Positions 1-64,000 of a stretch of 64,000 nucleotides of DNA are shown here, one piece after another. Both the position numbers and the translations under genes were made by a program. Each line of letters begins with the position of its first letter. Within the stretch, counting starts at the first letter, position 1. Source of the DNA: Candidatus Nitrospira nitrificans (GTDB lineage: Bacteria > Nitrospirota > Nitrospiria > Nitrospirales > Nitrospiraceae); assembly GCF_001458775.1 (NCBI RefSeq), contig NZ_CZPZ01000012.1:310001-374000 (forward strand), written 5' to 3'. The notes under the pieces are model-generated. The model ran no database searches, was not told the DNA's origin, and was given only the letters and a program-made list of their open reading frames with translations.

Positions 1-2
1 TC

Positions 3-422
3 GGTGTTCGCGCGGATGAAGAGGGCACAAGGGCCAAAGAACGATATTTCTCTCCAAGGGATAAACACGGAGACTGGGATTTTCGGGATCAGCCTCCGGA
101 GCTCTGGGATCAGTACAAGACCACATTCCCGCCTGGCACGCATATCCGCATTCATCCCCTACTGGATTGGACCGAAATCAATATCTGGGAGTACATCAAG
201 CTCGAGAACATTCCGTTCATCGACTTGTATCTCGACAAGGGGGACGGGACGCGCTATCGCAGCCTCGGCTGTGCGCCGTGCACCACGCCGATCAAATCCA
301 CCGCCAAGACGGTGGACGACATCATCGATGAGCTTCGCCACACCACTGTGGCCGAGCGATCAGGCCGAGCGCAGGACGAAGGACGGGGCATGGAACTGTT
401 GCGAAAAGACGGATACATGTAG
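3..422 (+). CDS. cysD: sulfate adenylyltransferase subunit 2, C-terminal part (5' end outside window)
   Basis: The small, catalytic subunit of ATP sulfurylase makes adenylyl sulfate (APS) from ATP and sulfate in the cytoplasm and works as a heterodimer with the CysN GTPase. The frame is open from the window edge and gives 139 residues. It holds family-typical segments: [14 protein letters not shown], the tract [28 protein letters not shown], and the C-terminal GCAPCTTPI followed by an [22 protein letters not shown]-type tail. The family is about 300 residues long, so a little over half lies outside the window. cysNC follows on the same strand after a 134-base gap that holds a palindromic element. 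Identification is firm. Confidence 0.95.
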
Positions 423-549
423 GCAGAATGCTGAAACAAGCCTCCAGCGTCGTTCTCGGATCGAAACAATCCTCAGCGTACCCGAGAGGGTACGATTCCG
501 GTTGTTTCTCACCTGCGGCCTCGCTGGCCTGCCTGTTTGAGCATTCTGC
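423..549. repeat. palindromic intergenic element, copy 1
   Basis: The ends are inverted repeats: GCAGAATGCT at 423-432 matches AGCATTCTGC at 540-549 exactly, and similarity continues inward for about 10 more bases (GAAACAAGC against CAAACAGGC). A perfect internal palindrome, GTACCCGAGAGGGTAC, lies at 478-493. The right end, read on the minus strand, closely matches the element at 43579-43625, with shared GCAG-ATGCTCAAA-AGGC and AGGCCGCAG blocks. It fills the cysD-cysN gap without an ORF and looks like a non-autonomous or REP/MITE-like repeat, possibly folding in the cysDN mRNA. Confidence 0.6.
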
Positions 550-556
550 AGGATGA

Positions 557-2407
557 ATGAAAATGGTAACGACCAATACCAAACCATCTGAGAACCTCAA
601 TATCGTCATCGTCGGCCATGTGGATCACGGCAAGTCCACCTTGCTGGGCCGGCTCTATGCCGATACCGGCTCGCTGCCGGACGGCAAGTTGGAAAAGGTG
701 CAGGCGATCTGCAAGCAACAGGGGAAGGAATTCGAATACGCGTTTCTCTTTGATGCGTTTCTAGAAGAGCAGGAACAGGGAATCACGATCGACACAGCGC
801 GCACGTTTTTCATGTGGAAGGGTCGGCAGTACATCATCATCGATGCGCCGGGACACAAAGAGTTCCTCAAGAACATGATTTCCGGCGCCGCGCGGGCCGA
901 GGCGGCGCTGCTGCTCATCGATGCGTTGGAAGGCGTGAAGGAGCAGTCCAAGAAGCACGGCTATCTCTTATCGTTGCTGGGCGTCCGGCAGTTTGCCGTG
1001 GTGGTCAACAAGATGGATCTCGTCGGCTACCGGCAGGATGTGTTCGACGGGATTGAGAAAGAGTATCGCGAATTTCTTGGACAGTTCAAAGCCGTGCCGG
1101 CGCAGTTTATTCCGGTGAGCGCCAAGCTCGGCGACAATATCGCCAACCGCAGCGAGCACATGTCGTGGTATAGCGGTCCCACGGCCCTGGAAACGCTCAG
1201 TGCGTTCCAAAAAGAAGCGGCTCGGTCGGAACAACCCCTTCGACTGCCCGTGCAGGATGTCTATAAATTCGATGCGCGCCGGATCATCACCGGCCGTATT
1301 GCAGCCGGGCGGTTAAAAGTCGGCGATCATCTCGTGTTCTCACCCTCCAATAAGAGAGCCAACGTTCGGACTGTGGAAGCTTTCAATATCGAGCCGCAAC
1401 CGACCGAAGGCCAGGCGGGGCAATCGATCGGCGTCACGCTCGATGAACAAATCTTCGTCGAACGCGGTGAAATTGCCTCGCATCAGGATCAGCTTCCCTT
1501 TGTCTCCACCGCCTTCCGGGCGAACCTCTTTTGGTTAGGGAAGCGGCCGCTGGAGAAAGGGCGCAAATATCTCTTGCGTGTGGCGACCAAAGAAGTGGAC
1601 TGTGAAGTCGCTTCGATCCATCGGATTATCGATACGATGGACCTGGCTCACCAGCAAGGCAGCAATGTGGTGAATAAAAATCAGGTCGCTGAATTGACCA
1701 TTCGAACCAAAACGCCGGTGGCGTTCGACCTCTCGGCTTCCTTTGAATCGACCGGCCGGTTCGTTCTCGTGGATGAATATGATATTGCAGGCGGCGGCAT
1801 CGTCACGGAACTGGTCCATGACGACCAAGAATTTCTCCGCGAAGAAGCCAGACGCCGAGACTTTGCATGGGTGAAGGGTGAAGTCACGGTTGAAGACCGC
1901 GCCCAACAGTATGGCCACCGCGCGGCGGTCGTTCTGATTACCGGAGGTCGGCACACCGGTAAATCCTTTCTGGCTAGGAAGCTCGAAGGCCGTCTGGTAG
2001 CGGATGGGCGCCATGCCTACCTCTTGGACGGGGAAAATCTCCGCCGCGGGCTGGACGCCGATCTGAGTGAAGAAGAGCGGGGGCAAACAACGGAGATGGC
2101 CCGGCGCTATGGCGAGGTGGCGCGCCTTCTCACTGACACGGGCCTCATCGTCGTCTCGACCACCAACCCCTTCGGCCTCGCCTATCGCGAAGCTTCACAG
2201 GCGATTAGAACACTCGTCAACCCTGCGCCTGTCATCGCTGTGCATATGAGCAAGACAGAAGAAGAGCCACCGCCGAATACGGACGTGGTCCTCGCAGGCC
2301 CCATCGATTTCGATGCCGCCACCGCGCGCATCCTCGATGAATTGAAACGCCGGGGCGTCCTCGCCCAGGCCATCGGGGCGAAACCGATCTTTCAGTATTC
2401 CATCTGA
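557..2407 (+). CDS. cysNC: bifunctional sulfate adenylyltransferase subunit 1 / adenylylsulfate kinase
   Basis: The N-terminal part is the GTPase that drives ATP sulfurylase. It shows a P-loop GHVDHGKST (residues 20-28), DAPGH (96-100) and NKMD (151-154), followed by EF-Tu-like beta-barrel domains to about residue 430. From about 452 comes an APS kinase (CysC) domain that phosphorylates APS to PAPS, with P-loop GGRHTGKS (463-470) and DGENLRRGL (491-499). The 616-residue length is normal for the CysN-CysC fusion. The kinase P-loop differs from the usual GxSGSGKST form, with Arg-His-Thr in the loop and Phe after GKS, so kinase activity should not be assumed. It probably shares a transcript with cysD. 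Confidence 0.95.
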
Positions 2408-2434
2408 ACCTATCACCATGTTGACCTTCCCCCA

Positions 2435-2456
2435 GGACTGCCTGGCCAGGCAGTCC
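2435..2456. terminator. 22-bp perfect palindrome, possible terminator after cysNC
   Basis: GGACTGCCTGG followed directly by CCAGGCAGTCC forms a perfect 22-bp palindrome, 27 bases after the cysNC stop. It would fold as a GC-rich hairpin but lacks a T-run downstream (CCTCTTGTG), so an intrinsic terminator is only one reading. A protein-binding operator or mRNA 3'-end stabiliser is also possible. Confidence 0.4.
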
Positions 2457-2594
2457 CCTCTTGTGCAGTGGAGTTGGGAGACTGGTTCCCCATCTGTAGG
2501 CGATGGTTCGCGCCCGGCCTCTTGACGGCTTTCCCCATACAGCCATATTCTGCTTCGGCGTGCTACGGTGCTCTCCTGAGCGAAGGTGACTGTC

Positions 2595-3770
2595 ATGCAG
2601 GGCAAAGACCCTTACTTGGCGCTCCTCGGGTTATTCATCCTTGGTGCGACGTTCTTCTTCTGTGGTAAAGGGTCGGTTACGGCACCTCCTCCGGTCGCAT
2701 TGGAAACCCCGGCTGAAATTCCTCCAACGGCGCCTAAACGTATTGAGCCGCCGCCATCGACACCATCATTGCCGTCGGTGTCTGCGCCGGGGAGAGCAGT
2801 CATGATGTCCGAGAACTGGACATGCTGGCTTTGGACGGTGGGAGGAGCTGGTTTCTTGGGGTGGGGGATCAAGGGGATGGTGCTGGGATCGGTGATGGAT
2901 GAGAAGCGCCGTGAGGTGGCACGCCTCATGAGTAAGGTCACCATGCTCACGAATCAACCGCCAGAGGTTCGAACGGTTGAGAAGCGTGTCGAGGTGCCGG
3001 TGGAACGGGTGGTGCTGAAACGTGTTGAAGTGCCGGTTGAGAAGATCGTCGAGAGGCTGGTGGAGGTGCCGATTGAAAAGACCGTGGAAAAGGTCGCAGA
3101 TCGGCCGGTCGACAACCCAGAGCATCTGGCTCGGATCAAGGCGTTGGAGGGCGAAGTCGCCGTGATCGTTGGGCTGCTTGGGCAGATCGCTCAGTTCCAA
3201 ACCGTGTCTTCACAGGCTGGGGGGAGAAGTATCGAAGGGCGAGTGGTGGTGCCGGTCGACAATTCTGAGCAGCTGGCCAGGATCAAGGCGTTGGAAGGCG
3301 AGGTGGCCGTGATCGACGACCTTCGTGCGCAGATTGCGGAGCTCCGGGCCCTGTCGTTGCAGGCCGAGGAGAAGGTCGTCGAGAAGCGGATCGAGACTCC
3401 CGCTGAAAAGAATGGGGTGGTGCCGATCGACAAGGTGAGTGAGCATACGGTGGGCTTAAACTGTGCCGGTCCCGTGGAGCCGTCGGAGGAGGGACAAGCG
3501 GTGGGAGAGTCGCCCGATGACCTGAAGCAGATCCGCGGGGTCGGGCCGGCGTTAGAACGGTTCCTGCACAAGCGGGGCGTTTTCTGGTTCAGCCAGGTGG
3601 CGACCTGGAGCCAGGCGGACATCGACAAATTCGAGTTCCTCTTACCCAACTTTTCGGGGCGCATTCAGCGAGAAAACTGGGTGCGCAGCGCCAGAGTCGA
3701 GCACTACAAGAAGTATAAGCAGTGGCTCGGCGACGATCAGCCTCCAAATACAACGTCGGAGACACCCTAG
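2595..3770 (+). CDS. membrane-anchored coiled repeat protein with C-terminal helix-hairpin-helix domain
   Basis: This is a 391-residue protein of unknown function. A hydrophobic segment (YLALLGLFILGATFFF, about residues 3-20) and a second (WTVGGAGFLGWGIKGMVLG, about 82-100) suggest membrane anchoring. The middle has charged repeats of the type VEVPVEK(I/T)VE around residues 130-165. Two copies of a ~40-residue unit starting DN(P/S)E(H/Q)LARIKALEGEVAVI follow, probably coiled coil. The last ~70 residues contain DLKQIRGVGPALERFLHKRG, a helix-hairpin-helix like that seen in predicted 5' endonuclease-like or L21/NuoE-tail domains. ATG 2595 was preferred over GTG 2586 because GCGAAGG lies at SD distance from it. 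No close family was recognised. Confidence 0.75.
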   Translation: MQGKDPYLALLGLFILGATFFFCGKGSVTAPPPVALETPAEIPPTAPKRIEPPPSTPSLPSVSAPGRAVMMSENWTCWLWTVGGAGFLGWGIKGMVLGSVMDEKRREVARLMSKVTMLTNQPPEVRTVEKRVEVPVERVVLKRVEVPVEKIVERLVEVPIEKTVEKVADRPVDNPEHLARIKALEGEVAVIVGLLGQIAQFQTVSSQAGGRSIEGRVVVPVDNSEQLARIKALEGEVAVIDDLRAQIAELRALSLQAEEKVVEKRIETPAEKNGVVPIDKVSEHTVGLNCAGPVEPSEEGQAVGESPDDLKQIRGVGPALERFLHKRGVFWFSQVATWSQADIDKFEFLLPNFSGRIQRENWVRSARVEHYKKYKQWLGDDQPPNTTSETP

Positions 3771-3944
3771 CAGGCTACGGAATAGCTCAGGTTGACTCCG
3801 GACAGCGCCTCACTCTACCAGGTCATAGCCCTTATGCGGAAGTCGGCATGCTGATTTTGCTGCGCAATGGCCACCTTGGCCTTAATTTGTCACAACTTTA
3901 CTGTCTTCCAGTCCGGGATCCAGGTTTAGTTCCAGTTGTCGGTA

Positions 3945-4403
3945 CTAGGCCTTTGACTGCACCATTTCGCCAGATCGACGGCGCGACCACATCCATGCAA
4001 ATGCCGCACAAACCAGGACGGTGGCCATCGAAGCGATTATATAGCGATCGGGCGGTTGCTTGCCAAAAACGAGAATAATCGTATGTGCCACAGCCGGGGC
4101 ATGCAACATGCGCGTCCATGCCATCCCGATGATGGCCATCCATCCCACGAGCAACGCGACGACAAGAACCGGCGCTGCTATAAATGAACCAAGTGCGCCA
4201 AGACTGATGCAAATCGCGTGCGATATCACTAAAGTGCGAGCTTGTGAAAATGGTGCATTCGGCAGCAGTGCTAGCAGAGCACACGTTGCACTAAACGGTG
4301 CTATCATTGCGCTCACACCCGATACTTCGGCCATGAGCATCACTCCACCTAACAACCCCGCGCACACCAAGAGCTGAGCCTTTGGGGCATCATTCGTCAT
4401 CAT
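3945..4403 (-). CDS. HPP family membrane protein
   Basis: This 152-residue, very hydrophobic protein has four to five predicted membrane segments. The pattern NAPFSQARTLVISHAICISLG, then GWMAIIGMAWTRMLHAPAVAHT, and a last membrane helix before an Arg-rich end (WSRRRSG) fits the HPP family of integral membrane proteins. Some HPP members have been linked to nitrite transport in plastids and cyanobacteria; whether this one transports anything is unknown. In the HPP signature region it reads HAPAVAHT rather than HPPAGAT. The start ATG 4403 has AAGGAT upstream. It runs convergent to the helix-hairpin-helix gene and lies downstream of the AhpD-like gene on the same strand. Confidence 0.7.
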   Translation of the reverse strand: MMTNDAPKAQLLVCAGLLGGVMLMAEVSGVSAMIAPFSATCALLALLPNAPFSQARTLVISHAICISLGALGSFIAAPVLVVALLVGWMAIIGMAWTRMLHAPAVAHTIILVFGKQPPDRYIIASMATVLVCAAFAWMWSRRRSGEMVQSKA

Positions 4404-4487
4404 TTATCCTTGTACAGGAAGCACCGGAAATAAGATTCCGAAGACGTGACAGCTTACATCAGATGCCGGCAGTGTCCCTCCAATCCT

Positions 4488-5018
4488 CTATTTGAATTCC
4501 GGAAAATCCACCGGCGTGCCAATGAGTTTGTTGAAATAATTGGGGAACACGTTCAACGTCGCCACCGCAATGATTTCTGAGATCTCGGCCCGGCTCCAAC
4601 TCGCATCCATCAAATGCTCAACCGTGACAGCTTCGTTGGCGGCTCGAGTACGAATGGTCTCCTGGGCAAATCTCAGGGCGATTTCCATCTTTGCATCATG
4701 CTGATCGGCTAGAACCGCCCGTTTGATTTCTTCGTTGCTCACACCCATGCGTGCGGCTTTGGCGGCATGGGCCTGCAGGCAATACTGGCAGACATTTTCA
4801 TTAGCCACGGTTAAGGCAATAAGCTCGCGCATGACAGGGCTGAGTACACCCTGACTTAAACGCTCAGTGATCTCCAAGTAAATATCCGCTACTACCGGCG
4901 AATGAGCCATCAGGCGGATCATATTAGGCACTTTCCCGATCTTGGCCTTAGCGTTCTCGAAAACCGCTCGTATTTTTCCGTCGGGCACATTCATCTCCAA
5001 AAGCTCCAGGGTGCGCAT
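4488..5018 (-). CDS. carboxymuconolactone decarboxylase / AhpD-like family protein
   Basis: The 176 residues contain the AhpD-type redox motif ENVCQYCLQAH (Cys77, Cys80, His84), typical of alkylhydroperoxidase-like proteins of the CMD family, which act as small thiol peroxidases or redox partners. Length and the preceding RELIALTVA segment are normal for the family. ATG 5018 was chosen over GTG 5030 because GGAGGT lies just before it. It is divergently transcribed from the GlxA-type regulator starting at 5115, with an 96-base shared control region, so regulation by that neighbour is plausible. The substrate is unknown. Confidence 0.85.
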   Translation of the reverse strand: MRTLELLEMNVPDGKIRAVFENAKAKIGKVPNMIRLMAHSPVVADIYLEITERLSQGVLSPVMRELIALTVANENVCQYCLQAHAAKAARMGVSNEEIKRAVLADQHDAKMEIALRFAQETIRTRAANEAVTVEHLMDASWSRAEISEIIAVATLNVFPNYFNKLIGTPVDFPEFK

Positions 5019-5088
5019 GATACCTCCCACGTGGTTTTGTATCGCCTACCTCCCCAACCTAAGACTTTTCCCTTGTTTCAAACAGAGT

Positions 5089-5094
5089 CATAAT
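5089..5094 (+). promoter_or_regulatory. -10-like element upstream of the GlxA-type regulator
   Basis: CATAAT matches five of six bases of the sigma-70 -10 consensus. No good -35 sits 16-18 bases upstream (TTTTCC). The predicted transcription start near 5101 would make ATG 5100 unusable and supports ATG 5115 as the start. The site sits in the short divergent region shared with the AhpD-like gene. Confidence 0.35.
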
Positions 5095-5114
5095 AGACAA
5101 TGTTCAGGTTATTT

Positions 5115-6086
5115 ATGCCATTTCCAAAACCTGTCAATATAGCGCTCCTCATTCATGAGCGAGCCTCCTTGAGCATTGTATTCCTCCTGCAAGACCTCTT
5201 CGGGAGGGCGAATTTACTAGGTGAAGCCAGCATCTTTAAGCTGGTCTTCATCAGCTATAAGAAGCGTCTCGTGCGGATACATAATCTCGAGTTGTCAGCG
5301 GTCTCTGTGGAAAAATCGACGGACATTCTACTGATTCCTCCTTTTCAAGCAGACTTTGACTTCAACCTGGCTGATTTGACTCAAGAAATTCATCTGATCA
5401 GGGAATTCAGCAAGAGACCTAAACTGATCGCTTCCGCTTGCATGGGCGCTCTCTTGGCCGCGGCCGCCGGTGTTTTAAACGGGCAGATTGCCACTACTCA
5501 TTGGCGCGCGAAGACCTTCGTGTCTGAGCATTTTCCCGCCGTCAAATGGAATTTAAACGAAATGATCTGCGATACCGGCTTGAGACTAACGTCTGGCGGG
5601 TACTTGGCGGCGATTGACCTGGCACTGTACCTAATACAGCGTTTCCATTCGAAGCGACTCGCCCATCACCTAGGCCAAATGATACTGGCTAACAGCATCA
5701 AGCAAAAACAGTCCATCTATGCTCAAAGCTTAGTATCGCCTCGCCAGATCGGCTCCACGTTTTATAACTTGGAACATTGGATTGAACACAACTTGAGTAG
5801 AAGGTTCTCCGTGTGCGACCTGGCCCAACAAAGCGGCATGAGCCTGCGCAGCTTTCAACGACACTTCACCTCTGAATTCGGGATTTCTCCGGTTAAATAT
5901 CTACAACTAAAAAGAATCGATCGCGCCAAGACACTTTTGAAGGTTCATCGTTTAAGCCTAGGCGAGATCCTCGAAGATATTGGATTATCTGACCCTGTCT
6001 CTTTCAGCCGGATCTTCTTGCGAGAATTGGGAATGACGCCCGCTGAATTTCGAAAAGCAACCAAAGCGGGAATCTCATCCAGTTGA
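5115..6086 (+). CDS. GlxA family transcriptional regulator (DJ-1/PfpI domain + AraC HTH)
   Basis: Residues about 1-170 form a DJ-1/PfpI-like (class I glutamine amidotransferase-like) domain, with VNIALLIHERASLSIVFLLQDLFG at the start and the nucleophile-elbow region ASACMGALLAAAAGVL. The C-terminal ~100 residues form an AraC-type double helix-turn-helix (FSVCDLAQQSGMSLRSFQRHF, and DIGLSDPVSFSRIFLRELGMTPAEFRK). This is a cytoplasmic DNA-binding regulator. Its divergent neighbour, the AhpD-like gene, is the most likely target. ATG 5115 fits the family N-terminus and the -10 at 5089 better than ATG 5100. The effector is unknown. Confidence 0.88.
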   Translation: MPFPKPVNIALLIHERASLSIVFLLQDLFGRANLLGEASIFKLVFISYKKRLVRIHNLELSAVSVEKSTDILLIPPFQADFDFNLADLTQEIHLIREFSKRPKLIASACMGALLAAAAGVLNGQIATTHWRAKTFVSEHFPAVKWNLNEMICDTGLRLTSGGYLAAIDLALYLIQRFHSKRLAHHLGQMILANSIKQKQSIYAQSLVSPRQIGSTFYNLEHWIEHNLSRRFSVCDLAQQSGMSLRSFQRHFTSEFGISPVKYLQLKRIDRAKTLLKVHRLSLGEILEDIGLSDPVSFSRIFLRELGMTPAEFRKATKAGISSS

Positions 6087-6342
6087 AGGTCGCAGCTTAT
6101 AAAGGCGGAGGTGTGAGCAAGGTCCAGTGTGGTCTCCGAATGGTGCTGTGCTTGCCTGAGCGCTGCCTATCATGGCATTCACACAGAGCACAGGCACGGT
6201 TAGCTATGCCATGTCGCAAGCTGATCACCCTTGGAATTGCGTGCTTCAGGCCTCATTGTCTGACGGTTTGACTCCAAGAAAATCAGTATGATAGCGTACC
6301 TACTCGACCAACCTCTGCGGAACCGCTGCAACAGGAGTCTTT

Positions 6343-7074
6343 ATGAAATTTGTCTGTCTCAACTGCGAAACCTATATGAGTCTCGAGAAGGTGGAGAAGC
6401 CGGAGGAGGGATCGCTCGGCGTCTTTTTCGCGTGCCCTTCTTGTAGCGCGAAATTCTCGATGGTGACGAATGTCGGCGAAACGAACATGATGAATGCGTT
6501 GGGCCTGAAGCTAGGCGCGAAGTCCGCGCCGGACGCGTCCATGGAAGGGTTGCGGGCTCTTGCGGGAAACGGTCAAGCCGCTCCTGCTGCGACTAAACCG
6601 GCGGTATCGATGCCGGCTGTTTCCGCAGCCGCTGCGTCTCCGGCGAAGGCTCCTGAAAAGGCCAGTGGGTGTCCATTCTCCGCGATGGTGGCTGAGATGG
6701 GGCTGACGGCCGGAGGAAAGCCCGCGAACGGCGGATCTGCCGAGTCTGAATTCGCCTGGACGCCGGACGCGAAGGAGAAACTCGACCGGCTTCCGGCATT
6801 CGTGAAACCGATGGTTCAGGGTAGCGTGGAGACCTACGCGCGTAAACAAGGGTTTAAGACCATCACCCTTCAAGTGATGGACGATTCGAAGAATGATTCG
6901 CCTGACGGGATGACGTGGTCGCGGGAGGCCGAGCAACGCCTGGAAAATATTCCGGACTTCATCCGTCCGATGGCTCGAAAAGAGGTTGAACGGCTGGCCA
7001 AGGAACGGGGGGCGTCGACCGTCACCGCGCAAGTCATGGATGAAGCGAAAGACAAGTTCATGAAGTTCATGTAA
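6343..7074 (+). CDS. zinc-ribbon protein with two PCP-reductase-like domains
   Basis: The N-terminus is a four-cysteine knuckle (Cys5, Cys8, Cys31, Cys34: CLNC...CPSC), likely zinc-binding. A low-complexity Ala/Pro-rich linker (about 50-130) with a lone CPFSAM segment follows. Two ~45-residue helical units begin FAWTPDAKEKLDRLP (Trp139) and MTWSREAEQRLENIP (Trp192). Each continues as PxFV/IRPMxxxxVExxAxxxGxxTIT, the pattern of the C-terminal domain of protochlorophyllide reductase subunit ChlB/BchB (Pfam PCP_red). The protein lacks any catalytic ChlB part. The function is unknown. A strong terminator follows at 7098, so it is probably monocistronic. Related units occur at 21 kb, 55.8 kb and 57.2 kb. 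Confidence 0.85.
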   Translation: MKFVCLNCETYMSLEKVEKPEEGSLGVFFACPSCSAKFSMVTNVGETNMMNALGLKLGAKSAPDASMEGLRALAGNGQAAPAATKPAVSMPAVSAAAASPAKAPEKASGCPFSAMVAEMGLTAGGKPANGGSAESEFAWTPDAKEKLDRLPAFVKPMVQGSVETYARKQGFKTITLQVMDDSKNDSPDGMTWSREAEQRLENIPDFIRPMARKEVERLAKERGASTVTAQVMDEAKDKFMKFM

Positions 7075-7097
7075 GGAAATAACGATAAATCGATAGG

Positions 7098-7133
7098 AAA
7101 GGCCCATCCAGACAGCTGGATGGGCCTTTCTCC
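7098..7133 (+). terminator. rho-independent terminator
   Basis: A perfect 14-bp stem, AAAGGCCCATCCAG (7098-7111) with CTGGATGGGCCTTT (7116-7129), encloses the tetraloop ACAG and ends in a short T-rich tail. It lies 23 bases after the preceding stop codon and separates that gene from the next. Confidence 0.9.
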
Positions 7134-7166
7134 TAATGGGGGGTGGTTCTGCAAAAGGGTTCAGAT

Positions 7167-7922
7167 ATGAAGTGGGGTGGTTCTCTGCTGTTTGTGTTGG
7201 CCCTTACGTGCGTGCTCTTTACTTGGCCTACGACTGTGTGCGCCCAATCGGCCCTGGAACATCAACGAGCTTCCCCTACGACGGATACGACACATCATGC
7301 CCATGGGACAGAGGGAGGCGGGGGTTGGGAGGGGTCGGCAGAAGGCATCGCCTATTCGGAGTTCAATCATCACCTGGCCGGTCTTTGCGATGTGCTATTT
7401 GGATTTGCAGAGTTAGGGTATGCGTTGCAGTATCCGATGCCCGTATGGACTCGCCTTGCCCTACCGACCGCCCTCGGTTTCATAGGGAGCTATCTATTGA
7501 TTTGGAGCGACCATGACGCTTGGCCGATCGGGTCTCTCGGGTTTCATGAAACGTTTTTCGGCCAAGACCTGGAAATCGTCGAGCACAAGTTTTATGGAGT
7601 TCTTGCCGCGATCATAGCCTTGTGTGAGGCGCTACGCCGATTCGGGTGGGTTCGGCATCCGGCCTGGGCAGCTCCACTGATTCTCTTCGTTCTCGTTGGG
7701 GGGCTATTGTTGTTCGTCCATTCACACGGGAATCACCCCGGCAGTGCGAGGATCGAATTTCACCATGCGCTCTTGGGGAGTGTGGGTGTCGGTGCGGCCT
7801 TGTCGAAGGGCCTGGCATCGTGGTTACCCGGTGTCTCACCCCGTATCGTGAAACGGTGGGAAATTGCCTGGGCGGGGTCCGTGATCCTCTTTGGTCTTCT
7901 GCTTCTCATCTATTCCGAATAG
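7167..7922 (+). CDS. secreted/multi-pass membrane protein, function unknown
   Basis: The 251 residues begin with a signal peptide (MKWGGSLLFVLALTCVLF, likely cleavage after VCA near residue 25). A His/Gly-rich stretch (TTHHAHGTEGGGG) follows, then about five membrane helices: LALPTALGFIGSYLLIW, FYGVLAAIIALCEALRR, APLILFVLVGGLLLFV, FHHALLGSVGVGAALS and AWAGSVILFGLLLLIYS. Scattered histidines near helix ends (HETFFGQ, EHKFYG, HSHGNHPG, FHHALL) suggest metal or haem ligation, but no family was recognised. ATG 7167 has AAAGGG at SD distance and gives a clean signal peptide, unlike the GTG at 7143. Confidence 0.75.
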   Translation: MKWGGSLLFVLALTCVLFTWPTTVCAQSALEHQRASPTTDTTHHAHGTEGGGGWEGSAEGIAYSEFNHHLAGLCDVLFGFAELGYALQYPMPVWTRLALPTALGFIGSYLLIWSDHDAWPIGSLGFHETFFGQDLEIVEHKFYGVLAAIIALCEALRRFGWVRHPAWAAPLILFVLVGGLLLFVHSHGNHPGSARIEFHHALLGSVGVGAALSKGLASWLPGVSPRIVKRWEIAWAGSVILFGLLLLIYSE

Positions 7923-8057
7923 CGGAGAGGTGACGAGCCCTTCGATGTCATTTGACACCTTTCCGAAGCCTATGCTACGTCTAGCCCTTCATCGCCATTG
8001 AGTCTTTTTCACGTCTCTAACCATCACACAAGTTCGGTCGGGGTAGAGGAGGGTCAC

Positions 8058-8816
8058 ATGGGTGGACATAGTCACTGGTCCACGATCAAACGGCACAAAG
8101 GGGCCCAGGACGCGAAGCGCGGAAAGATCTTCACGCGAATCATTCGGGAGCTCACCATTGCGGCTCGGTCCGGTGGTGACCCTGACGCTAATCCCCGACT
8201 GCGTCTGGCGATCGCCAAGGCCAAGGAAGCCAATATGCCTGGCGATACGATGAAGAAAGCCGTTCAGCGAGGGACGGGGGAATTGCCTGGTGTGATGTAC
8301 GAGGAATTTCAGTTAGAAGGATATGGCCCCGGAGGGACCGCGCTTCTTCTGGAAATTACGAGCGACAACAGGAACCGGACCGTCGCGGAAATACGCAGCC
8401 TCCTCACGAAAAATCATGGCAATATGTCGGAGGCGGGCGCCGTCGCCTGGCAGTTTCAGAAGAAGGGGCTTGTGGCAATTGAGAAGGGGAAGGTCGAAGA
8501 GGATGCGCTGCTTTCGTTGGCTCTCGACGCCGGCGCGGAAGACGTGAAAGTCGGCGAGAAGAGTTATGAGGTGCTCACCAGTCCTCACGATTTCGAGGCG
8601 GTGAAGAAAGCGTTGGTCGATGCCAAGATCGACACAGCCTTGGCTGAGATCACCTTCATTCCGCAGAACACGATCCGCCTGGACGAGAAATCAGCCGAAC
8701 AGATGCTCAAGCTGATGGAAATTTTGGATGAGCACGATGATGTGCAGAAAGTTCACGCGAATTTCGACATCCCGGACGAAATCATGGAGAAGGTCGCCGC
8801 GACTGCGGCGGGATAA
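8058..8816 (+). CDS. YebC/PmpR family DNA-binding regulatory protein
   Basis: The 252-residue protein begins MGGHSHWSTIKRHKGAQDAK, the hallmark N-terminus of the YebC/PmpR/TACO1 family. It continues with LRLAIAKAKEANMPGDTMKKAVQRGTGE and YEGYGPGG-type segments (here EGYGPGGTALLLEITSDNRNR). Members act as transcriptional regulators or, in the YebC2 branch, help ribosomes on polyproline-like stalls. ATG 8058 has a strong GAGGAGGG upstream; the ORF extends further but without family similarity. The gene precedes ruvA, a common arrangement (yebC-ruvC-ruvA-ruvB), though ruvC is not between them here. Confidence 0.93.
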   Translation: MGGHSHWSTIKRHKGAQDAKRGKIFTRIIRELTIAARSGGDPDANPRLRLAIAKAKEANMPGDTMKKAVQRGTGELPGVMYEEFQLEGYGPGGTALLLEITSDNRNRTVAEIRSLLTKNHGNMSEAGAVAWQFQKKGLVAIEKGKVEEDALLSLALDAGAEDVKVGEKSYEVLTSPHDFEAVKKALVDAKIDTALAEITFIPQNTIRLDEKSAEQMLKLMEILDEHDDVQKVHANFDIPDEIMEKVAATAAG

Positions 8817-8863
8817 TTGATCGGCTCATCAACATCGTCATGTCACTCGGATAACACAACGAC

Positions 8864-9472
8864 ATGATCGCCTTTCTCACGGGGCGGTTGGCATTCAAAG
8901 CACCCACCCACCTCACGCTCGATGTGCAGGGGGTCGGGTATGAAGTCCATATTCCACTCAGCACCTATTACGCCCTGCCGAATCTTGGCGAAGTCGCCGC
9001 GCTGAATATCCATACGCATCTCCGCGAAGATGCGATCCAGCTGTTCGGCTTTCTGTCGCAAAGCGAGAAGGAATCGTTTTTGCTGCTGACCAGCGTGTCG
9101 GGGATTGGCCCGAAGCTTGCGCTGAGCGTGCTCTCGAGTTTGCCGATCATCGAGCTGGTCCATGCGATCCAAACCGAGGATGTCGACAAGCTGGCGACCG
9201 TTCCAGGCATCGGTAAGAAATCAGCGGGCCGCATCGCGCTGGAACTGAAAGATAAGGTCGGAAAAATCCAGGGAGGTTCGCCTCGGCTTGCGACCGCTGA
9301 TACCTCCGCCGTGGATGGTCCGTATGAGGACGCCCTCTCGGCTCTGATAAACTTGGGCTATCGTCCTCAGGATGCCAAGGAAGCCTTGAAGCGAGTCACC
9401 AAGACGGCAACAGGCTCTCTGGCACTGAAGGAGCTCATTCGTGAAGGGCTCAAGGAGCTTGGAAGGGGGTAA
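8864..9472 (+). CDS. ruvA: Holliday junction branch migration protein RuvA
   Basis: RuvA binds four-way DNA junctions as a tetramer and loads the RuvB motor in recombinational repair. The 202 residues include the start MIAFLTGRLA, the OB-fold GVGYEVHIPLST, and two helix-hairpin-helix motifs (VSGIGPKLALSVLSS and VPGIGKKSAGRIALELK). The flexible linker and C-terminal RuvB-binding domain follow (DALSALINLGYRPQDAKEAL). Length is typical. A cysteine-rich secreted protein starts 5 bases after the stop, inside the ruvA-ruvB pair. Confidence 0.97.
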   Translation: MIAFLTGRLAFKAPTHLTLDVQGVGYEVHIPLSTYYALPNLGEVAALNIHTHLREDAIQLFGFLSQSEKESFLLLTSVSGIGPKLALSVLSSLPIIELVHAIQTEDVDKLATVPGIGKKSAGRIALELKDKVGKIQGGSPRLATADTSAVDGPYEDALSALINLGYRPQDAKEALKRVTKTATGSLALKELIREGLKELGRG

Positions 9473-9476
9473 GCTG

Positions 9477-9965
9477 ATGTCATTCAACGCAAAGAATGGT
9501 GCCCAACTATTCCTGTGCAATGGTTTGATGGGGATTGCACTTATGGTCACGGCGCCACCGGCGGGGTTTGCAGACGAGGCCCCAGCGCCCAAGAGCATCA
9601 GAATGACCTGTGGAACCTGTCCGGAGGGGTATGCGACGACCGGCATCACCCAATCTCCGGAAATCTGTAAAGACGGCGATCCGACGCTCGTGCAATGTGT
9701 GCCGTTGGGAGCGAATATACTGGGCGTGTGCGGATCTTGCCCTGAGGGATATGCCGAAATCGGCGGTTCCTCAGTCCCTGCTCGGTGCGGGAACAAGGAT
9801 AATGGTCGGCTGTCGCAATGCCAGTTGAGGAAAATGGAGCAGAATTTTCCGGACTCGACCCAGGGATATAAGAGGTGTCCTCCTGATTGCGGCAGCGCGG
9901 CCCAGCCTGGTCAGGGCGCTTTTCCGCCGCCGCCGAAGTATCAACCGATGCCGGAGGGTCAGTAG
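9477..9965 (+). CDS. cysteine-rich secreted protein between ruvA and ruvB
   Basis: This is a 162-residue predicted exported protein of unknown function. The signal peptide runs to about residue 33 ([23 protein letters not shown]). The mature part has two similar units, each with C(G)x[22 protein letters not shown] and [16 protein letters not shown]. Further cysteines ([26 protein letters not shown]) and a Pro/Gln-rich tail follow. The paired Cys spacing suggests disulfides or metal binding. ATG 9477 has GGAAGGGGG at SD distance; the GTG at 9441 lies inside ruvA. It is translationally close to ruvA and 16 bases before ruvB, so it is co-transcribed with a DNA-repair pair by position only. Confidence 0.78.
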
Positions 9966-9981
9966 GGATGGGGGTCGTATC

Positions 9982-10986
9982 GTGACCGAACGGGTGGTGA
10001 CCAATCGCGCCACGGACGAAGAGCGGGGTCAGGAGAACGTTCTTCGACCTCAGACGCTGGATGAGTACGTCGGCCAAGAGAAAATGAAGGCATCGCTTCG
10101 AGTGTGCATCGAAGCGGCCAAACAGCGGGGCGAGGCTCTCGACCATGCCATTTTCTACGGACCGCCCGGTCTCGGAAAGACGACGATCGCTCACATTATC
10201 GCGAAAGAAATGGGCGCGGCCTTGCGGTCGACGTCAGGGTTGGTCTTGGCCCATGCCGGGGACTTGGCGGCGATTCTGACCAATCTCCAAGAATATGATG
10301 TGCTCTTTATCGATGAGATTCACCGCTTGCCCGCTTCTGTTGAGGAAGCGCTGTATCCGGCCATGGAGGATTTTCAGCTTGATCTGGTCATTGGACAAGG
10401 ACCGGCCACGAGGACGGTCAAACTTGATCTGCCGCCCTTCACACTCGTGGGCGCGACGACCAGGGCCGGTTCTTTGACGTCCCCGCTGCGGGATCGATTC
10501 GGTTTAGTCTATCGGTTGGAGTTCTATGGGCCGTCCGAGCTGGAGTCGATTGTGATGCGCTCGGCCGGGGTCTTAGGTGTCGGGATTGATCGGGCAGGTG
10601 CCGCGGAAATATCACGCCGTGCCCGTGGAACACCACGGATTGTCAATCGGCTGATTAAGCGCATCAGAGACTATGCTCAAATTAAGGCGGACGGGCATAT
10701 TACAGAGCAAGTGGCTAAGGAGGGATTAGCCTGGGTCGGGATCGATGAGGCGGGTTTCGACGACATGGACCGCAAAATCCTTCTCACGATCATCGAAAAG
10801 TTCAATGGGGGACCGGTCGGAGTGGAGTCCTTGGCAGCCGCTGTCCAGGAAGACAAGGGCACGATCGAAGATGTGTATGAGCCCTACCTGATCCAAGCCG
10901 GCTTCCTGGATCGGACCGGTCGTGGCCGGCAAGTGACTCGCTTGGCCTATGATCACTTGAAGCGGCCCTCTCCCTTGTTGATGTAA
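9982..10986 (+). CDS. ruvB: Holliday junction branch migration DNA helicase RuvB
   Basis: RuvB is the hexameric AAA+ motor that drives branch migration with RuvA. The 334 residues carry the start region [19 protein letters not shown], Walker [10 protein letters not shown], Walker [10 protein letters not shown], sensor 1 VGATTRAG and arginine finger region PLRDRFGL. The winged-helix end carries [13 protein letters not shown]. Length and motifs are complete. The start is GTG 9982. The cysteine-rich ORF upstream separates it from ruvA by about 0.5 kb. Confidence 0.97.
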
Positions 10987-11034
10987 GCCTACAGCGTTCC
11001 GATACGTCAACCTCCTGATATCCAAGCGCTATCC

Positions 11035-11064
11035 TTGCAATAGATTCAACCGTTCCTGTAGAAT
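11035..11064 (+). promoter_or_regulatory. sigma-70 type promoter of the pheA-led operon
   Basis: TTGCAA (11035-11040) and TAGAAT (11059-11064; five of six -10 matches) are separated by 18 bases, in the gap between ruvB and pheA. The predicted start near 11071 gives a leader of about 75 bases to ATG 11147. No aromatic-rich leader peptide or attenuator hairpin was seen. Confidence 0.5.
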
Positions 11065-11146
11065 TCTCCACTTGTCTCTATGATCCTCTTTCCCGACGGG
11101 GATGAGGAAGCCCTCCTGCAATCAGGTGTCCGAGGCGAGACGCAGT

Positions 11147-12223
11147 ATGTCCAAGGATATGTCGGAATATCGTAAGGAAATCGATAGGATCGATGAGGAC
11201 ATTATTCGACTGCTCAATGAGCGTTCGAAAAGCGTCATCGAAATCGGAAGAATCAAGAAAGAAAAGAATGCCGACGCAAACCTCCATACCGCGGGTCGGG
11301 AGGCTGAGATCATCGAGCGACTCACGAAACTCAATACCGGCCCTTTCCCCGGTGAGGCCATCCGATCCGTCTATCGGGAAATCATGTCGGCGTCCTTGTC
11401 GCTTGAGGCTCCCCAGAAGGTTGCGTATTTGGGACCACGGGCCACCTTTACCCACATGGCCTGCATGCAGAAATTCGGTTCGTCCGTCCAGTATGTGCCT
11501 GTTCACAGCATTAAAGAGGTATTCAGCGAAGTGGAACGAGGCCGAGCCAATTTCGGGGTGGTGCCGATTGAAAACACGACGGAGGGGGTGGTGAATCACA
11601 CCCTCGATATGTTTATCGATTCGAACTTGCTGATCTATGGAGAGATTCTTCAGGAGGTCTCACACCACCTCCTATCGAAATCCGGCCTCATCGAGGATGT
11701 GAAGAAAATCAATTCTCATCCACATGCCCTTGCCCAATGCCGAAACTGGCTCGAAACCAATCTCCCGCACGTCCCGGCGGTCGAGGTGGCCAGCACCGCC
11801 CGGGCCGCGGAACTGTGTATCGATGAACCAGCCTCGGCTGCCATTGCGTCGGAATTGGCCGGTCAGATCTATGGACTCAAAGTGATTAAGGCCCGTATCG
11901 AAGATAATCTGAACAATTTCACCCGTTTTCTGGTCTTGTCTCAGAAACCGTCGGAGCGGACAGGGAAAGATAAGACGTCATTGATGCTGTCGGTGAAGGA
12001 TAAGGTCGGTGCCCTCTATGACCTGCTCCGTCCGTTCGCGTCGCACGGCATCAGCATGACGAAGATCGAATCCCGCCCGTCCCAACGGAAGGCATGGGAG
12101 TATATCTTCTTCGTGGATGTGGAGGGGCATAGGAATGAGGAGCGCGTCAATAGGGCGATAGAAGAGGTGAAGGCCCGTTGCCTCTTTATGAAGATTTTGG
12201 GCTCCTACCCGGTTCACAGCTGA
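11147..12223 (+). CDS. pheA: bifunctional chorismate mutase / prephenate dehydratase (P-protein)
   Basis: It converts chorismate to prephenate and on to phenylpyruvate for phenylalanine synthesis. Order: an AroQ-type chorismate mutase helix bundle (about 1-90, RKEIDRIDEDIIRLLNERSK), a prephenate dehydratase domain (YLGPRATFTHMA, then FGVVPIENTTEGVVNHTLD with the catalytic Thr region), and a C-terminal ACT domain for phenylalanine feedback (DKVGALYDLLRPFASHGISMTKIESRP). The 358-residue length is typical. The start could be ATG 11102, 11147 or 11159; 11147 has GAGGCGAGA upstream and fits the family start. It heads a collinear series of aromatic genes. Confidence 0.96.
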   Translation: MSKDMSEYRKEIDRIDEDIIRLLNERSKSVIEIGRIKKEKNADANLHTAGREAEIIERLTKLNTGPFPGEAIRSVYREIMSASLSLEAPQKVAYLGPRATFTHMACMQKFGSSVQYVPVHSIKEVFSEVERGRANFGVVPIENTTEGVVNHTLDMFIDSNLLIYGEILQEVSHHLLSKSGLIEDVKKINSHPHALAQCRNWLETNLPHVPAVEVASTARAAELCIDEPASAAIASELAGQIYGLKVIKARIEDNLNNFTRFLVLSQKPSERTGKDKTSLMLSVKDKVGALYDLLRPFASHGISMTKIESRPSQRKAWEYIFFVDVEGHRNEERVNRAIEEVKARCLFMKILGSYPVHS

Positions 12224-12225
12224 TC

Positions 12226-13311
12226 ATGGCACTGCATGTCCATCCCGATATCCGATCGCTGAGACCCTACGTTCCTGGTAAACCAATCGATGAGCTGCAA
12301 CGTGAGCTTGGGCTCACCCGCGTGATCAAGCTTGCTTCCAATGAGAATCCGCTGGGGGCTTCTCCGAAGGCCTTGGCAGCACTGACCGGCGCGCAGGATC
12401 TGCTCCATCGATATCCGGACGGTGGCGCCTATCAGCTTCGGCAATCGCTGGCCGATCGCTGGAAAGTGGAACGAGAACAAGTCATTTTGGGCAATGGGTC
12501 GGACGAGATCCTCGGGTTGTTGGCCAGGACGTTCTTGACGCCTGGTGATGAAGCCATCATGGCTGATCACACGTTCGTGATCTATAAGATGGAGGTCACC
12601 GCCGTCCACGGCAAACCGGTGGTCGTGCCGCTTGTCGATTGGACACATGACCTCGAGTCAATGGTACGGGCCGTGACGCCACGAACGCGGTTGCTCTTCC
12701 TCTGTAATCCCAACAACCCCACAGGGACGATGGTTTCGGCCGGGGCGGTCGATCGCCTCATGGCCAACGTGCCTGACGATGTCATCGTGGTGTTCGACGA
12801 AGCCTATTTCGAGTATGTCCGCAATCCGCAATTCCCCGATGCGATGGCGTACGTGAAGCAGGGGCGGAACGCGATTGTCTTGAGGACCTTCTCCAAGATC
12901 TATGGGCTGGCGGGATTGCGAATCGGATATGGCATCAGCACAACCGAGGTGATCGATTTCCTGAATAGAGTTCGGCCTCCGTTCAATGCCAACAGTCTCG
13001 CCCAGAAGGCCGCGCTGGCTGCCTTGAGCGATGATGAGCATGTGGCCAAGAGCCGGACCGTCAACGAGGCTGGGATGGCGCAGATGGAGCATGGACTGCG
13101 AGCGCTTGGAATGGCTCCGATTCCGAGTGAAACGAACTTTTTGTATTTTGATGCGAAACAGGATGGGCGACTGGTGTTCGACGCACTGCTGCGAAAGGGG
13201 ATTATTGTGCGGCATATCGAGGGAACGATGATTCGCGTCACCATCGGTCAACCGGACGAAAATGTTGCCTTCCTCCAGGCTCTCGAGAAGGTCCTGCATG
13301 GAGGCAGGTAA
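12226..13311 (+). CDS. hisC: histidinol-phosphate aminotransferase (aromatic aminotransferase role possible)
   Basis: A PLP-dependent class II aminotransferase of the HisC family, 361 residues. It shows IKLASNENPLGASPKAL at the N-terminus, RYPDGGAYQLRQSLA, NPNNPTG, the VVFDEAYFEY Asp-Tyr pair and the PLP-lysine segment RTFSKIYGLAGLRIGY. HisC normally makes histidinol phosphate. Placed between pheA and aroF/tyrA with no other his genes, it may also or mainly transaminate phenylpyruvate or prephenate, which is known for HisC-like enzymes in several bacteria. ATG 12226 lies 2 bases after the pheA stop, so translation is probably coupled. Confidence 0.93.
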   Translation: MALHVHPDIRSLRPYVPGKPIDELQRELGLTRVIKLASNENPLGASPKALAALTGAQDLLHRYPDGGAYQLRQSLADRWKVEREQVILGNGSDEILGLLARTFLTPGDEAIMADHTFVIYKMEVTAVHGKPVVVPLVDWTHDLESMVRAVTPRTRLLFLCNPNNPTGTMVSAGAVDRLMANVPDDVIVVFDEAYFEYVRNPQFPDAMAYVKQGRNAIVLRTFSKIYGLAGLRIGYGISTTEVIDFLNRVRPPFNANSLAQKAALAALSDDEHVAKSRTVNEAGMAQMEHGLRALGMAPIPSETNFLYFDAKQDGRLVFDALLRKGIIVRHIEGTMIRVTIGQPDENVAFLQALEKVLHGGR

Positions 13312-13329
13312 GAATATAGTGAGGGAATT

Positions 13330-14343
13330 ATGATTATCGTGTTGAAACCTGAAGCGTCGGAAAGTGAAGTCGACCACATCATCGACCGATTGCGGGATCT
13401 GGGCTTGAAATCGCAAATCTCCACGGGCCAGGAACGCACCATTATCGGTGTCATCGGGGATGACCGAATCCTGCACAATCAGCCACTGACGGCGCTTCCC
13501 GGTGTGGAAAGTGTTCTGCCGATCTTGGCGCCCTGGAAATTGGTCAGTCGTGAGTTTAAGAAGGAAGCGACGATCATCGATGTCGGTGGGGTCAAAATCG
13601 GCGCCAAAAAACTCGTCATCATGGCGGGACCCTGCGCGGTCGAGCGACTGGAGCTCACGGTGGGGATCGCGCATGAAGTGAAGGCTTCCGGAGCCGCGAT
13701 TCTTCGTGGTGGAGCCTATAAGCCCAGAACGTCACCGTATTCCTTTCAAGGGTTGGGCCGTGAAGGGCTCGACTATTTGGTTGAAGCCAGGAAGCAAACC
13801 GGGTTGCCGGTCGTCAGTGAGATTCTTGACACCAGGGACATCGAGCTCTTTCTCGAGAAGGCGGACATTATTCAGATCGGCGCGCGGAACATGCAGAACT
13901 TCGAACTCCTCAAGGAGGTCGGCGCGTACGATAAGCCCGTGCTTTTGAAGCGAGGCCTGTCGGCGACGATCAAAGAGTTTTTGCTGTCGGCCGAGTACAT
14001 AATGTCTCGCGGCAACCAGAATGTGATGCTGTGCGAACGGGGCATCCGCACGTTCGAAACGCAATATCGCAATACGCTGGACCTCGCGGCTATTCCAACA
14101 TTGAAAGAGCTCTCGCATCTCCCCGTCATCGTTGATCCCAGTCACGCCACAGGCAAGTGGGATCTTGTGGCTCCGATGTCAAAAGCGGCGGTCGCCGCCG
14201 GTGCCGATGGCTTGCTGATCGAAGTTCATTCAAACCCGGAGTGTGCGCTCTGTGACGGTGAGGAGTCCATCAAGCCCTCGAAGTTCAAGGCGCTGATGGC
14301 CGATCTTCGGAATATCGCCAAAGCTGTGGGCAGAGAGCTGTAA
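13330..14343 (+). CDS. aroF: 3-deoxy-7-phosphoheptulonate synthase (DAHP synthase, type I-beta)
   Basis: It catalyses the first step of the shikimate pathway, from phosphoenolpyruvate and erythrose-4-phosphate. The N-terminal ~85 residues form a ferredoxin/ACT-like regulatory domain ([21 protein letters not shown]). The catalytic TIM barrel then runs to the end, with [60 protein letters not shown] and [11 protein letters not shown]. The 337-residue length and N-terminal extension are typical of the type seen in Thermotoga and Nitrospirota. The start ATG 13330 has GTGAGGGA upstream. The next enzyme downstream is tyrA. Confidence 0.96.
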
Positions 14344-14350
14344 AGCCGGC

Positions 14351-15244
14351 ATGGCCGTTCATTTCAAGCAGGTTGCCATCATCGGTGTGGGGCTGATCGG
14401 TGGATCACTCGGAATGATCCTCCGGCGTAAGACCTTGGCTGATCATGTCGTCGGCGTCGGTCGTCGTGTCGAAAATCTCAAGACGGCGGTTGCTTTGGGT
14501 GCGATCGATCGATACGTGGCGGATCCTCAAGAGGGGGTGCGTGGAGCGGATTTGGTGGTCCTTGCGACGCCGGTCGATACCTATGAACGACATCTCCGAG
14601 AGTGGGCCCATTGTCTCGCGCCCGGCGCGATCGTCAGTGATGTGGGCAGCGTGAAAGGAACCTTGGTCGAACGGTCGGAAGCGATCATCCCGGCCGGCGT
14701 GCACTTTGTGGGGGCCCATCCCATCGCGGGGAAAGAAAAGACGGGAGTCGCGGCCGGGTCCGATCAATTGTTCAAGGGTGCCCGCTGTATTCTCACGCCG
14801 ACGACACGAACAGATCCGGCGGCACTTGATCGGGTCAGGCAACTATGGGAAGAAGCCGGTTCGATTGTCTTATTGATGGATCCGCACCTGCACGACCAAA
14901 TCCTGGGAGCCGTCAGTCATCTGCCTCATGTGGCCGCCTTTGCGCTGATGAATGCCTTGGCCGAGCTTCGCGATCAGCAGGTCCCCGCATTGGATCTTGC
15001 CGGTCACTCCGGAGGAGGGCTGCGGGATACGACCAGGATCGCCGCGAGTTCGCCCGAAATGTGGCGAGATATTTTCTTGTGGAATCGGGATAATGTGGTG
15101 TCCTATATCGACAGATATGCGCGGGCCCTGGAAGAATTGAAGCAACTGATCAAGGCTGAGGATGCGGCCGGGATCGAGAAGTTGCTTGAGCGAGCCAAAG
15201 GCGAGCGTGACAAGTTGACGAGTTCTTCTCCGAGCCACTCATGA
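14351..15244 (+). CDS. tyrA: prephenate dehydrogenase
   Basis: It oxidises prephenate (or arogenate) to 4-hydroxyphenylpyruvate (or tyrosine) with NAD(P)+. The 297 residues begin with a Rossmann fingerprint (VAIIGVGLIGGSLGMIL). SDVGSVKGTLVE, HFVGAHPIAGKEKTGV with the catalytic His, and GAVSHLPHVAAFAL then mark the TyrA family. HSGGGLRDTTRIAASSPEMWRDI follows. No ACT or chorismate mutase domain is attached. Its last four bases overlap the aroA start (ATGA), implying coupled translation. Confidence 0.95.
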   Translation: MAVHFKQVAIIGVGLIGGSLGMILRRKTLADHVVGVGRRVENLKTAVALGAIDRYVADPQEGVRGADLVVLATPVDTYERHLREWAHCLAPGAIVSDVGSVKGTLVERSEAIIPAGVHFVGAHPIAGKEKTGVAAGSDQLFKGARCILTPTTRTDPAALDRVRQLWEEAGSIVLLMDPHLHDQILGAVSHLPHVAAFALMNALAELRDQQVPALDLAGHSGGGLRDTTRIAASSPEMWRDIFLWNRDNVVSYIDRYARALEELKQLIKAEDAAGIEKLLERAKGERDKLTSSSPSHS

Positions 15245-16563
15245 CAGCATTGACGATCACCCCGGGCCGGCCGCTCCGAGGAACGACCACCGTTCCCGGC
15301 GATAAGTCTCTCACCCATCGGGCGATCATCCTCACCGCGCTGGCGGAAGGGACGAGCACGATTACGGGGTACTGCCGGGGAGAGGATTGTCTGAACACGA
15401 TGCGGGCCTTTCAGGGACTGGGGATTCCTATTACGCAGACTCCGACTGAATTGACCGTCTGCGGGAAGGGGTTTTGGGGGCTCTCTGAACCCACCGGCCC
15501 GATCGATTGCGGCAATTCCGGGACCGGCATTCGTCTGCTCACGGGCCTCCTGGCCGGACAAGATTTTTTCTCGATCCTCACGGGCGACGAATCGATCAGA
15601 CGGCGTCCTATGGGCCGGGTCGTCAAGCCGCTGCGTGAGATGGGGGCGGTTATTGGAGGCCGTAAAGGAGGGGAGCTGGCGCCGTTGGCGATTACGGGAG
15701 CAGGACTTCATGCCATTGAGTACACGTCCCCCGTGGCCAGCGCGCAGATTAAGTCGTCGCTCCTGCTCGCGGGCCTCTTTGCTCAAGGGACGACTCGGTA
15801 TCGGGAACCACGTCTCTCACGAGACCATACGGAGCGGATGTTTCAGTTCTTTGGGGTGCCCCTGGCACAAGAAGACGATGCCCTGGTCTTGCACGGACGA
15901 CCATCGGTCGGATGGCGAGGCGTTCATGTGACTGTTCCCGGTGATTTCTCGGCAGCTGCATTTTTCATCGTCGGCGCAACGATTGTAGAGGGATCCGATA
16001 TCACCATTTACAATGTCGGGATGAATCCGACCAGAACCGGCCTTATTGAGGTCATGAGAAAAATGGGAGCCGACATTCAGGTGCTGGGGCTGCGAGAAGC
16101 GGCCGGCGAACCGGTTGCGGATCTCCGCGTGAAGTCATCCGCCTTGAAAGGCGTGACGATCGGCCATGACCTCATCCCGCCCACGATCGATGAATTTCCC
16201 GTGCTGTGCGTGGCCGCCGCCGTGGCGGAGGGAGACACTGTCATTTCCGGAGCAGAGGAACTGCGAGTCAAAGAGAGCGACCGAATTGCGACCATGAGTC
16301 GCGAGTTGCAGGCTATGGGAGCGCTCATCGAAGAAAGGCCTGATGGGATGGTCATCCGGGGATTAGGCCAAGCAGGGGAGAACGGCAGGCTGAAGGCGGC
16401 GGCCAAGGCTCAAAGCCATGGAGACCATCGTGTGGCCATGTCTCTCGCCATCGGTGGGCTGACGGCCGAACAGAGCATGACGATCGGCGAGACGAGCTGC
16501 GTGGACACGTCATTTCCCAATTTTGAAAAAACGCTCACCGATCTGTTGGCGCAATCTGGATGA
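15241..16563 (+). CDS. aroA: 3-phosphoshikimate 1-carboxyvinyltransferase (EPSP synthase)
   Basis: It joins shikimate-3-phosphate and phosphoenolpyruvate to make EPSP, the precursor of chorismate. The 440 residues show PGDKSLTHRAIILTALA, CGNSGTGIRLLTGLLAG, RRRPMGRVVKPLREMGA, SPVASAQIKSSLLLAGLFA, DHTERMFQFFG, GDFSAAAFFIV and ESDRIATMSRELQAMGA. The glyphosate-sensitivity segment reads GNSGTGIRLL, resembling class II rather than class I enzymes. That is an observation only. It overlaps tyrA by 4 bases and is followed by cmk. Confidence 0.97.
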   Translation: MTALTITPGRPLRGTTTVPGDKSLTHRAIILTALAEGTSTITGYCRGEDCLNTMRAFQGLGIPITQTPTELTVCGKGFWGLSEPTGPIDCGNSGTGIRLLTGLLAGQDFFSILTGDESIRRRPMGRVVKPLREMGAVIGGRKGGELAPLAITGAGLHAIEYTSPVASAQIKSSLLLAGLFAQGTTRYREPRLSRDHTERMFQFFGVPLAQEDDALVLHGRPSVGWRGVHVTVPGDFSAAAFFIVGATIVEGSDITIYNVGMNPTRTGLIEVMRKMGADIQVLGLREAAGEPVADLRVKSSALKGVTIGHDLIPPTIDEFPVLCVAAAVAEGDTVISGAEELRVKESDRIATMSRELQAMGALIEERPDGMVIRGLGQAGENGRLKAAAKAQSHGDHRVAMSLAIGGLTAEQSMTIGETSCVDTSFPNFEKTLTDLLAQSG

Positions 16564-16609
16564 GAGAGGCGAGACAGGCTGGTACGGTTCGAGCAATGAG
16601 GGTGCTGAA

Positions 16610-17269
16610 GTGATTATCGCGATTGATGGACCAGCGGGGGTGGGCAAGAGTACAGTAGCCAAGTTATTGGCAGCTCGTCTCGGCTATCTCTATCTTGATA
16701 CAGGGGCTTTGTACCGAGCCATCGCATGGAAAACCTTGCAGTCAAGGATCCGTCCGACTGATCACGAGCAGGTGGCGACGCTCCTGCCTGCCACCTCGAT
16801 TCACATGCAGTTTCAACAAGGCGTGATGCAGGTCTTGGTCGATGGTTTCGACGTCACCGGGGACCTTCGTAGGCCGGACGTCACGGCGGCCGCTTCCATC
16901 GTGTCAGCCATTCCAGCTGTCCGTGAATGGTTGCTGCCGATCCAGCGTCAGATCGGCCAACGAGGCTCGGTGGTCGCAGAAGGACGCGACATCGGCACGA
17001 AGGTCTTTCCCACGGCTCCGTATAAATTCTTTTTGGAGGCAGACGCAGAGATACGAGTCGCGCGACGGCATCGTGAACTCGTCGCGGCAGGCCGTGAAGG
17101 GACCGTTGAAACGACCTCCCGGGATCTGTCCGACCGAGATCGGCGGGATCGAACTCGGTCGATCGATCCATTGGTCCCGGCGGATGACGCACGATTCATC
17201 GATACGTCTGCGCTGAGCCCTGAGCAGGTGGTGGCTCAGATGATCGCGACTGTGTCGACTGGGTCGTGA
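16610..17269 (+). CDS. cmk: cytidylate kinase
   Basis: It phosphorylates CMP/dCMP with ATP. The 219 residues begin MIIAIDGPAGVGKSTVAKLL (Walker A), then YLDTGALYRAIAWK. The end carries VVAEGRDIGTKVFPTAPYKFFLEA, RVARRHREL and RDRRDRTRSIDPLVPADDA, all CMP-kinase signatures. The start GTG 16610 was chosen over the longer ORF because it matches the family N-terminus and has GAGGG upstream. cmk next to aroA and rpsA is a widely conserved arrangement. It overlaps plsC by 4 bases. Confidence 0.95.
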   Translation: MIIAIDGPAGVGKSTVAKLLAARLGYLYLDTGALYRAIAWKTLQSRIRPTDHEQVATLLPATSIHMQFQQGVMQVLVDGFDVTGDLRRPDVTAAASIVSAIPAVREWLLPIQRQIGQRGSVVAEGRDIGTKVFPTAPYKFFLEADAEIRVARRHRELVAAGREGTVETTSRDLSDRDRRDRTRSIDPLVPADDARFIDTSALSPEQVVAQMIATVSTGS

Positions 17270-17958
17270 GCGGGGTTATTTACGGATTTTTGTGGGTGTT
17301 GGCGCGCGTCGTCGGCTGGATTTGCTTTCGATATCGTGTCGAAGGTCAGGTTCCTCGGACGGGCGGGGTGCTGATTGCCGCAAACCATGCCAGCTACCTC
17401 GATATTCCGCTACTCGGCTGCGGGATGCGTCGGAGGGCTTGGTACTTGGGACGGAACGACTTGTTTCCGATCCCGGTGGTGAACGGCATATTGCAGGCGT
17501 TGGGATGGATCCCGGTGAGACTTGGACGTCTCGACCGGGAAGCGTTCGGGAAGGCCATCAACCTGATTCGAGCTGGTCACGTGGTGGTGATTTTTCCGGA
17601 AGGCGGCCGCAGCCACGACGGGCACCTCCGGCCGCCAAAGGCGGGTATCGGAGTGATTGTGTCCCAGACCGGGTGCCCGGTCGTTCCGGCATACTTGAAA
17701 GGGACCTTCGACGTGCTACCCATCGGCGCCCGCTGGCCTCGGTTGCGTCAGGTCACGGTCCGATTCGGAGATCCGATTCGGTTTGAAACGGGGAACCAAA
17801 AAGAGAGAGCAGAGACGAAACAGTTCTATCAACAGGTCAGCCGTACGGTGATCGAGCACATTGCAGCGTTAGGCCAAGTTCCCGCTCCAAAGGGGAAAGA
17901 TGAGCCGGTTGCGAACACACCGAATAGGGCGACCGCCGAGGCTCACAAGGCTGAGTGA
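17266..17958 (+). CDS. plsC: 1-acyl-sn-glycerol-3-phosphate acyltransferase
   Basis: An acyltransferase that makes phosphatidic acid at the inner membrane. The HX4D catalytic motif is NHASYLD (residues about 45-51), followed by RRAWYLGRNDLF, the glycerol-phosphate site FPEGGRSHDG, and PVVPAYLKGT. An N-terminal hydrophobic stretch (VIYGFLWVLARVVGWICF) supports membrane association. The 230-residue length fits PlsC. The last ~25 residues are hydrophilic and variable. The GTG start overlaps the cmk stop, so translation is likely coupled. Confidence 0.93.
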   Translation: MSGVIYGFLWVLARVVGWICFRYRVEGQVPRTGGVLIAANHASYLDIPLLGCGMRRRAWYLGRNDLFPIPVVNGILQALGWIPVRLGRLDREAFGKAINLIRAGHVVVIFPEGGRSHDGHLRPPKAGIGVIVSQTGCPVVPAYLKGTFDVLPIGARWPRLRQVTVRFGDPIRFETGNQKERAETKQFYQQVSRTVIEHIAALGQVPAPKGKDEPVANTPNRATAEAHKAE

Positions 17959-18013
17959 GTCCGGCGACTTTACCATCAGCACCCGACGCAAGTCGGAAGA
18001 GTAGGATGTTTAT

Positions 18014-19729
18014 ATGGGTACGGTATCCAACGGCAGCGACGCGCAATTAGACCGCAATGCCTTAGCGGCATTGTACGAGGAAACCTTCCGTAACCTGGAG
18101 GAAGGCACGATTACAGAGGGCCGGGTCGTGGCTCTGACCAAGGACAAGGTCATCGTCGACATCGGTTACAAATCAGAGGGCATGATTCCAACCGATCAGT
18201 TCTCCTCGGAGGAGCTTCAGAACCTCAAGGTCAGCGACCGAGTCCAGGTCTATATCGAAGAATGTGAGGATGCCGACGGCAATCTCGTTCTTTCCAAAGA
18301 AAAAGCCGACAAAATGAAGATTTGGGAAGAACTGGAAAAGCTCTACAAAGAGGAGAAGAGCATCGAAGGGAAGATCGTCTCGCGCATCAAGGGCGGCATG
18401 ATGGTCGATATCGGTGTAAAAGCCTTCTTGCCTGGCTCGCAGATCGATCTGCATCCCGTCCGTGATCTGGATGGGCTTGTTGGAAAGACCTTCCCCCTCA
18501 AGATCATCAAGATCAACCACCGACGAGGGAATGTGGTCGTCTCGCGGCGCGTGTTATTGGAAGAGACCCGGGATAAAAAACGGCAGACGACGTTGGCCAA
18601 TCTCAAGGAAGGACAACTTATCCAGGGAACCGTCAAGAACATCACCGACTACGGATCGTTCATCGATCTCGGCGGGATTGACGGATTGCTGCACATTACC
18701 GACATGTCGTGGGGGCGAGTCGGACACCCATCGGAACTGTTTACGGTGGGAGATAAGGCCGAAGTCACCGTCTTAAAATACGATCGTGAAACCGGCCGCA
18801 TTTCTCTCGGGCTCAAGCAGAAGAGCGCGGATCCCTGGACCAATGTTGCCGGTAAGTATCCGATTGGAACCAGAGTCCGCGGCCGCGTGGTCAGTCTGAC
18901 CGATTACGGAGCGTTCGTGGAGCTCGAGCCGGGTGTTGAGGGATTGGTGCATGTTTCCGAGATGTCGTGGACGCATGAAGTCCGACATCCATCGAGAGTG
19001 GTGGCGGTCGGGGATCAGGTCGAAGCCGCGGTGCTCAACGTCGATCCCGCGAGCCGCAAGATCTCATTGGGCATGAAACAGACGGCGCCTAATCCGTGGG
19101 ACATGATCGAAGGCAAATATCCGATTGGGACTCGTATCGAAGGAAAAGTGAAGAGCCTGACCGATTTTGGCGCCTTTGTCGGGCTTGAAGAAGGAATCGA
19201 CGGGCTCATCCATATTTCCGACATGTCGTGGACGAAGCATATCAAGCATCCCTCTGAGCTGTTCAAAAAGGGACAAAAAGTGGAAGCGGTTGTGTTGCGC
19301 ATCGACAAAGAGAAAGAGCGGCTCTCGTTGGGCTACAAACAGTTGGCGCGTGATCCGTGGGATGAGGCGATCCCAGCGCGGTATCACATCGGGGATTCAG
19401 TGACCGGCAAGGTGTCGAAAGTCGCCGATTTTGGAATCTTCATCGAGTTGGATGCCGGCGTGGAAGGCTTGATCCATGTCAGCGAATCCGGTCTCGAATC
19501 CTCTGCGAAGCTGGAAGAAAAGTTTAAGTTGCAGGACGACGTGACGGCGAAGATAATCAAGGTCGATCGAGAGGAACGCAAGATTGCGCTCAGCCTTCGG
19601 GATCATCAACTGGACTGGGAGCGTAAGCAGGTTGATGACTATCACTCGACACAAGGTGTGCTGGATCAGAGCCTGGGGCGGGCGGCCAAGCAGAGCCGGA
19701 AACGGTCGCAATCCGAAGATCAAAGCTAA
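18014..19729 (+). CDS. rpsA: 30S ribosomal protein S1
   Basis: This mRNA-binding protein of the small ribosomal subunit has 571 residues and six S1/OB-fold repeats (near residues 25-90, 107-175, 192-262, 278-347, 363-433 and 450-520). The repeats have characteristic G(T)V..(T/L)DYG(S/A)F(I/V)(D/E)L..GI(D/E)GL(L/I)H(I/V)S(D/E)MSW units. The C-terminus ends in a charged linker. The ATG start has AGGATG upstream. It follows plsC by 55 bases in the cmk-plsC-rpsA run, a conserved order. Six domains is the full-length Gram-negative form. Confidence 0.97.
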   Translation: MGTVSNGSDAQLDRNALAALYEETFRNLEEGTITEGRVVALTKDKVIVDIGYKSEGMIPTDQFSSEELQNLKVSDRVQVYIEECEDADGNLVLSKEKADKMKIWEELEKLYKEEKSIEGKIVSRIKGGMMVDIGVKAFLPGSQIDLHPVRDLDGLVGKTFPLKIIKINHRRGNVVVSRRVLLEETRDKKRQTTLANLKEGQLIQGTVKNITDYGSFIDLGGIDGLLHITDMSWGRVGHPSELFTVGDKAEVTVLKYDRETGRISLGLKQKSADPWTNVAGKYPIGTRVRGRVVSLTDYGAFVELEPGVEGLVHVSEMSWTHEVRHPSRVVAVGDQVEAAVLNVDPASRKISLGMKQTAPNPWDMIEGKYPIGTRIEGKVKSLTDFGAFVGLEEGIDGLIHISDMSWTKHIKHPSELFKKGQKVEAVVLRIDKEKERLSLGYKQLARDPWDEAIPARYHIGDSVTGKVSKVADFGIFIELDAGVEGLIHVSESGLESSAKLEEKFKLQDDVTAKIIKVDREERKIALSLRDHQLDWERKQVDDYHSTQGVLDQSLGRAAKQSRKRSQSEDQS

Positions 19730-19765
19730 ATCGGCCGGTTTGGGCCATGATTCGGAATATGGGCA

Positions 19766-20668
19766 ATGGCGGATGAAGTGACACAGGCGGAACGACCCCC
19801 CAAGCGTCATCTACTGCGGAAAGCCTTTTGGCTTTTCGCGGTGGGGCTTGGAGTGTTGATTCTGATCAATCTCTTTTTCCCCGACCTCGATTTGTCCACT
19901 GATGACCGGATCGCTCTGATTCGGGTTGAGGGAGTCATTTTAGATTCCCAGACGACCGTTGGAGAGCTGAAGCGATTCAGCGAAAACCCTTCCATCAAGG
20001 CCATCGTCATCAGAATTGACAGTCCCGGCGGCGGCGTGGTGCCGTCGCAAGAGATTTATGATGCCGTCAAGCGGGTCAGAAGCAAGAACAACAAGGCGGT
20101 GATCGCGTCGATGGGAAGTGTCGCCGCGTCAGGGGGGTATTACATCGCTGCCGCAACGGATCGGATCGTGGCCAACCCCGGGACTCTGACCGGCAGCATC
20201 GGAGTCATCATGGAAACGGCCAATGTGGAGGGGTTACTCCAGAAGATCGGGGTGGCGGGAGTCGTCATTAAGAGCGGAAAATATAAGGATATCGGTTCCC
20301 CGCTTCGAAAGATGAGCGCGGAGGAACGAGGCTTGTTGCAGGCTGTGATGGATGATGTCCATAAGCAGTTTATCGAGGCGGTGGCGGAAGGCCGTTCACT
20401 CGAACTTCCGGCTGCTCAAGCATTGGCCGATGGTCGAATCTTTACCGGCCGCCAGGCGAAGGAAGCAAAGCTGGTCGACGAACTCGGCGATTTGGAAGAC
20501 GCCATTCAACTGGCCGCGGAGGTCGCCGGAATCGAAGGGGAACCGAAGGTCATTGAGCCTCGCCGTCGCTTTTCCCTTCGCGAAGTTCTGGACTCGAAAC
20601 TCAGCATGCTGTTTCCCAAGTTGGATGTTCAACCGGGTGTGAATTTGAAGTATCTTATGGCCTTCTAG
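19766..20668 (+). CDS. sppA: signal peptide peptidase SppA (short form)
   Basis: A membrane-bound serine protease (family S49) that degrades released signal peptides. One N-terminal membrane helix (AFWLFAVGLGVLILINLFF, about 20-38) precedes a single protease domain of 300 residues total. IDSPGGGVVPSQEIYDAV, the nucleophile segment MGSVAASGGYYIA (Ser122) and the general-base lysine region IKSGKYKDIGSP (169-178) are present. The short form acts as an octamer built from one domain per subunit. It is followed by a probable terminator and an IHF gene. Confidence 0.94.
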   Translation: MADEVTQAERPPKRHLLRKAFWLFAVGLGVLILINLFFPDLDLSTDDRIALIRVEGVILDSQTTVGELKRFSENPSIKAIVIRIDSPGGGVVPSQEIYDAVKRVRSKNNKAVIASMGSVAASGGYYIAAATDRIVANPGTLTGSIGVIMETANVEGLLQKIGVAGVVIKSGKYKDIGSPLRKMSAEERGLLQAVMDDVHKQFIEAVAEGRSLELPAAQALADGRIFTGRQAKEAKLVDELGDLEDAIQLAAEVAGIEGEPKVIEPRRRFSLREVLDSKLSMLFPKLDVQPGVNLKYLMAF

Positions 20669-20697
20669 CCGTGTCCACGAAGGCGTGACGGTTTTTT
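20669..20697 (+). terminator. possible rho-independent terminator after sppA
   Basis: CCGT at 20669 pairs with ACGG ahead of a T6 run (20692-20697), with an inner CACG/CGTG pairing and a 3-base bulge. The stem is imperfect, so termination may be partial, leaving the IHF gene in the same transcript. Confidence 0.4.
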
Positions 20698-20716
20698 CAG
20701 CGAAGGGAGAGTGGAG

Positions 20717-20998
20717 ATGACCAAGGCGCAGATCATCGAAAAAGTTTCCGAGCAAGTCACCACCCTGACGAAGCGGCAGGCAGAAGTGGTGGTCAACACC
20801 ATTTTCGATTGTGTCAGGGATTCGCTGAAAAACGGAGATAAAACTGAGATTCGCGGCTTCGGCAGCTTTCGGCTGCGGGCCCGTCGGATGAAGGAAGGGC
20901 GCAATCCAAAGACCGGCGAGACGGTTGCGGTACCGGCCAAGCGAGTCCCGTTTTTTAAGGCCGGTAAAGAGCTGAAGGAATTGCTCAATCAACAGTAG
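20717..20998 (+). CDS. integration host factor / HU family DNA-binding protein
   Basis: This 93-residue protein of the HU/IHF family bends DNA as a dimer. It begins MTKAQIIEKVSEQVTTLTKR and contains IRGFGSFRLRARRMKEGRNPKTGETV, with the proline-containing beta-arm RNPKTG. It ends VPFFKAGKELKELLN. The beta-ribbon form resembles IHF beta more than HU, and a position after rpsA is the classic ihfB context, so ihfB is likely but not proven. ATG 20717 has GGGAGAGTGGAG upstream. A perfect IHF consensus occurs at 54790 in this window. Confidence 0.9.
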   Translation: MTKAQIIEKVSEQVTTLTKRQAEVVVNTIFDCVRDSLKNGDKTEIRGFGSFRLRARRMKEGRNPKTGETVAVPAKRVPFFKAGKELKELLNQQ

Positions 20999-21024
20999 CG
21001 ATGGCCGGGTTGAAAAGGAAACCA

Positions 21025-22026
21025 ATGTCGGCATCAGATTCTTCGCAGGCGAATACCACGGACATCCGCTGGACCGATGATGCCCTCAAACGCATGGAGC
21101 GCGCCCCGATATTCCTGCGTGGCATGGTCCGTCGCTTGGCTGAAACGAAAGCGCGAGAATTGGGGTACGAGGAAATCACCGAGGAGATTCTCGAGCAGTT
21201 TAAGGGACAGATGATGGGACGCATGGGCGGCGACGCCGGCATGGCCTCCGCCGTCGAAGAGATGGCCAATGGTCGCCTTCCATGGACCGCCGCCGCGAAA
21301 GAACGGTTGGGTACGGTGCCCGAATTCATGCGCGCGATGATCAAACAGATCACGGAAGAAGTTGCGAAAGAACGGGGGCATCTTGAGGTCAACGTCGAAT
21401 TATTTGAAAAGGTGGAAGCCCTCGGTGACTTACAGGAGGCCCACGGGCCGGCGATGGAATGGACTGAAGCGGCAACGGCGCTACTCCAAGACAAATTAAA
21501 GGAGTCTCCGCCCATCGCAATGGAATTTGTGACGGACATGCTGAAGCGAGACAGTGAGGATCTGGCCAGAGAGCGGGGGCTTGTCCGCATCGATGAGCAG
21601 ATCCTGCATGAACTCTGGCAAGCACCGCAGGAGCGCATGGCATGGACGGATGAAGCCTGGAAACGGCTTCAAACATCTCCTGATTTCGTGCGCAGCGGGA
21701 TCAGGAAGGCAGCTGAACGGCGAGCTCGTAAGCTGGGGTTGAAAGAAATCGATTCAGACCATCTGACGACGTTTCGGAATCAGGCCATGATGAAAGCCGT
21801 GAAGCGTATCCGTTCATTCGGTTATCATGAACTGACATTTGATGCCTTTGAAACCGCCTTGAAGAAAACCAAGCGCCTGCAGGGGAATGATCAGGCGGAA
21901 AAACGCCTTCAGGAAATCCGGGGACATTTTGCTGATCCGTCGGCTAAGAAACCTGAAGGCGGAACCCTGGGGGCCGAGCTCATGGATCGTTTCCGCAAGT
22001 ATCTCAAGGGCGAAGGAACACTCTGA
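21025..22026 (+). CDS. protein made of four PCP-reductase-like repeats
   Basis: The 333 residues consist almost entirely of tandem helical units. Each starts W(T)xxAxxRLxxxPxFxRxM and ends AxExGxxEI: Trp16 (RWTDDALKRMERAP), Trp87 (PWTAAAKERLGTVP), Trp146 (EWTEAATALLQD, degenerate) and Trp207 (AWTDEAWKRLQTSP). A worn fifth unit (KAVKRIRSFGYHELT) follows. The pattern is that of the PCP_red domain at the end of ChlB/BchB, but there is no nitrogenase-like catalytic part and no cysteine. ATG 21025 has AAAAGGAAACC upstream; ATG 21001 has no SD. It directly follows the IHF gene. Function unknown. Confidence 0.82.
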   Translation: MSASDSSQANTTDIRWTDDALKRMERAPIFLRGMVRRLAETKARELGYEEITEEILEQFKGQMMGRMGGDAGMASAVEEMANGRLPWTAAAKERLGTVPEFMRAMIKQITEEVAKERGHLEVNVELFEKVEALGDLQEAHGPAMEWTEAATALLQDKLKESPPIAMEFVTDMLKRDSEDLARERGLVRIDEQILHELWQAPQERMAWTDEAWKRLQTSPDFVRSGIRKAAERRARKLGLKEIDSDHLTTFRNQAMMKAVKRIRSFGYHELTFDAFETALKKTKRLQGNDQAEKRLQEIRGHFADPSAKKPEGGTLGAELMDRFRKYLKGEGTL

Positions 22027-22099
22027 CCGACCGGCTTTTCTTACCCGTCGATTGCAGTCAGTTTCCCAAGAATACAGCCGAACCGGATGTAGCCGTTCG

Positions 22100-22420
22100 T
22101 CAGTGGGCTTCCACCTGCTGAGGCCAAAACTTGTGTCGGATTTGCGGGAGCGGCTCGTTGTCAAAATTAGGAATATCGTACAAACAACGATCAATGGTCG
22201 CGACTTCGTCTTCAGTCAACGGTAACGTCACTTTTTTCTTCCAAAACTGATCAAGCGTAAAATAGTCCGCCGACTGGGGTTTCTGCGCCAGCAACTCCTG
22301 CATTTTTTTAAATCCTGGCGTATCCACGCCTGCAATGCGCCCCTTGTTTCGATCATGACACCATGTGAGAACTTCCGCAATTCCGTACATCGTGATATCA
22401 ACGTTCATAATTTTGCTCAT
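22100..22420 (-). CDS. conserved-looking hypothetical protein
   Basis: A 106-residue soluble protein with no recognised family. It begins MSKIMNVDITMYGIAEVLTWCHDRNKG and ends with a hydrophilic, aromatic-rich tail (YDIPNFDNEPLPQIRHKFWPQ). There is no signal peptide or membrane segment. The ATG start has a strong AGGAGGAAGG upstream and a good promoter match at 22447-22476, which support it as real. Its N-terminal portion is rich in residues typical of a small alpha/beta fold, but nothing specific can be claimed. Confidence 0.7.
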   Translation of the reverse strand: MSKIMNVDITMYGIAEVLTWCHDRNKGRIAGVDTPGFKKMQELLAQKPQSADYFTLDQFWKKKVTLPLTEDEVATIDRCLYDIPNFDNEPLPQIRHKFWPQQVEAH

Positions 22421-22446
22421 GACCTTCCTCCTAAAAGCAACGGCGC

Positions 22447-22476
22447 ATCATAACGTAAGCGGAAGGCAAAATTCAA
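22447..22476 (-). promoter_or_regulatory. sigma-70 type promoter for the 22100-22420 gene
   Basis: On the minus strand TTGAAT (22476-22471) and TATGAT (22452-22447) are 18 bases apart, with five of six -10 matches. The predicted start lies about 20 bases before the ATG with its AGGAGG. Confidence 0.5.
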
Positions 22477-22501
22477 AGGCTGATGAGATGACGCTCGCAG
22501 A

Positions 22502-22531
22502 TTGCGAGGGGGAAGAGTGCCTCTGTATACT
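22502..22531 (+). promoter_or_regulatory. sigma-70 type promoter for the VCBS-repeat gene
   Basis: TTGCGA (22502-22507) and TATACT (22526-22531) are 18 bases apart. They lie divergently to the promoter at 22447 and about 60 bases before GTG 22591. Confidence 0.45.
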
Positions 22532-22590
22532 GGGCCCTCTGATTCCAGATCATAGGCCCATTGGTCCAACGTTAGGGTATCCGGGATGGT

Positions 22591-23787
22591 GTGAACATTC
22601 TTATCGAGCGAAAATCACACAGAGTCAGGCTGCTGTTCCCCCTTTTATGGCTGTCTCTCCTCACGAGTAACGGCCCGTGGGCCTGTTCAAAAAGCGAGCC
22701 ATATAACCCACCGGATCCTTTTTATTATTTTGCCAGCTACAAGGTCGGCAAGAATCCCACCACGATTACGACCGACGACCTCAATCATGACTCATTCACC
22801 GACCTCGTCACGACCAATATCGCAAGTAATACACTCTCGATTCTGCTGGGAAACGGAGACGGGACGTTCAGAGATCAAGTGCAGCTCCACGTCTGTCAAG
22901 AACCTCGTTCCCTCGCGCTGAGCCACTTCAATCAGGACCGACACGCCGATGTGGCCCTGGCATGCTCCGGTGGCGACGAGGTCATGATTTTGTTCGGACA
23001 TGGAGATGGAAAGTTTGAAGAGGGACCACGGTATCCCGTCCATCGCGCACCAATCGCGCTGGCCGCCGATGATATCAACGGCGATCATCATACGGATCTT
23101 GTCGTCGCTCTACGGAACGACAAGGTCAAAGTGTTTTTAGGAAACGGGACCGGTGAGTTTCGACATGGCGTTCAGTACGAACATGGAGACACGCCCACAT
23201 CCGTTGCCCTCTCCGATCTCAATGCCGACGGGAAATTGGACATGGTGGTGACAAATGGAGGCCCTATGTCGAATGCCGTCTCCATTTGGCTCGGGAACGG
23301 TGACGGTTCCTTTCGTGATCCCAAAGACTATTCGACGGGTCGCCGACCTCTTGGTGTGAGCTTTGCCGACTTCAACAATGATCATCAGAGGGATCTACTG
23401 GTCATCAACGGAGAGCAGGATAGTTTCACGACGTTTCTTGGAAACGGCAACGCGACATTCCGGTCCGGCAAGGATTCCGGGGCTGACGCCGGTCCGAACT
23501 TTGGATTGGCGAGGGATTTCAATGGCGATCGGATAGAGGACGTCGCGATCGTCAATCTTCAGTCCAATGATCTGTCGATCTTGTTCGGGAAAGGTGATGG
23601 GACCTTTCATTACCCGCCGAGAAATTACCGCACGAAGTCCGGTCCGTTTGCTCTGTCGTCCTTCCGCGTCACAACCTCCGGGCTGGAAGAACCGGGTCTG
23701 GCCATCGCCGATAACGGGAGCGGCAGCGTCTCGATTTTTCTTCACCGCGGGCTCAAACCAGTTGCGAAGTCTGAGGTAAGAGAGTAG
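22591..23787 (+). CDS. exported FG-GAP/VCBS-repeat beta-propeller protein
   Basis: This 398-residue predicted surface or periplasmic protein starts with a signal sequence (VRLLFPLLWLSLLTSNGPWA, then Cys32). A lipoprotein is possible, but PWAC is not a canonical lipobox. The rest is six to seven ~50-residue repeats of the form DLNxDxxxDLVVxxxxxxxVSIxLGNGDGTF: LLGNGDGTF, LFGHGDGKF, FLGNGTGEF, WLGNGDGSF, FLGNGNATF and LFGKGDGTF. The Asp-rich loops are typical calcium-binding FG-GAP blades, and together they should close a seven-bladed propeller. Such proteins bind surfaces or ligands; no specific partner is evident. The start is GTG. Confidence 0.85.
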   Translation: MNILIERKSHRVRLLFPLLWLSLLTSNGPWACSKSEPYNPPDPFYYFASYKVGKNPTTITTDDLNHDSFTDLVTTNIASNTLSILLGNGDGTFRDQVQLHVCQEPRSLALSHFNQDRHADVALACSGGDEVMILFGHGDGKFEEGPRYPVHRAPIALAADDINGDHHTDLVVALRNDKVKVFLGNGTGEFRHGVQYEHGDTPTSVALSDLNADGKLDMVVTNGGPMSNAVSIWLGNGDGSFRDPKDYSTGRRPLGVSFADFNNDHQRDLLVINGEQDSFTTFLGNGNATFRSGKDSGADAGPNFGLARDFNGDRIEDVAIVNLQSNDLSILFGKGDGTFHYPPRNYRTKSGPFALSSFRVTTSGLEEPGLAIADNGSGSVSIFLHRGLKPVAKSEVRE

Positions 23788-23811
23788 GACGCGAGCAATC
23801 GCTGACTATTC

Positions 23812-23840
23812 TTGACAGCCAGGAGGGCCTTCGCTAGAGT
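23812..23840 (+). promoter_or_regulatory. sigma-70 type promoter with perfect -35
   Basis: A consensus TTGACA (23812-23817) is followed after 17 bases by TAGAGT (23835-23840). It stands 40 bases upstream of the ATG of the small membrane protein gene at 23881. Confidence 0.6.
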
Positions 23841-23880
23841 GGCCAGTGGGTAAAACTGCCCGCGATTTTCAGGCATTACG

Positions 23881-24087
23881 ATGGCGCTTCGATCCTTTGC
23901 ATGGTGGTTCATGATAGGGGCCCTGTTGACCCTTTCCGTCCTGATGGTACAGGGCGGGGTCCGAGATTTGTGGGAGGGGACTCAACCGGCTGGGGGCACC
24001 AATGTCTTGGTGTACTTTGGCACGACACTCATGGGCGGCGGCTTGCTCGCCGGATGCGTCGCGCTCATCATGAATCGCATTCGGTAA
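23881..24087 (+). CDS. small two-helix membrane protein
   Basis: A 68-residue protein of unknown function with two predicted membrane segments (FAWWFMIGALLTLSVLMVQ and TNVLVYFGTTLMGGGLLAGCVALIM). A short loop (GVRDLWEGTQPAG) and a basic C-terminus (NRIR) complete it. It lies behind a promoter with a perfect -35. A zinc-knuckle ORF starts 20 bases after its stop, and the two are probably co-transcribed. Confidence 0.65.
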   Translation: MALRSFAWWFMIGALLTLSVLMVQGGVRDLWEGTQPAGGTNVLVYFGTTLMGGGLLAGCVALIMNRIR

Positions 24088-24107
24088 TCGGAGAGAACGG
24101 GACATGT

Positions 24108-24296
24108 ATGCAGTGCCTCAAGTGCAAGGGATTTATGCTGGTGGAACGCCACTATACTCTCGTCAATCGCCGGATTTACGCGCGTTGCCTTAATTGCGGG
24201 TTCTGGATTGATCTGGCCGACCTCCTCCGGTTTTTTCATAAAGTTATTGATAGTGGGCGAAAAGGTGATAAGGTGCGTGAGTCCTTCATTTTCTAA
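24108..24296 (+). CDS. small four-cysteine zinc-ribbon protein
   Basis: A 62-residue protein with CLKC near the start and CLNCGFW at residues about 30-36. It is a CxxC-x(n)-CxxC ribbon that likely binds zinc. ATG 24108 follows GGAGAGAACGGG. No family was recognised. The reading frame, after its TAA, continues straight into the D,D-carboxypeptidase frame. It probably belongs to the same transcript as the small membrane protein upstream. Confidence 0.6.
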   Translation: MQCLKCKGFMLVERHYTLVNRRIYARCLNCGFWIDLADLLRFFHKVIDSGRKGDKVRESFIF

Positions 24297-24407
24297 AAGA
24301 GGCGGTCTTTTCTGGCACAGCACGACCCTATCTCGCCCGACGGTCATAGACAGAGTTGGGGTCGGGTCCTCCCGCGCCTTGCGCTAAGTTCGGTCGTCTT
24401 TTTTTCG

Positions 24408-25244
24408 TTGCTCATACCCATCATATGCCCGGCTTCAGGAATGGACGATCGCTCGAGGAAGCCGGCCATGCACCCTGTCAGGTATGCTCCGCAAGCTCTC
24501 CCGTGGAAGCGAATTCCGGCACACAGTATTCTCCTGAAGGAATTGCGATCGGGCCGTATTCTGTTCGAATACGATGTGGAGAAACGTCTATCGCCGGCCA
24601 GCCTTACCAAGATTATGTCGGCGCTGATCATTCTCGAGAAAGGTCGCCTTGATGATCTGGCCACCGTGAGCCGGAATGCGGCGAGGGCCCCCAAGACTCA
24701 CCTGCGACTCAAGGTCGGAGAAGTCTTTCGCCTTGGGGATTTGCTCAAAGCGATGATGATGGTGTCCGCCAATGACGCCTGCCTGGCGGCTGCCGAACAT
24801 GTCGGCGGCGATGAAGAGCAGTTTGTGAAATTGATGAATGCCAAAGCTGTGGCACTTGGACTATCCGACACGCATTTCAGCAATGGGTGCGGGTTCGACG
24901 GTCCCGACCATTACTCGACGGCTGAAGATCTCGCGACGCTCAGTGAAGTGGCGATGCGCAACACGGTGTTCCGAGATCTCGTCAAGGAGGAACGTGAAAT
25001 TATCACGCCGGTCAGCGGATATCGCGCCTACGTTCTGCATAACACGAATCGTTTGCTTGGCCGCATTCCCGGTGTGGTAGGGGTGAAGACCGGATTCACT
25101 TCCAAAGCAGGCCGATGTCTTATCGCGAAGGTTTCTCAGAACGGGAGCGATCTGCTCCTTGTGATCCTGAACTCCAATCGCCGATGGAATACGGCGAAAA
25201 GTCTCATCGATTATGGGTTCCGTCTTACCAATATCCCCCAATAG
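24408..25244 (+). CDS. D-alanyl-D-alanine carboxypeptidase (penicillin-binding protein, S11)
   Basis: It trims the terminal D-Ala from peptidoglycan stem peptides in the periplasm. All three S11 motifs are present: SLTK (nucleophile Ser and Lys), SAN (in MMMVSANDACLAAAE) and KTG (VGVKTGFTSKAG). At 278 residues it lacks the C-terminal PBP5-type membrane-anchoring domain of DacA. The only standard start codon is TTG 24408, which cuts the signal peptide. The frame is open upstream to 24297 and encodes a good signal peptide (RVLPRLALSSVVFFSLLIPII), so a non-standard start, for example CTG 24312 with AGAGG nine bases before it, should be considered. Confidence 0.9.
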   Translation: MLIPIICPASGMDDRSRKPAMHPVRYAPQALPWKRIPAHSILLKELRSGRILFEYDVEKRLSPASLTKIMSALIILEKGRLDDLATVSRNAARAPKTHLRLKVGEVFRLGDLLKAMMMVSANDACLAAAEHVGGDEEQFVKLMNAKAVALGLSDTHFSNGCGFDGPDHYSTAEDLATLSEVAMRNTVFRDLVKEEREIITPVSGYRAYVLHNTNRLLGRIPGVVGVKTGFTSKAGRCLIAKVSQNGSDLLLVILNSNRRWNTAKSLIDYGFRLTNIPQ

Positions 25245-25421
25245 CTGCCTCCAGCTCTCGTCCGTGGCATATCGACCCGTCGAATAATCAGAGATAGCGG
25301 TGCGTGACCGATTCAGTGTGTGGAGGCCTGGAGCAGTGGTTTTGTTTCAGAGTTTGCAGGCGAGGCCTCTTATCGATGGCTCAGGATGGATTCCCCAGGC
25401 TGACTCCACCTCTGGGCTGGA

Positions 25422-25952
25422 CTACCGTGGTGTGACAAACTCGATGTTGATATCCTTTCCGAGGTAGTTCACCTGAAAGCCCTGCTTGTCGTAGGCCATG
25501 ACGGCGCCCATGACGTTTTCATCGCCGTACTCCTCGTGGCCTAACACCTTTCGGATTTCTTCGGGGCTTTCGCTATTGAGGACGTTACGAAAGATACCCC
25601 TGGTCTTATAGGTGAACCGGTTATTGATGAACAGGAGGTCGACCTTTCCGTCCTGGATGCGGACCCCGGCCATTGGACCCGTCGGCTTTCGCTGATCCAG
25701 TAAGAAGATGAATGTCGCTTCCTGCTCAACTTTGATTCCGGAAATCTTTTCATTGACGAGCGTTTCAATCGCTTTGGATTCTGAATCGCCGAGTTTGATG
25801 CCGAACAGCGAGATCTCAGTGCTCGAAATCGCCGTCGGCTCCATGACATCGTTTTTGCTCAACTCGTACGGCTCGGCACGAGCTGAGCCAAGCCCTATGA
25901 GGACACTCGCCAGCAGGATGATGATTCTTGGCACGACACGCTCTTTCGTCAT
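25422..25952 (-). CDS. exported hypothetical protein
   Basis: A 176-residue protein with signal peptide MTKERVVPRIIILLASVLIGLGSARA. The mature part starts EPYELSKNDVMEPTAISSTEISLFGIKLGDSESKAIE and looks like a single alpha/beta domain. Its FGIKLGDSESKAIETL pattern resembles periplasmic proteins with a repeated G(x)LGDS segment that monitors transcriptional or lipoprotein partners. No family can be named. ATG 25952 was chosen because the 44 residues encoded before it have no signal-peptide character. The SD is weak. It stands alone on the minus strand between non-coding gaps. Confidence 0.65.
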   Translation of the reverse strand: MTKERVVPRIIILLASVLIGLGSARAEPYELSKNDVMEPTAISSTEISLFGIKLGDSESKAIETLVNEKISGIKVEQEATFIFLLDQRKPTGPMAGVRIQDGKVDLLFINNRFTYKTRGIFRNVLNSESPEEIRKVLGHEEYGDENVMGAVMAYDKQGFQVNYLGKDINIEFVTPR

Positions 25953-26123
25953 GGTGTTTGGCGTTTCTTTTGTATGGGTTCGCGATTGATCAGAATGGGT
26001 GAACCGGTAGAATCCAAAAAGGCATATGGCGCATTGTAGCCAAGAGCCGTCCGACCTGCAAGAAACGGGACATACGGGCAGCAACTGGACAGCGACTCGT
26101 CGGGAGGAGGCGGTACTCTTGCC

Positions 26124-26417
26124 TCAGGACAGTGGCTCATCGCCTAGCAACATCGCACCGAGCTCACGAAGCCGGAAAAAGTAGGTTTGGGATTCGGTGT
26201 CCAGTGTTTCCGTCAGTTCGTCGAGATCTCCCAAGCAGTCTTTCACGATGGCAACCCGTTGGTCGTCGAGACCGTCTGAACTATCAAGGTAGTAGACCAC
26301 ACAGCCACTAATGACCGTGTCGATCGTCATCAATTGTCCTTGATGGGGACTCGCAAACTGAGGCCAACCGATGGCGCAATGCTGTTCCCACGCTGTCGCA
26401 ACCATGCTCCGATCCAT
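26124..26417 (-). CDS. small hypothetical protein
   Basis: A 97-residue protein of unknown function that begins MDRSMVATAWEQHCAIGWPQF. It continues with a compact acidic alpha/beta segment (GCVVYYLDSSDGLDDQRVAIVKDCLGDLDELTETL). There is no membrane segment or signal peptide. The start ATG has AGGAG at a good distance. Its neighbour downstream on the same strand is none within 150 bases; gdhA ends 114 bases upstream on the same strand. Confidence 0.6.
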   Translation of the reverse strand: MDRSMVATAWEQHCAIGWPQFASPHQGQLMTIDTVISGCVVYYLDSSDGLDDQRVAIVKDCLGDLDELTETLDTESQTYFFRLRELGAMLLGDEPLS

Positions 26418-26530
26418 GCCGTTCTCCTATTCCCCCTCCTCCATGGCGGGCAGCCTAGCGTACGCGGTTACCGAGGAGCAAGTACCCAGCCTAAGATCAT
26501 CATGTGGAACGTGTATGGAAGAATCGAAGA

Positions 26531-27781
26531 TCAGGGGTAGAGTCCACGCTGGAGATGGGCTTGCGCGACCTGGTCTATGCCGCTCATGAGCGCGGCCATG
26601 CGCATCGACACTCGGTGTTCACTCGAAAAATGAAGTGTGCGCTGAAAGGCGGACGTGATGATGTCTTGCAGTCGATTCTGGATGTCTGACGCGTTCCAGA
26701 AAAAACGTTGAAGGTCCTGTACCCATTCGAAGTACGAGACGATGACGCCGCCGGAATTGGCGAGAATATCGGGGATGACGAAGATGCCTTTGTCCGCGAG
26801 GATGCGGTCGGCTTCTAACGTTGTCGGGCCGTTCGCCCCTTCAGACAAGATTTGGCACCTCAGAGAATTCGCATTTTTAGCCGTGACTTGTTCGGACAGG
26901 GCGGCTGGCACGAGGACGGTGCAGTCTAATTGGAGCAACTCTTCATTCGTGAGCGCGTCCCCAAGTTTGGTTTCATGCAGCGGCCGGCCGGGGTCGCGTC
27001 GAAGGAGCGCCGTGATATCCAACCCCTTGTTGTTATAGATGCCCCCGTTGACGTCACTGACGGCAATGATTCGTGCACCCTGTTGCTGCATGATGCGGGC
27101 CGTGTGCGAACCGACATTTCCAAATCCTTGAATCGCCACGGTGGCGTCTTCAATCGACAATTTGAGGTGACGCAGCACCTCGCGCGTCACGTAGACGACT
27201 CCGCGTCCCGTCGCTTCTTCACGGCCCAGGCTTCCCCCGATCGAGAGCGGTTTGCCGGTCACGACACCAGGGACGGCGTAGCCGACTTGCTGGCTGTATG
27301 TGTCCATCATCCATGCCATGATCTGAGCATCAGTCCCCACATCCGGGGCCGGGACATCCTTGTCTGGGCCGATCAGCGGGAAAATCTCCGCCGCGTAGCG
27401 TCGTGTCAGTCGCTGTAACTCGGCAGGTGACAGGTGTTTTGGCGAGACTGCGACTCCGCCTTTTGCGCCGCCGTATGGTAATCCGGCCAACGCGCATTTC
27501 CATGTCATCCACATTGCAAGAGCGGCCACCTCGCCGAGGTTCACGTCGGGATGGTAACGGACGCCGCCTTTGGAGGGGCCGCGAGATGAATCGTGTTGAA
27601 CGCGATAACCGGTAAAGACCTCGACCCGTCCGTCGTCCATCCGGACCGGCAGACTGACGACGAGCGAGCGTTGGGGCAGTTTCAGTCGTTCACGAAGGTT
27701 TGGATCAAGTCCCATGGCTTCCGCCGCTTGATCGAATTGAGCGACCGCTAAGCGAAACGTCGGGGTGTCGAGCTCCTGCAT
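26531..27781 (-). CDS. gdhA: glutamate dehydrogenase (NAD(P)-dependent)
   Basis: It interconverts glutamate and 2-oxoglutarate plus ammonium in the cytoplasm. The 416 residues show the family signature LPYGGAKGGV (substrate-binding Lys), the acidic VPAPDVGT, and a Rossmann motif (VAIQGFGNVGSHTARIM). GGSLGREEATGRGVVYVT matches hexameric small GDHs (about 410-420 residues). The start ATG 27781 has AGGAGGG. It lies 11 bases after lipB on the same strand, so lipB-gdhA is likely an operon. The cofactor preference cannot be told from sight. Confidence 0.96.
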   Translation of the reverse strand: MQELDTPTFRLAVAQFDQAAEAMGLDPNLRERLKLPQRSLVVSLPVRMDDGRVEVFTGYRVQHDSSRGPSKGGVRYHPDVNLGEVAALAMWMTWKCALAGLPYGGAKGGVAVSPKHLSPAELQRLTRRYAAEIFPLIGPDKDVPAPDVGTDAQIMAWMMDTYSQQVGYAVPGVVTGKPLSIGGSLGREEATGRGVVYVTREVLRHLKLSIEDATVAIQGFGNVGSHTARIMQQQGARIIAVSDVNGGIYNNKGLDITALLRRDPGRPLHETKLGDALTNEELLQLDCTVLVPAALSEQVTAKNANSLRCQILSEGANGPTTLEADRILADKGIFVIPDILANSGGVIVSYFEWVQDLQRFFWNASDIQNRLQDIITSAFQRTLHFSSEHRVSMRMAALMSGIDQVAQAHLQRGLYP

Positions 27782-27792
27782 CGTCGTCCCTC

Positions 27793-28536
27793 CTAGTTAT
27801 CGGATGGATGGTCGTCTGTCCGTTCGAGTGCGGCAGGCCGATCGAGCTTGAACATCGTGCGACAGAGCTGAACGAGCTCCTGTTTGACGGAATCGAGGGA
27901 GATGGCCTTCGGGCATACCGCGGCCATGGATGTTATTCGGCAGTCCGAGAACCCACAGGGATGGATTCGATGGAATGGGGTCACGTCCAGATCCACGTTG
28001 AGCGCAACCCCGTGGAGCGTCACACCCCGTTCGATGCGTATGCCGACGAACCCGATTTTTTCAGGGGCCGGAGTCATGACCCAAACGCCTGGTTTGCCAG
28101 GAATACGATGGCCCGTGATATTCCAGCGGCTCAGTAATTGAACGAGGATTTCTTCGAGTACCCAGACCAATTGCCTTGGACCCGTGGCATGTCGGTCAAG
28201 CTTGACCACGGGGTAGATCACAATCTGCCCGGGGCCGTGAAAGGTCACAGATCCTCCGCGATTGACATGGTGCAGTTCCGCTCCGTTTTCACATAAGAGC
28301 GAGGCATTGCCGCCCCAGTGCGATGTGGTGGTGCGTCGCCCCAAGGTATACACAGGGCGATGTTCGAGGATCAAGACCGTATCCGGCACCCGATTATGGA
28401 CTCGCTCCTCGTGCAAGCGAGACTGCAGGTTCCATGCATGAAGGTAGGGAACTGGAGCTGTAAAGACTTGCACGGCTTCTCCGCGCGGATAGAGAACATC
28501 CGAATCGAGAGCGGTGATGGCCTGGGGAAGGGTCAC
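27793..28536 (-). CDS. lipB: octanoyl-[acyl-carrier-protein]:protein N-octanoyltransferase (LipB)
   Basis: It transfers octanoate from ACP to lipoyl domains of 2-oxoacid dehydrogenases and GcvH, the first step of lipoate synthesis. The 247 residues contain VLILEHRPVYTLGRR, VNRGGSVTFHGPGQIVIYPV, the Lys in EKIGFVGIRI, HGVALNVDLDVTPFHRI, and the acyl-accepting Cys in HPCGFSDCRITSM. The GTG start has CAGGTGA. Pyruvate dehydrogenase E1 genes appear at the far end of the window, which need this cofactor; lipA is not present here. Confidence 0.95.
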   Translation of the reverse strand: MTLPQAITALDSDVLYPRGEAVQVFTAPVPYLHAWNLQSRLHEERVHNRVPDTVLILEHRPVYTLGRRTTTSHWGGNASLLCENGAELHHVNRGGSVTFHGPGQIVIYPVVKLDRHATGPRQLVWVLEEILVQLLSRWNITGHRIPGKPGVWVMTPAPEKIGFVGIRIERGVTLHGVALNVDLDVTPFHRIHPCGFSDCRITSMAAVCPKAISLDSVKQELVQLCRTMFKLDRPAALERTDDHPSDN

Positions 28537-28690
28537 CGGATCACCTGCTGGAAGAGGCGGGTCGATCGACTGATGAGAAAGTAAAGCCTGTCACGGGGTT
28601 TGTCTCTAAAGGGGGCAGCTGTATTCGGGAGAAGACATGTCCGCATGGGATGCACATTGTCGCATAACGACCCATGCAGTGGAAAGTTGC

Positions 28691-28722
28691 GTGCCGTCGG
28701 CTAGATTCTCAGCCGCCGGCAC
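28691..28722 (-). terminator. terminator-like hairpin after the sigma factor gene
   Basis: GTGCCG-T-CGGC pairs with GCCG-C-CGGCAC around a 10-base loop (28691-28701 with 28712-28722). The stem is ten base pairs with one mismatch and stands 17 bases after the sigma gene stop. On the minus strand the following bases are GCAACTTTCC, a weak T-tract. Confidence 0.5.
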
Positions 28723-28739
28723 GAGAGAGTAAGAGGGTC

Positions 28740-29990
28740 CTACTTGATGGCGACGAAGAGTTCCTTGATCTCCGGGGTCTTCAATTTCTTGAGCGCTTTT
28801 GCTTCGATTTGGCGGATACGCTCGCGAGTCACGGATAAACTTTGACCAACTTGCTCCAGGGTGCTGGCTTCATCGTAGCCGATCCCGAACCGGAGTCTGA
28901 TCACGGTTTGCTCACGGGGCGTCAACGTACTTAAAATTCGGGCGAGTTGATCGGTCAACTCGCCCCGGTGGACATGGGCATCGGGTGGAACGGCCTGCTG
29001 GTCCGGAATCATGTCGCCGAACTGAGTCTCTCCGTCACCAATCGGAGCTTCTAAGGCTATTGGTTCCTGAAACGCCAGCATGGTCTCGCGGAGCCTTTCC
29101 GGCCTCATACGCAGCACATGAGCGATTTCCTCTAACCGAGCCGGCCGTCCGAATTGCTGCCCGAGTTTCCGCATGACACGGAGGACCCGATGCGAGGCTT
29201 CGGTCTGGTGCACCGGAATCCGAATCGTTCTCGATTGATCCGCAATCGCGCGGGTGATGCCCTGTCGAATCCACCACGTCGCGTAGGTGCTGAATTTAAA
29301 TCCTTTCCGATACTGATATCGTTCGGCCGCTTTCATAAGGCCGATGTTGCCCTCCTGCACGAGATCCAGCAAGCTCAATCCCCGTCCGGTGTAATGCTTG
29401 GCGACATCGACGACTAGGCGCAAGTTATGCCGTACGAGCTCATCCTTGCCTTGCTCCTGAATGATCCTGGCGGATCGGATTTCATCGAGTGATACCTTCA
29501 GTTGCTTTGCCGTGGTTGCGGCGGGCCTGAGAGCCGGGTCCGACGGATTCAGTGCGAGGCCTAAAGCCTTCTCCACATTGTCCAATGCGGTGGCTGAAAG
29601 TCCGCTCAATCGTCTGACGATTTGGAGTACTTTCACGGTTTCCGTACAGACCGACGTGCGCTTGGACTTGAGAAGCAGCTTTACCGCTTGCCGCAGCGCA
29701 GTTCGAATGCGTCGTGTTCCTTGGTCCACGCGCCTGGCAATTGTGACCTCTTCTTCTCGCGTCAAGAGCCCGCGTTTGCCGAACGACCTGAAATACAGCG
29801 ATTCCAAGAGGAATGGGCTGGCCCCCGGGCTTGTACGCATGACCGGTTGGGGCTTCTCATCCGCTCCGGATTCCTCAGTCTCAACACGACCGATCCTCCC
29901 CAATATGCCGCTTGCCTTGGCGTCATCGGCATCGGGGGCGAACCTTGTCCGTATATCCAGTTCCTCAGAGGATCGAAGTTCTTCTTTCAT
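28740..29990 (-). CDS. RNA polymerase sigma factor, sigma-70 family (RpoD/RpoS-like)
   Basis: The 416 residues include a region 1.2-like segment (FGKRGLLTREEEVTIARRVDQG) and region 2 (RHNLRLVVDVAKHYTGRGLSLLDLVQEGNIGLMKAAERY with the -10 readers FKFSTYATWWIRQGI). Region 3 (RIPVHQTEASHRVLRVMRKL) and region 4 follow, with the -35 helix-turn-helix (TLEQVGQSLSVTRERIRQIEAKAL). It lacks the long acidic region 1.1 of RpoD and is thus more like a group 2 (RpoS-like, alternative) factor than the main housekeeping one. It may be an additional sigma of this lineage. ATG 29990 has AAGGGGTGA. The target promoters are unknown. Confidence 0.9.
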   Translation of the reverse strand: MKEELRSSEELDIRTRFAPDADDAKASGILGRIGRVETEESGADEKPQPVMRTSPGASPFLLESLYFRSFGKRGLLTREEEVTIARRVDQGTRRIRTALRQAVKLLLKSKRTSVCTETVKVLQIVRRLSGLSATALDNVEKALGLALNPSDPALRPAATTAKQLKVSLDEIRSARIIQEQGKDELVRHNLRLVVDVAKHYTGRGLSLLDLVQEGNIGLMKAAERYQYRKGFKFSTYATWWIRQGITRAIADQSRTIRIPVHQTEASHRVLRVMRKLGQQFGRPARLEEIAHVLRMRPERLRETMLAFQEPIALEAPIGDGETQFGDMIPDQQAVPPDAHVHRGELTDQLARILSTLTPREQTVIRLRFGIGYDEASTLEQVGQSLSVTRERIRQIEAKALKKLKTPEIKELFVAIK

Positions 29991-30249
29991 CACGTCACCC
30001 CTTGTGCTGGTTGAACATCGCTCACTATGGTTAGAGCCCTATTGAGCCAAGAAGATTCGCCGAACCATTGCCTGTATAGCCTTCTACGAAGCAAAAGGGA
30101 TGCTGGATTGAAGATGAGAAATGGTCGGCGTGATCAGCCCGAAAAATCAGAAAGATTAGTGTCGGCTAATGAGAGAACGCAGGACAAACTGTCGCACTTA
30201 TGCGGCATCTATGTAGGATCGGCATCAACGATCCGGCCGAAATGCCACA

Positions 30250-30996
30250 CTATTTCGGTAAGAGTCCTTTTATAAACGGAGCAAGGGTGTCGATCGGAAT
30301 CGGGAAGATCGTCGTCGAGTTCTTCTCAGCCGCGATTTCCACGAGCGTCTGGAGGTAGCGCAGTTGAAGAGCGGCAGGATTTTGACTGATCACGTCCGCC
30401 GCTTCAGCCAGTTTCTGCGCGGCTTGAAATTCTCCTTCGGCATGGATGATTTTGGCACGCCGTTCCCGCTCGGCTTCCGCTTGCCGAGCGATCGCGCGTT
30501 GCATGTCTTGGGGAATATCCACGTTCTTCACCTCGACGGCAGCGACTTTGACCCCCCATGGCTCGGTCTGCTGATCGATGATCCGCTGTAATTCGGCATT
30601 GATATCGTCACGTTTCGACAATAGGTCATCGAACTGGCTTTGGCCGAGCACGCTCCGCAGTGTGGTTTGGGCCACTTGCGACGTCGAATAGAGATAATCT
30701 TGAACGGCGAGCACGGCACGCTGAGGATCGACCACTCTGAGAAAGATGACGGCGTTCACTTTCACGGAAATGTTGTCCCGCGTGATGACATCTTGCGAGG
30801 GGACTTCCATTGTGACGGTCTGTAAGTTGACGCGGACCATCTGCTGGAGGGCCGGCACCACCAATCTGATCCCAGGCCCCTTCACCGTCTGGAACTTACC
30901 GAGCACAAAGACCACGAGCCGTTCGTATTCCATGACACGTTTGAAGCTGGCATAGAGAACCAATCCCAATAAGACCAACGGTATGAGCAATGACAT
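30250..30996 (-). CDS. slipin family protein (SPFH/stomatin-like)
   Basis: A 248-residue membrane protein of the SPFH superfamily, involved in membrane microdomain organisation and often partnered with an NfeD protease. An N-terminal hydrophobic hairpin segment ([18 protein letters not shown]) comes first. The SPFH domain follows ([43 protein letters not shown]) with a helical region rich in Ala and Glu ([33 protein letters not shown]). It starts 15 bases after nfeD on the same strand, the standard pairing. Confidence 0.93.
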
Positions 30997-31011
30997 AGCG
31001 GCTCCTTGTCT

Positions 31012-32349
31012 TCAGGTATTCTCTTTGTGGAAAGGGGCGACTTTCACCGTCAGCCCTTCGACCGACGTCACTTCCGCAGCCTCTCCCTGCCGAATCAAAG
31101 TCTGGCTGGTCGCCTCCCAGATCTCTCCGTGTAACGCGATCTGGCCGCGCGGGTCGAGATCCGTTTTCGCAATCCCGATCGATCCGATCATGGCTTCCAC
31201 TCCAGTCACTGGCCCGCGGCGCCCGCTTTTGGCGGCCGTCCAGATGACGGTTCCAACCAGGGCGCCGATCGTCATGACGGTCGGCAATAGAAATGACAAG
31301 GATACCTGCATGAATGGCGCGTCACTCTTGATGAGGAGGAGGCCCCCTAAGGTCATGGCAGCCAATCCGCCGAGTGCGAGCAATCCATAGCTGGTCACTG
31401 AAATTTCGAGCAACAGAAACACGACGCCGAGTATCACAAGGAGGGCGCCTGCGTAGTTGACGGGGAGCGATTGGAGCGAATAGAAGGCGAGGATCAAGCT
31501 GATGGCGCCAATGATGCCGGGAAGGATCGCCCCGGGGCTGTACAGTTCGGCCATAATCCCGATGGTTCCGATGGACATCAGGAGATAGGCGATGTTGGGA
31601 TCGCTCAATGTCTTGAGCAATTCCAGACGCGTTCCCATCGGGAATTCGCGGAGCGTGGCGGTCTCGTTTGAGAACGTGATCGATCCGGTAGCCATGGTAA
31701 TCGTTCTCCCGTTCAGCTGTTTTAACAGCGACGGGATGTTTTCAGCCACCATATCGATGATCTTGAGTTTCACGGCTTCTTGCTCCGTGGCGGAAATGCT
31801 CTTTCGAACGGCATCTTCAGCCCATGATACGTTCCGTCCACGCTGCTCCGCGATACTCTTGATGTAAGCCGTCGCGTCGTTTTCCACTTTCTCCTTCATC
31901 GTGCCGTCCATCTCACCGCCGCCCATCGCGACCGGGTGCGCGGCTCCGATGTTGGTTCCCGGAGCCATGGCGGCCACATGGGCTGCCATCGTAATGAAGA
32001 CTCCTGCCGAGGCAGCTCGGCCTCCCGAGGGAGCGACGAACACGATCACGGGGAGGGGCGAACCGATCATCTCTTTGATCATGAGGCGCATGGAGGTGTC
32101 CAAGCCTCCGGGCGTATCGAGTTTGAAGATGAGGGCCTGGGCGTCCGACGAGTGGGCAAAAGCCAGGGCATCATGCAGGTACTCCGCTGCCACCGGGTTG
32201 ATCACTCCTTCATAACTGGCGACGATGACTTCACCGGCATAGGCCGGACTGCCCATGAGGATCAGGCACAAGGCGATGACCGCCCCTCCCATCGTCGCTG
32301 CGAGGATTGGTCTGCCGAAAGCTCTGTACGGAAACACGGTGCCACGCAT
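31012..32349 (-). CDS. NfeD family membrane serine protease (long form)
   Basis: The 445-residue protein has a signal/anchor segment (ILAATMGGAVIALCLILMG) followed by a ClpP-class, SppA-like protease domain. The protease domain shows FKLDTPGGLDTSMRLMIKEM and the Ser-containing APSGGRAASAGVFITMAAH (nucleophile region). Four or more membrane helices come next, and a C-terminal NfeD OB-fold (GIAKTDLDPRGQIALHGEIWEA). It partners with the slipin downstream (stop and start 15 bases apart). ATG 32349 has GGAGTT; ATG 32361 has no SD. Confidence 0.94.
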   Translation of the reverse strand: MRGTVFPYRAFGRPILAATMGGAVIALCLILMGSPAYAGEVIVASYEGVINPVAAEYLHDALAFAHSSDAQALIFKLDTPGGLDTSMRLMIKEMIGSPLPVIVFVAPSGGRAASAGVFITMAAHVAAMAPGTNIGAAHPVAMGGGEMDGTMKEKVENDATAYIKSIAEQRGRNVSWAEDAVRKSISATEQEAVKLKIIDMVAENIPSLLKQLNGRTITMATGSITFSNETATLREFPMGTRLELLKTLSDPNIAYLLMSIGTIGIMAELYSPGAILPGIIGAISLILAFYSLQSLPVNYAGALLVILGVVFLLLEISVTSYGLLALGGLAAMTLGGLLLIKSDAPFMQVSLSFLLPTVMTIGALVGTVIWTAAKSGRRGPVTGVEAMIGSIGIAKTDLDPRGQIALHGEIWEATSQTLIRQGEAAEVTSVEGLTVKVAPFHKENT

Positions 32350-32466
32350 TGAGAACTCCATGCGCGCAAGACGCCACGAGCGCCAAAGGGTGTGAACAGC
32401 GCTCCTGCTTGCTCATGCTGTCACGAAATGGCCGTTGGTTGCAAACCTCGGAACGAACCCCCTAGA

Positions 32467-33354
32467 ATGCGCGGCATGTCTCAATTGTCCAGTGGTGAAC
32501 GCATCCATCTTGTCGATCACAAAAGGCGCCAGTACGCCCTCACGTTGAAGGCGGGCGAGACCTATCAATTCAGCGGCCAGAAGATCGCTCACGACGCGAT
32601 CATCGGGCGGCCTGATGGGACCATCGTCGTCCTGTCGGGTGGGAAAAAGATGTTGGCGGTTCGGCCGACTTTCGGAGACTATGTGCTGAAGATGCCGCGT
32701 GGCGCTCAAGTGCTCTATCCGAAGGATCTCGCGCTGATTCCCATGTGGGCGGATGTGTATCCGGGTGCGCGGGTGTTTGAGTCCGGAACCGGTTCAGGCG
32801 CGCTGACCATGGCGCTGTTACGAGCAGTCGGACCCCGAGGATCGGTGGTGACCTATGAGATGCGGGAAGATTTTGCACGCACCGCACTGCAGAACGTCGA
32901 TCGCTACCTGGGGCCCGTGCCCAATCTGACGGCATTGCGGAAGAATGCCTATGAAGGCATTGAGCTGCTTGATGATGGAATTTCGTTCGATCGCGTCGTG
33001 CTCGACTTGCCTGAACCTTGGCAGGTGATCCCGCACGCAGCCACCGCGTTGCGATCCGGGGGGATCTATCTGAGCTTTGTTCCCACCGTGCCCCAAGTGG
33101 TACAAACGGTCGAGGCGCTTGAACGGGCAACCGTATTCGGAATGATCGAAACGTTTGAAACGTTGCTCCGAACCTGGTCCGTACAGGGCAGGAGCGTGCG
33201 GCCCGATCATCGCATGGTCGCCCATTCTGGATTCATCACCGTCGCCCGAAAGGTAGAGCCAGGGCTGCTCCGTTCGACGGCAGGGAAAGGGGTTTCTATC
33301 GACGGCGACCAGGAAGACCTGTCCGATGAAGCAGGAGAGGAGCTGAGCGCATGA
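32467..33354 (+). CDS. trmI: tRNA (adenine(58)-N1)-methyltransferase TrmI
   Basis: An S-adenosylmethionine-dependent enzyme that methylates A58 in the tRNA T-loop. The N-terminal part (about 1-90, with GERIHLVDHKRRQYALTLKAGETYQF) is the typical beta domain. The methyltransferase domain then carries YPKDLALIPMWADVYPGARVFESGTGSGALTMALLR with the SAM-binding FESGTGSG loop, TYEMREDFARTA, and VVLDLPEPWQVI. The 295 residues fit the family, with a longer C-tail. Starts 32467 and 32476 both lack a strong SD. It overlaps the following SDR gene by 4 bases. Confidence 0.93.
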   Translation: MRGMSQLSSGERIHLVDHKRRQYALTLKAGETYQFSGQKIAHDAIIGRPDGTIVVLSGGKKMLAVRPTFGDYVLKMPRGAQVLYPKDLALIPMWADVYPGARVFESGTGSGALTMALLRAVGPRGSVVTYEMREDFARTALQNVDRYLGPVPNLTALRKNAYEGIELLDDGISFDRVVLDLPEPWQVIPHAATALRSGGIYLSFVPTVPQVVQTVEALERATVFGMIETFETLLRTWSVQGRSVRPDHRMVAHSGFITVARKVEPGLLRSTAGKGVSIDGDQEDLSDEAGEELSA

Positions 33355-34112
33355 ATAGGTTAGAAGGCAAGGTAACCGTCGTGACGGGAGGCAATGCCGG
33401 AATCGGCGAAGCGATCGCGAAACGTGTTGCCGAGGAGGGAGGCTCGGTCGTCATCACGGGACGTCGGCAACAGGAAGTGGATCGTGTGGCCAGTGTGATC
33501 CGACATAACAAGGGGAAAGTCCTCGGCGTTGCCGGTTCAGTGACGGACGAAACCCATGTGTCGGATGTTGTCCGTCGAACGATCGATAGCTTTGGGCGGA
33601 TCGACATTCTGATCAACAACGCGGGGATCGGTGAATTTGGAAAACGTCTCCACGAAACTGATGATGCGGTCTGGGCGCGTGTGCTCGACATCAACTTGAC
33701 CGGGGTCTTCCGCATGACTCGAGCCGTCATTCCTCACATGTTGAAACAAGGACGAGGCTCGATCGTGAATATCTCGTCCATTGCCAGTTTAGTCGGTCTC
33801 TCCGGCTTAGCCGCCTATACGGCATCGAAAGGGGCGCTTGACGCCTTGACGCGCGCGCTGGCCGTCGAATATGCGAATGAAGGGATTCGCTGTAATGTGG
33901 TGAACCCTGGTCTCATCGATACGCCTATGGCGGCCCCCCTTATGGCCAATCCGGACATGCTCCAGCCCATTCTTGCCCAATATGCGATTCGTCGTCCTGG
34001 AACACCAGAAGAAGTGGCCAATCTGGTTCTGTATCTGGCGTCAGATGAAGCAGCCTGGGTCACTGGAGCGACCTTTCCGATTGATGGGGGCATGACGGTC
34101 TACAAAGGGTAA
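33351..34112 (+). CDS. short-chain dehydrogenase/reductase (FabG-like)
   Basis: A cytoplasmic NAD(P)-dependent oxidoreductase of the classical SDR family, 253 residues. It shows the cofactor motif TGGNAGIGEAIAKRV, NNAGIGEFG, and the catalytic triad residues in NISSIASLVGLSGLAAYTASKGAL (Ser, Tyr, Lys). PGLIDTPMAAPLM and the C-terminal SDEAAWVTGATFPIDGGMTV follow, all typical. It resembles 3-oxoacyl-ACP reductases, but SDR substrate specificity cannot be inferred; there are no fatty-acid genes alongside. It overlaps trmI by four bases. Confidence 0.88.
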   Translation: MNRLEGKVTVVTGGNAGIGEAIAKRVAEEGGSVVITGRRQQEVDRVASVIRHNKGKVLGVAGSVTDETHVSDVVRRTIDSFGRIDILINNAGIGEFGKRLHETDDAVWARVLDINLTGVFRMTRAVIPHMLKQGRGSIVNISSIASLVGLSGLAAYTASKGALDALTRALAVEYANEGIRCNVVNPGLIDTPMAAPLMANPDMLQPILAQYAIRRPGTPEEVANLVLYLASDEAAWVTGATFPIDGGMTVYKG

Positions 34113-34158
34113 CCGGTAACGGCTCAGGAACTGTTTCAATAGTCTGTTCACAGGTCGG

Positions 34159-35016
34159 ATGATGGACATTGATGCTCAGACGAAGTTTTGCGGTGTCATC
34201 GGCAATCCGGTCGGGCATTCCCTGTCGCCTGCCATTCACAATGCGGCGTTCCGCACATTGGGGCTTAATTTTGTCTATCTCGCCTGGCAAGTGGAAGCGA
34301 TCGGTGATGCCGTCAAAGGGCTCCGCGCACTGGGAAACTTTCGCGGAGCGAGCGTAACCATTCCTCACAAGGTGGCCGTGATTCCGTTTCTCGATCAGGT
34401 GGAGACGACGGCGCAACGGATCGGCGCGATCAATACGATCGTGGCTGGGAAAGGCACGCTCACCGGGTACAATACGGACGCGACCGGCGCGCGGATGGCG
34501 TTGAAGGCGGGTGGAGTTGCGCTCACGGGAAGACACATCGTCATCCTCGGTTCCGGAGGTGCCGCACGAGCGATTGCTTTCGCGCTGGCGGCTGAGTCCG
34601 GCGTAGAGAAATTGACCTTGCTGGGGATTGAGGATGCGGAGCGGATTCGCTTGGCTCAGGATATTCGTTCTACGGCAACGGTGACGGTGGAGGATTCGTA
34701 TCTGGATGAGTCGGCCCTTCGTCGGGTTCTTCCTGCCGCGCAGATACTCATTCATTGCACTCCGGTCGGGATGTCTCCGAAAGCCGAGGCCACCTGTGTT
34801 CCGGGCTCGCTCCTCCATCCCGATCTGGCGGTCATGGACATTGTCTACAATCCACGCGAGACCCGATTGCTCAGAGAGGCAGGACTTGCGGGCTGCAAGA
34901 CAATTTCCGGGTTGGACATGTTCCTTAATCAGGCGGTTGCGCAATTTGAGCTATGGACCGATCAGCCTGCTCCCGTTGAAGTGATGCGCCGTGTCTTGGA
35001 GTCTCATTTCCGATGA
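34159..35016 (+). CDS. aroE: shikimate dehydrogenase
   Basis: It reduces 3-dehydroshikimate to shikimate with NADPH. The 285 residues show CGVIGNPVGHSLSPAIHNAAF, GASVTIPHKVAVI with the catalytic Lys, AINTIVAGKGTLTGYNTDATG, and the nucleotide site ILGSGGAARAIAFAL. IHCTPVGMSPKA and ISGLDMFLNQAVAQFELWT follow. The ATG start is one of two adjacent ones (34159, 34162). Its stop overlaps the aroK start (ATGA), so the two shikimate enzymes are translationally coupled. aroF, tyrA and aroA sit 20 kb upstream. Confidence 0.96.
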   Translation: MMDIDAQTKFCGVIGNPVGHSLSPAIHNAAFRTLGLNFVYLAWQVEAIGDAVKGLRALGNFRGASVTIPHKVAVIPFLDQVETTAQRIGAINTIVAGKGTLTGYNTDATGARMALKAGGVALTGRHIVILGSGGAARAIAFALAAESGVEKLTLLGIEDAERIRLAQDIRSTATVTVEDSYLDESALRRVLPAAQILIHCTPVGMSPKAEATCVPGSLLHPDLAVMDIVYNPRETRLLREAGLAGCKTISGLDMFLNQAVAQFELWTDQPAPVEVMRRVLESHFR

Positions 35017-35513
35017 ATGTGGTGCTCATCGGCTATCGTGGGACGGGAAAGAGCACCGTCGGCAAGCTCGTGGCAGCCCGTCTTGACCGTGTCCTTGTCT
35101 CTACGGACGCCGAGGTTGTGAAGTCGGCTGACCAGAGCATTCCCGAGATCGTTGAACGACATGGATGGGAGTACTTTCGCGATCTGGAATCCAAGGTCTG
35201 TCAAGAGTTGGCCGGTCGGAATGGGTTGGTTGTCGATACCGGAGGGGGAGTCATTCTTCGATCACGAAATGTCGACCTCTTAAAAGGAACAGGAAGACTG
35301 TTCTGGTTGACCGCATCAGTGAGCACGATTACTGAGCGGATCGGTCACGATACCCAACGCCCGTCCCTCACCGGAGTGAAGTCTTTTGTGGATGAGATTC
35401 AAGACGTGCTTCGCGAACGCACACCGAAGTATCAGGCAGCGGCGAATTGCATCATTGAGACGGATGGAAAGTCTGCAGCGCAAGTTGCGGATGAGATTCT
35501 GGCACGACTCTAG
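35013..35513 (+). CDS. aroK: shikimate kinase
   Basis: It phosphorylates shikimate at the 3-hydroxyl using ATP. The 166-residue NMP-kinase-like protein shows Walker A GYRGTGKSTVGKLVA and the shikimate-binding STDAEVVKSADQSIPEIVERHGWEYFRDLESKV. The GGGV motif (VDTGGGVILRSRN) and lid region (ERIGHDTQRPSLTG) follow. It overlaps aroE by four bases. A tRNA gene follows 64 bases after its stop. Confidence 0.95.
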   Translation: MNVVLIGYRGTGKSTVGKLVAARLDRVLVSTDAEVVKSADQSIPEIVERHGWEYFRDLESKVCQELAGRNGLVVDTGGGVILRSRNVDLLKGTGRLFWLTASVSTITERIGHDTQRPSLTGVKSFVDEIQDVLRERTPKYQAAANCIIETDGKSAAQVADEILARL

Positions 35514-35537
35514 TTGCTTCGACCGCTTCTCTGAACC

Positions 35538-35567
35538 TTGACAAGTCTCGTCTCAACATGATTCATG
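35538..35567 (+). promoter_or_regulatory. promoter candidate for tRNA-Arg
   Basis: A consensus TTGACA at 35538-35543 sits 34 bases before the tRNA. The hexamer at 17-18 bases (ATTCAT / TTCATG) is a poor -10, so this rests mainly on the perfect -35 and the position. Confidence 0.4.
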
Positions 35568-35577
35568 TACGCTTGCT

Positions 35578-35654
35578 GCGCCCGTAGCTCAATTGGATAG
35601 AGCATCGGACTTCGGATCCGAGGGTTGGGGGTTCAAGTCCCTCCGGGCGCACCA
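35578..35654 (+). tRNA. tRNA-Arg (anticodon TCG)
   Basis: A complete 77-base cloverleaf. The acceptor stem GCGCCCG pairs with CGGGCGC, and discriminator A plus encoded CCA end at 35654. The D-arm is GCTC...GAGC. The anticodon stem TCGGA/TCCGA has loop CTTCGGA, giving anticodon TCG (CGN arginine codons). The T-arm GGGGG/CCCTC has loop TTCAAGT. No variable-arm oddity was seen. Confidence 0.95.
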
Positions 35655-35899
35655 TATGCATCAACCATTTACGTGGCTTAGGCTGAACGCCTGCGCCTTC
35701 AGCAATGTGGATACGATCATCGATTTCAGCTCCAGGGCGGAGATCACACATATGCCGATCAATCAAGCAGCCAGCACAGTGCTGCTGTTGAAGAGCGCCG
35801 TTGCGTCACGGACGCGGACGGCAAGGAGATGTGTGAGATAGAGTTCGGGACCTAGCCTTGGTCGCCAGCAGCCAGTTTATACGAGCCGGCAGTCGAATC

Positions 35900-36238
35900 T
35901 TATGGATACTTTTTAGCGCAGAGAATATCAGGTCTGGTCTTGAGAACTGTTTGCTGCTTCGTATCTACAATCATGAGGACCTGGTAACGGCAGAATTTGA
36001 TAAAGCCGTCTTCGTGCCGATGACATTCCGCTCTGGCCCCTCGCTGTTTGCACTTATAACTATCCTGACTCAAGATTTGGACTGCCTGCGCGGTGGGTAC
36101 TCCAGGTGATACCTTTGCAGCGACATAGTGATCAAATTCGGCGTATTCATTCTGACTAACACCCGCACATCCGGTCAGAGCAAAGAGCAAGCTGACAGGG
36201 AGTAGTCGTGTGAGATCTCTGGTCACTGAATGGATCAT
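35900..36238 (-). CDS. small lipoprotein of unknown function
   Basis: A 112-residue predicted outer- or inner-membrane lipoprotein. The signal peptide ends in a canonical lipobox LTGC (Cys24), followed by AGVSQNEYAEFDHYV. The mature part has further cysteines (YKCKQRGARAECHRHEDGFIKFCRYQ, and DILCAKKYP), possibly disulfide-linked. No family was recognised. It is divergent from the hypothetical gene starting at 36524, with a 285-base gap. Confidence 0.65.
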   Translation of the reverse strand: MIHSVTRDLTRLLPVSLLFALTGCAGVSQNEYAEFDHYVAAKVSPGVPTAQAVQILSQDSYKCKQRGARAECHRHEDGFIKFCRYQVLMIVDTKQQTVLKTRPDILCAKKYP

Positions 36239-36523
36239 TGCTGTGAATGAACTGCCCGTCGTATCGTCTGCTGCCCATACAAAACTGGGGTCGCTAACCT
36301 ACCATGATTCGACTCCCGAGCGTGCGCAAGATATCTCAGGCTTAGATTGCGCTATCTTGAAAAGAGCAATGTTGGGAGTGACAGTCGTCGGACTGTCTCT
36401 GCATTTGAGCATTGAACCTGAAACTATTCCCCCAAGACAATCAGCGTGAAGGAGGGATTCGGCATGTTTGACACGAAGACAAAGCGTGACGACCTTCCTG
36501 ATCCAACCATTTATAGGAGCCCA

Positions 36524-37213
36524 ATGATGACGAAATGGCAAGAGGGGAAGCTAGTTACTTGCCTCATCATCCTCATGACGAGTTTGCCGAGTGCATGGGC
36601 GGTATCGAACGACACACCAGGCACGGACGGACCCTCGCTGGAGGAGACGGTGGCATTTATCAAGGACACGTGGGAAGCATGTGGGACAATGCACAGTGGT
36701 TTGCAACGGATGATCGCCAAGGACGGATCCCTCTGGCATATGGATAGAATGGCGAAGGTCGATGTGGTCGTGACAGCTCCATCAACTCTCAAAGTTGTGA
36801 CACGTCTCAATGAACACAGAAAGTTGAGCGGCATATTCGGGCTTCAATCACCCATAGAAAGGATTCAGGAGTTCGATCTGAACGCACTGTCTCCAAGCGT
36901 GAGCGCAGAGCAGGAGGGTGAAAATGTCAACCTCTATGGAGTTCGGTTACGCTGTGCGCGGGGGGGCTGCGTGACCGAATGGCTGGCGCCGCTCGCGATA
37001 TCAGGTAAACCTATCCACGAGCTAAAGACCGGCAAATTAGTCGTGACGAGTCTCGAGGAGCTTGTCTATGAGGATCGCGCTCCCAAAGACAAACCGGGAG
37101 AAAGGAAGGGGGAAATCCATATTCCCGTCTGTGACATGGCATCCTTGGATAGCCTTTCGAAAGCCTTTCGCCACGCCATCATGAAAGCAGGCGGGAAGAA
37201 GCCGCTGTTTTAG
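36524..37213 (+). CDS. exported hypothetical protein
   Basis: The 229 residues begin with a signal peptide (MMTKWQEGKLVTCLIILMTSLPSAWA). The mature domain, which starts VSNDTPGTDGPSLEETVAFIKDTWEACG, is unrecognised. It contains a Cys-rich pair (LRCARGGCVTEWL), and later a conserved-looking IHIPVCDMASLDSLSKAFRHAIMKAGGKK end. ATG 36524/36527 have AGGAG upstream and directly precede the signal peptide. ATG 36464 with GGAGGG is an alternative that would add 20 residues before it. It could be a periplasmic enzyme or binding protein. Confidence 0.6.
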   Translation: MMTKWQEGKLVTCLIILMTSLPSAWAVSNDTPGTDGPSLEETVAFIKDTWEACGTMHSGLQRMIAKDGSLWHMDRMAKVDVVVTAPSTLKVVTRLNEHRKLSGIFGLQSPIERIQEFDLNALSPSVSAEQEGENVNLYGVRLRCARGGCVTEWLAPLAISGKPIHELKTGKLVVTSLEELVYEDRAPKDKPGERKGEIHIPVCDMASLDSLSKAFRHAIMKAGGKKPLF

Positions 37214-37621
37214 GACGTGGCGTGGACAAAGATGGAAGAAGAGGGAAAGAAGCGAATCATTCAGAATTTGGAGGTGCATATCTCCTGAGCAGGTGCCGTC
37301 CTGATCGAAGCATGTTGGATTGCAAAGTTTTTTTCCGATAGCCGTCGTAGGGGCGTCATTCCCACCTTGCTTTTCATTCATCCGTCTGTGTAGCCTCCCC
37401 AATGGGTGTGATGTTGGTGAATGAACCGCTTCTGTAGGGCATTGAACCAGTAGGTTGTGGGCTCATCCTTGCTGGGATGCCCTGTGGAATTTGACCGTTC
37501 TATCCATGACTTCAATGAGTTAGATCGATGTGAGATCTACCGGTCATTCCACCAAAGCTGGATGGAACCATTGATGGAATTTCATCTACGATGACATCTA
37601 TGAGCAAAAGGAGGTTATTCC
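37214..37621. other. 408-base intergenic stretch
   Basis: No ORF with coding character and no RNA structure could be recognised. A small inverted repeat, TAGATC (37521-37526) with GATCTA (37534-37539), is present but unremarkable. The last bases carry the AAAAGGAGG ribosome-binding site of the microprotein gene that follows. Confidence 0.5.
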
Positions 37622-37789
37622 GTGCCGTGGTTTAGCCGATATAGAACACAGGCAACGTTTGGAGCGGTATACTCTGAACAGCAGAAGCGGTTTGCTTGGA
37701 CCAGAGAATGCCCCTGTTGTGGAAGATTGCTTGAGAAGATGGACCCAGTGAATCCCTGGGTTTGTGAATGCGGATGGCGTAGTCAATGA
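37622..37789 (+). CDS. microprotein with four-cysteine zinc ribbon
   Basis: This 55-residue protein is too short for routine ORF cut-offs. It begins with GTG behind a very strong AAAAGGAGG at seven bases. It contains ECPCCGRLLEKM and, 16 residues later, VCECGWRSQ at the end: a CPxC...CxCG ribbon that should bind zinc. The N-terminal half is basic and aromatic. No family was recognised. A second microprotein with its own strong SD follows after 24 bases, so they are probably one transcript. Confidence 0.6.
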   Translation: MPWFSRYRTQATFGAVYSEQQKRFAWTRECPCCGRLLEKMDPVNPWVCECGWRSQ

Positions 37790-37813
37790 ATCGAGCAAGC
37801 AGAGGGAGGTACC

Positions 37814-37954
37814 ATGATCCCCGTTTTGCACGACATGAGAGCAGCATTTTTCCTCGTGATTGCACTTGCCATGCTGTTGTTTATCTGTGCGATGGCTGGC
37901 TTAGGAGCGGTATTGCAACCCATCCGTTGGTCTGATCGCAAAGGATATCGCTGA
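37814..37954 (+). CDS. single-pass membrane microprotein
   Basis: A 46-residue protein with a strong ribosome-binding site (AGGGAGGT, five bases before ATG 37814). One transmembrane helix (AAFFLVIALAMLLFICAMAGLG) lies between a short His/Asp-bearing N-terminus and a basic C-terminus (QPIRWSDRKGYR). Its sequence has no recognised family, but the SD, helix and spacing to the zinc-ribbon microprotein argue that it is made. Confidence 0.55.
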   Translation: MIPVLHDMRAAFFLVIALAMLLFICAMAGLGAVLQPIRWSDRKGYR

Positions 37955-38261
37955 GGAAGAAGCGGTCTGTTCATTTAAGCGAGCAATGGTGCTTGGTTTG
38001 CCTCCTCCTCGTTTTCTTGCCGATCTAATTTCGGTTCTCTCGCCAGCCAGAATATATCCCCCTATCGACCGATCAGATATTTGAATTTGTTAGGTATCCT
38101 GTCATAAATCGGCTAGGCTTCTCCTCACGCATCCCTTTTCAACAGCGGTGCTATATTTGTTTCGTGCGTGGAGGACAACGGGCTCGCCTCGCATAAGATC
38201 CTCATTACATTAAAATCGACTGAGTCGCTGGATTGGGATGTCACCATGGAGGAGCAGGGGC
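37955..38261. other. 307-base intergenic stretch with a promoter candidate
   Basis: No gene was recognised here. A possible promoter for the Pal-like gene lies inside: TTGAAT (38081-38086) and CATAAA (38103-38108), spacing 16. The last bases hold the GGAGGAGCAGGGG ribosome-binding site of the next gene. Confidence 0.4.
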
Positions 38262-38897
38262 ATGAATAACATGATTGCGAAGTCAGGGGCGGTGGTGGTG
38301 ATGGGACTAATCTTGTTGTCGAACCAGGGCTGCAACACGAAATGGCTCAAGTCCGGCGGTGAAGGTGGGACTGGAAATGAGAGTTCGAAGATGCCAAACC
38401 TGTCAAAAGGAGGCCCCAGCGGAGAATTGAGCGGGTTCTCACGTAATCCGTCGGAGGAACGACTAGGGCAAGGAGGATACACGACGGCACTGAATCCATC
38501 GGGGCACAGCGCGCATCAGCGTGCCGAACTCACACAAGAAGAAAAGGCCGCCGTGGAGGCGGGGTTGCAGGATGTTTTCTTTGGGTATGACCAGTGGACC
38601 TTGTCGGAATCCGGCATGGAAGCGCTCAATCACAACGCTGCGTACCTTAAGGATCATCCAGGCGTCATCCTGAAGATTGAAGGCCACTGTGACGAGCGAG
38701 GCACGACCGATTACAACATGGTGTTGGGCGACAAACGCGCCAAGGCTGCTCGGAGCTATTTGGCAGAAGTCGGGGCAAATCCCAAGCAGGTGGCAATCGT
38801 GTCATTCGGCAAAGAGCGCCCCTTTTGTTTTGATCGGGATGAGTCCTGCTATCAGCAGAACCGCCGCGACCACATGCTTCTTTCCACCAAGAAGTAA
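38262..38897 (+). CDS. pal: OmpA/Pal-family peptidoglycan-associated lipoprotein
   Basis: The 211-residue lipoprotein has a signal segment (SGAVVVMGLILLSNQGC, Cys24; the box NQGC is atypical) and a flexible Gly/Ser-rich linker. A C-terminal OmpA domain follows (FGYDQWTLSESGMEALNHNAAYLKDHP, then IEGHCDERGTTDYN, and GDKRAKAARSYLAEVGAN). The EGHCDERGT loop, with Asp and Arg, binds diaminopimelate in peptidoglycan. Pal tethers the outer membrane to the wall, with the Tol proteins. No tol genes lie alongside, so another OmpA-like lipoprotein is also possible. ATG 38262 has GGAGGAG. Confidence 0.85.
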   Translation: MNNMIAKSGAVVVMGLILLSNQGCNTKWLKSGGEGGTGNESSKMPNLSKGGPSGELSGFSRNPSEERLGQGGYTTALNPSGHSAHQRAELTQEEKAAVEAGLQDVFFGYDQWTLSESGMEALNHNAAYLKDHPGVILKIEGHCDERGTTDYNMVLGDKRAKAARSYLAEVGANPKQVAIVSFGKERPFCFDRDESCYQQNRRDHMLLSTKK

Positions 38898-38965
38898 GAT
38901 GTTTCACGAGGGAGCGGTCCGAGAAGAGGATCGGTTCTTCGCGGGAGTCAAAACAGTCTGTTGGA

Positions 38966-39385
38966 GTGCTTCCACATCATGAGATTGAGCGAAGGATTTC
39001 ATCGTTGAAGAACCTCGGTGCATTCTTCAAATCAAAACCCGCCGATCAGATTCCGGCCAAACCTCTACCCGCGGAACGGCGGGTTCAGCCGAGATTCACC
39101 ACTCAGTTTCGGAGCACCTTCTCGGGACAACGAGAAGAGGGGCAGGGGCGGACTCTGGATATTTCCGTCGGTGGGTGTAAGATCGAAAGTGATAGCACAG
39201 TGACACAAGGGACCAAGCTCGAATGCCGACTCCACATTCCAGGCCTTGATTGGCCGTTGAGGATCGACGAGGCCACGGTGCGCTGGGTCGATGGCGGTAC
39301 ATTTGGGATCGCCTTTTCGCGTATTAGTCCAGAAGAGCTTGCGAAGCTCAAGACGATACTCTCCGAACTTGAACAGGACGAGTAA
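38966..39385 (+). CDS. PilZ domain protein
   Basis: A 139-residue cytoplasmic protein with a PilZ domain. The cyclic-di-GMP-binding RxxxR motif is RVQPR within ERRVQPRF (Arg39 to Arg43) and the second motif is DISVGGCKI. A PilZ beta-barrel pattern follows (LECRLHIPGLDW, then ATVRWVDGGTFGIAFSRIS). The motifs look intact, so it may bind c-di-GMP as a stand-alone effector adapter. The GTG start at 38966 has no strong SD. It follows the Pal-like gene by 68 bases. Confidence 0.85.
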   Translation: MLPHHEIERRISSLKNLGAFFKSKPADQIPAKPLPAERRVQPRFTTQFRSTFSGQREEGQGRTLDISVGGCKIESDSTVTQGTKLECRLHIPGLDWPLRIDEATVRWVDGGTFGIAFSRISPEELAKLKTILSELEQDE

Positions 39386-39618
39386 CTTCTCGTTTAGTCG
39401 CTTCAGCGTACGCACCTTCTCACTCGTCAGAATTTCCTGAAAATGTGTTCGGTGAGATTCCGTGGCTCTCCCACTCTGCCGTGCGGCCGTATCTGTTGTG
39501 CAGACGCTATCCCGATCTTGAACACGGTTGACATGGCTACCGTAACTGTCAGAAAGTACGGAAGGAGCGATGTCTCGATACAAAAATCATGGCAGAAGGA
39601 TAGAGAAAGGAGTTGGGG

Positions 39619-39777
39619 GTGGAACAGAGGTATGCAATCACCGTGAAGTTCTTGGTCGATGCCGATTCGGCGGAAGATGCGGAAGAGATGGTCGAAACTG
39701 CCTGTGAAAAGGCGTCGGCGTCTTTTCCCGAAATGAGTTATGAAGGAATCGAGGATATTGAGGAAGAAGAGGAATAG
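39619..39777 (+). CDS. small acidic hypothetical protein
   Basis: A 52-residue protein starting at GTG with AAAGGAG five to six bases upstream. It begins MEQRYAITVKFLVDADSAEDAEEMVETACEK and ends in a run of glutamates (GIEDIEEEEE). The first part looks like a beta-alpha unit of an ACT- or ferredoxin-like fold, but nothing is certain. There is no membrane segment. It precedes msrA on the same strand by 50 bases. Confidence 0.55.
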   Translation: MEQRYAITVKFLVDADSAEDAEEMVETACEKASASFPEMSYEGIEDIEEEEE

Positions 39778-39827
39778 TCGGGCTTCTCCTGCCGCAAGAC
39801 TCTTGTCGTTCATAGACCGATCACACA

Positions 39828-40391
39828 ATGGGCATCGAATCGCAATCGCTCTTACCTCAGCACGAAGTCGCTATCCTTGCCGGCGGCTGTTTTTGGTGCC
39901 TTGAGGCCGTCTTTGACCAGGTCAGGGGTGTGGAATCGGTCGAGTCCGGTTATATCGGTGGTAACCTAGACCATCCCAGTTATGAAGCAGTATGTGGAGG
40001 GCAGACCGGCCATGCCGAGGCCGTGCGTATGACGTTTGATCCCTGCGTGACCCCGTATAAAGAACTCCTTGAAATATTTTTCGCCATACACGATCCCACG
40101 ACCCTCAATCGGCAGGGAAACGACATAGGCACCCAGTATCGGTCAGCGATTTTCTACACATCCCCGGAACAGCAGCAAACCGCTGAGAATGTCATTAAAT
40201 CTCTTACGGCTGAAAGACTCTACGACGCTCCCATCGTCACGCAGGTCGTATCAGCTGGTCAGTGGTATGAGGCGGAGTCTTATCACCAGGAATACTTTGC
40301 TCGAAATCCCCTCCAGGGTTACTGCCAGTTTGTGGTCGGTCCAAAAGTTGCGAAGCTCCGAAAGCAATTTGCTCAGCGCCTGAAAAAGTAA
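39828..40391 (+). CDS. msrA: peptide-methionine (S)-S-oxide reductase
   Basis: It repairs oxidised methionine (S-sulfoxide) in proteins with thioredoxin as reductant. The 187 residues contain the active-site motif GGCFWCLEAVF (catalytic Cys21), GYIGGNLDHPSYEAVCGGQTGHAEAV, HDPTTLNRQGNDIGTQYRSAIF and YHQEYFARNP. All are canonical MsrA segments. No MsrB domain is attached. Part of the oxidative-stress equipment, though not visibly in an operon. Confidence 0.96.
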   Translation: MGIESQSLLPQHEVAILAGGCFWCLEAVFDQVRGVESVESGYIGGNLDHPSYEAVCGGQTGHAEAVRMTFDPCVTPYKELLEIFFAIHDPTTLNRQGNDIGTQYRSAIFYTSPEQQQTAENVIKSLTAERLYDAPIVTQVVSAGQWYEAESYHQEYFARNPLQGYCQFVVGPKVAKLRKQFAQRLKK

Positions 40392-40402
40392 CGGCACCGC
40401 CC

Positions 40403-40867
40403 TCATCGACTGAACCATCCAACCAAGATCTCTCGTACCGCCCCCAAGACCGCCGGCTTCTGGAATATCTGATGGGTTTTCAGTACCACCTCGGCATGTA
40501 CGGGGCAAAAGGGCCATTTATCCGTGGGGTTGCCTTGAACATGAGCAATGATCGAGCCATCTGCTTGGTCGGTTGAAGCGTGAAGGACGATCAACGGACT
40601 GTTCGGATCAAGTAAACACGTGTTGTCCGCCTTCCTCGATTGATCTGTAGTTGCCTGACGAATCTGCACCTGCTGTTCACCCTCTGAGAATACGGTGTCT
40701 CCCTCTCGAATAGGGCCGGTCGGAGCGAAAGAGTAGAGAACCAGCGGGGCGCCGAGAATTACGAGCATTGCTGCAGCCATTGACCAGAGAGGGGGTTCGG
40801 TATGGTGCTGGTCGCGTGTTTCGTTCATCCGTAGCGGGCTTCCATGGGATTGGCTGCAGCTGCCCAT
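40403..40867 (-). CDS. membrane-anchored hypothetical protein
   Basis: The 154 residues have one membrane helix near the N-terminus (WSMAAAMLVILGAPLVLYSF, about 28-47). A soluble, probably periplasmic domain follows with a few cysteines (CLLDPNS, PFCPVHAE). It ends VREILVGWFSR. No family was recognised. Two possible starts, ATG 40867 and ATG 40828, have little SD; the longer form is given. It runs convergent to msrA and divergent to the porin. Confidence 0.55.
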   Translation of the reverse strand: MGSCSQSHGSPLRMNETRDQHHTEPPLWSMAAAMLVILGAPLVLYSFAPTGPIREGDTVFSEGEQQVQIRQATTDQSRKADNTCLLDPNSPLIVLHASTDQADGSIIAHVQGNPTDKWPFCPVHAEVVLKTHQIFQKPAVLGAVREILVGWFSR

Positions 40868-41006
40868 CCCTTGCGAAAGTCATGGTCCTTCACCGGACCG
40901 TCGTTGATTTAACACATCCGCAATAAGCCCGTAGCACCATCTTAACGCCGTTGAACTATACCTCGCCACGTATTCGAAACATGATCAACCAGAGGGAGGT
41001 AGCGGA

Positions 41007-42350
41007 ATGAAGAGATGGTGGTGCGCGGTCGCCGTATGTGCCTTCGGTCTCGGGTTGATCCTCCAGACCAATCCGGCACAAGCCAGCGTGGAGGATCTCC
41101 TGTATGAGAAGGGACAGATCACGAAGGAAGAATGGCTCAAGCTCAAGGCCGAGCACGAACGAGAGGATGCGATCATGGCGGAGAAGGCATCGATCAAGAA
41201 ATGGTTCGATAAAATCAGTATTCGCGGGTATGTGCAAGCCCGCTACACGTATCTTCCTGGAGATAAGTCCATACGGAGTGAATATGATAACACCATTCGT
41301 GATAATGCGGGTTTTGCCTTCCGCCGCGTCCGCCTCGTTTTTTCGGGCGACGTAACGGACTGGCTGTCATTTTATATTCAGCCCGAATTCGCCGGCTCCG
41401 TACCCGGCACGACCGGGGATCAGAGTAATCACTTTGTCCAACTTCGTGACGCCTATGCCGATATTTTCATGCCTGTGCCTTTCTTGTTCTTTGAGGAAAA
41501 GGAATTGCGGGTTCGTGCAGGGCAATCGAAGGTTCCGTTCGGATTTGAAAATCTGCAGTCCAGTCAAAATCGAACGGCGTTCGACCGCGCCGACGGGCTC
41601 AATAGCGCGGTGCAGGGCGAGCGTGACCTCGGGTTTTTTATCTACTACACGCCGAAGGAGACTAGAAAATTATTCAAAAAGTTGGTCGATTCAGGTCTCA
41701 AGGGATCTGGGGACTACGGCGTCTTAGGCATTGGTGTCTACAACGGCCAGACGATCAATGTGAACGACCGCAATGACAATAAACATATCGTCGTCCATGC
41801 CACCTATCCCATGGAACTGCCCTACGGTCAGATTATCCAGTTTGGCGTCGATGCGTACCGTGGCACGTTCAATGTTGGGACTCCCTCCGGCACCGGTCTC
41901 GCCGCAACTCCCGCACTCATCAATAATGGGAACATCCTCGACGAGCGAATCGGGGTGCATTTCGTGCTCTATCCGCAACCCATCGGGTTCCAAGCGGAGT
42001 GGAACTGGGGCAATGGTCCTCAGTTGAACGTCGCTCAAACAGCCATTGGGGAAGGGGACATCCAGGGCGGCTATATCCAGGGGATGTATAAGTGGGATGT
42101 AAACAAGCCGTGGTTGACCAGCCTTATTCCCTATGTCCGTTACCAAGAGTATGGCGGTGGGAAAAAACACCGCACCAATTCACCATTCAATGTCGTCCGG
42201 GAGTGGGAAGTCGGGATGGAGTGGCAAATCGCAAAGGCCGTAGAGTTCACGATCGCTTATGTCCGAAGCAGACGTACCGACACGCAGACTGCTCCCTATA
42301 ACATCCGTGAGGGCGATATTGTCCGGACACAGTTGCAGTATAACTTTTAA
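41007..42350 (+). CDS. phosphate-selective porin O/P-like outer-membrane protein
   Basis: The 447 residues have a signal peptide (MKRWWCAVAVCAFGLGLILQTNPAQA) and a short predicted helical N-terminal segment (SVEDLLYEKGQITKEEWLKL, coiled coil as in OprP/O). Alternating beta-strands with aromatic girdles follow, ending RTQLQYNF, a typical C-terminal outer-membrane signature (terminal Phe). The pattern RGYVQARYTYLP, RRVRLVFSGDVTDWLSFYIQPEF and YADIFMPVPF...LRVRAGQSKVPFGFENLQSSQN matches the Porin_O_P family. Just upstream of pstS it probably imports phosphate or polyphosphate through the outer membrane. Confidence 0.88.
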   Translation: MKRWWCAVAVCAFGLGLILQTNPAQASVEDLLYEKGQITKEEWLKLKAEHEREDAIMAEKASIKKWFDKISIRGYVQARYTYLPGDKSIRSEYDNTIRDNAGFAFRRVRLVFSGDVTDWLSFYIQPEFAGSVPGTTGDQSNHFVQLRDAYADIFMPVPFLFFEEKELRVRAGQSKVPFGFENLQSSQNRTAFDRADGLNSAVQGERDLGFFIYYTPKETRKLFKKLVDSGLKGSGDYGVLGIGVYNGQTINVNDRNDNKHIVVHATYPMELPYGQIIQFGVDAYRGTFNVGTPSGTGLAATPALINNGNILDERIGVHFVLYPQPIGFQAEWNWGNGPQLNVAQTAIGEGDIQGGYIQGMYKWDVNKPWLTSLIPYVRYQEYGGGKKHRTNSPFNVVREWEVGMEWQIAKAVEFTIAYVRSRRTDTQTAPYNIREGDIVRTQLQYNF

Positions 42351-42415
42351 CATGAGGGGAATCTGATGCAGCGGTCGGCTACAGCCTGCCTCGTCTCTAG
42401 CTAGGACGCTTATTA

Positions 42416-42444
42416 TGTAACACACCTGTAACATTCGCGTAATG
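42416..42444 (+). promoter_or_regulatory. Pho box with three direct repeats upstream of pstS
   Basis: Three 7-base units with 11-base period: TGTAACA (42416), TGTAACA (42427) and CGTAATG (42438), each separated by 4 bases. This is the layout of a PhoB box (direct repeats of a CTGTCAT-like unit). It lies 64 bases before the pstS start and suggests phosphate-starvation control by a PhoB-like regulator, none of which is encoded in the window. Confidence 0.75.
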
Positions 42445-42507
42445 TGGCGGCAATACGACAGGGTTATGGTGCCAATGGAATAGTCAGTGATGACGAAAGG
42501 ACTGTGT

Positions 42508-43500
42508 ATGAACATCTCGGCTGCCAAGTCTGGTCTCACCTGCATCGCCCTTCTTGGATCTCTTGTGTCTGCAATCCCATCGGTCAATGCCGACGACGCC
42601 ATCGTGCTGGATTCAGCGTTAAAAGGTTATATCAAAGTCAGCGGGGTATCAGGGAATGTCAACAGCATCGGCTCTGATACGCTCAATAATCTCATGACGC
42701 TGTGGGCCGAAGGATTTCGCAAGCAATACCCGAGCGTCAAAATTCAAATCGAAGGGAAGGGATCGAGCACCGCACCCCCGGCTTTGATCGAAGGGACTGC
42801 GCAACTGGGCCCAATGTCCCGCGCGATGAAAAATACCGAGCTTGATGCCTTCGAAAGAAAATTCAGGTATAAACCGACCGCATTTCCAGTCGCCATCGAC
42901 GCGCTGGCCGTCTACGTCAACAAGGATAATTCTGTCCAAGGACTCACGATGACGCAGGTCGATGCGATCTTCTCGAAGACGCGTCGATTCGGCGCGCAGC
43001 AAAATCTCGATCGGTGGAGTCAGCTCGGGGTTACGGGCGAATTGGCGGCTTCGCCCATCAGCATCTATGGCCGTAACTCAGCATCCGGCACCTATGGATT
43101 TTTCAAGGAGTATGCACTCAAGAACGGCGACTATAAAGATGAAGTCAAAGAGCAGCCAGGCTCGGCTTCCGTGGTGCAGGGTATCACGGAAGATCAGGCC
43201 GGGATCGGTTACAGCGGGATCGGCTATGTGACCTCCGGCGTCAGAGTGCTGCCCCTGGCTCAAAAGGAGGGGGCACCTTTCGTGGCTCCCACGCAGACAA
43301 ATGCCCTGAACGGGTCCTATCCCCTCTGGCGGCATCTGTTGGTGTATGTCAACAAAATGCCGAACAAGCCGCTCGATCCGCTCGTAAAGGAGTTCATTAA
43401 GTTTATTTACAGCAAGGAAGGCCAATCCATCGTCATCAAGGATGGCTTCTTCCCACTCCCGCAGAGCGTGATTGAAAAGGAATTGGCGAAAGTCGAATAG
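42508..43500 (+). CDS. pstS: phosphate ABC transporter substrate-binding protein PstS
   Basis: A periplasmic phosphate receptor for the PstCAB transporter. The 330 residues begin with a signal peptide (MNISAAKSGLTCIALLGSLVSAIPSVNA) and then show the PstS-type ligand loops GSDTLNNLMTLWAEGF, KGSSTAPPALIEGTAQLGPMSR and YGRNSASGTYGFFKEYALK. These residues normally contact phosphate. The 42508 start follows AAAGGAC at SD distance. The Pho box lies 64 bases upstream. pstC follows after 132 bases. Confidence 0.94.
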   Translation: MNISAAKSGLTCIALLGSLVSAIPSVNADDAIVLDSALKGYIKVSGVSGNVNSIGSDTLNNLMTLWAEGFRKQYPSVKIQIEGKGSSTAPPALIEGTAQLGPMSRAMKNTELDAFERKFRYKPTAFPVAIDALAVYVNKDNSVQGLTMTQVDAIFSKTRRFGAQQNLDRWSQLGVTGELAASPISIYGRNSASGTYGFFKEYALKNGDYKDEVKEQPGSASVVQGITEDQAGIGYSGIGYVTSGVRVLPLAQKEGAPFVAPTQTNALNGSYPLWRHLLVYVNKMPNKPLDPLVKEFIKFIYSKEGQSIVIKDGFFPLPQSVIEKELAKVE

Positions 43501-43578
43501 ATTTCACAGACTGCGGAAAAACTCATTTTCTCCTGTTGCCGGGACAGGCATCGAGGTTTTGGACGACACCAACTAGTT

Positions 43579-43625
43579 GAGCAGGATGCTCAAAAAGGCC
43601 GTTCAGCAAGGCCGCAGCGAGACAG
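43579..43625. repeat. palindromic intergenic element, partial copy 2
   Basis: GCAGGATGCTCAAAAAGGCC followed by an AGCAAGGCCGCAGCGAG stretch matches the minus-strand right end of the element at 423-549 over about 40 bases. Only one end is recognisable here; the matching opposite end was not found, so it is a partial or eroded copy. It lies between pstS and pstC, just before the pstC start. Confidence 0.5.
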
Positions 43626-43632
43626 TCAATAT

Positions 43633-45951
43633 ATGACAGTTCCCCCTTTCACTCCGATGCCGGTGCTTCAAGGAGAGCCGTCCCCAGGCCGGGATTCCGT
43701 CCCGACCCCGGCCCTGGTGGGCGGACTGTTCAGTCGACGCCAAATCAGATCGATCACGGACGGGCTTACCAACGTCATCATCAAGACCGGTGGGATCAGC
43801 ATCATCCTTTGCATTCTCGGAATGTGCATTTTTCTGGTGAAAGAAGTCGTCCCGCTCTTTCAGCCGTCCTACGCCACCCCGGCCGAGCCGATTACACTCT
43901 CTCCGCTTGATCGTCCTTCCGCGTCTGCGCTGATCGGTGTCGATGAACATCAAGAGCTTGCCTATGTGCTCCGCGGTGACGCACTGGAGTTTGTCTTCTT
44001 AGGGGACGCCGGGTCCGCGGCACACAGTCCATCGCGCAGCTTGTTGCCGGGCGGCTCGGTCACAGCATCGGCGCGAGCATTCGGGAAGGGGCACTCGCTC
44101 GCCGTGGGCACGGAAGACGGCCGCGTCATCCCCGTGGCGATCGAATTCACTCAGGACTTCCAAGGGAACGAACGTTCGATCGCCCCGTCCGTCACGGTCG
44201 GGATTCCGATGGTTGCCGCGCCAACTCCGCAACCAATCACCAAGATGGCGTATCAGAGCGCGGACTCCGACGTTCGGATTGCCACGCTGCTTCAAGACCA
44301 GCACCTCTGGCTGACCACGAGTCGAACCGCATCCCGCCCCGATGGAACCGCTGAGGCTTCGATCTCACAGGTTGATCTCACACCCCACATCTCGGGCCGG
44401 GTTACGGCGATCACCCTCGCGAGTCGGGCGGAGCTTCTCGCTGTCGGCACGGAAGAGGGCAAGGTCTATCATTTCGACCTCCGAGAACCGGAGAAGCCCG
44501 GTCTTGTCGAGATAAGTCAGGTTTCTGAAGGAAGCGACGCGATTACCGCGCTGGCCTATTTGATGGGTGACCGGAGTCTTGTGGTCGGCGGCGCATCCGG
44601 GCAGATTGCCGTGTGGATGCCCGTGCGGGAACATGCTGCGACGAATGCAACCCATATGACGCGTATCCATCGGTTTGCCCCTCACCAGAGGGCGGTCACC
44701 GACATCACGATTTCCCAGCGCGATAAGGGATTCATCACCACCGATGCCGGGGGAGAAATCCGTCTGCACCATTCGACGTCCGAACAAACGTTGTTGACGC
44801 TTGCTCCACAACAGGGGGCGCTCCGCAGCACCTATTTTTCTCCAAAGGCGGATGGCCTGGTCGGTCTCGCTGAAAATAATCGACTGGTGCATTACCATAT
44901 TTCGAATCCCTACCCGGAGATCACCTTGGCCACCTTATTTTCCCCCGTGATGTACGAGGGGTATGATCGGCCGGAACTTGTCTGGCAATCCTCGAGTGGG
45001 TCGGACGACTTTGAAGCGAAGTTCAGCCTGACCCCGCTGATATTCGGAACCATTAAGGGCACCTTCTATGCCGTGCTCTTGGCGGTGCCATTGGCGGTAT
45101 TGGCCGCAATCTATACCGCCATGTTCATGCATCCCAATCTGCGGGCGAAGATCAAGCCCACGATAGAAATCATGGCCGCGCTGCCCACCGTCGTGCTTGG
45201 ATTTCTGGCCGGCCTCTGGTTTGCGCCGGTCCTGGAGCGAAACTTTCCCGCCATGACGGGGATGGTCTTGATGATGCCCTTGGTCATCGCCCTTTCCAGC
45301 GGGCTCTTTCTCCTGCTCCCTGCCTCCCTCAAGCATCGTGTGCGGCCCGGCGCGGAGGCGCTGCTCATGGTGCCGATCATCATCGCCGTGGTCTGGGGGT
45401 GCCTTGAAACCAGCGCCTGGTGGGAGTCTTTCTTGTTCGATGGTCATTTTAAACCGTGGATCCAAACTCATCTCGGTTTGAATTATGACCAGCGCAACGC
45501 CATCGTGGTCGGAGTGGCCATGGGATTTGCCATCATTCCCATCATCTACAGCATTTCTGAAGAAGCGCTCTCCAATGTTCCAAAGAATCTGATCGCCGGG
45601 TCCTTGGCCCTCGGCGCCACGCGGTGGCAAACGCTCACCCATCTCGTCCTGATCTCGGCCAGCCCAGGCATCTTCTCGGCGTTGATGATCGGGTTCGGTC
45701 GGGCGGTCGGCGAGACCATGATCGTGTTGATGGCGACCGGCAATACGCCGATCATGGATTGGAGCCTCTTCAACGGGTTTCGAACCCTGTCTGCGAATAT
45801 CGCCGTGGAGATCCCTGAAGCGCCGCACGGCGGGACCTTGTATCGCACGCTCTTTTTGGCGGGTTTGCTCCTCTTTATCGCGACCTTTCTGCTCAATACG
45901 GTAGCGGAACTGGTTCGACAGCGACTCAGGGAGAAATATAGCCAATTCTAG
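43633..45951 (+). CDS. pstC: phosphate ABC transporter permease PstC with large periplasmic beta-propeller-like insert
   Basis: The inner-membrane permease subunit, 772 residues, far longer than the ~320 of ordinary PstC. After one N-terminal membrane helix (GGISIILCILGMCIFLVKEVVPLF, about 53-77) comes a ~350-residue domain rich in WD40-like units: DGRVIPVAIEF, LLAVGTEEGKVYHFDLRE, SLVVGGASGQIAVWMP and FITTDAGGEIRLHHSTSE. The permease proper then has about six helices (about 470-760), with the EAA-loop segment NVPKNLIAGSLALGATRWQTL. The domain sits outside the membrane. Similar long PstC proteins exist in Pseudomonas and other proteobacteria. The start ATG 43633 has no clear SD. Confidence 0.92.
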   Translation: MTVPPFTPMPVLQGEPSPGRDSVPTPALVGGLFSRRQIRSITDGLTNVIIKTGGISIILCILGMCIFLVKEVVPLFQPSYATPAEPITLSPLDRPSASALIGVDEHQELAYVLRGDALEFVFLGDAGSAAHSPSRSLLPGGSVTASARAFGKGHSLAVGTEDGRVIPVAIEFTQDFQGNERSIAPSVTVGIPMVAAPTPQPITKMAYQSADSDVRIATLLQDQHLWLTTSRTASRPDGTAEASISQVDLTPHISGRVTAITLASRAELLAVGTEEGKVYHFDLREPEKPGLVEISQVSEGSDAITALAYLMGDRSLVVGGASGQIAVWMPVREHAATNATHMTRIHRFAPHQRAVTDITISQRDKGFITTDAGGEIRLHHSTSEQTLLTLAPQQGALRSTYFSPKADGLVGLAENNRLVHYHISNPYPEITLATLFSPVMYEGYDRPELVWQSSSGSDDFEAKFSLTPLIFGTIKGTFYAVLLAVPLAVLAAIYTAMFMHPNLRAKIKPTIEIMAALPTVVLGFLAGLWFAPVLERNFPAMTGMVLMMPLVIALSSGLFLLLPASLKHRVRPGAEALLMVPIIIAVVWGCLETSAWWESFLFDGHFKPWIQTHLGLNYDQRNAIVVGVAMGFAIIPIIYSISEEALSNVPKNLIAGSLALGATRWQTLTHLVLISASPGIFSALMIGFGRAVGETMIVLMATGNTPIMDWSLFNGFRTLSANIAVEIPEAPHGGTLYRTLFLAGLLLFIATFLLNTVAELVRQRLREKYSQF

Positions 45952-46044
45952 ACGGGAAGCTTGAGGCAAGGCGAAGTTCACGAATGAGAAGCAAGGCCCG
46001 GTGGTTGGAAGAGGGGCCGGACAAACAGGTGCGCGAGTGATTCG

Positions 46045-47466
46045 ATGAAACAGTGGGTCAAGCATTTCATGGCAAGCGGTGAGCTCTTCATTTGGGGCTG
46101 CGGGGCCGGGCTTTCCATTTCGCTCCTCATGATCGGCGGGCTTCTGGTGCTCATTCTCCTCAATGGGTTCGGGTATTTTTGGCCGGCCGATCTCGTCGAA
46201 TTGACGCTGAAGGACGGCAAACATGTGATCGGTCAGTTGGCCGGCGAGGAAGTCAGCCCAAAAGGGATCCCGCGGATCAGGGTGAAGATCGGCAACCGGG
46301 ATCTGTATGGTCTGGACTATCGGTGGATCAACACCGATCAGATCGTCGAACGAACCACGCCCGCCGATCTTGTGATGGTGGAACGGCGTGAGTGGGGGAA
46401 TTTCTATGGACGGCTCCGGACGCTGGTCAAGGAAGACCAGCCTGTGGCTGAAGGCTCGGAGGCCGTATGGCAGTCTCTACCGGCTCTGCTGCGGCAGGCT
46501 GAATCGAGTGAGGCAGCGCGCGCGTACGCGTATACGTTGCTCGTCGTCGATGCCAACGGCAGAGAAAAGTCCATTGAGCTCGGCCAAGTCATGCGAGTCT
46601 TGCGCCCCAACGACCTTTCGAAGGCGGAGAAAGTGTGGGTCTATGCCGGCAACGTCTGGATGGTGTTGACCACAGAGCCGCGAGAAGCCAATACGGAGGG
46701 AGGAATCTTCCCGGCCATTTTCGGCACGGTCCTGATGGTGATGATCATGAGCTTTGTCGTGACCCCCTTTGGTGTCATCGGCGCGCTGTACCTCAGGGAG
46801 TATGCCCGCCAGGGAGTCATCGTGCGAACCGTCCGCATTGCCGTCAACAATCTCGCCGGGGTTCCCTCGATCGTCTTCGGGGTGTTCGGGTTGGGGTTTT
46901 TCGTGTACGGCGTGGGGGGCACGCTGGATGCGCTGTGGTTTTCCGATCGGCTGCCGACTCCCACGTTCGGCACGGGTGGTATCCTCTGGGCTTCATTGAC
47001 GCTGGCGCTCTTGACCGTTCCCGTCGTCATCGTCGCGACCGAAGAGGGATTGGCAGCCGTGCCGAGGGAGTATCGAGAAGGGTCGATCGGCTTGGGCGCG
47101 ACCAAATGGGAAACCATCTGGAAAGTCGTGCTTCCCACGGCCCTCCCCGGCATCTTGACCGGACTGATCCTGGCGATGGCTCGCGCGGCCGGCGAGGTGG
47201 CGCCCTTGATGTTGACCGGCGTCGTCAAACTGGCGCCCGCCATGCCGATCGACTGGACCTGGCCGTTTATTCACTTGGACCGGAAGTTCATGCACTTGGG
47301 TTTTCATATTTATGACGTGGGGTTTCAATCGCCGAATGTGGAAGCTGCCAAGCCGATGGTCTATGTGACCACATTGGTGTTGATTCTTGTGGTGGTGACG
47401 CTTAACCTCACGGGCATCCTCTTGCGAAATCGAATGAGGAGGAAATATGCTGGGTCAGCAGTTTGA
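46045..47466 (+). CDS. pstA: phosphate ABC transporter permease PstA with extra periplasmic domain
   Basis: A 473-residue permease subunit, longer than the usual ~290. An N-terminal helix ([29 protein letters not shown]) is followed by a ~180-residue soluble insertion ([30 protein letters not shown] and so on). The permease domain carries the EAA-type loop [32 protein letters not shown] and the end segment [20 protein letters not shown]-like. It forms the channel with PstC. The pstB ATG lies 20 bases inside its 3' end, preceded by AGGAGG. Confidence 0.93.
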
Positions 47467-48325
47467 CATGACGTCCGGTATCCCTACCCTCTCGCCTGCT
47501 GTTTGCTCACTGGAGATGGAGAGCATGGACCCTCATGATTCCAACGTGCCGCATCGGCCCAGCGCTCAGGGGAAGTCGAAGCTTCGCGTGCAGGGCTTCA
47601 ATTTTTTCTACGGGCCGGTCCAATCCCTCTTCAAGATTGATTTGGATATTTTCGAACATCAAGTGACCGCCTTCATCGGACCGTCCGGTTGCGGGAAGTC
47701 CACCTTGCTCCGCTGCATGAATCGCTTGAATGATCTCATCGAGGGAGCCCGATATGAGGGGAACATCCTTCTTGACGACGTGGATATTTTCAATCCGACG
47801 ATCGATATCACCGATCTTCGCAAACGCGTGGGCATGGTGTTTCAAAAATCCAACCCGTTCCCCAAATCGATCCATGAAAATGTGGCGTACGGGCCGCGGC
47901 TGCAAGGCCTGAAGAATCGGGCGGTGTTGGAAGAGATCGTCGAGCGAAGCCTCCGGGGAGCCGGCTTATGGGAGGAAGTGAAGGACCGGCTGCACAAGAG
48001 CGCGCTCGGCTTGTCCGGCGGTCAGCAGCAGCGTCTTTGCATTGCGCGAGCCCTCGCCGTCAAGCCGGACGTTCTTTTGATGGACGAACCCTGCTCAGCG
48101 CTGGATCCCATTGCCACCGGCATCATTGAAGAGTTACTGTTTTCGCTGAAGAAAGAGTTGACGATCGTCATCGTGACGCACAACATGCAGCAGGCCGCCC
48201 GGGTGTCGGATCGGACCGCGTTTATGTACCTTGGCCAACTGGTCGAGTATGGCCTCACGAAGCAGTTGTTCACGAACCCTTCGAAGAAGCAGACGGAAGA
48301 TTACATCACAGGACGATTCGGGTGA
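47447..48325 (+). CDS. pstB: phosphate ABC transporter ATP-binding protein PstB
   Basis: The ATPase of the Pst importer, 292 residues. Motifs: Walker [15 protein letters not shown]-loop [21 protein letters not shown], signature [16 protein letters not shown], Walker [14 protein letters not shown], and H-loop [15 protein letters not shown]. The N-terminal ~45 residues before the domain are not conserved. The start could lie further in (ATG 47525), but ATG 47447 has AGGAGG at four bases and overlaps pstA. phoU starts four bases after its stop. Confidence 0.96.
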
Positions 48326-48329
48326 CGCC

Positions 48330-49004
48330 ATGGCTCAACACCGACATTTCGACGAAGAACTTGCCGAACTCAAGACGAAGCTGGCGCGAATGGCCGGCCT
48401 CGCGGAAGACCAAATCGATAAGGCGTTGACCGCGTTGGTCACGCGAGACGCGGCTTTGGCCTGCGCAGTGATCGAACGGGATCACAAGGTCAATGCGATG
48501 GATGTCGAGATCGACGAAGCCTGCATCGAATTGCTGGCGCTCCACCAGCCGGCGGCGCGCGATCTTCGGTTGGTGACGACGGCCATGAAGCTGTCCACCG
48601 AGCTTGAACGTATCAGTGATCTGTCGGAAAGTATCTGTGAGCGCGCGATCGAACTGAACGAAGAGCCTCAACTCAAGCCCTACATCGATATCCCGCGGAT
48701 GGGGAGCCTGGCGCGGGTCATGGTGAAGGAAAGCATCGACGCCTTCGTCAAGGAAGATGCCATTCTGGCCAGGAAAGTCATCGGGGATGACGACTTCGTG
48801 GATGACCTCATGGAACAGTTGTTTCGTGAGCTGCTCTCGTTCATGATGGAAAATCCGCACACGATTTCCCGTGCCATTCGATTGAGCTTTATCGCCAAGT
48901 CTCTTGAGCGAGTGGCCGATCATGCCACCAATATCGCCGAGTTGGTCGTCTATCTGGTGGAAGGCAAGATCATTCGGCATACGGCGCCGTCGGCTCCATT
49001 GTGA
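48330..49004 (+). CDS. phoU: phosphate signalling protein PhoU
   Basis: PhoU is a cytoplasmic six-helix-bundle metal-binding protein that couples Pst activity to PhoR/PhoB control. The 224 residues begin MAQHRHFDEELAELKTKLARM and contain the two PhoU repeats: KVNAMDVEIDEACIELLALHQPAARDLR and, later, DDFVDDLMEQLFRELLSFMMENPHTISRA. AIRLSFIAKSLERVADHATNIAELVVYL follows. The E-x-x-D metal-cluster pattern appears in both. It closes the pst operon; phoR and phoB are not in the window. Confidence 0.95.
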   Translation: MAQHRHFDEELAELKTKLARMAGLAEDQIDKALTALVTRDAALACAVIERDHKVNAMDVEIDEACIELLALHQPAARDLRLVTTAMKLSTELERISDLSESICERAIELNEEPQLKPYIDIPRMGSLARVMVKESIDAFVKEDAILARKVIGDDDFVDDLMEQLFRELLSFMMENPHTISRAIRLSFIAKSLERVADHATNIAELVVYLVEGKIIRHTAPSAPL

Positions 49005-49152
49005 CGAGTCGATTGGTTTGACCGGCCGGCGCCGCGCGGAACATCGAAAAAGAAATCCCCATGATCGGACCGGCGATCGGCAAGACCGATTGCCGGGGAT
49101 CCAGATGCGCGTTCGTTTGAAATGACTCTGCCCCTGTGTTAGCATTCGTCCC

Positions 49153-51576
49153 ATGGGTGCCACCACCTCGGCGAAGCGGGGAGAAGCCCGCCGCGCCCCA
49201 TCTTCCCCTTCTCATATCCAGCGAGAAGTGATCGGCGTGATCTTGATCGCGCTGAGTCTGCTGATGCTCTTGAGCCTCCTGTCGTTTGTGCCCGGAGAGG
49301 CGGAGGTGCTGGCGACCGGTGCGCCGGATGCCGATCCACCACGCAATCTCATCGGTTCGTTCGGCGCGTTGTTGGCCGGTGCGTTCTTTTTCGGCATCGG
49401 TGGAGCGGCCTATCTCTTTCCCCTGCTGCTGGGGCGATTGGGATTTCGATGTTTCTCTCAGGTTCCGGTGAGTCTTACGCTGCGGACGGCCGCCGGCTCG
49501 TTAGCCGCCGTCTTCTTCCTGAGCGCATTTCTGCATCTTGAAACGACGGGGGTGCCGACCCTGACCAGCGGGATGATTTCCCGCGGGATGGGCGGTGGTG
49601 TCGTCGGCCAGGCGATCGCCGAGGGGCTCCGCGCTGTCTTTGCCGGAACCGGGGCCCATATTCTGGTCATCACAGGATTCCTGGTCTCCCTTCTGTTGAC
49701 GGCCCCACTGTCCTTGGCGGAAGCCGTCCGTCGGATGCCGGCCTGTTGGGCCGCTCTCCGCGAAGGAGTGTCGGCGGTGATGCCTGAGCGATCAATTGAA
49801 ATCGAGAAAGAGAGCGACCATCGACGATCACGAGCGAGGTCGTCGAAGCCGGCGCCTGTCACTCGAGGAGAGGAGTCAGCAATTGACGGAATCGAGGAGG
49901 TTGAACTGACCCCGACTTCTCCGGGTCCGATCATCCAGCCATTCCCTGTCGCAATTCCAACATGGGACGCGCAAGCGGCTGAGCCGGAACTGGTTGTTCC
50001 GACAACTGCATCCGAAAACTATCAGCTTCCTGACCCGGAGATTCTGTTAAGCGATCCCTCCGGGCCGATGGATCGGATGTCGGATGAGGAACTCAAGGCC
50101 CAGTCCGAGATCTTATCCCGCGCACTGATGAGTTTCGGCATCGAGGGCATTGTGACGGAAGTGAGGCCAGGCCCGGTCGTCACGATGTACGAGTTTGAGC
50201 CGGGTCCCGGCACGAAGGTCGCTCGCATTGTGAATCTGGCCGACGACCTGGCATTGGCGCTGAAGGCGACGAGTTTACGCATCGTTGCGCCGTTACCGGG
50301 AAAATCCGTGGTCGGCATTGAGGTGCCGAACCGGTCTCGGGAGACGGTGTCTCTGAAAGAAGTCGTCATGAGCGAGGCCTTTCGGCGGGCAAGATCCAGG
50401 CTGACATTGGCGTTGGGCAAGGATATCTTCGGTGCCCCGATGACGGCCGATTTGAAGACGATGCCGCACCTCTTGGTGGCCGGAGCAACGGGGGCCGGGA
50501 AGAGTGTCAGTCTGAACACGATGTTGCTCAGCATCCTCTTTTCCGCCAAGCCGAGTGAAGTGAAACTGTTGCTCATCGATCCGAAGATGCTTGAGTTCCA
50601 ATCGTATGAGGGCATCCCGCACCTTTTGCGGCCGGTGATTACGGACCCCAAGTCAGCCGCAAGGGGCTTGGGATGGGTCGTCGCTGAAATGGAGCGGCGG
50701 TATAAGCTGCTGGCGGAAGCCGGTGTGCGGAACATTGAGGCGTACAATCGCAAGGTCGCCGGTTTGCACGAGGTGTTTGCTGAAAAGAGCGCATCGGACG
50801 TCGAGCAGACTGAGCCGCCGATGAAGTTTCTCTCGGACGAAGAGCGTCTCTCCGCCGGTGAAACGTCGATCGCCGAGGGGGAACGGGGTTGCATGCAGCC
50901 GAAACCGACGCCGCCGGAACCGCTGCCGTTTATCGTCGTCATGATCGACGAACTGGCGGATCTGATGATGGTCGCTCCGAAAGATGTCGAAGACAAGATC
51001 GCCCGACTTGCACAGATGGCCAGGGCTTCCGGCATTCATCTGGTACTGGCCACTCAGCGTCCATCCGTCGATGTGCTGACCGGCTTGATCAAAGCGAATT
51101 TTCCCGCGCGGATCGCGTTCCAAGTCTCATCGAAGACCGACTCGCGAACCATTCTCGATGCGAACGGCGCGGAGGCTCTCCTCGGCCGAGGCGATATGCT
51201 GTACCTGGCCTCCGGCACCGGTCGTCTTGCGCGTCTGCATGGGTCCTTTGTTTCGGACGACGATGTCCGCTCGGTGGTCGAGTTTGTGAAGGAACAGGCC
51301 CTGCCCATCTATAACCAGGAGCTGCAGTCGCTGAAGTTGGAGGAGGCGGCTGAGGAAGAGGCGAAAGACGAGGTGTACGAGCAAGCGAAAGAATTGGTGC
51401 TGTCGACCGGACAGGCGTCGGCCTCGTTGATTCAGCGCCGGCTGCGGGTCGGCTATCCTCGAGCCGCGCGCATGATCGAGCAGATGGAATCGGAAGGCAT
51501 TGTGGGGGCGGCTGGTCGTGATGGGCGTCGGGAGGTGCTTGGACGGCGCGGCCCGGTCGGCGCGGCGGAAGCATGA
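49153..51576 (+). CDS. ftsK: DNA translocase FtsK
   Basis: A division-associated DNA pump, 807 residues. Four N-terminal membrane helices come first, from GVILIALSLLMLLSLLSF to GAHILVITGFLVSLLLTA (about 27-190). A variable linker follows, then the motor, with PHLLVAGATGAGKSVSLNTML (Walker A), VVMIDELADLMMVAPKD (Walker B) and IHLVLATQRPSVDVLTGLIKANFPARIAFQVSSKTDSRTILD. A winged-helix gamma domain at the end (ASLIQRRLRVGYPRAARMIEQMESEGIVG) reads KOPS-type sites. Its stop overlaps the lolA start by four bases. Confidence 0.95.
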   Translation: MGATTSAKRGEARRAPSSPSHIQREVIGVILIALSLLMLLSLLSFVPGEAEVLATGAPDADPPRNLIGSFGALLAGAFFFGIGGAAYLFPLLLGRLGFRCFSQVPVSLTLRTAAGSLAAVFFLSAFLHLETTGVPTLTSGMISRGMGGGVVGQAIAEGLRAVFAGTGAHILVITGFLVSLLLTAPLSLAEAVRRMPACWAALREGVSAVMPERSIEIEKESDHRRSRARSSKPAPVTRGEESAIDGIEEVELTPTSPGPIIQPFPVAIPTWDAQAAEPELVVPTTASENYQLPDPEILLSDPSGPMDRMSDEELKAQSEILSRALMSFGIEGIVTEVRPGPVVTMYEFEPGPGTKVARIVNLADDLALALKATSLRIVAPLPGKSVVGIEVPNRSRETVSLKEVVMSEAFRRARSRLTLALGKDIFGAPMTADLKTMPHLLVAGATGAGKSVSLNTMLLSILFSAKPSEVKLLLIDPKMLEFQSYEGIPHLLRPVITDPKSAARGLGWVVAEMERRYKLLAEAGVRNIEAYNRKVAGLHEVFAEKSASDVEQTEPPMKFLSDEERLSAGETSIAEGERGCMQPKPTPPEPLPFIVVMIDELADLMMVAPKDVEDKIARLAQMARASGIHLVLATQRPSVDVLTGLIKANFPARIAFQVSSKTDSRTILDANGAEALLGRGDMLYLASGTGRLARLHGSFVSDDDVRSVVEFVKEQALPIYNQELQSLKLEEAAEEEAKDEVYEQAKELVLSTGQASASLIQRRLRVGYPRAARMIEQMESEGIVGAAGRDGRREVLGRRGPVGAAEA

Positions 51577-52280
51577 TGCGCTGGTGGCTTGCCGTTTCAG
51601 TGAGTGTCATATTGGTCTTGCCGGCTTGGGCGGCGGACGGACCGGTTGATGAAAAGGCCTTGCAGGAGGTTCGTGAAGTCGTCAAACAGCTGCAAGCGCG
51701 ATACGAGAAGATGAAAGATCTCCAGGCCGACTTTTCTCAGAAAACAAAGATTGAAGGGTTTGAGCGGCCGGTGACATCATCCGGCAAGGTCTACATCAAA
51801 AAGCCGGGCCGCTTACGGTGGGACTACTTGGATCCGGCGACCGAGCAAATCTATGTGAACCAGGAGGATGTAAAGGTTTATGTTCCCGAACATAAGCAGG
51901 TCCTGGTCGGGAAGTTGACGCAGATGGCGGCCTCCAAGGCGCCGTTGGAACTGTTGCAGGGAGCGGCCAAATTGGATGAATCCTTTGAGATCGAGCCTAC
52001 TAGGGGGAAAGATCGCGGAGTCGGCGGGATGCCGCTCATCACGCTGATTCCAAAAGCCAAGGAGCAGGAATCCACTCAGAATCTTCAGAAGATCGTCGTC
52101 GAGGTTTTCCCCAAAACCTACTTTATCCGTACGGTGTCCCTCCATGAGGTCAGCGGCAACGTCGCCGTCTTTGAATTTTCGAACTTGAAACCCAACCAGG
52201 GATTAGGTAATGAGGTGTTTGACTTTAAGACCCCGTCGGATGCGGAAGTCGTCAGGGCTCCGGTGCTGAACGGGCCGTAA
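51573..52280 (+). CDS. lolA: outer-membrane lipoprotein carrier protein LolA
   Basis: A periplasmic chaperone that carries lipoproteins from the LolCDE complex to the outer membrane. The 235 residues have a signal peptide (MRWWLAVSVSVILVLPAWA) and the LolA-type QARYEKMKDLQADFSQKTK, GKVYIKKPGRLRWDYLDP, LYVNQEDV-like and VPEHKQVLVGKL segments. Length is slightly above the E. coli protein. The ATG start overlaps ftsK, a known ftsK-lolA gene pair. LolB is not seen in the window. Confidence 0.93.
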   Translation: MMRWWLAVSVSVILVLPAWAADGPVDEKALQEVREVVKQLQARYEKMKDLQADFSQKTKIEGFERPVTSSGKVYIKKPGRLRWDYLDPATEQIYVNQEDVKVYVPEHKQVLVGKLTQMAASKAPLELLQGAAKLDESFEIEPTRGKDRGVGGMPLITLIPKAKEQESTQNLQKIVVEVFPKTYFIRTVSLHEVSGNVAVFEFSNLKPNQGLGNEVFDFKTPSDAEVVRAPVLNGP

Positions 52281-52327
52281 ACCTATTGACGAATGACTCG
52301 TCTTCGTGAGCTAAGGGAACTCAGCCA

Positions 52328-53086
52328 GTGACAAAACTCATGAGCAGCGTGGCTGAAGCCGTCGATCAAGCGATCACAAGATTGGATTTCGACCGGCTTC
52401 ACCAGGAGTATTGGGAGCAAAACGAGTTCCTGGTCATCAAACAATTCTTGCCCCGTGCCTTCGTCGAGGAGGTGCTCGTTCCACAGGCTCAGGGCATGAA
52501 GGCGGATCTCAATCGAAACTATATTCCAGGCCATAAGAAGGGCGGGAGTGTCAGCTATTATACCGTGCAGGAGAAAGCTCCCCGCTTTCTCGACCTCTAT
52601 CGGGCTGAGTCATTCCGGGCATTCCTGAACCGGCTTGTTCAGGCGAAGCTGATGTTCTGCCCGGACAATGATCCCCATTCATGCGCCCTCTACTACTACA
52701 CTGAACCGGGCGACCACATCGGCTTCCACTACGATACGTCCTACTATAAGGGCGCTCGCTACACGATCTTGATGGGGCTTGTGGATCGGTCAACCCAGTG
52801 CAAGCTGGTGTGCGAACTCTTCAAAGACCACCCGACCAAGCAGCCCCGCCATCTTGAGCTGGTGACCGAACCGGGAGACATGGTGATTTTCAACGGTGAT
52901 AAACTCTGGCATGCCGTCACGCCTCTGGGAGAGGGCGAGGAGCGGATTGCGCTGACCATGGAATATGTCACGAATCCCGATATGGGCGCGGTCAAGCGGT
53001 TGTATTCGAACCTCAAAGACTCCTTCGGCTATTTCGGCTTCGCGACGGTCTTCAAGCGGGCGTTGGGTCTCAACCGATCCAAGTAG
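52328..53086 (+). CDS. 2-oxoglutarate/Fe(II)-dependent dioxygenase family protein
   Basis: The 252 residues contain the facial triad HxD...H: HYDTS (His134, Asp136) and LWHAVTPL (His195), with Arg206 (EERIALT) positioned to hold 2-oxoglutarate. The fold would be a double-stranded beta-helix. The sequence EYWEQNEFLVIKQFLPRAFVEEVLVPQA is like phytanoyl-CoA dioxygenase-related or 2OG-FeII oxygenases. The substrate is unknown. The GTG start has AAGGGA. It is a late neighbour of lolA, 47 bases downstream, with no obvious functional link. Confidence 0.8.
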   Translation: MTKLMSSVAEAVDQAITRLDFDRLHQEYWEQNEFLVIKQFLPRAFVEEVLVPQAQGMKADLNRNYIPGHKKGGSVSYYTVQEKAPRFLDLYRAESFRAFLNRLVQAKLMFCPDNDPHSCALYYYTEPGDHIGFHYDTSYYKGARYTILMGLVDRSTQCKLVCELFKDHPTKQPRHLELVTEPGDMVIFNGDKLWHAVTPLGEGEERIALTMEYVTNPDMGAVKRLYSNLKDSFGYFGFATVFKRALGLNRSK

Positions 53087-53325
53087 CCTTCGTCCAAGGG
53101 GCTTGGTAATTCTTTTATCTGCGTATCTGTTCTCTTACATAACGCAAGGCCTCTCAACTCCGATCGATCCAGTTTAAATTCTGCTCATTGATAGCTGGTT
53201 GGCAGACCTCTGTATGTTTCCAGAAGGGGTCAGTGGTCATTCGTGACAAATCGCACGAGACGATATTGTACCAATCTGTCCGCTCTAACCAGGAGACCCC
53301 AGTAGCAAGATCTTCCACGTTCAGG

Positions 53326-53802
53326 ATGCACTATACTTTGAGCATGCTCACTCTGACGCGGTATGCCGTCTCTGTGGTGATAGTTCTGCTGTCCATCGCG
53401 ACGGCAAGCGTCAGTACCGCACAATTCGTTCCTCGGTCGAGACCGCCGTCCCTGCAATCGTATTACATGACATCCATTCATGAGGTTCTGTCCGACCCCG
53501 GACACTATCAGTTCCGAATCGTACGGATCCGAGGAGTCGTGCAAACTATTACTCAGGTCCCGCAACCCACCGCGTGTGGTTTAGGAGTCGCCTATGAGAT
53601 TCATGTGAAGGACGAGTCTGGTGAACTGAAGGTGATTGATCTAGGACCGTGCGGAAGGGGGAACAGAGGACTGGTGTTGTCGGAAACGCTTGTTGGCGGT
53701 GAGCAGATTGATGCTCTCATTCATGTCTCGTTCACGAATCACCCGAGTGAGTCTCCCAATCCACCCGAAGGGCTTCTCCAGTGGCTTGAACGAACCGAAT
53801 AA
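53326..53802 (+). CDS. exported hypothetical protein
   Basis: The 158 residues start with a signal peptide (MLTLTRYAVSVVIVLLSIATASVSTA from residue 7). A compact domain (SIHEVLSDPGHYQFRIVRIRGVVQTI, a pattern reminiscent of nucleic-acid/OB-like fold proteins with a G-x-V strand) follows, and an acidic C-terminus (PPEGLLQWLERTE). ATG 53326 or 53344 both give it; neither has a strong SD. An OB-fold reading is suggested by the VRIRGVVQ strand but is not proven. It stands alone. Confidence 0.6.
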   Translation: MHYTLSMLTLTRYAVSVVIVLLSIATASVSTAQFVPRSRPPSLQSYYMTSIHEVLSDPGHYQFRIVRIRGVVQTITQVPQPTACGLGVAYEIHVKDESGELKVIDLGPCGRGNRGLVLSETLVGGEQIDALIHVSFTNHPSESPNPPEGLLQWLERTE

Positions 53803-54080
53803 CATGACCGAACTTCTTTTCTCGCCTCGGATAATGAGGATCTGAGAACTCCAATACGGCTAACGGAGACGGAGAAAATTTTTCTGAGGGACAATCGTGG
53901 GCGCATCGTCATTTCGTCGGCGAGGTCTTTGGCAATGTCGCTGAGGTTCGGACTAATGAACATGCAGCTGCTTGGAGGGAAATCGCTACTCCTGGAAGGC
54001 CGTAATTTCTCCGAAACTATATCACGCCCCGACGACCGTCAGGAATAAGACCGTCTCTCTTATCCGAAAGCATTTCCGAT

Positions 54081-54689
54081 TCAACTCACCGTCGAAGACG
54101 ACGTCGTGCCGATGGCGCGATGTAGGATCCCGCATAACTCTGCTCGCTCCCATGGTTTGGTCAAACGGGCATACGCGCGTAAAGGCCCTAGATCCCTGTT
54201 TGAGGCCGATAAGACGATCACGGGAAGGGAGGGACGGGAAACTTGGAGCTTCTCCAAAATCGAGGAACCATCTCCGTCGGGGAGTCCGAGATCGAGGAGG
54301 ACCGCATGGTAGGCATTCTGTTCGAGGGATGAAAAGGCCTGGCTGCAGGTTTGTGCACAGTCAACATGGAATCCTTCGAATTCGAGCAAGTCTTGTAAGG
54401 CCATCGCAATATCGGGATCATCCTCGACAACCAATATGGAATGCGCTGTTCTCGCCTTAACGCTCGTGTTCGTGTCTGGACTCAGTTTGTGATCTGAGTC
54501 TGACGCCGCCTGCGGGAGATGTATCTCAGAATCGACGAAGGAGAAAGGGGCTGTCTGGACCGTCTCACTTGGTTTCGTGGCAATGGTTGAAGGGAGCAGT
54601 GCTGCCTTGGCCGGGCCTGATCCGGAAGGGGCATCAGATCGTGAGAAAGAGAGAGGTTTTCTTACCACGTGAGTGACCGTCAGCTCCAT
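54081..54689 (-). CDS. stand-alone response regulator receiver protein
   Basis: The 202 residues carry a CheY-like receiver domain from about residue 82 to the end: acidic ILVVEDDPDIAMALQDLL (Asp90, Asp91), phospho-acceptor LLDLGLPDGDG (Asp133), VIVLSAS (Ser region) and RLTKPW (Lys178). An unusual ~80-residue N-terminal extension, Ser/Pro/Ala-rich and presumably disordered, precedes it. There is no DNA-binding or enzymatic output domain, so it may act by protein-protein contact. ATG 54689 has GGAGCG upstream. A sigma-54 type promoter with IHF site and enhancer palindromes lies upstream. The cognate kinase is not in the window. Confidence 0.85.
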   Translation of the reverse strand: MELTVTHVVRKPLSFSRSDAPSGSGPAKAALLPSTIATKPSETVQTAPFSFVDSEIHLPQAASDSDHKLSPDTNTSVKARTAHSILVVEDDPDIAMALQDLLEFEGFHVDCAQTCSQAFSSLEQNAYHAVLLDLGLPDGDGSSILEKLQVSRPSLPVIVLSASNRDLGPLRAYARLTKPWERAELCGILHRAIGTTSSSTVS

Positions 54690-54748
54690 AGCGCGCTCCA
54701 TTCATCCAAGATGGCCAAAATGTTCTTCGACCCTCACCGGTTGAGGAA

Positions 54749-54762
54749 GCAATGTCCGTTCC
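54749..54762 (-). promoter_or_regulatory. sigma-54 (-24/-12) promoter of the response regulator gene
   Basis: On the minus strand GGAACG, GACA and TTGC form the core GG-N10-GC: GG at 54762-54761 and GC at 54750-54749. The full match is CGGAACG-GACA-TTGCT against the TGGCACG-N4-TTGCW consensus. It is 60-73 bases before ATG 54689. The predicted transcription start is near 54737. Confidence 0.7.
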
Positions 54763-54789
54763 GGATTGCCGAGTTGATAGTTGTGTGGC

Positions 54790-54802
54790 TAAGTGATTGA
54801 TT
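54790..54802. promoter_or_regulatory. IHF-binding site candidate
   Basis: TAAGTGATTGATT fits the complement of the consensus WATCAANNNNTTR (YAANNNNTTGATW) at every defined position. It lies between the sigma-54 promoter core and the upstream palindromes, where IHF normally bends DNA at such promoters. Confidence 0.6.
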
Positions 54803-54847
54803 CTTTTATCGTACGTCTGGAAATATACGATTGTCTGAAATGCGGAA

Positions 54848-54886
54848 CTGTATCGAGCTGATACAGCGGTTGTCTCATTTGAGACA
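54848..54886. promoter_or_regulatory. paired enhancer-like palindromes
   Basis: CTGTATC-N5-GATACAG (54848-54866) and TGTCTCA-TT-TGAGACA (54871-54886) are both perfect dyads. Their centres, near 54857 and 54878.5, are about 21 bases apart, two helical turns. They lie about 120 and 140 bases upstream of the predicted start, the normal distance for sigma-54 activator sites. Confidence 0.6.
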
Positions 54887-54928
54887 GAGCAATCGTCTCT
54901 TAAAACGGTGAGCGTGAACGCAGACCAT

Positions 54929-55163
54929 CAGGCTGTTGAAAAGCAATTACAACAGCAATGAGCCCTGCTTGAGATCGTAGATACTATTAAAACGTAGAAC
55001 GCTCGCAGGCAGTCAAAAAGGCCATTGTTCTCACCCACCCGCTCCGAACTGCTCCGGCAGCTCTTGCTCGGTGGTACGTTGAGCCTCTGAATGATGCGCC
55101 TTGCCTCGCGAAGCCGCTTCGGCAAGGCGGGGAACAGCGCTGGTGGAATTTTTCAACACCCTG
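54929..55163. repeat. palindromic intergenic element, copy 3
   Basis: A 235-bp unit bounded by inverted ends: CAGGCTGTTGAAAAG (54929-54943) against the complement of ATTTTTCAACACCCTG (55148-55163). An internal perfect inverted repeat is GCCTTGCC (55098-55105) with GGCAAGGC (55121-55128). Read from its right end it shares the CCAGCG and CAACGTACC blocks of the element at 423-549. It ends exactly at the CopD-like stop codon. Confidence 0.55.
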
Positions 55164-55673
55164 CTATTGATGCAGGTGTTTCATCGCGGCGGCGCAGAGG
55201 ACGATGAAGAACCCCATCCAGAGGGCGGCGCGCTGGAAGGGGATGGCCTCATAGGACTCCCCCTCATCGGCCTCGTCGTCTGCCTTGAAAATGACCGTGT
55301 AGAGGAACAGTGTGAGGAGCCCCAGCACGAGAAGAAGCTTGATCATGAAGACCATGAGATACTTGGAGTGGTGCTGGATCCCGTTCCCCGTTTGTGACGT
55401 GATGACCTGATTGACGTAGTGGAGATTCACGCCGCCGGTGAACAGCAGGACGACTACGAGAATGCCGGCGACTTTCTTGTAGTGTCGGTAAAAAATATCC
55501 GTGATGGGTTTGATCTGATCCTTGGGAACGGCCTTCTCCAGCCCGGGTGTCACCGCCATCACGAGAAACGCCAAGCCGCCGATCCAAATAATCGCTGAAA
55601 GCAGATGTAACCAGTGGTTGACGATCGGAATGAGGATATTGAGATCGGTGGTGATACTTTGGAGAGCATCCAT
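55164..55673 (-). CDS. CopD-like four-helix membrane protein
   Basis: A 169-residue integral membrane protein with four helices. The first carries NHWLHLLSAIIWIGGLAFLVMA, with a His-Trp-x-x-His pattern and WIGG as in the CopD/PcoD family (copper uptake or cytochrome-like). Others are KKVAGILVVVLLFTGGVNL, MVFMIKLLLVLGLLTLFLYTVIF and LWMGFFIVLCAAAMKHLH. The family's copper role is not established for this branch, and haem ligation is also possible. It precedes the radical SAM gene on the same strand direction after 95 bases. Confidence 0.75.
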   Translation of the reverse strand: MDALQSITTDLNILIPIVNHWLHLLSAIIWIGGLAFLVMAVTPGLEKAVPKDQIKPITDIFYRHYKKVAGILVVVLLFTGGVNLHYVNQVITSQTGNGIQHHSKYLMVFMIKLLLVLGLLTLFLYTVIFKADDEADEGESYEAIPFQRAALWMGFFIVLCAAAMKHLHQ

Positions 55674-55768
55674 GCAGAGGCCTCGCTAAACGTGAATCGT
55701 TAAACGTGAACCGTGAAAAGCTATGGAGACTGACGAATGGCTGGTTTCATACGATTAACGAATGACGA

Positions 55769-57154
55769 TTAACGGTCAAACTTGAAAACAGGTGCGTCAT
55801 TGCCGAATCGTTTCTTGCGCAATTCCTCCATCAATTCAACGGTGATGAGCTGCACATTGTTTTCGCGGGCATGCTTCTCCACGCCTTTCTTCACCATGGC
55901 GCGTAGGAAGTAGGGGATACGGCTCAATCTGAGCGCGGATGCGTCGTCCCACGTGACGTCGGTCTCTTCCGCGACATTGAACGCTACCTTGATTTTTTCG
56001 CCGCCTTTCGGGGTATAGAGGCACCACTGATCTTCATCCAGCCAGTCACCATGGTCGACATAGGGACGGGCGCGGCACCCCCCGCAGATGTCGGTATATT
56101 CGCAGTCCCCACATTTCCCCTTGAGTTGTGGATAGCGGAAGGAATTGAAGACATCCGATCGTTCCCAGAGATCGGCGAAGCTCTGTCGGCGGATATTCCC
56201 TGCCGACAGCGGCATATAGGGACAAGGGGTTAACTCACCGTTCGGCGTCACCCGGGCGTAGTTGGTGCCTGCCAGGCATCCTCCCCCCATGTATCCGGTC
56301 GCCTTCGTGATCGGAGAGTTGGGGTCCTTCTCATAGGCCAACCGTTTGAAGTGCGGGGCGCAACGGGCGCGGACCAGCATGCCCTTGTAATTATCTTGGC
56401 AGTCGACGAGGTAGCCAAGGACCTCTTCATACTGCGCGGGCGTGATATCCGTCAGCTCCTCGCCACGTCCCGTGCACACCATAAAGAATACGTTCAGGAC
56501 GCGGGCGCCAAGTCGGTGCGCCCAGTCAATGACCTCGGGCAGTTCCCGATAGTTCATCGGCTGCGCGCTGAAATGCACTTGAAATTGGAGGCCATTCCGC
56601 TTGCTGGCTTCAATGCCGGCTATCGCGGCCTCCCACGCGCCTGGAACGCCACGGAAAGCATTGTGCTTGGCGGGGTCCAATGAATCAATGCTGATACCCA
56701 CACCCATCACGCCGATTTCCACAAGAGTTTTGGCCATCTGGTCGTCAATCAGCATCCCGTTTGTGCCGAAGACCACCATAAAGCCGAGTTTGACGGCGTA
56801 CCGAGCAATGTCAAGAATGTCAGGACGCACCAATGGTTCGCCGCCGGTAATGACGAGAAGACACCCCTTATTCACTTCTGCGATCTGCTCGATGAGCCGG
56901 TAGCACTCTTCAGTGCTCAGCTCATCGTCCCCGCCCGCTGCTTTGGTCGTCGCATCAAGATAACAGTGGTTGCATTTGAGGTTGCAACGTTTGGTCAGGT
57001 TCAGCGCAACGAGGTAGGGTTTAAAGTCGTCAACCGTCCGCCCATCGAACGGTCCGTCCCCCTTTGGAACGGGGGTGAAGAACTGGGCGATTTGTTGCTG
57101 CAAGGAGCCCAAGGCGCCCGAAGGACCGTTGAAGATGGGAAGCGATTTACCCAT
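55769..57154 (-). CDS. SPASM-domain radical SAM protein with C-terminal PCP-reductase-like domain
   Basis: The 461-residue enzyme has the radical SAM cluster motif CNLKCNHC (Cys57, Cys61, Cys64), GGEPL (104-108) and a SPASM region of Cys-rich twitch type (GGGCLAGTNYARVTPNGELTPCP, then CGDCEYTDICGGCRARP). It resembles NirJ/AhbC/AhbD-type haem-modifying enzymes, an inference from the overall pattern. After residue 395 follows a PCP_red-like unit: TWDDASALRLSRIPYFLRAMVKKG (Trp402), then LITVELMEE. The ending fuses a small helical domain to an unrelated catalytic core. It lies downstream of and next to the double-USP PCP protein, which also carries this domain. Confidence 0.85.
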   Translation of the reverse strand: MGKSLPIFNGPSGALGSLQQQIAQFFTPVPKGDGPFDGRTVDDFKPYLVALNLTKRCNLKCNHCYLDATTKAAGGDDELSTEECYRLIEQIAEVNKGCLLVITGGEPLVRPDILDIARYAVKLGFMVVFGTNGMLIDDQMAKTLVEIGVMGVGISIDSLDPAKHNAFRGVPGAWEAAIAGIEASKRNGLQFQVHFSAQPMNYRELPEVIDWAHRLGARVLNVFFMVCTGRGEELTDITPAQYEEVLGYLVDCQDNYKGMLVRARCAPHFKRLAYEKDPNSPITKATGYMGGGCLAGTNYARVTPNGELTPCPYMPLSAGNIRRQSFADLWERSDVFNSFRYPQLKGKCGDCEYTDICGGCRARPYVDHGDWLDEDQWCLYTPKGGEKIKVAFNVAEETDVTWDDASALRLSRIPYFLRAMVKKGVEKHARENNVQLITVELMEELRKKRFGNDAPVFKFDR

Positions 57155-57234
57155 AACGTGTCGTAGGTGTTAAGGTGGAGGACTCGTCAGAGGAAGGCTC
57201 TGGGGTTCAGCACCAAAAACTTAGCGCGCGAGAC

Positions 57235-59301
57235 TTACCCGCGTCCCTTTCCGGTGAGGTCGGCAATCATGTCCTTGAGATTGCCTGTCTTCATCGCTTC
57301 AGCCATATATTCTTTTGCCTGCTCGATCCCTTCATTGGCGACCTCAATCGTGATCAGGGTCGCGCCGATTTTCTCGGCATGCTTGAGAATCAGCGCCTTG
57401 GTGCAATCACGCATGAAGCCCTCCGGAGCCCGATCCAATCTGGCTTGTGCGTCGTCCGTCCAGGTATAGGGTGACGCGGCTTCGACATGACCGTTCGTCC
57501 CGTTCCCGTTCGCCGCCGCAAGGGTGGCTTCCGCGGCCGGCGAGGTGCCGGTGCCCTTGTTGGAGAAAATGGGTGTATAGTCTTCGGATGCGGCTTCTTT
57601 GATGACCGGCGCCGCATATTCGAGCGTGATGGTCGTCATGCCCAACTTCCGCGCGCTCTTTTCAATCCTGGCTTTCGCGCGTCTCCGCTGGAAGCCGGCC
57701 GGCACGACACGGATCGCTTCTTTCGCATCCTTGGTCCATTGCATCGGCACATCGTCGTACGCCACATCCGTTTCCAGTTCACCCTCGGCCGTCGCGGCTA
57801 CTTCGAAAATCTTTTTATCGACCTGTTTGAATCTCGTCCCATCCGCGCTGCACACCGGACATTTGACCGGGGCGTCACCCTTCCCGATATAGCCGCAGCC
57901 GTCGCAGACGAAATACGTTTGCCCCATACGATCCAGGTAGGCCTGTGTGGAGGCATTGATCTCTTTCGGCTTCTCCTCAACGATCTGGGTCATGATTCCG
58001 CTCAATGTCGGACCCATGAGATCTTTGGTCACGCCCTCATCGGCCTGCATCTTATCGCGGTCGATGCCCGCTGCGTCCAGATTGCCGCCAAGCGCGCGCA
58101 TGGCGTCCATGGCGCCTTTAGGCAGAATGTGTCCGACCGCGGCGTCAACGACGGTATTACTGATGATGGTGTGGCCTTTTTCGATGGCATACCGATGAAT
58201 GGCCGTCTTCGCCACGCCTCGCGCGAAAACGGGGATCTTTTCCATCCGCCGCAACGCTTCTTCCGTCCAGGCGATCGTGTACTCGGCCTGCGTATCGATC
58301 GGAGGCACGTATTTGCGGTTGGAGATCAGCACATTACAAGGGGCGCTCCGGAGCAGGTTTTCGGTGTTGCTGCCGACGTCCATGTCCTCGTCGCTATGGA
58401 CGCCGATGCGCCCGACGATGAGCAAGGCAGGGACATCTTTGCGGACGTACTGAATGATTTTTTCGAATGCTTTGCCGTCCAGCAACGTCGTTTTCACATC
58501 CGTTTGCTCGGCCTGGGCGATTTCTCGGGAAATGTCCAAATGAGACTGGTAGATCTTAGCCAAGCCGCTGTCGATGATTTCTTCGTGCAGTTTTTCTTGT
58601 TCCTTGAAGCGAAAGACTTTGCCGGCTTCTTCGTTAAGGACACCGGAAATACTGTGGAATGCCGCGTAGTGGAAATAGGGATCAAAGGCCGAAATCGCCT
58701 CCACCGGCATGTTGAAGGCCTTGCCGAGCGCCAAGCCGGTCATCAGCCCGCCGAACGAGTAGGGGCTGCCGTCGACGGCCACGACGATCTTTCCACCGGT
58801 TATGGGCTGAACGTTCTTGATGATCAGCATGTCGGAGTTACGGACCCGGCGGACCACGCGTTCGGTATTGCTGCCGATGACGCTGTCCTTGACCGCTCCG
58901 ACGCCCAAGGCGCCCATGATGACGAGGTCATACCCGTTGGTGTTGATGTCCTCGGCCAGCACCTTCCAGTTTCGTCCTTCGAGCGAGCGTCGCTCGACCG
59001 GGAGATTCGCTTCGTTACATTTCTTGTCGACGTAGTCGAGGTAGGAGTCCGTGATGATTTGGAGTCCTCGGGTGATCAGCGAATCGTGGATCTGGCGCTG
59101 ACGGTCAAGCTCCTTCTCGTCATGGTATTCCTCCGGGAGGCCCGCTTCCATCTGCTTGAAGCGTTTATCATGCATCTTCGCGGCGTAGACATGGCTTCCC
59201 ACGATCCTGGAACCGAAGGTTTTTGCCAAATGAACGCCGACATCCACCGCGGTATTCGAATGGTCGGAGTTATCGACCGGAATATAGATCGTCTTATACA
59301 T
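57235..59301 (-). CDS. tandem universal stress protein fused to rubredoxin-like knuckle and three PCP-reductase-like domains
   Basis: The 688 residues hold two UspA domains (about 1-165 and 170-330), each with an ATP-type motif G2xG9xGS: GALGVGAVKDSVIGS (130-144) and GRIGVHSDEDMDVGS (297-311). Then come a PCP_red-like unit (YTIAWTEEALRRMEKIP, Trp345) and a rubredoxin/zinc knuckle CDGC...CPVC (Cys466, 469, 481, 484). Two more PCP_red-like units follow (QWTKDAKEAIRVVP, Trp522; YTWTDDAQARLDRAP, Trp614). I know no characterised protein of this build. ATG 59301 has GGAGG at eight bases. A cytoplasmic ATP/redox-sensing role is only a guess. Confidence 0.85.
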   Translation of the reverse strand: MYKTIYIPVDNSDHSNTAVDVGVHLAKTFGSRIVGSHVYAAKMHDKRFKQMEAGLPEEYHDEKELDRQRQIHDSLITRGLQIITDSYLDYVDKKCNEANLPVERRSLEGRNWKVLAEDINTNGYDLVIMGALGVGAVKDSVIGSNTERVVRRVRNSDMLIIKNVQPITGGKIVVAVDGSPYSFGGLMTGLALGKAFNMPVEAISAFDPYFHYAAFHSISGVLNEEAGKVFRFKEQEKLHEEIIDSGLAKIYQSHLDISREIAQAEQTDVKTTLLDGKAFEKIIQYVRKDVPALLIVGRIGVHSDEDMDVGSNTENLLRSAPCNVLISNRKYVPPIDTQAEYTIAWTEEALRRMEKIPVFARGVAKTAIHRYAIEKGHTIISNTVVDAAVGHILPKGAMDAMRALGGNLDAAGIDRDKMQADEGVTKDLMGPTLSGIMTQIVEEKPKEINASTQAYLDRMGQTYFVCDGCGYIGKGDAPVKCPVCSADGTRFKQVDKKIFEVAATAEGELETDVAYDDVPMQWTKDAKEAIRVVPAGFQRRRAKARIEKSARKLGMTTITLEYAAPVIKEAASEDYTPIFSNKGTGTSPAAEATLAAANGNGTNGHVEAASPYTWTDDAQARLDRAPEGFMRDCTKALILKHAEKIGATLITIEVANEGIEQAKEYMAEAMKTGNLKDMIADLTGKGRG

Positions 59302-59533
59302 TGAGGCGCCTCCTTAAGGCGCGAGTTTGGTCAGAGGAGAGGAGTCGTAATTGTATGAAAATCCAAATGATTGACGTACGGCCAACGCCTCTAAAGAGTA
59401 GGAATGATAGCACTGGCTCAAACGGGAATGCAAGGCGCCAGGTGGTCAATAGTCCATGGCCATGAGTCAGTGGCAGAAGACGTATCATCCGTCTATCGAC
59501 CAGTGACCATCGACTCATGACCGATGACGAAGT

Positions 59534-61156
59534 TTAACCGACCGAACTTGCTCGAGGCTCAGCTGTCTGGGGAGGAGAGTGGGTTGGTTTGCGCGAGCGG
59601 ATGATTTCCTCGATCGAAAGCAAGGCGTCCCGTCCGGAATTGCCTTCGATCCCTCTGCTGAGGTTTTGGTCGGCATAGGGTGGTTCTTCCGATGACTGGG
59701 ACAAGGATCCGGTCCATCGGCGGGGATCGCGGCTACCCTGTTTCCGTTCCCAGGCCCGGAGACAAGCCTTGGCGATAATCTTGTTGAGCGGGGCAGGGTT
59801 ATACAGCAGCTTCCTGATACTGGTCGGTGTCAGCATCAAGGGGTTATAGCCGGCCGACAAATATCCCTCTTCCAGTAGACGTTGTTCCAGGTCGGTATTC
59901 GGCTGGATGCCGAGGAAGAACATCAACGGGAAGACCCGCTCTTCCCCGAGGATCGCCGCCACCTTCTTATAGGCCTCCACGCTTTGGAGGAGGCTCTCTT
60001 CCGTTTCCTTGGGGCTATTGAGAGAGTAGTTCAGGATGACTTTCCCTTTGAAACCGGCTTCCGCCAGATACCGGCAGCCATCATAGAGCCGTTCCAGCTT
60101 GAAGCCCATGTGCAAATTGTTCAGCACCTCTTGGGAACCGGAGGTGATGGCGACTTCCAGATCGCCCACGCCGGACCGCACCATCAGCTTGGCGAGCTCA
60201 GGGGTAATCAACGAGGTTCTGATGTAGCCGGACCACTCGATCTCGAGCTTCTCCGCCACAATTCGCTCAAGAATTTCCGTGCATTGCGGATAGGCTTCCT
60301 TGCCCGTAATAAATTGGGCGTCCGTAAACCAGAACCGACGGGCGCCCCACTGATGGTAATGCTGCGAAATATCTTTGACGACCATCTCCGGTGGCCGGTA
60401 ACGCACCCGCTTGCCTTCAATGTAGGGGTAGAGGCAAAAGGCACAGTCGTACGGGCAGCCCCGCTTGGACTGCACGCCGATCGATTCCCCGATATAGTCC
60501 CCATATTGAGGAAAAATCGAGGTGAGATAAGGCAGATCGACCGTGAGCGCATCCAACAGCGCGGGGGAACCCTGCCGGCCTTTTCGGATCTGTTTGCCTT
60601 CTTTGACGATGTACCGCTCATCCTCGATCGAGCGGCCTTCAATGACCTTCAGGATGGCGTCTTCCCCTTCGCCAAGGATGCCGATCGTGCCTTCCGGGAG
60701 CTTTTCGATCAACTGATCGGCAAACGCCGTAAACGCTCCTCCGCCGATCATGATCTGGGCCTTGGGGAACTCCTTGCGGATCAGCGCCGGGTACGACAGG
60801 ATCGTATAGATGTGATTGTAATACCGGTAGAGCTGCTTCACGCCCGCGATGGAAGCGGTGACTCGCTTGAGAGGGTTGCTGGCAAAATAGAAATTAAAAG
60901 CATGCTCTAACGACGAATCGCCTTCATGCGGCGAAAAGATCTGAATGTCTCGCCATGAGAAGCAGACCAGGTCCGGCTTGAATTCCGTCGCCGCGTCGCG
61001 GATGGCTTGGCTGCGCTGCGCGACTGGAAACAACGAGAGATCGAGAATGCGCTGACGCACGTCCGGTTTCCGCCGATGAATAAAATCCGCCAGGTAGGTG
61101 ATCCCGATGGGGTAGACCTTCTTACAGGGGAGGAAGATATAGAGGATTGAGTTCAT
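59534..61156 (-). CDS. B12-binding-type radical SAM protein
   Basis: The 540 residues contain an N-terminal cobalamin-binding-like alpha/beta region (ILYIFLPCKKVYPIGITYLADFIHRR, then IMIGGGAFTAFAD and GILGEGEDAI). The radical SAM core follows, with CPYDCAFCLYP (Cys-x3-Cys-x2-Cys) and later RTSLITPELAKLMVRSGVGDLEVAITSGSQEVL. The architecture resembles the B12-binding/radical SAM class used for methylation or complex cofactor and natural-product steps. The substrate is unknown. ATG 61156 was preferred over TTG 61168. It lies downstream of and on the same strand as ubiE, and upstream of the USP-PCP fusion. Confidence 0.8.
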   Translation of the reverse strand: MNSILYIFLPCKKVYPIGITYLADFIHRRKPDVRQRILDLSLFPVAQRSQAIRDAATEFKPDLVCFSWRDIQIFSPHEGDSSLEHAFNFYFASNPLKRVTASIAGVKQLYRYYNHIYTILSYPALIRKEFPKAQIMIGGGAFTAFADQLIEKLPEGTIGILGEGEDAILKVIEGRSIEDERYIVKEGKQIRKGRQGSPALLDALTVDLPYLTSIFPQYGDYIGESIGVQSKRGCPYDCAFCLYPYIEGKRVRYRPPEMVVKDISQHYHQWGARRFWFTDAQFITGKEAYPQCTEILERIVAEKLEIEWSGYIRTSLITPELAKLMVRSGVGDLEVAITSGSQEVLNNLHMGFKLERLYDGCRYLAEAGFKGKVILNYSLNSPKETEESLLQSVEAYKKVAAILGEERVFPLMFFLGIQPNTDLEQRLLEEGYLSAGYNPLMLTPTSIRKLLYNPAPLNKIIAKACLRAWERKQGSRDPRRWTGSLSQSSEEPPYADQNLSRGIEGNSGRDALLSIEEIIRSRKPTHSPPQTAEPRASSVG

Positions 61157-61236
61157 GGGAGCCGTCAATCGTCAGTGGCCAATCGTGAAGAGCGCTCGTG
61201 CGTAACCGAATGACGTTTGACGAATGACCATTGGCG

Positions 61237-62013
61237 TCATTTGGTTGCGACGTGTATCGCGACGATGCCACCGCTGAGGTTCTTGTACGACACCTGACGG
61301 AACCCGGCATCGCGCAGAACCTGGCACAACCGCTCTTGGTCGGGAAATGTCCGGATCGACGCCGGAAGATACTCATAGACGCCGGTGCGATCGCGGGCGA
61401 CGATGGTGCCGATCCAGGGCAGCAGTTTGAACGAATACCAATCGTACAGCGTTCGCAACCAACCGAATATCGGACGTGAAAACTCCAGGCACACGAAGCG
61501 ACCACCGGGCTTCATCACACGGCGAATTTCTCGCACGGCGCCTGGTAAATCCCCAACGTTGCGCATGCAAAAACCGGTGGTGACCGCGTCGAAGGTGTTG
61601 TCTCCGAACCCCAGATGTTCCGCGCTTGCCTGCAAGCAGGTGATCTTGTCGGAGAGTCCCTTCCCGCCGATCTTCCTAAGGCCTTCGGCGAGCATCGCAT
61701 GGTTCAGGTCCGAGGCGATGACACGTCCCTTGGGCCCCATTCGAGACTCGAGCAAGAGGGCAAGATCGGCCGTGCCGGATCCGACATCGAGCGCGGTCCC
61801 CCGTCCGACGGGCGTAATGAAAGAAGCGGTAATCTTCTTCCAGTGATAATGCAGGCCGAAACTTAACAGCGTGTTATTCAGGTCGTAGACGCCGGCGATG
61901 GAGGTGAACATCCGCTGCACGGCATCTTCGCGGGCCTGGCCGGACCAGGTGGACACCACCTTTGCCGGGGCCTCTGAATCCTGTGCCAATGGACGACGAT
62001 CGGTTCCCACCAT
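61237..62013 (-). CDS. ubiE: ubiquinone/menaquinone biosynthesis C-methyltransferase UbiE/MenG
   Basis: A SAM-dependent methyltransferase that methylates the quinone ring precursor. The 258 residues show VQRMFTSIAGVYDLNNTLLSFGLHYHWKK, the SAM loop ALDVGSGTADLALLLE, and NTFDAVTTGFCMRNVGD. FVCLEFSRPIF and an end with LSGGIVAIHVATK follow, all UbiE/COQ5/MenG family marks. ATG 62013 was chosen; the TTG at 62049 would add 12 residues. Whether the quinone is menaquinone or ubiquinone cannot be told here. Confidence 0.9.
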   Translation of the reverse strand: MVGTDRRPLAQDSEAPAKVVSTWSGQAREDAVQRMFTSIAGVYDLNNTLLSFGLHYHWKKITASFITPVGRGTALDVGSGTADLALLLESRMGPKGRVIASDLNHAMLAEGLRKIGGKGLSDKITCLQASAEHLGFGDNTFDAVTTGFCMRNVGDLPGAVREIRRVMKPGGRFVCLEFSRPIFGWLRTLYDWYSFKLLPWIGTIVARDRTGVYEYLPASIRTFPDQERLCQVLRDAGFRQVSYKNLSGGIVAIHVATK

Positions 62014-62148
62014 TTCACGGTGGTAGCACCCGGTTTCAAGCTTTGTCAAGGTGAGTCATCCGGTGATCAGGTGGTCGGATCTTGCGAGCGGCTCCATGGC
62101 GGTTAGGGATCCAATCTGAAAATTGCCGGGGCGCAATCCAACGCGAAA

Positions 62149-62189
62149 CGCATGAGGGGTCCGACTTGGTGGGACCAGGTCCTCATGCG
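62149..62189. repeat. 41-base interrupted inverted repeat between ubiE and pdhA
   Basis: CGCATGAGG (62149-62157) with CCTCATGCG (62181-62189), and inside it GGTCC (62158-62162) with GGACC (62172-62176), separated by a 4-base bulge. It lies in the divergent region between ubiE (minus) and pdhA (plus). It could be a terminator for neither gene, an operator, or a structured transcript start. Confidence 0.45.
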
Positions 62190-62224
62190 CTCTACAGCCC
62201 TTCTCGGTCGTCGTATGATTCTGG

Positions 62225-62254
62225 TTGAGTTGCCTTTGAGCCGACTTGCATAAT
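62225..62254 (+). promoter_or_regulatory. promoter of pdhA, possibly leaderless
   Basis: TTGAGT (62225-62230) and CATAAT (62249-62254) with 18-base spacing. The predicted start at about 62261 falls on the ATG of pdhA at 62262, and no SD precedes that ATG (ATAGTCGAT). The transcript may therefore be leaderless. Confidence 0.45.
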
Positions 62255-62261
62255 AGTCGAT

Positions 62262-63227
62262 ATGGACCCGGCTGATCTCCTCTCGCTGTATCGTCAGATG
62301 TTGCTGATTCGTCGATTCGAAGAGAAATCGGCGGAGATGTACGCCCTTGCCAAGATCGCCGGCTTTCTTCATTTGTATATCGGTGAGGAGGCGATCGCGG
62401 TCGGCGCCATCGCTTCCCTTCGGCCGGACGATTACGTCATCAGCGCCTATCGCGACCACGGACATTGTCTTGCGCGCGGGTCCGATCCGGGCCGAGTCAT
62501 GGCCGAGTTGTTCGGCAAGGCGACCGGCCTCTGCAAAGGCAAGGGCGGGTCGATGCACTTAATCGATCTGTCGCACAGGTTTATGGGTGGGTATGCCATC
62601 GTGGGAGGCCACATCCCGCTCGCAACGGGTCTGGCCTTTGCGAATAAATATCAATCGCTCGATCTGGTCACGGTCTGCTTTTTTGGTGAAGGGGCGCTGC
62701 CGAGCGGGCAGGCGCACGAGGCGTTCAACCTGGCTGCTCTGTGGAAACTGCCGGTGATCTTTATCTGTGAAAACAATCGGTATGGCATGGGCACACCGGC
62801 CGAACGGGCCATCGCGCTGTATGGGGATGTAGCCGAAACCGCTCGATCCTACGGCATCGCGGCGGAATCGGTGGACGGCATGGATGTGCTCGCGGTCCGT
62901 TCGGCGATGCAGCGGGTGGTGGCGCAGGTCCGTGCGGGGGATGGGCCTTGGTTCATCGAGGCGACGACCTACCGGTTCATGGGCCATTCGATGGCGGACC
63001 CGGCGCACGGTCACTACCGGACCAAAGAGGAAGTGGAGGAGTACCGAAAACGTGATCCGCTTGTCTTGTTGAAGCACGCCATGATGGCTCGGAAGCTGGC
63101 GGACGAGGCGGACTTCAAGCAGCTGGAGGGGGAAATCAGAGAAGTTGTGCGGGCCGCCGTGAAGTTTGCAGAAGAAAGTCCGTTTCCGGCCCGCTCGGAT
63201 CTGCACGCCGACGTCGTACAGGAGTAG
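62262..63227 (+). CDS. pdhA: pyruvate dehydrogenase E1 component, alpha subunit
   Basis: The thiamin-diphosphate-binding alpha chain of a 2-oxoacid dehydrogenase E1 heterotetramer, 321 residues. Segments: LLIRRFEEKSAEMYAL, YIGEEAIAVGAIASLRPDDYVISAYRDHGH, GKGGSMHLIDLSHRFMGGYAIVGGHIPLATG and the ThDP motif GEGALPSG...ICENNRYGMGTP. It converts pyruvate (by family norm; acetoin or branched-chain variants look similar) in the cytoplasm. pdhB starts seven bases after its stop. LipB upstream in the window would serve its lipoylated E2 partner. Confidence 0.93.
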   Translation: MDPADLLSLYRQMLLIRRFEEKSAEMYALAKIAGFLHLYIGEEAIAVGAIASLRPDDYVISAYRDHGHCLARGSDPGRVMAELFGKATGLCKGKGGSMHLIDLSHRFMGGYAIVGGHIPLATGLAFANKYQSLDLVTVCFFGEGALPSGQAHEAFNLAALWKLPVIFICENNRYGMGTPAERAIALYGDVAETARSYGIAAESVDGMDVLAVRSAMQRVVAQVRAGDGPWFIEATTYRFMGHSMADPAHGHYRTKEEVEEYRKRDPLVLLKHAMMARKLADEADFKQLEGEIREVVRAAVKFAEESPFPARSDLHADVVQE

Positions 63228-63234
63228 GCGAGCA

Positions 63235-64000
63235 ATGGAATTGTCGTATCGTGAAGCTCTGAATCAGGCCATGCGCGAGGAGATGCGCCGGGACCGGCGC
63301 ATCTTTTTGATCGGCGAAGACGTCGCCTACTATCAGGGCGCCTTCAAGGTCAGCAAAGGATTCGTCGAGGAGTTTGGGCCTCAGCGCGTGATCGATACGC
63401 CCATCACCGAAGCCGGCTTTACCGGCCTGGCCATCGGCGCCGCCATGGCGGGGTTGCATCCGATTGTAGAACTTATGACGATGAATTTCGGCGTCCTGGC
63501 CCTCGATCAGATCGTCAATAACGCCGCCAAAATCCGGTATATGTCCGGAGGACAACTGTCGGTGCCGCTCGTCATCCGCGGCCCCGGGAGCGCCGCCCAC
63601 CAGTTGGGGGCCCAGCATTCGCAAAGTCTGGAGGCCTGGTTCTGCCATGTGCCGGGACTGAAAGTCATCGCGCCCGCTACGCCGAACGATGCGAAAGGTC
63701 TGCTCAAGAGCGCGATCCGAGACCCTAACCCGGTCATCTTTATCGAAGCGCAGCTTTTGTACGGCACGAAGGGCGAGGTGCAAGAAGGTGAGTTCACTAT
63801 TCCAATCGGCGTCGCCGAGGTGAAACGGACGGGCCGGGACGTCACCATCGTCGCGTATTCGAAAATGCTGTTGCTCGCGCTGGAAGCCGCCGACGCGCTG
63901 AGCCGCGAAGAGGTCGAGGCGGAAGTGATCGATCTGCGCACGCTCAAACCGCTGGATCTTCAGACGATCGCGGCGTCGGTCAAAAAGACCGGGCGTCTGG
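63235..64000 (+). CDS. pdhB: pyruvate dehydrogenase E1 component, beta subunit (3' end outside window)
   Basis: 255 codons are visible and the frame is open to the edge. It begins MELSYREALNQAMREEMRRD, then FLIGEDVAYYQGAFKVSKGF, TPITEAGFTGLAIGAAMAGL, QIVNNAAKIRYMSGGQ and GAQHSQSLEAWFCHVPGLKVIAPATP. FIEAQLLYG follows, all beta-subunit marks of transketolase-like E1b. ATG 63235 has GGAGTAGG upstream, and the seven-base gap after pdhA indicates an operon. The full family length is about 325 residues, so roughly 70 are missing. Confidence 0.93.
   Translation, partial: MELSYREALNQAMREEMRRDRRIFLIGEDVAYYQGAFKVSKGFVEEFGPQRVIDTPITEAGFTGLAIGAAMAGLHPIVELMTMNFGVLALDQIVNNAAKIRYMSGGQLSVPLVIRGPGSAAHQLGAQHSQSLEAWFCHVPGLKVIAPATPNDAKGLLKSAIRDPNPVIFIEAQLLYGTKGEVQEGEFTIPIGVAEVKRTGRDVTIVAYSKMLLLALEAADALSREEVEAEVIDLRTLKPLDLQTIAASVKKTGRL

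Follow-up and report, generated by a model that had tools for sequence, protein, structure and literature searches.

The stretch of Candidatus Nitrospira nitrificans DNA analyzed here (64,000 nucleotides of contig NZ_CZPZ01000012.1, hereafter the window) carries on its minus strand a gene that joins two universal stress protein (Usp) domains to three PCP_red domains and a rubredoxin-like knuckle and, downstream of it, a gene for a radical SAM (rSAM)/SPASM protein that has a PCP_red domain of its own; the features are listed in Table 1. The open reading frame of the fusion begins with ATG and is uninterrupted. The first-pass annotation was right about its coordinates and its description. The opposite strand of this gene holds an antisense open reading frame of 605 aa; homology and conservation all favor the minus strand, which by these measures is the coding strand. 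Scans for promoters and terminators around the gene stayed at chance level and are uninformative.

Table 1. Features of the fusion gene, its radical SAM partner and related genes in the window
Feature	Coordinates	Strand	Details and basis
Fusion gene, Usp-Usp-PCP_red-rubredoxin knuckle-PCP_red-PCP_red	57235..59301	-	688 aa; ORF + Pfam
Usp domain 1, residues 1-163	58813..59301	-	motif GALGVGAVKDSVIGS at 130; Pfam + fold match
Helical-hairpin insertion 1, residues 41-79	59065..59181	-	invariant H44 + H72; conservation + model
Usp domain 2, residues 170-328	58318..58794	-	motif GRIGVHSDEDMDVGS at 297; Pfam + fold match
Helical-hairpin insertion 2, residues 207-246	58564..58683	-	equivalent H211 + H239; conservation + model
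PCP_red domain 1, residues 345-388	58138..58269	-	54.3 bits vs cut-off 32.5
Rubrerythrin-type rubredoxin-like knuckle	57826..57912	-	C466/C469/C481/C484; Pfam RUBY_RBDX 464-492
PCP_red domain 2, residues about 522-561	57619..57738	-	41.0 bits vs cut-off 32.5
PCP_red domain 3, residues 614-655	57337..57462	-	34.2 bits vs cut-off 32.5
Radical SAM/SPASM protein, NirJ2/AhbD-like, C-terminal PCP_red	55769..57154	-	80 bp downstream of fusion
PCP_red domain of radical SAM partner	55817..55951	-	53.2 bits
CopD/DUF4149-like membrane protein, third cassette gene in class	55164..55673	-	Pfam + neighbor comparison
Four-fold PCP_red protein, apart from cassette in window	21001..22026	+	orthologue comparison

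The domains that had been read from the translation alone were all recovered by Pfam. Usp (PF00582) matches in two stretches (115 bits against a cut-off of 24, 4.4e-33), and the nucleotide loops of the two halves both have the form G2xG9xG[ST] and are intact. Each half also has one adenine-contacting aspartate (D10 and D177), invariant in 50 sequences, and to judge by loop motif and aspartate the fusion fits the ATP-binding subclass of Usps in both halves. The three PCP-reductase-like units proposed at residues 345, 522 and 614 correspond to three stretches of PCP_red (PF08369; 6.8e-32 at curated cut-offs), each of which is above the Pfam cut-off, and the four-cysteine knuckle proposed at 466-484 is matched by RUBY_RBDX (26.9 bits against a cut-off of 26.5). 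All 39 orthologues in which the knuckle domain is present keep its four cysteines, and their spacing, C-x2-C-x11-C-x2-C, is of the rubrerythrin type and not of the classical rubredoxin type.

Orthologues 83-97% identical to the fusion are present in 80 genomes of Nitrospira and its family (89% in N. moscoviensis and 87% in N. defluvii), and in a sample of 395 genomes, drawn from within Nitrospirota only, full-length and stop-free matches extend across genus, family, order and class down to ~60% identity. A chance origin is excluded, as relatives throughout the class are full-length and 60-97% identical. Between members of the family, identity is 94-96% in the Usp halves, 97% in PCP_red-1 and 82% in the knuckle but 64% in the linker that precedes PCP_red-3; the modules are thus more tightly conserved than the linkers. 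The first-pass annotation had reasoned that a split of the fusion into separate genes in relatives could mark it as an assembly or frame artefact. Such a split exists, as deeper Nitrospirota encode the tandem Usp alone beside a separate rSAM-PCP_red gene, and to this extent the outcome of the check is mixed, but the fused form is intact and free of internal stops in >100 independent assemblies, complete genomes among them, and the probability of an artefact is negligible. The split state instead belongs to a graded series. When architecture labels are placed on a maximum-likelihood tree of the Usp part (midpoint-rooted, with several weakly supported backbone forks), they run from U2 through U2-P/U2-PP and U2-P-R-P-P to U2-P-R-P-P-R(R)-P-P, where U2 is the tandem Usp, P is PCP_red and R is the knuckle. 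The tandem Usps of other families of the phylum are shorter than the Nitrospira fusion, the bare tandem Usp without knuckle or PCP_red sits near the base of the tree, and one group within the class reaches ~900 aa with one or two extra knuckles and two extra PCP_red domains. Given this series, the split in deep relatives is an ancestral or alternative state, and we infer from the tree that its direction was probably accretion rather than loss.

The rSAM gene, which the first-pass annotation did not mention, is an almost constant neighbor of the fusion. Of the 95 loci that offer enough sequence, 91 have it as the next gene downstream, on the same strand (counted with tblastn; 18 GTDB families by our own count), and in the other four it is missing from this place; one further locus (L137) has a CopD-like gene in its stead, and in two lineages (L159 and L160) the order of the Usp and rSAM genes is reversed and the genes still touch. 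Outside the class both genes are present in 29 genomes, the Usp only in 6, the rSAM only in 2 and neither in 195 (Fisher p 9.8e-29, a test that treats genomes as independent though they are phylogenetically related; some of the single-gene cases are fragmented assemblies). These counts use thresholds of E <=1e-30 for the Usp and E <=1e-130 for the rSAM, set by eye at gaps in the E-values. Adjacency and co-occurrence across the phylum together suggest that the fusion may be an accessory of this enzyme. They fit less well with the sensor of ATP and redox or metal state first proposed for the chain, drawn out here as a self-standing integrator in which ATP would be sensed by the Usp part and redox or metal state by the Fe(Cys)4 knuckle, with the PCP_red domains as relays to targets, for example in tuning respiration to low oxygen. 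That proposal can draw on the two intact ATP motifs, on the fold match to the mycobacterial tandem Usp Rv2623 and to ATP-bound TTHA0350, and on N. marina, in which low oxygen raises several Usps encoded beside electron-transport operons (PMC8115632; the fusion is not identified there as one of them). However, near-constant association with one enzyme throughout a phylum is more to be expected of an enzyme accessory than of a global sensor, and both the knuckle and PCP_red are missing from the form that branches nearest to the base; we regard a sensor of this kind as somewhat unlikely.

Each Usp half also carries a pair of histidines, a site that had not been listed among the features of the chain. 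Among tandem Usps linked to the rSAM, even those of only 30% identity, H44, H72, H211 and H239 are invariant and H302 is conserved as well; three other, ordinary Usps of the same genome do not have these histidines as a set. Alignment of one half with the other places H44 opposite H211 and H72 opposite H239. In the AlphaFold model of the fusion (mean pLDDT 77, lower around 210-240) the insertions form helical hairpins with helices 41-54/62-97 and 210-229/232-264 and turns centered near 58 and 225; since each pair lies in such a hairpin, its two histidines should, by this secondary structure, face each other. The obvious guess is that the two pairs form a duplicated site for a metal or heme.

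By its sequence, the partner belongs to the radical SAM/SPASM superfamily: the cysteines of its CxxxCxxC motif (C57, C61 and C64) and its SPASM cysteines (C293, C311, C348, C351, C357, C360 and C378) are invariant in 39 sequences. The best NCBIfam profiles are NirJ2 (324 bits) and AhbD (318 bits), with PqqE at 112 bits, and distant members rank the first two in the same way; both scores are below the curated cut-offs of 500 bits, which places the protein in neither family. NirJ2 and AhbD are tetrapyrrole side-chain enzymes of heme synthesis. Identity with AhbD was considered and rejected on the score (319 against 500 bits when taken in the present genome) and on the presence of ChdC-type proteins in the genome. 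There are three proteins of the chlorite dismutase / coproheme decarboxylase family (C31:220794, C12:27552 and C2:80680) and, besides these, a HemY-type oxidase; no heme step is therefore evidently missing, which counts against a role in making heme b. The solved structures closest to the partner are those of peptide or PQQ enzymes (PqqE, SuiB, SkfB and anSME), and no NirJ or AhbD structure is among its structure matches. These neighbors, together with the SPASM domain, would agree with an enzyme that modifies a peptide or protein. On the pattern of SPASM-type maturases, the Usp fusion could then be its substrate, its chaperone or a carrier resembling a leader, and the fusion's near-invariant Cys322 and invariant histidines could be the targets. 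The profile scores nonetheless favor tetrapyrrole enzymes over PqqE, PCP_red is otherwise known from protochlorophyllide reductase, and L169 and L172 have an adjoining gene for a protoporphyrinogen oxidase, so peptide or protein modification seems to us unlikely.

The wider neighborhood bears on the substrate. In L164, L165 and L167 the four-fold PCP_red protein is encoded between the rSAM and CopD/DUF4149-like genes, and in L172 it forms a single chain with rSAM-PCP_red, the next gene being a protoporphyrinogen oxidase (304 bits against a cut-off of 97.85). L169 and L172 belong to one family, in which a protoporphyrinogen oxidase-type gene lies close to Usp / PCP_red genes. In L180 the Usp-rSAM pair is directly downstream of Cyt_bd_oxida_I, two cytochromes c and EB_dh/cytochrome c genes, and L178, L179 and L181 have the same gene clusters; such bd-like oxidase and cytochrome c genes beside the pair in deep lineages are in line with a respiratory cofactor. 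The deep-lineage clusters resemble a set reported from Nitrospira, the alternative NxrC / bd-like clusters, to which no role has been assigned (PMC6606698). In Nitrospira itself no oxidase gene adjoins the pair, and in the present genome a fifth PCP_red protein is encoded just upstream of subunit I of a cytochrome bd-like oxidase. In this region (L198:6863-7408 and 8571-10448, contig C36) the protein, which has a cysteine-rich N-terminus and two PCP_red domains, is located between a DUF420 membrane protein and the oxidase. PCP_red modules repeat and move between proteins, and bd-like oxidases lie next to one PCP_red protein and, in deep lineages, next to the entire pair. This could also mean that PCP_red is a generic docking module here and that the cassette does no chemistry on tetrapyrroles, its task being to assemble or protect bd-like respiratory complexes, but the catalytic cysteines of the rSAM are intact and the rSAM is the most conserved partner, and we judge this quite unlikely.

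Several other genes were noted in passing. The window encodes a cysteine-rich protein with two PCP_red domains (6343-7074), followed by a histidine-rich membrane protein with no Pfam match (7143-7922). Deep Nitrospirota have a conserved protein of 220-240 aa, with no Pfam match, near the Usp-rSAM pair and beside the rSAM where that is present (L180:9540-10256 and relatives in L173, L177, L178, L179 and L181). Upstream of the fusion is a B12-binding radical SAM protein (59534-61168) whose best profile is the cyanobacterial slr0320 high-light acclimation family (448 bits against a cut-off of 775); a conserved operon with it was considered and rejected, as the arrangement occurs in 67 loci, mainly near the genus, and in only two deep ones.

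Our best explanation, held tentatively, is that the fusion is the Nitrospira form of a tandem Usp that serves an rSAM/SPASM enzyme related to NirJ2 and AhbD. With the same reserve we take it to be an ATP-binding accessory protein of a radical-SAM system for the maturation of tetrapyrroles or respiratory cofactors; the evidence suggests that the pair serves some step of heme or respiratory-enzyme maturation, and we infer from it the chemistry, the tetrapyrrole substrate, the formation of a complex and the role in respiratory cofactor maturation. Under this explanation the PCP_red modules, which occur in the Usp and rSAM proteins and in the four-fold PCP_red protein alike, would keep these proteins together or pass on a tetrapyrrole. 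The Usp part would bind ATP and would use its histidines to bind a metal or heme, while the Fe(Cys)4 knuckle would carry electrons or report redox state; the cassette as a whole would produce or insert a modified cofactor of the heme type, destined for bd-like respiratory complexes. Against it stand the scores of the rSAM below the NirJ2 and AhbD cut-offs, its structural closeness to peptide and PQQ enzymes, the position of the Nitrospira pair away from any oxidase gene, and the five loci without the expected adjacent rSAM. A bolder version, which we consider quite unlikely, would be a new radical-SAM route to an unrecognized heme variant (or to its insertion) for the atypical bd-like oxidases of Nitrospirota, in which the Usp, with its duplicated bis-histidine site, would act as a carrier that binds ATP and heme or metal, and PCP_red would be a general tetrapyrrole handler outside photosynthesis.

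Few proteins of unclear function are as widespread as Usps, and the near-fixed enzyme partner and duplicated histidine site make a concrete biochemical role for one of them testable. Nitrospira are nitrite-oxidizing bacteria found worldwide; the fusion is present throughout this main nitrite-oxidizing genus, whose respiratory chain runs on poorly understood bd-like oxidases. The non-phototrophic Nitrospira genome has about a dozen copies of PCP_red, which makes this domain alone a poor marker of phototrophy. In PMC12815261, PF08369 is counted with the Pfams most prevalent in known phototrophs and serves, together with others, to pre-screen for phototrophy.

Every single domain of the fusion is known, whereas the combination, the near-fixed rSAM partner and the duplicated histidine site seem to be undescribed: the open-access literature searched (on Usp with rubredoxin, PCP_red or protochlorophyllide reductase in Nitrospira) gave no description of any of the three, which agrees with the remark in the first-pass annotation that no protein of this build was known to it. 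Like the tandem Usps Rv2623, TTHA0350 and UspE, the fusion has two Usp domains per chain, the ATP-loop motif and the same fold, and to these it adds the helical-hairpin insertions with their histidine pairs, the PCP_red and knuckle modules and the nearly fixed rSAM; against the UspE equivalog it scores 22 bits (cut-off 227). Its PCP_red domains match the solved C-termini of BchB as well as Asr4154, whereas the nitrogenase-like core of BchB/ChlB is absent and the host is non-phototrophic, and with the BchB equivalog the C-terminal domain alone aligns (67 against 509 bits). The knuckle matches the C-termini of rubrerythrin and nigerythrin, but Pfam finds no di-iron four-helix domain in the fusion, and the rubrerythrin equivalog scores 19 against 200 bits. 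Finally, NirJ2 and AhbD are the best two profiles for the partner over its full length and have the radical SAM and SPASM cysteines in common with it; it differs from both in scoring under their curated cut-offs, in its extra C-terminal PCP_red domain and in having a Usp as its partner.
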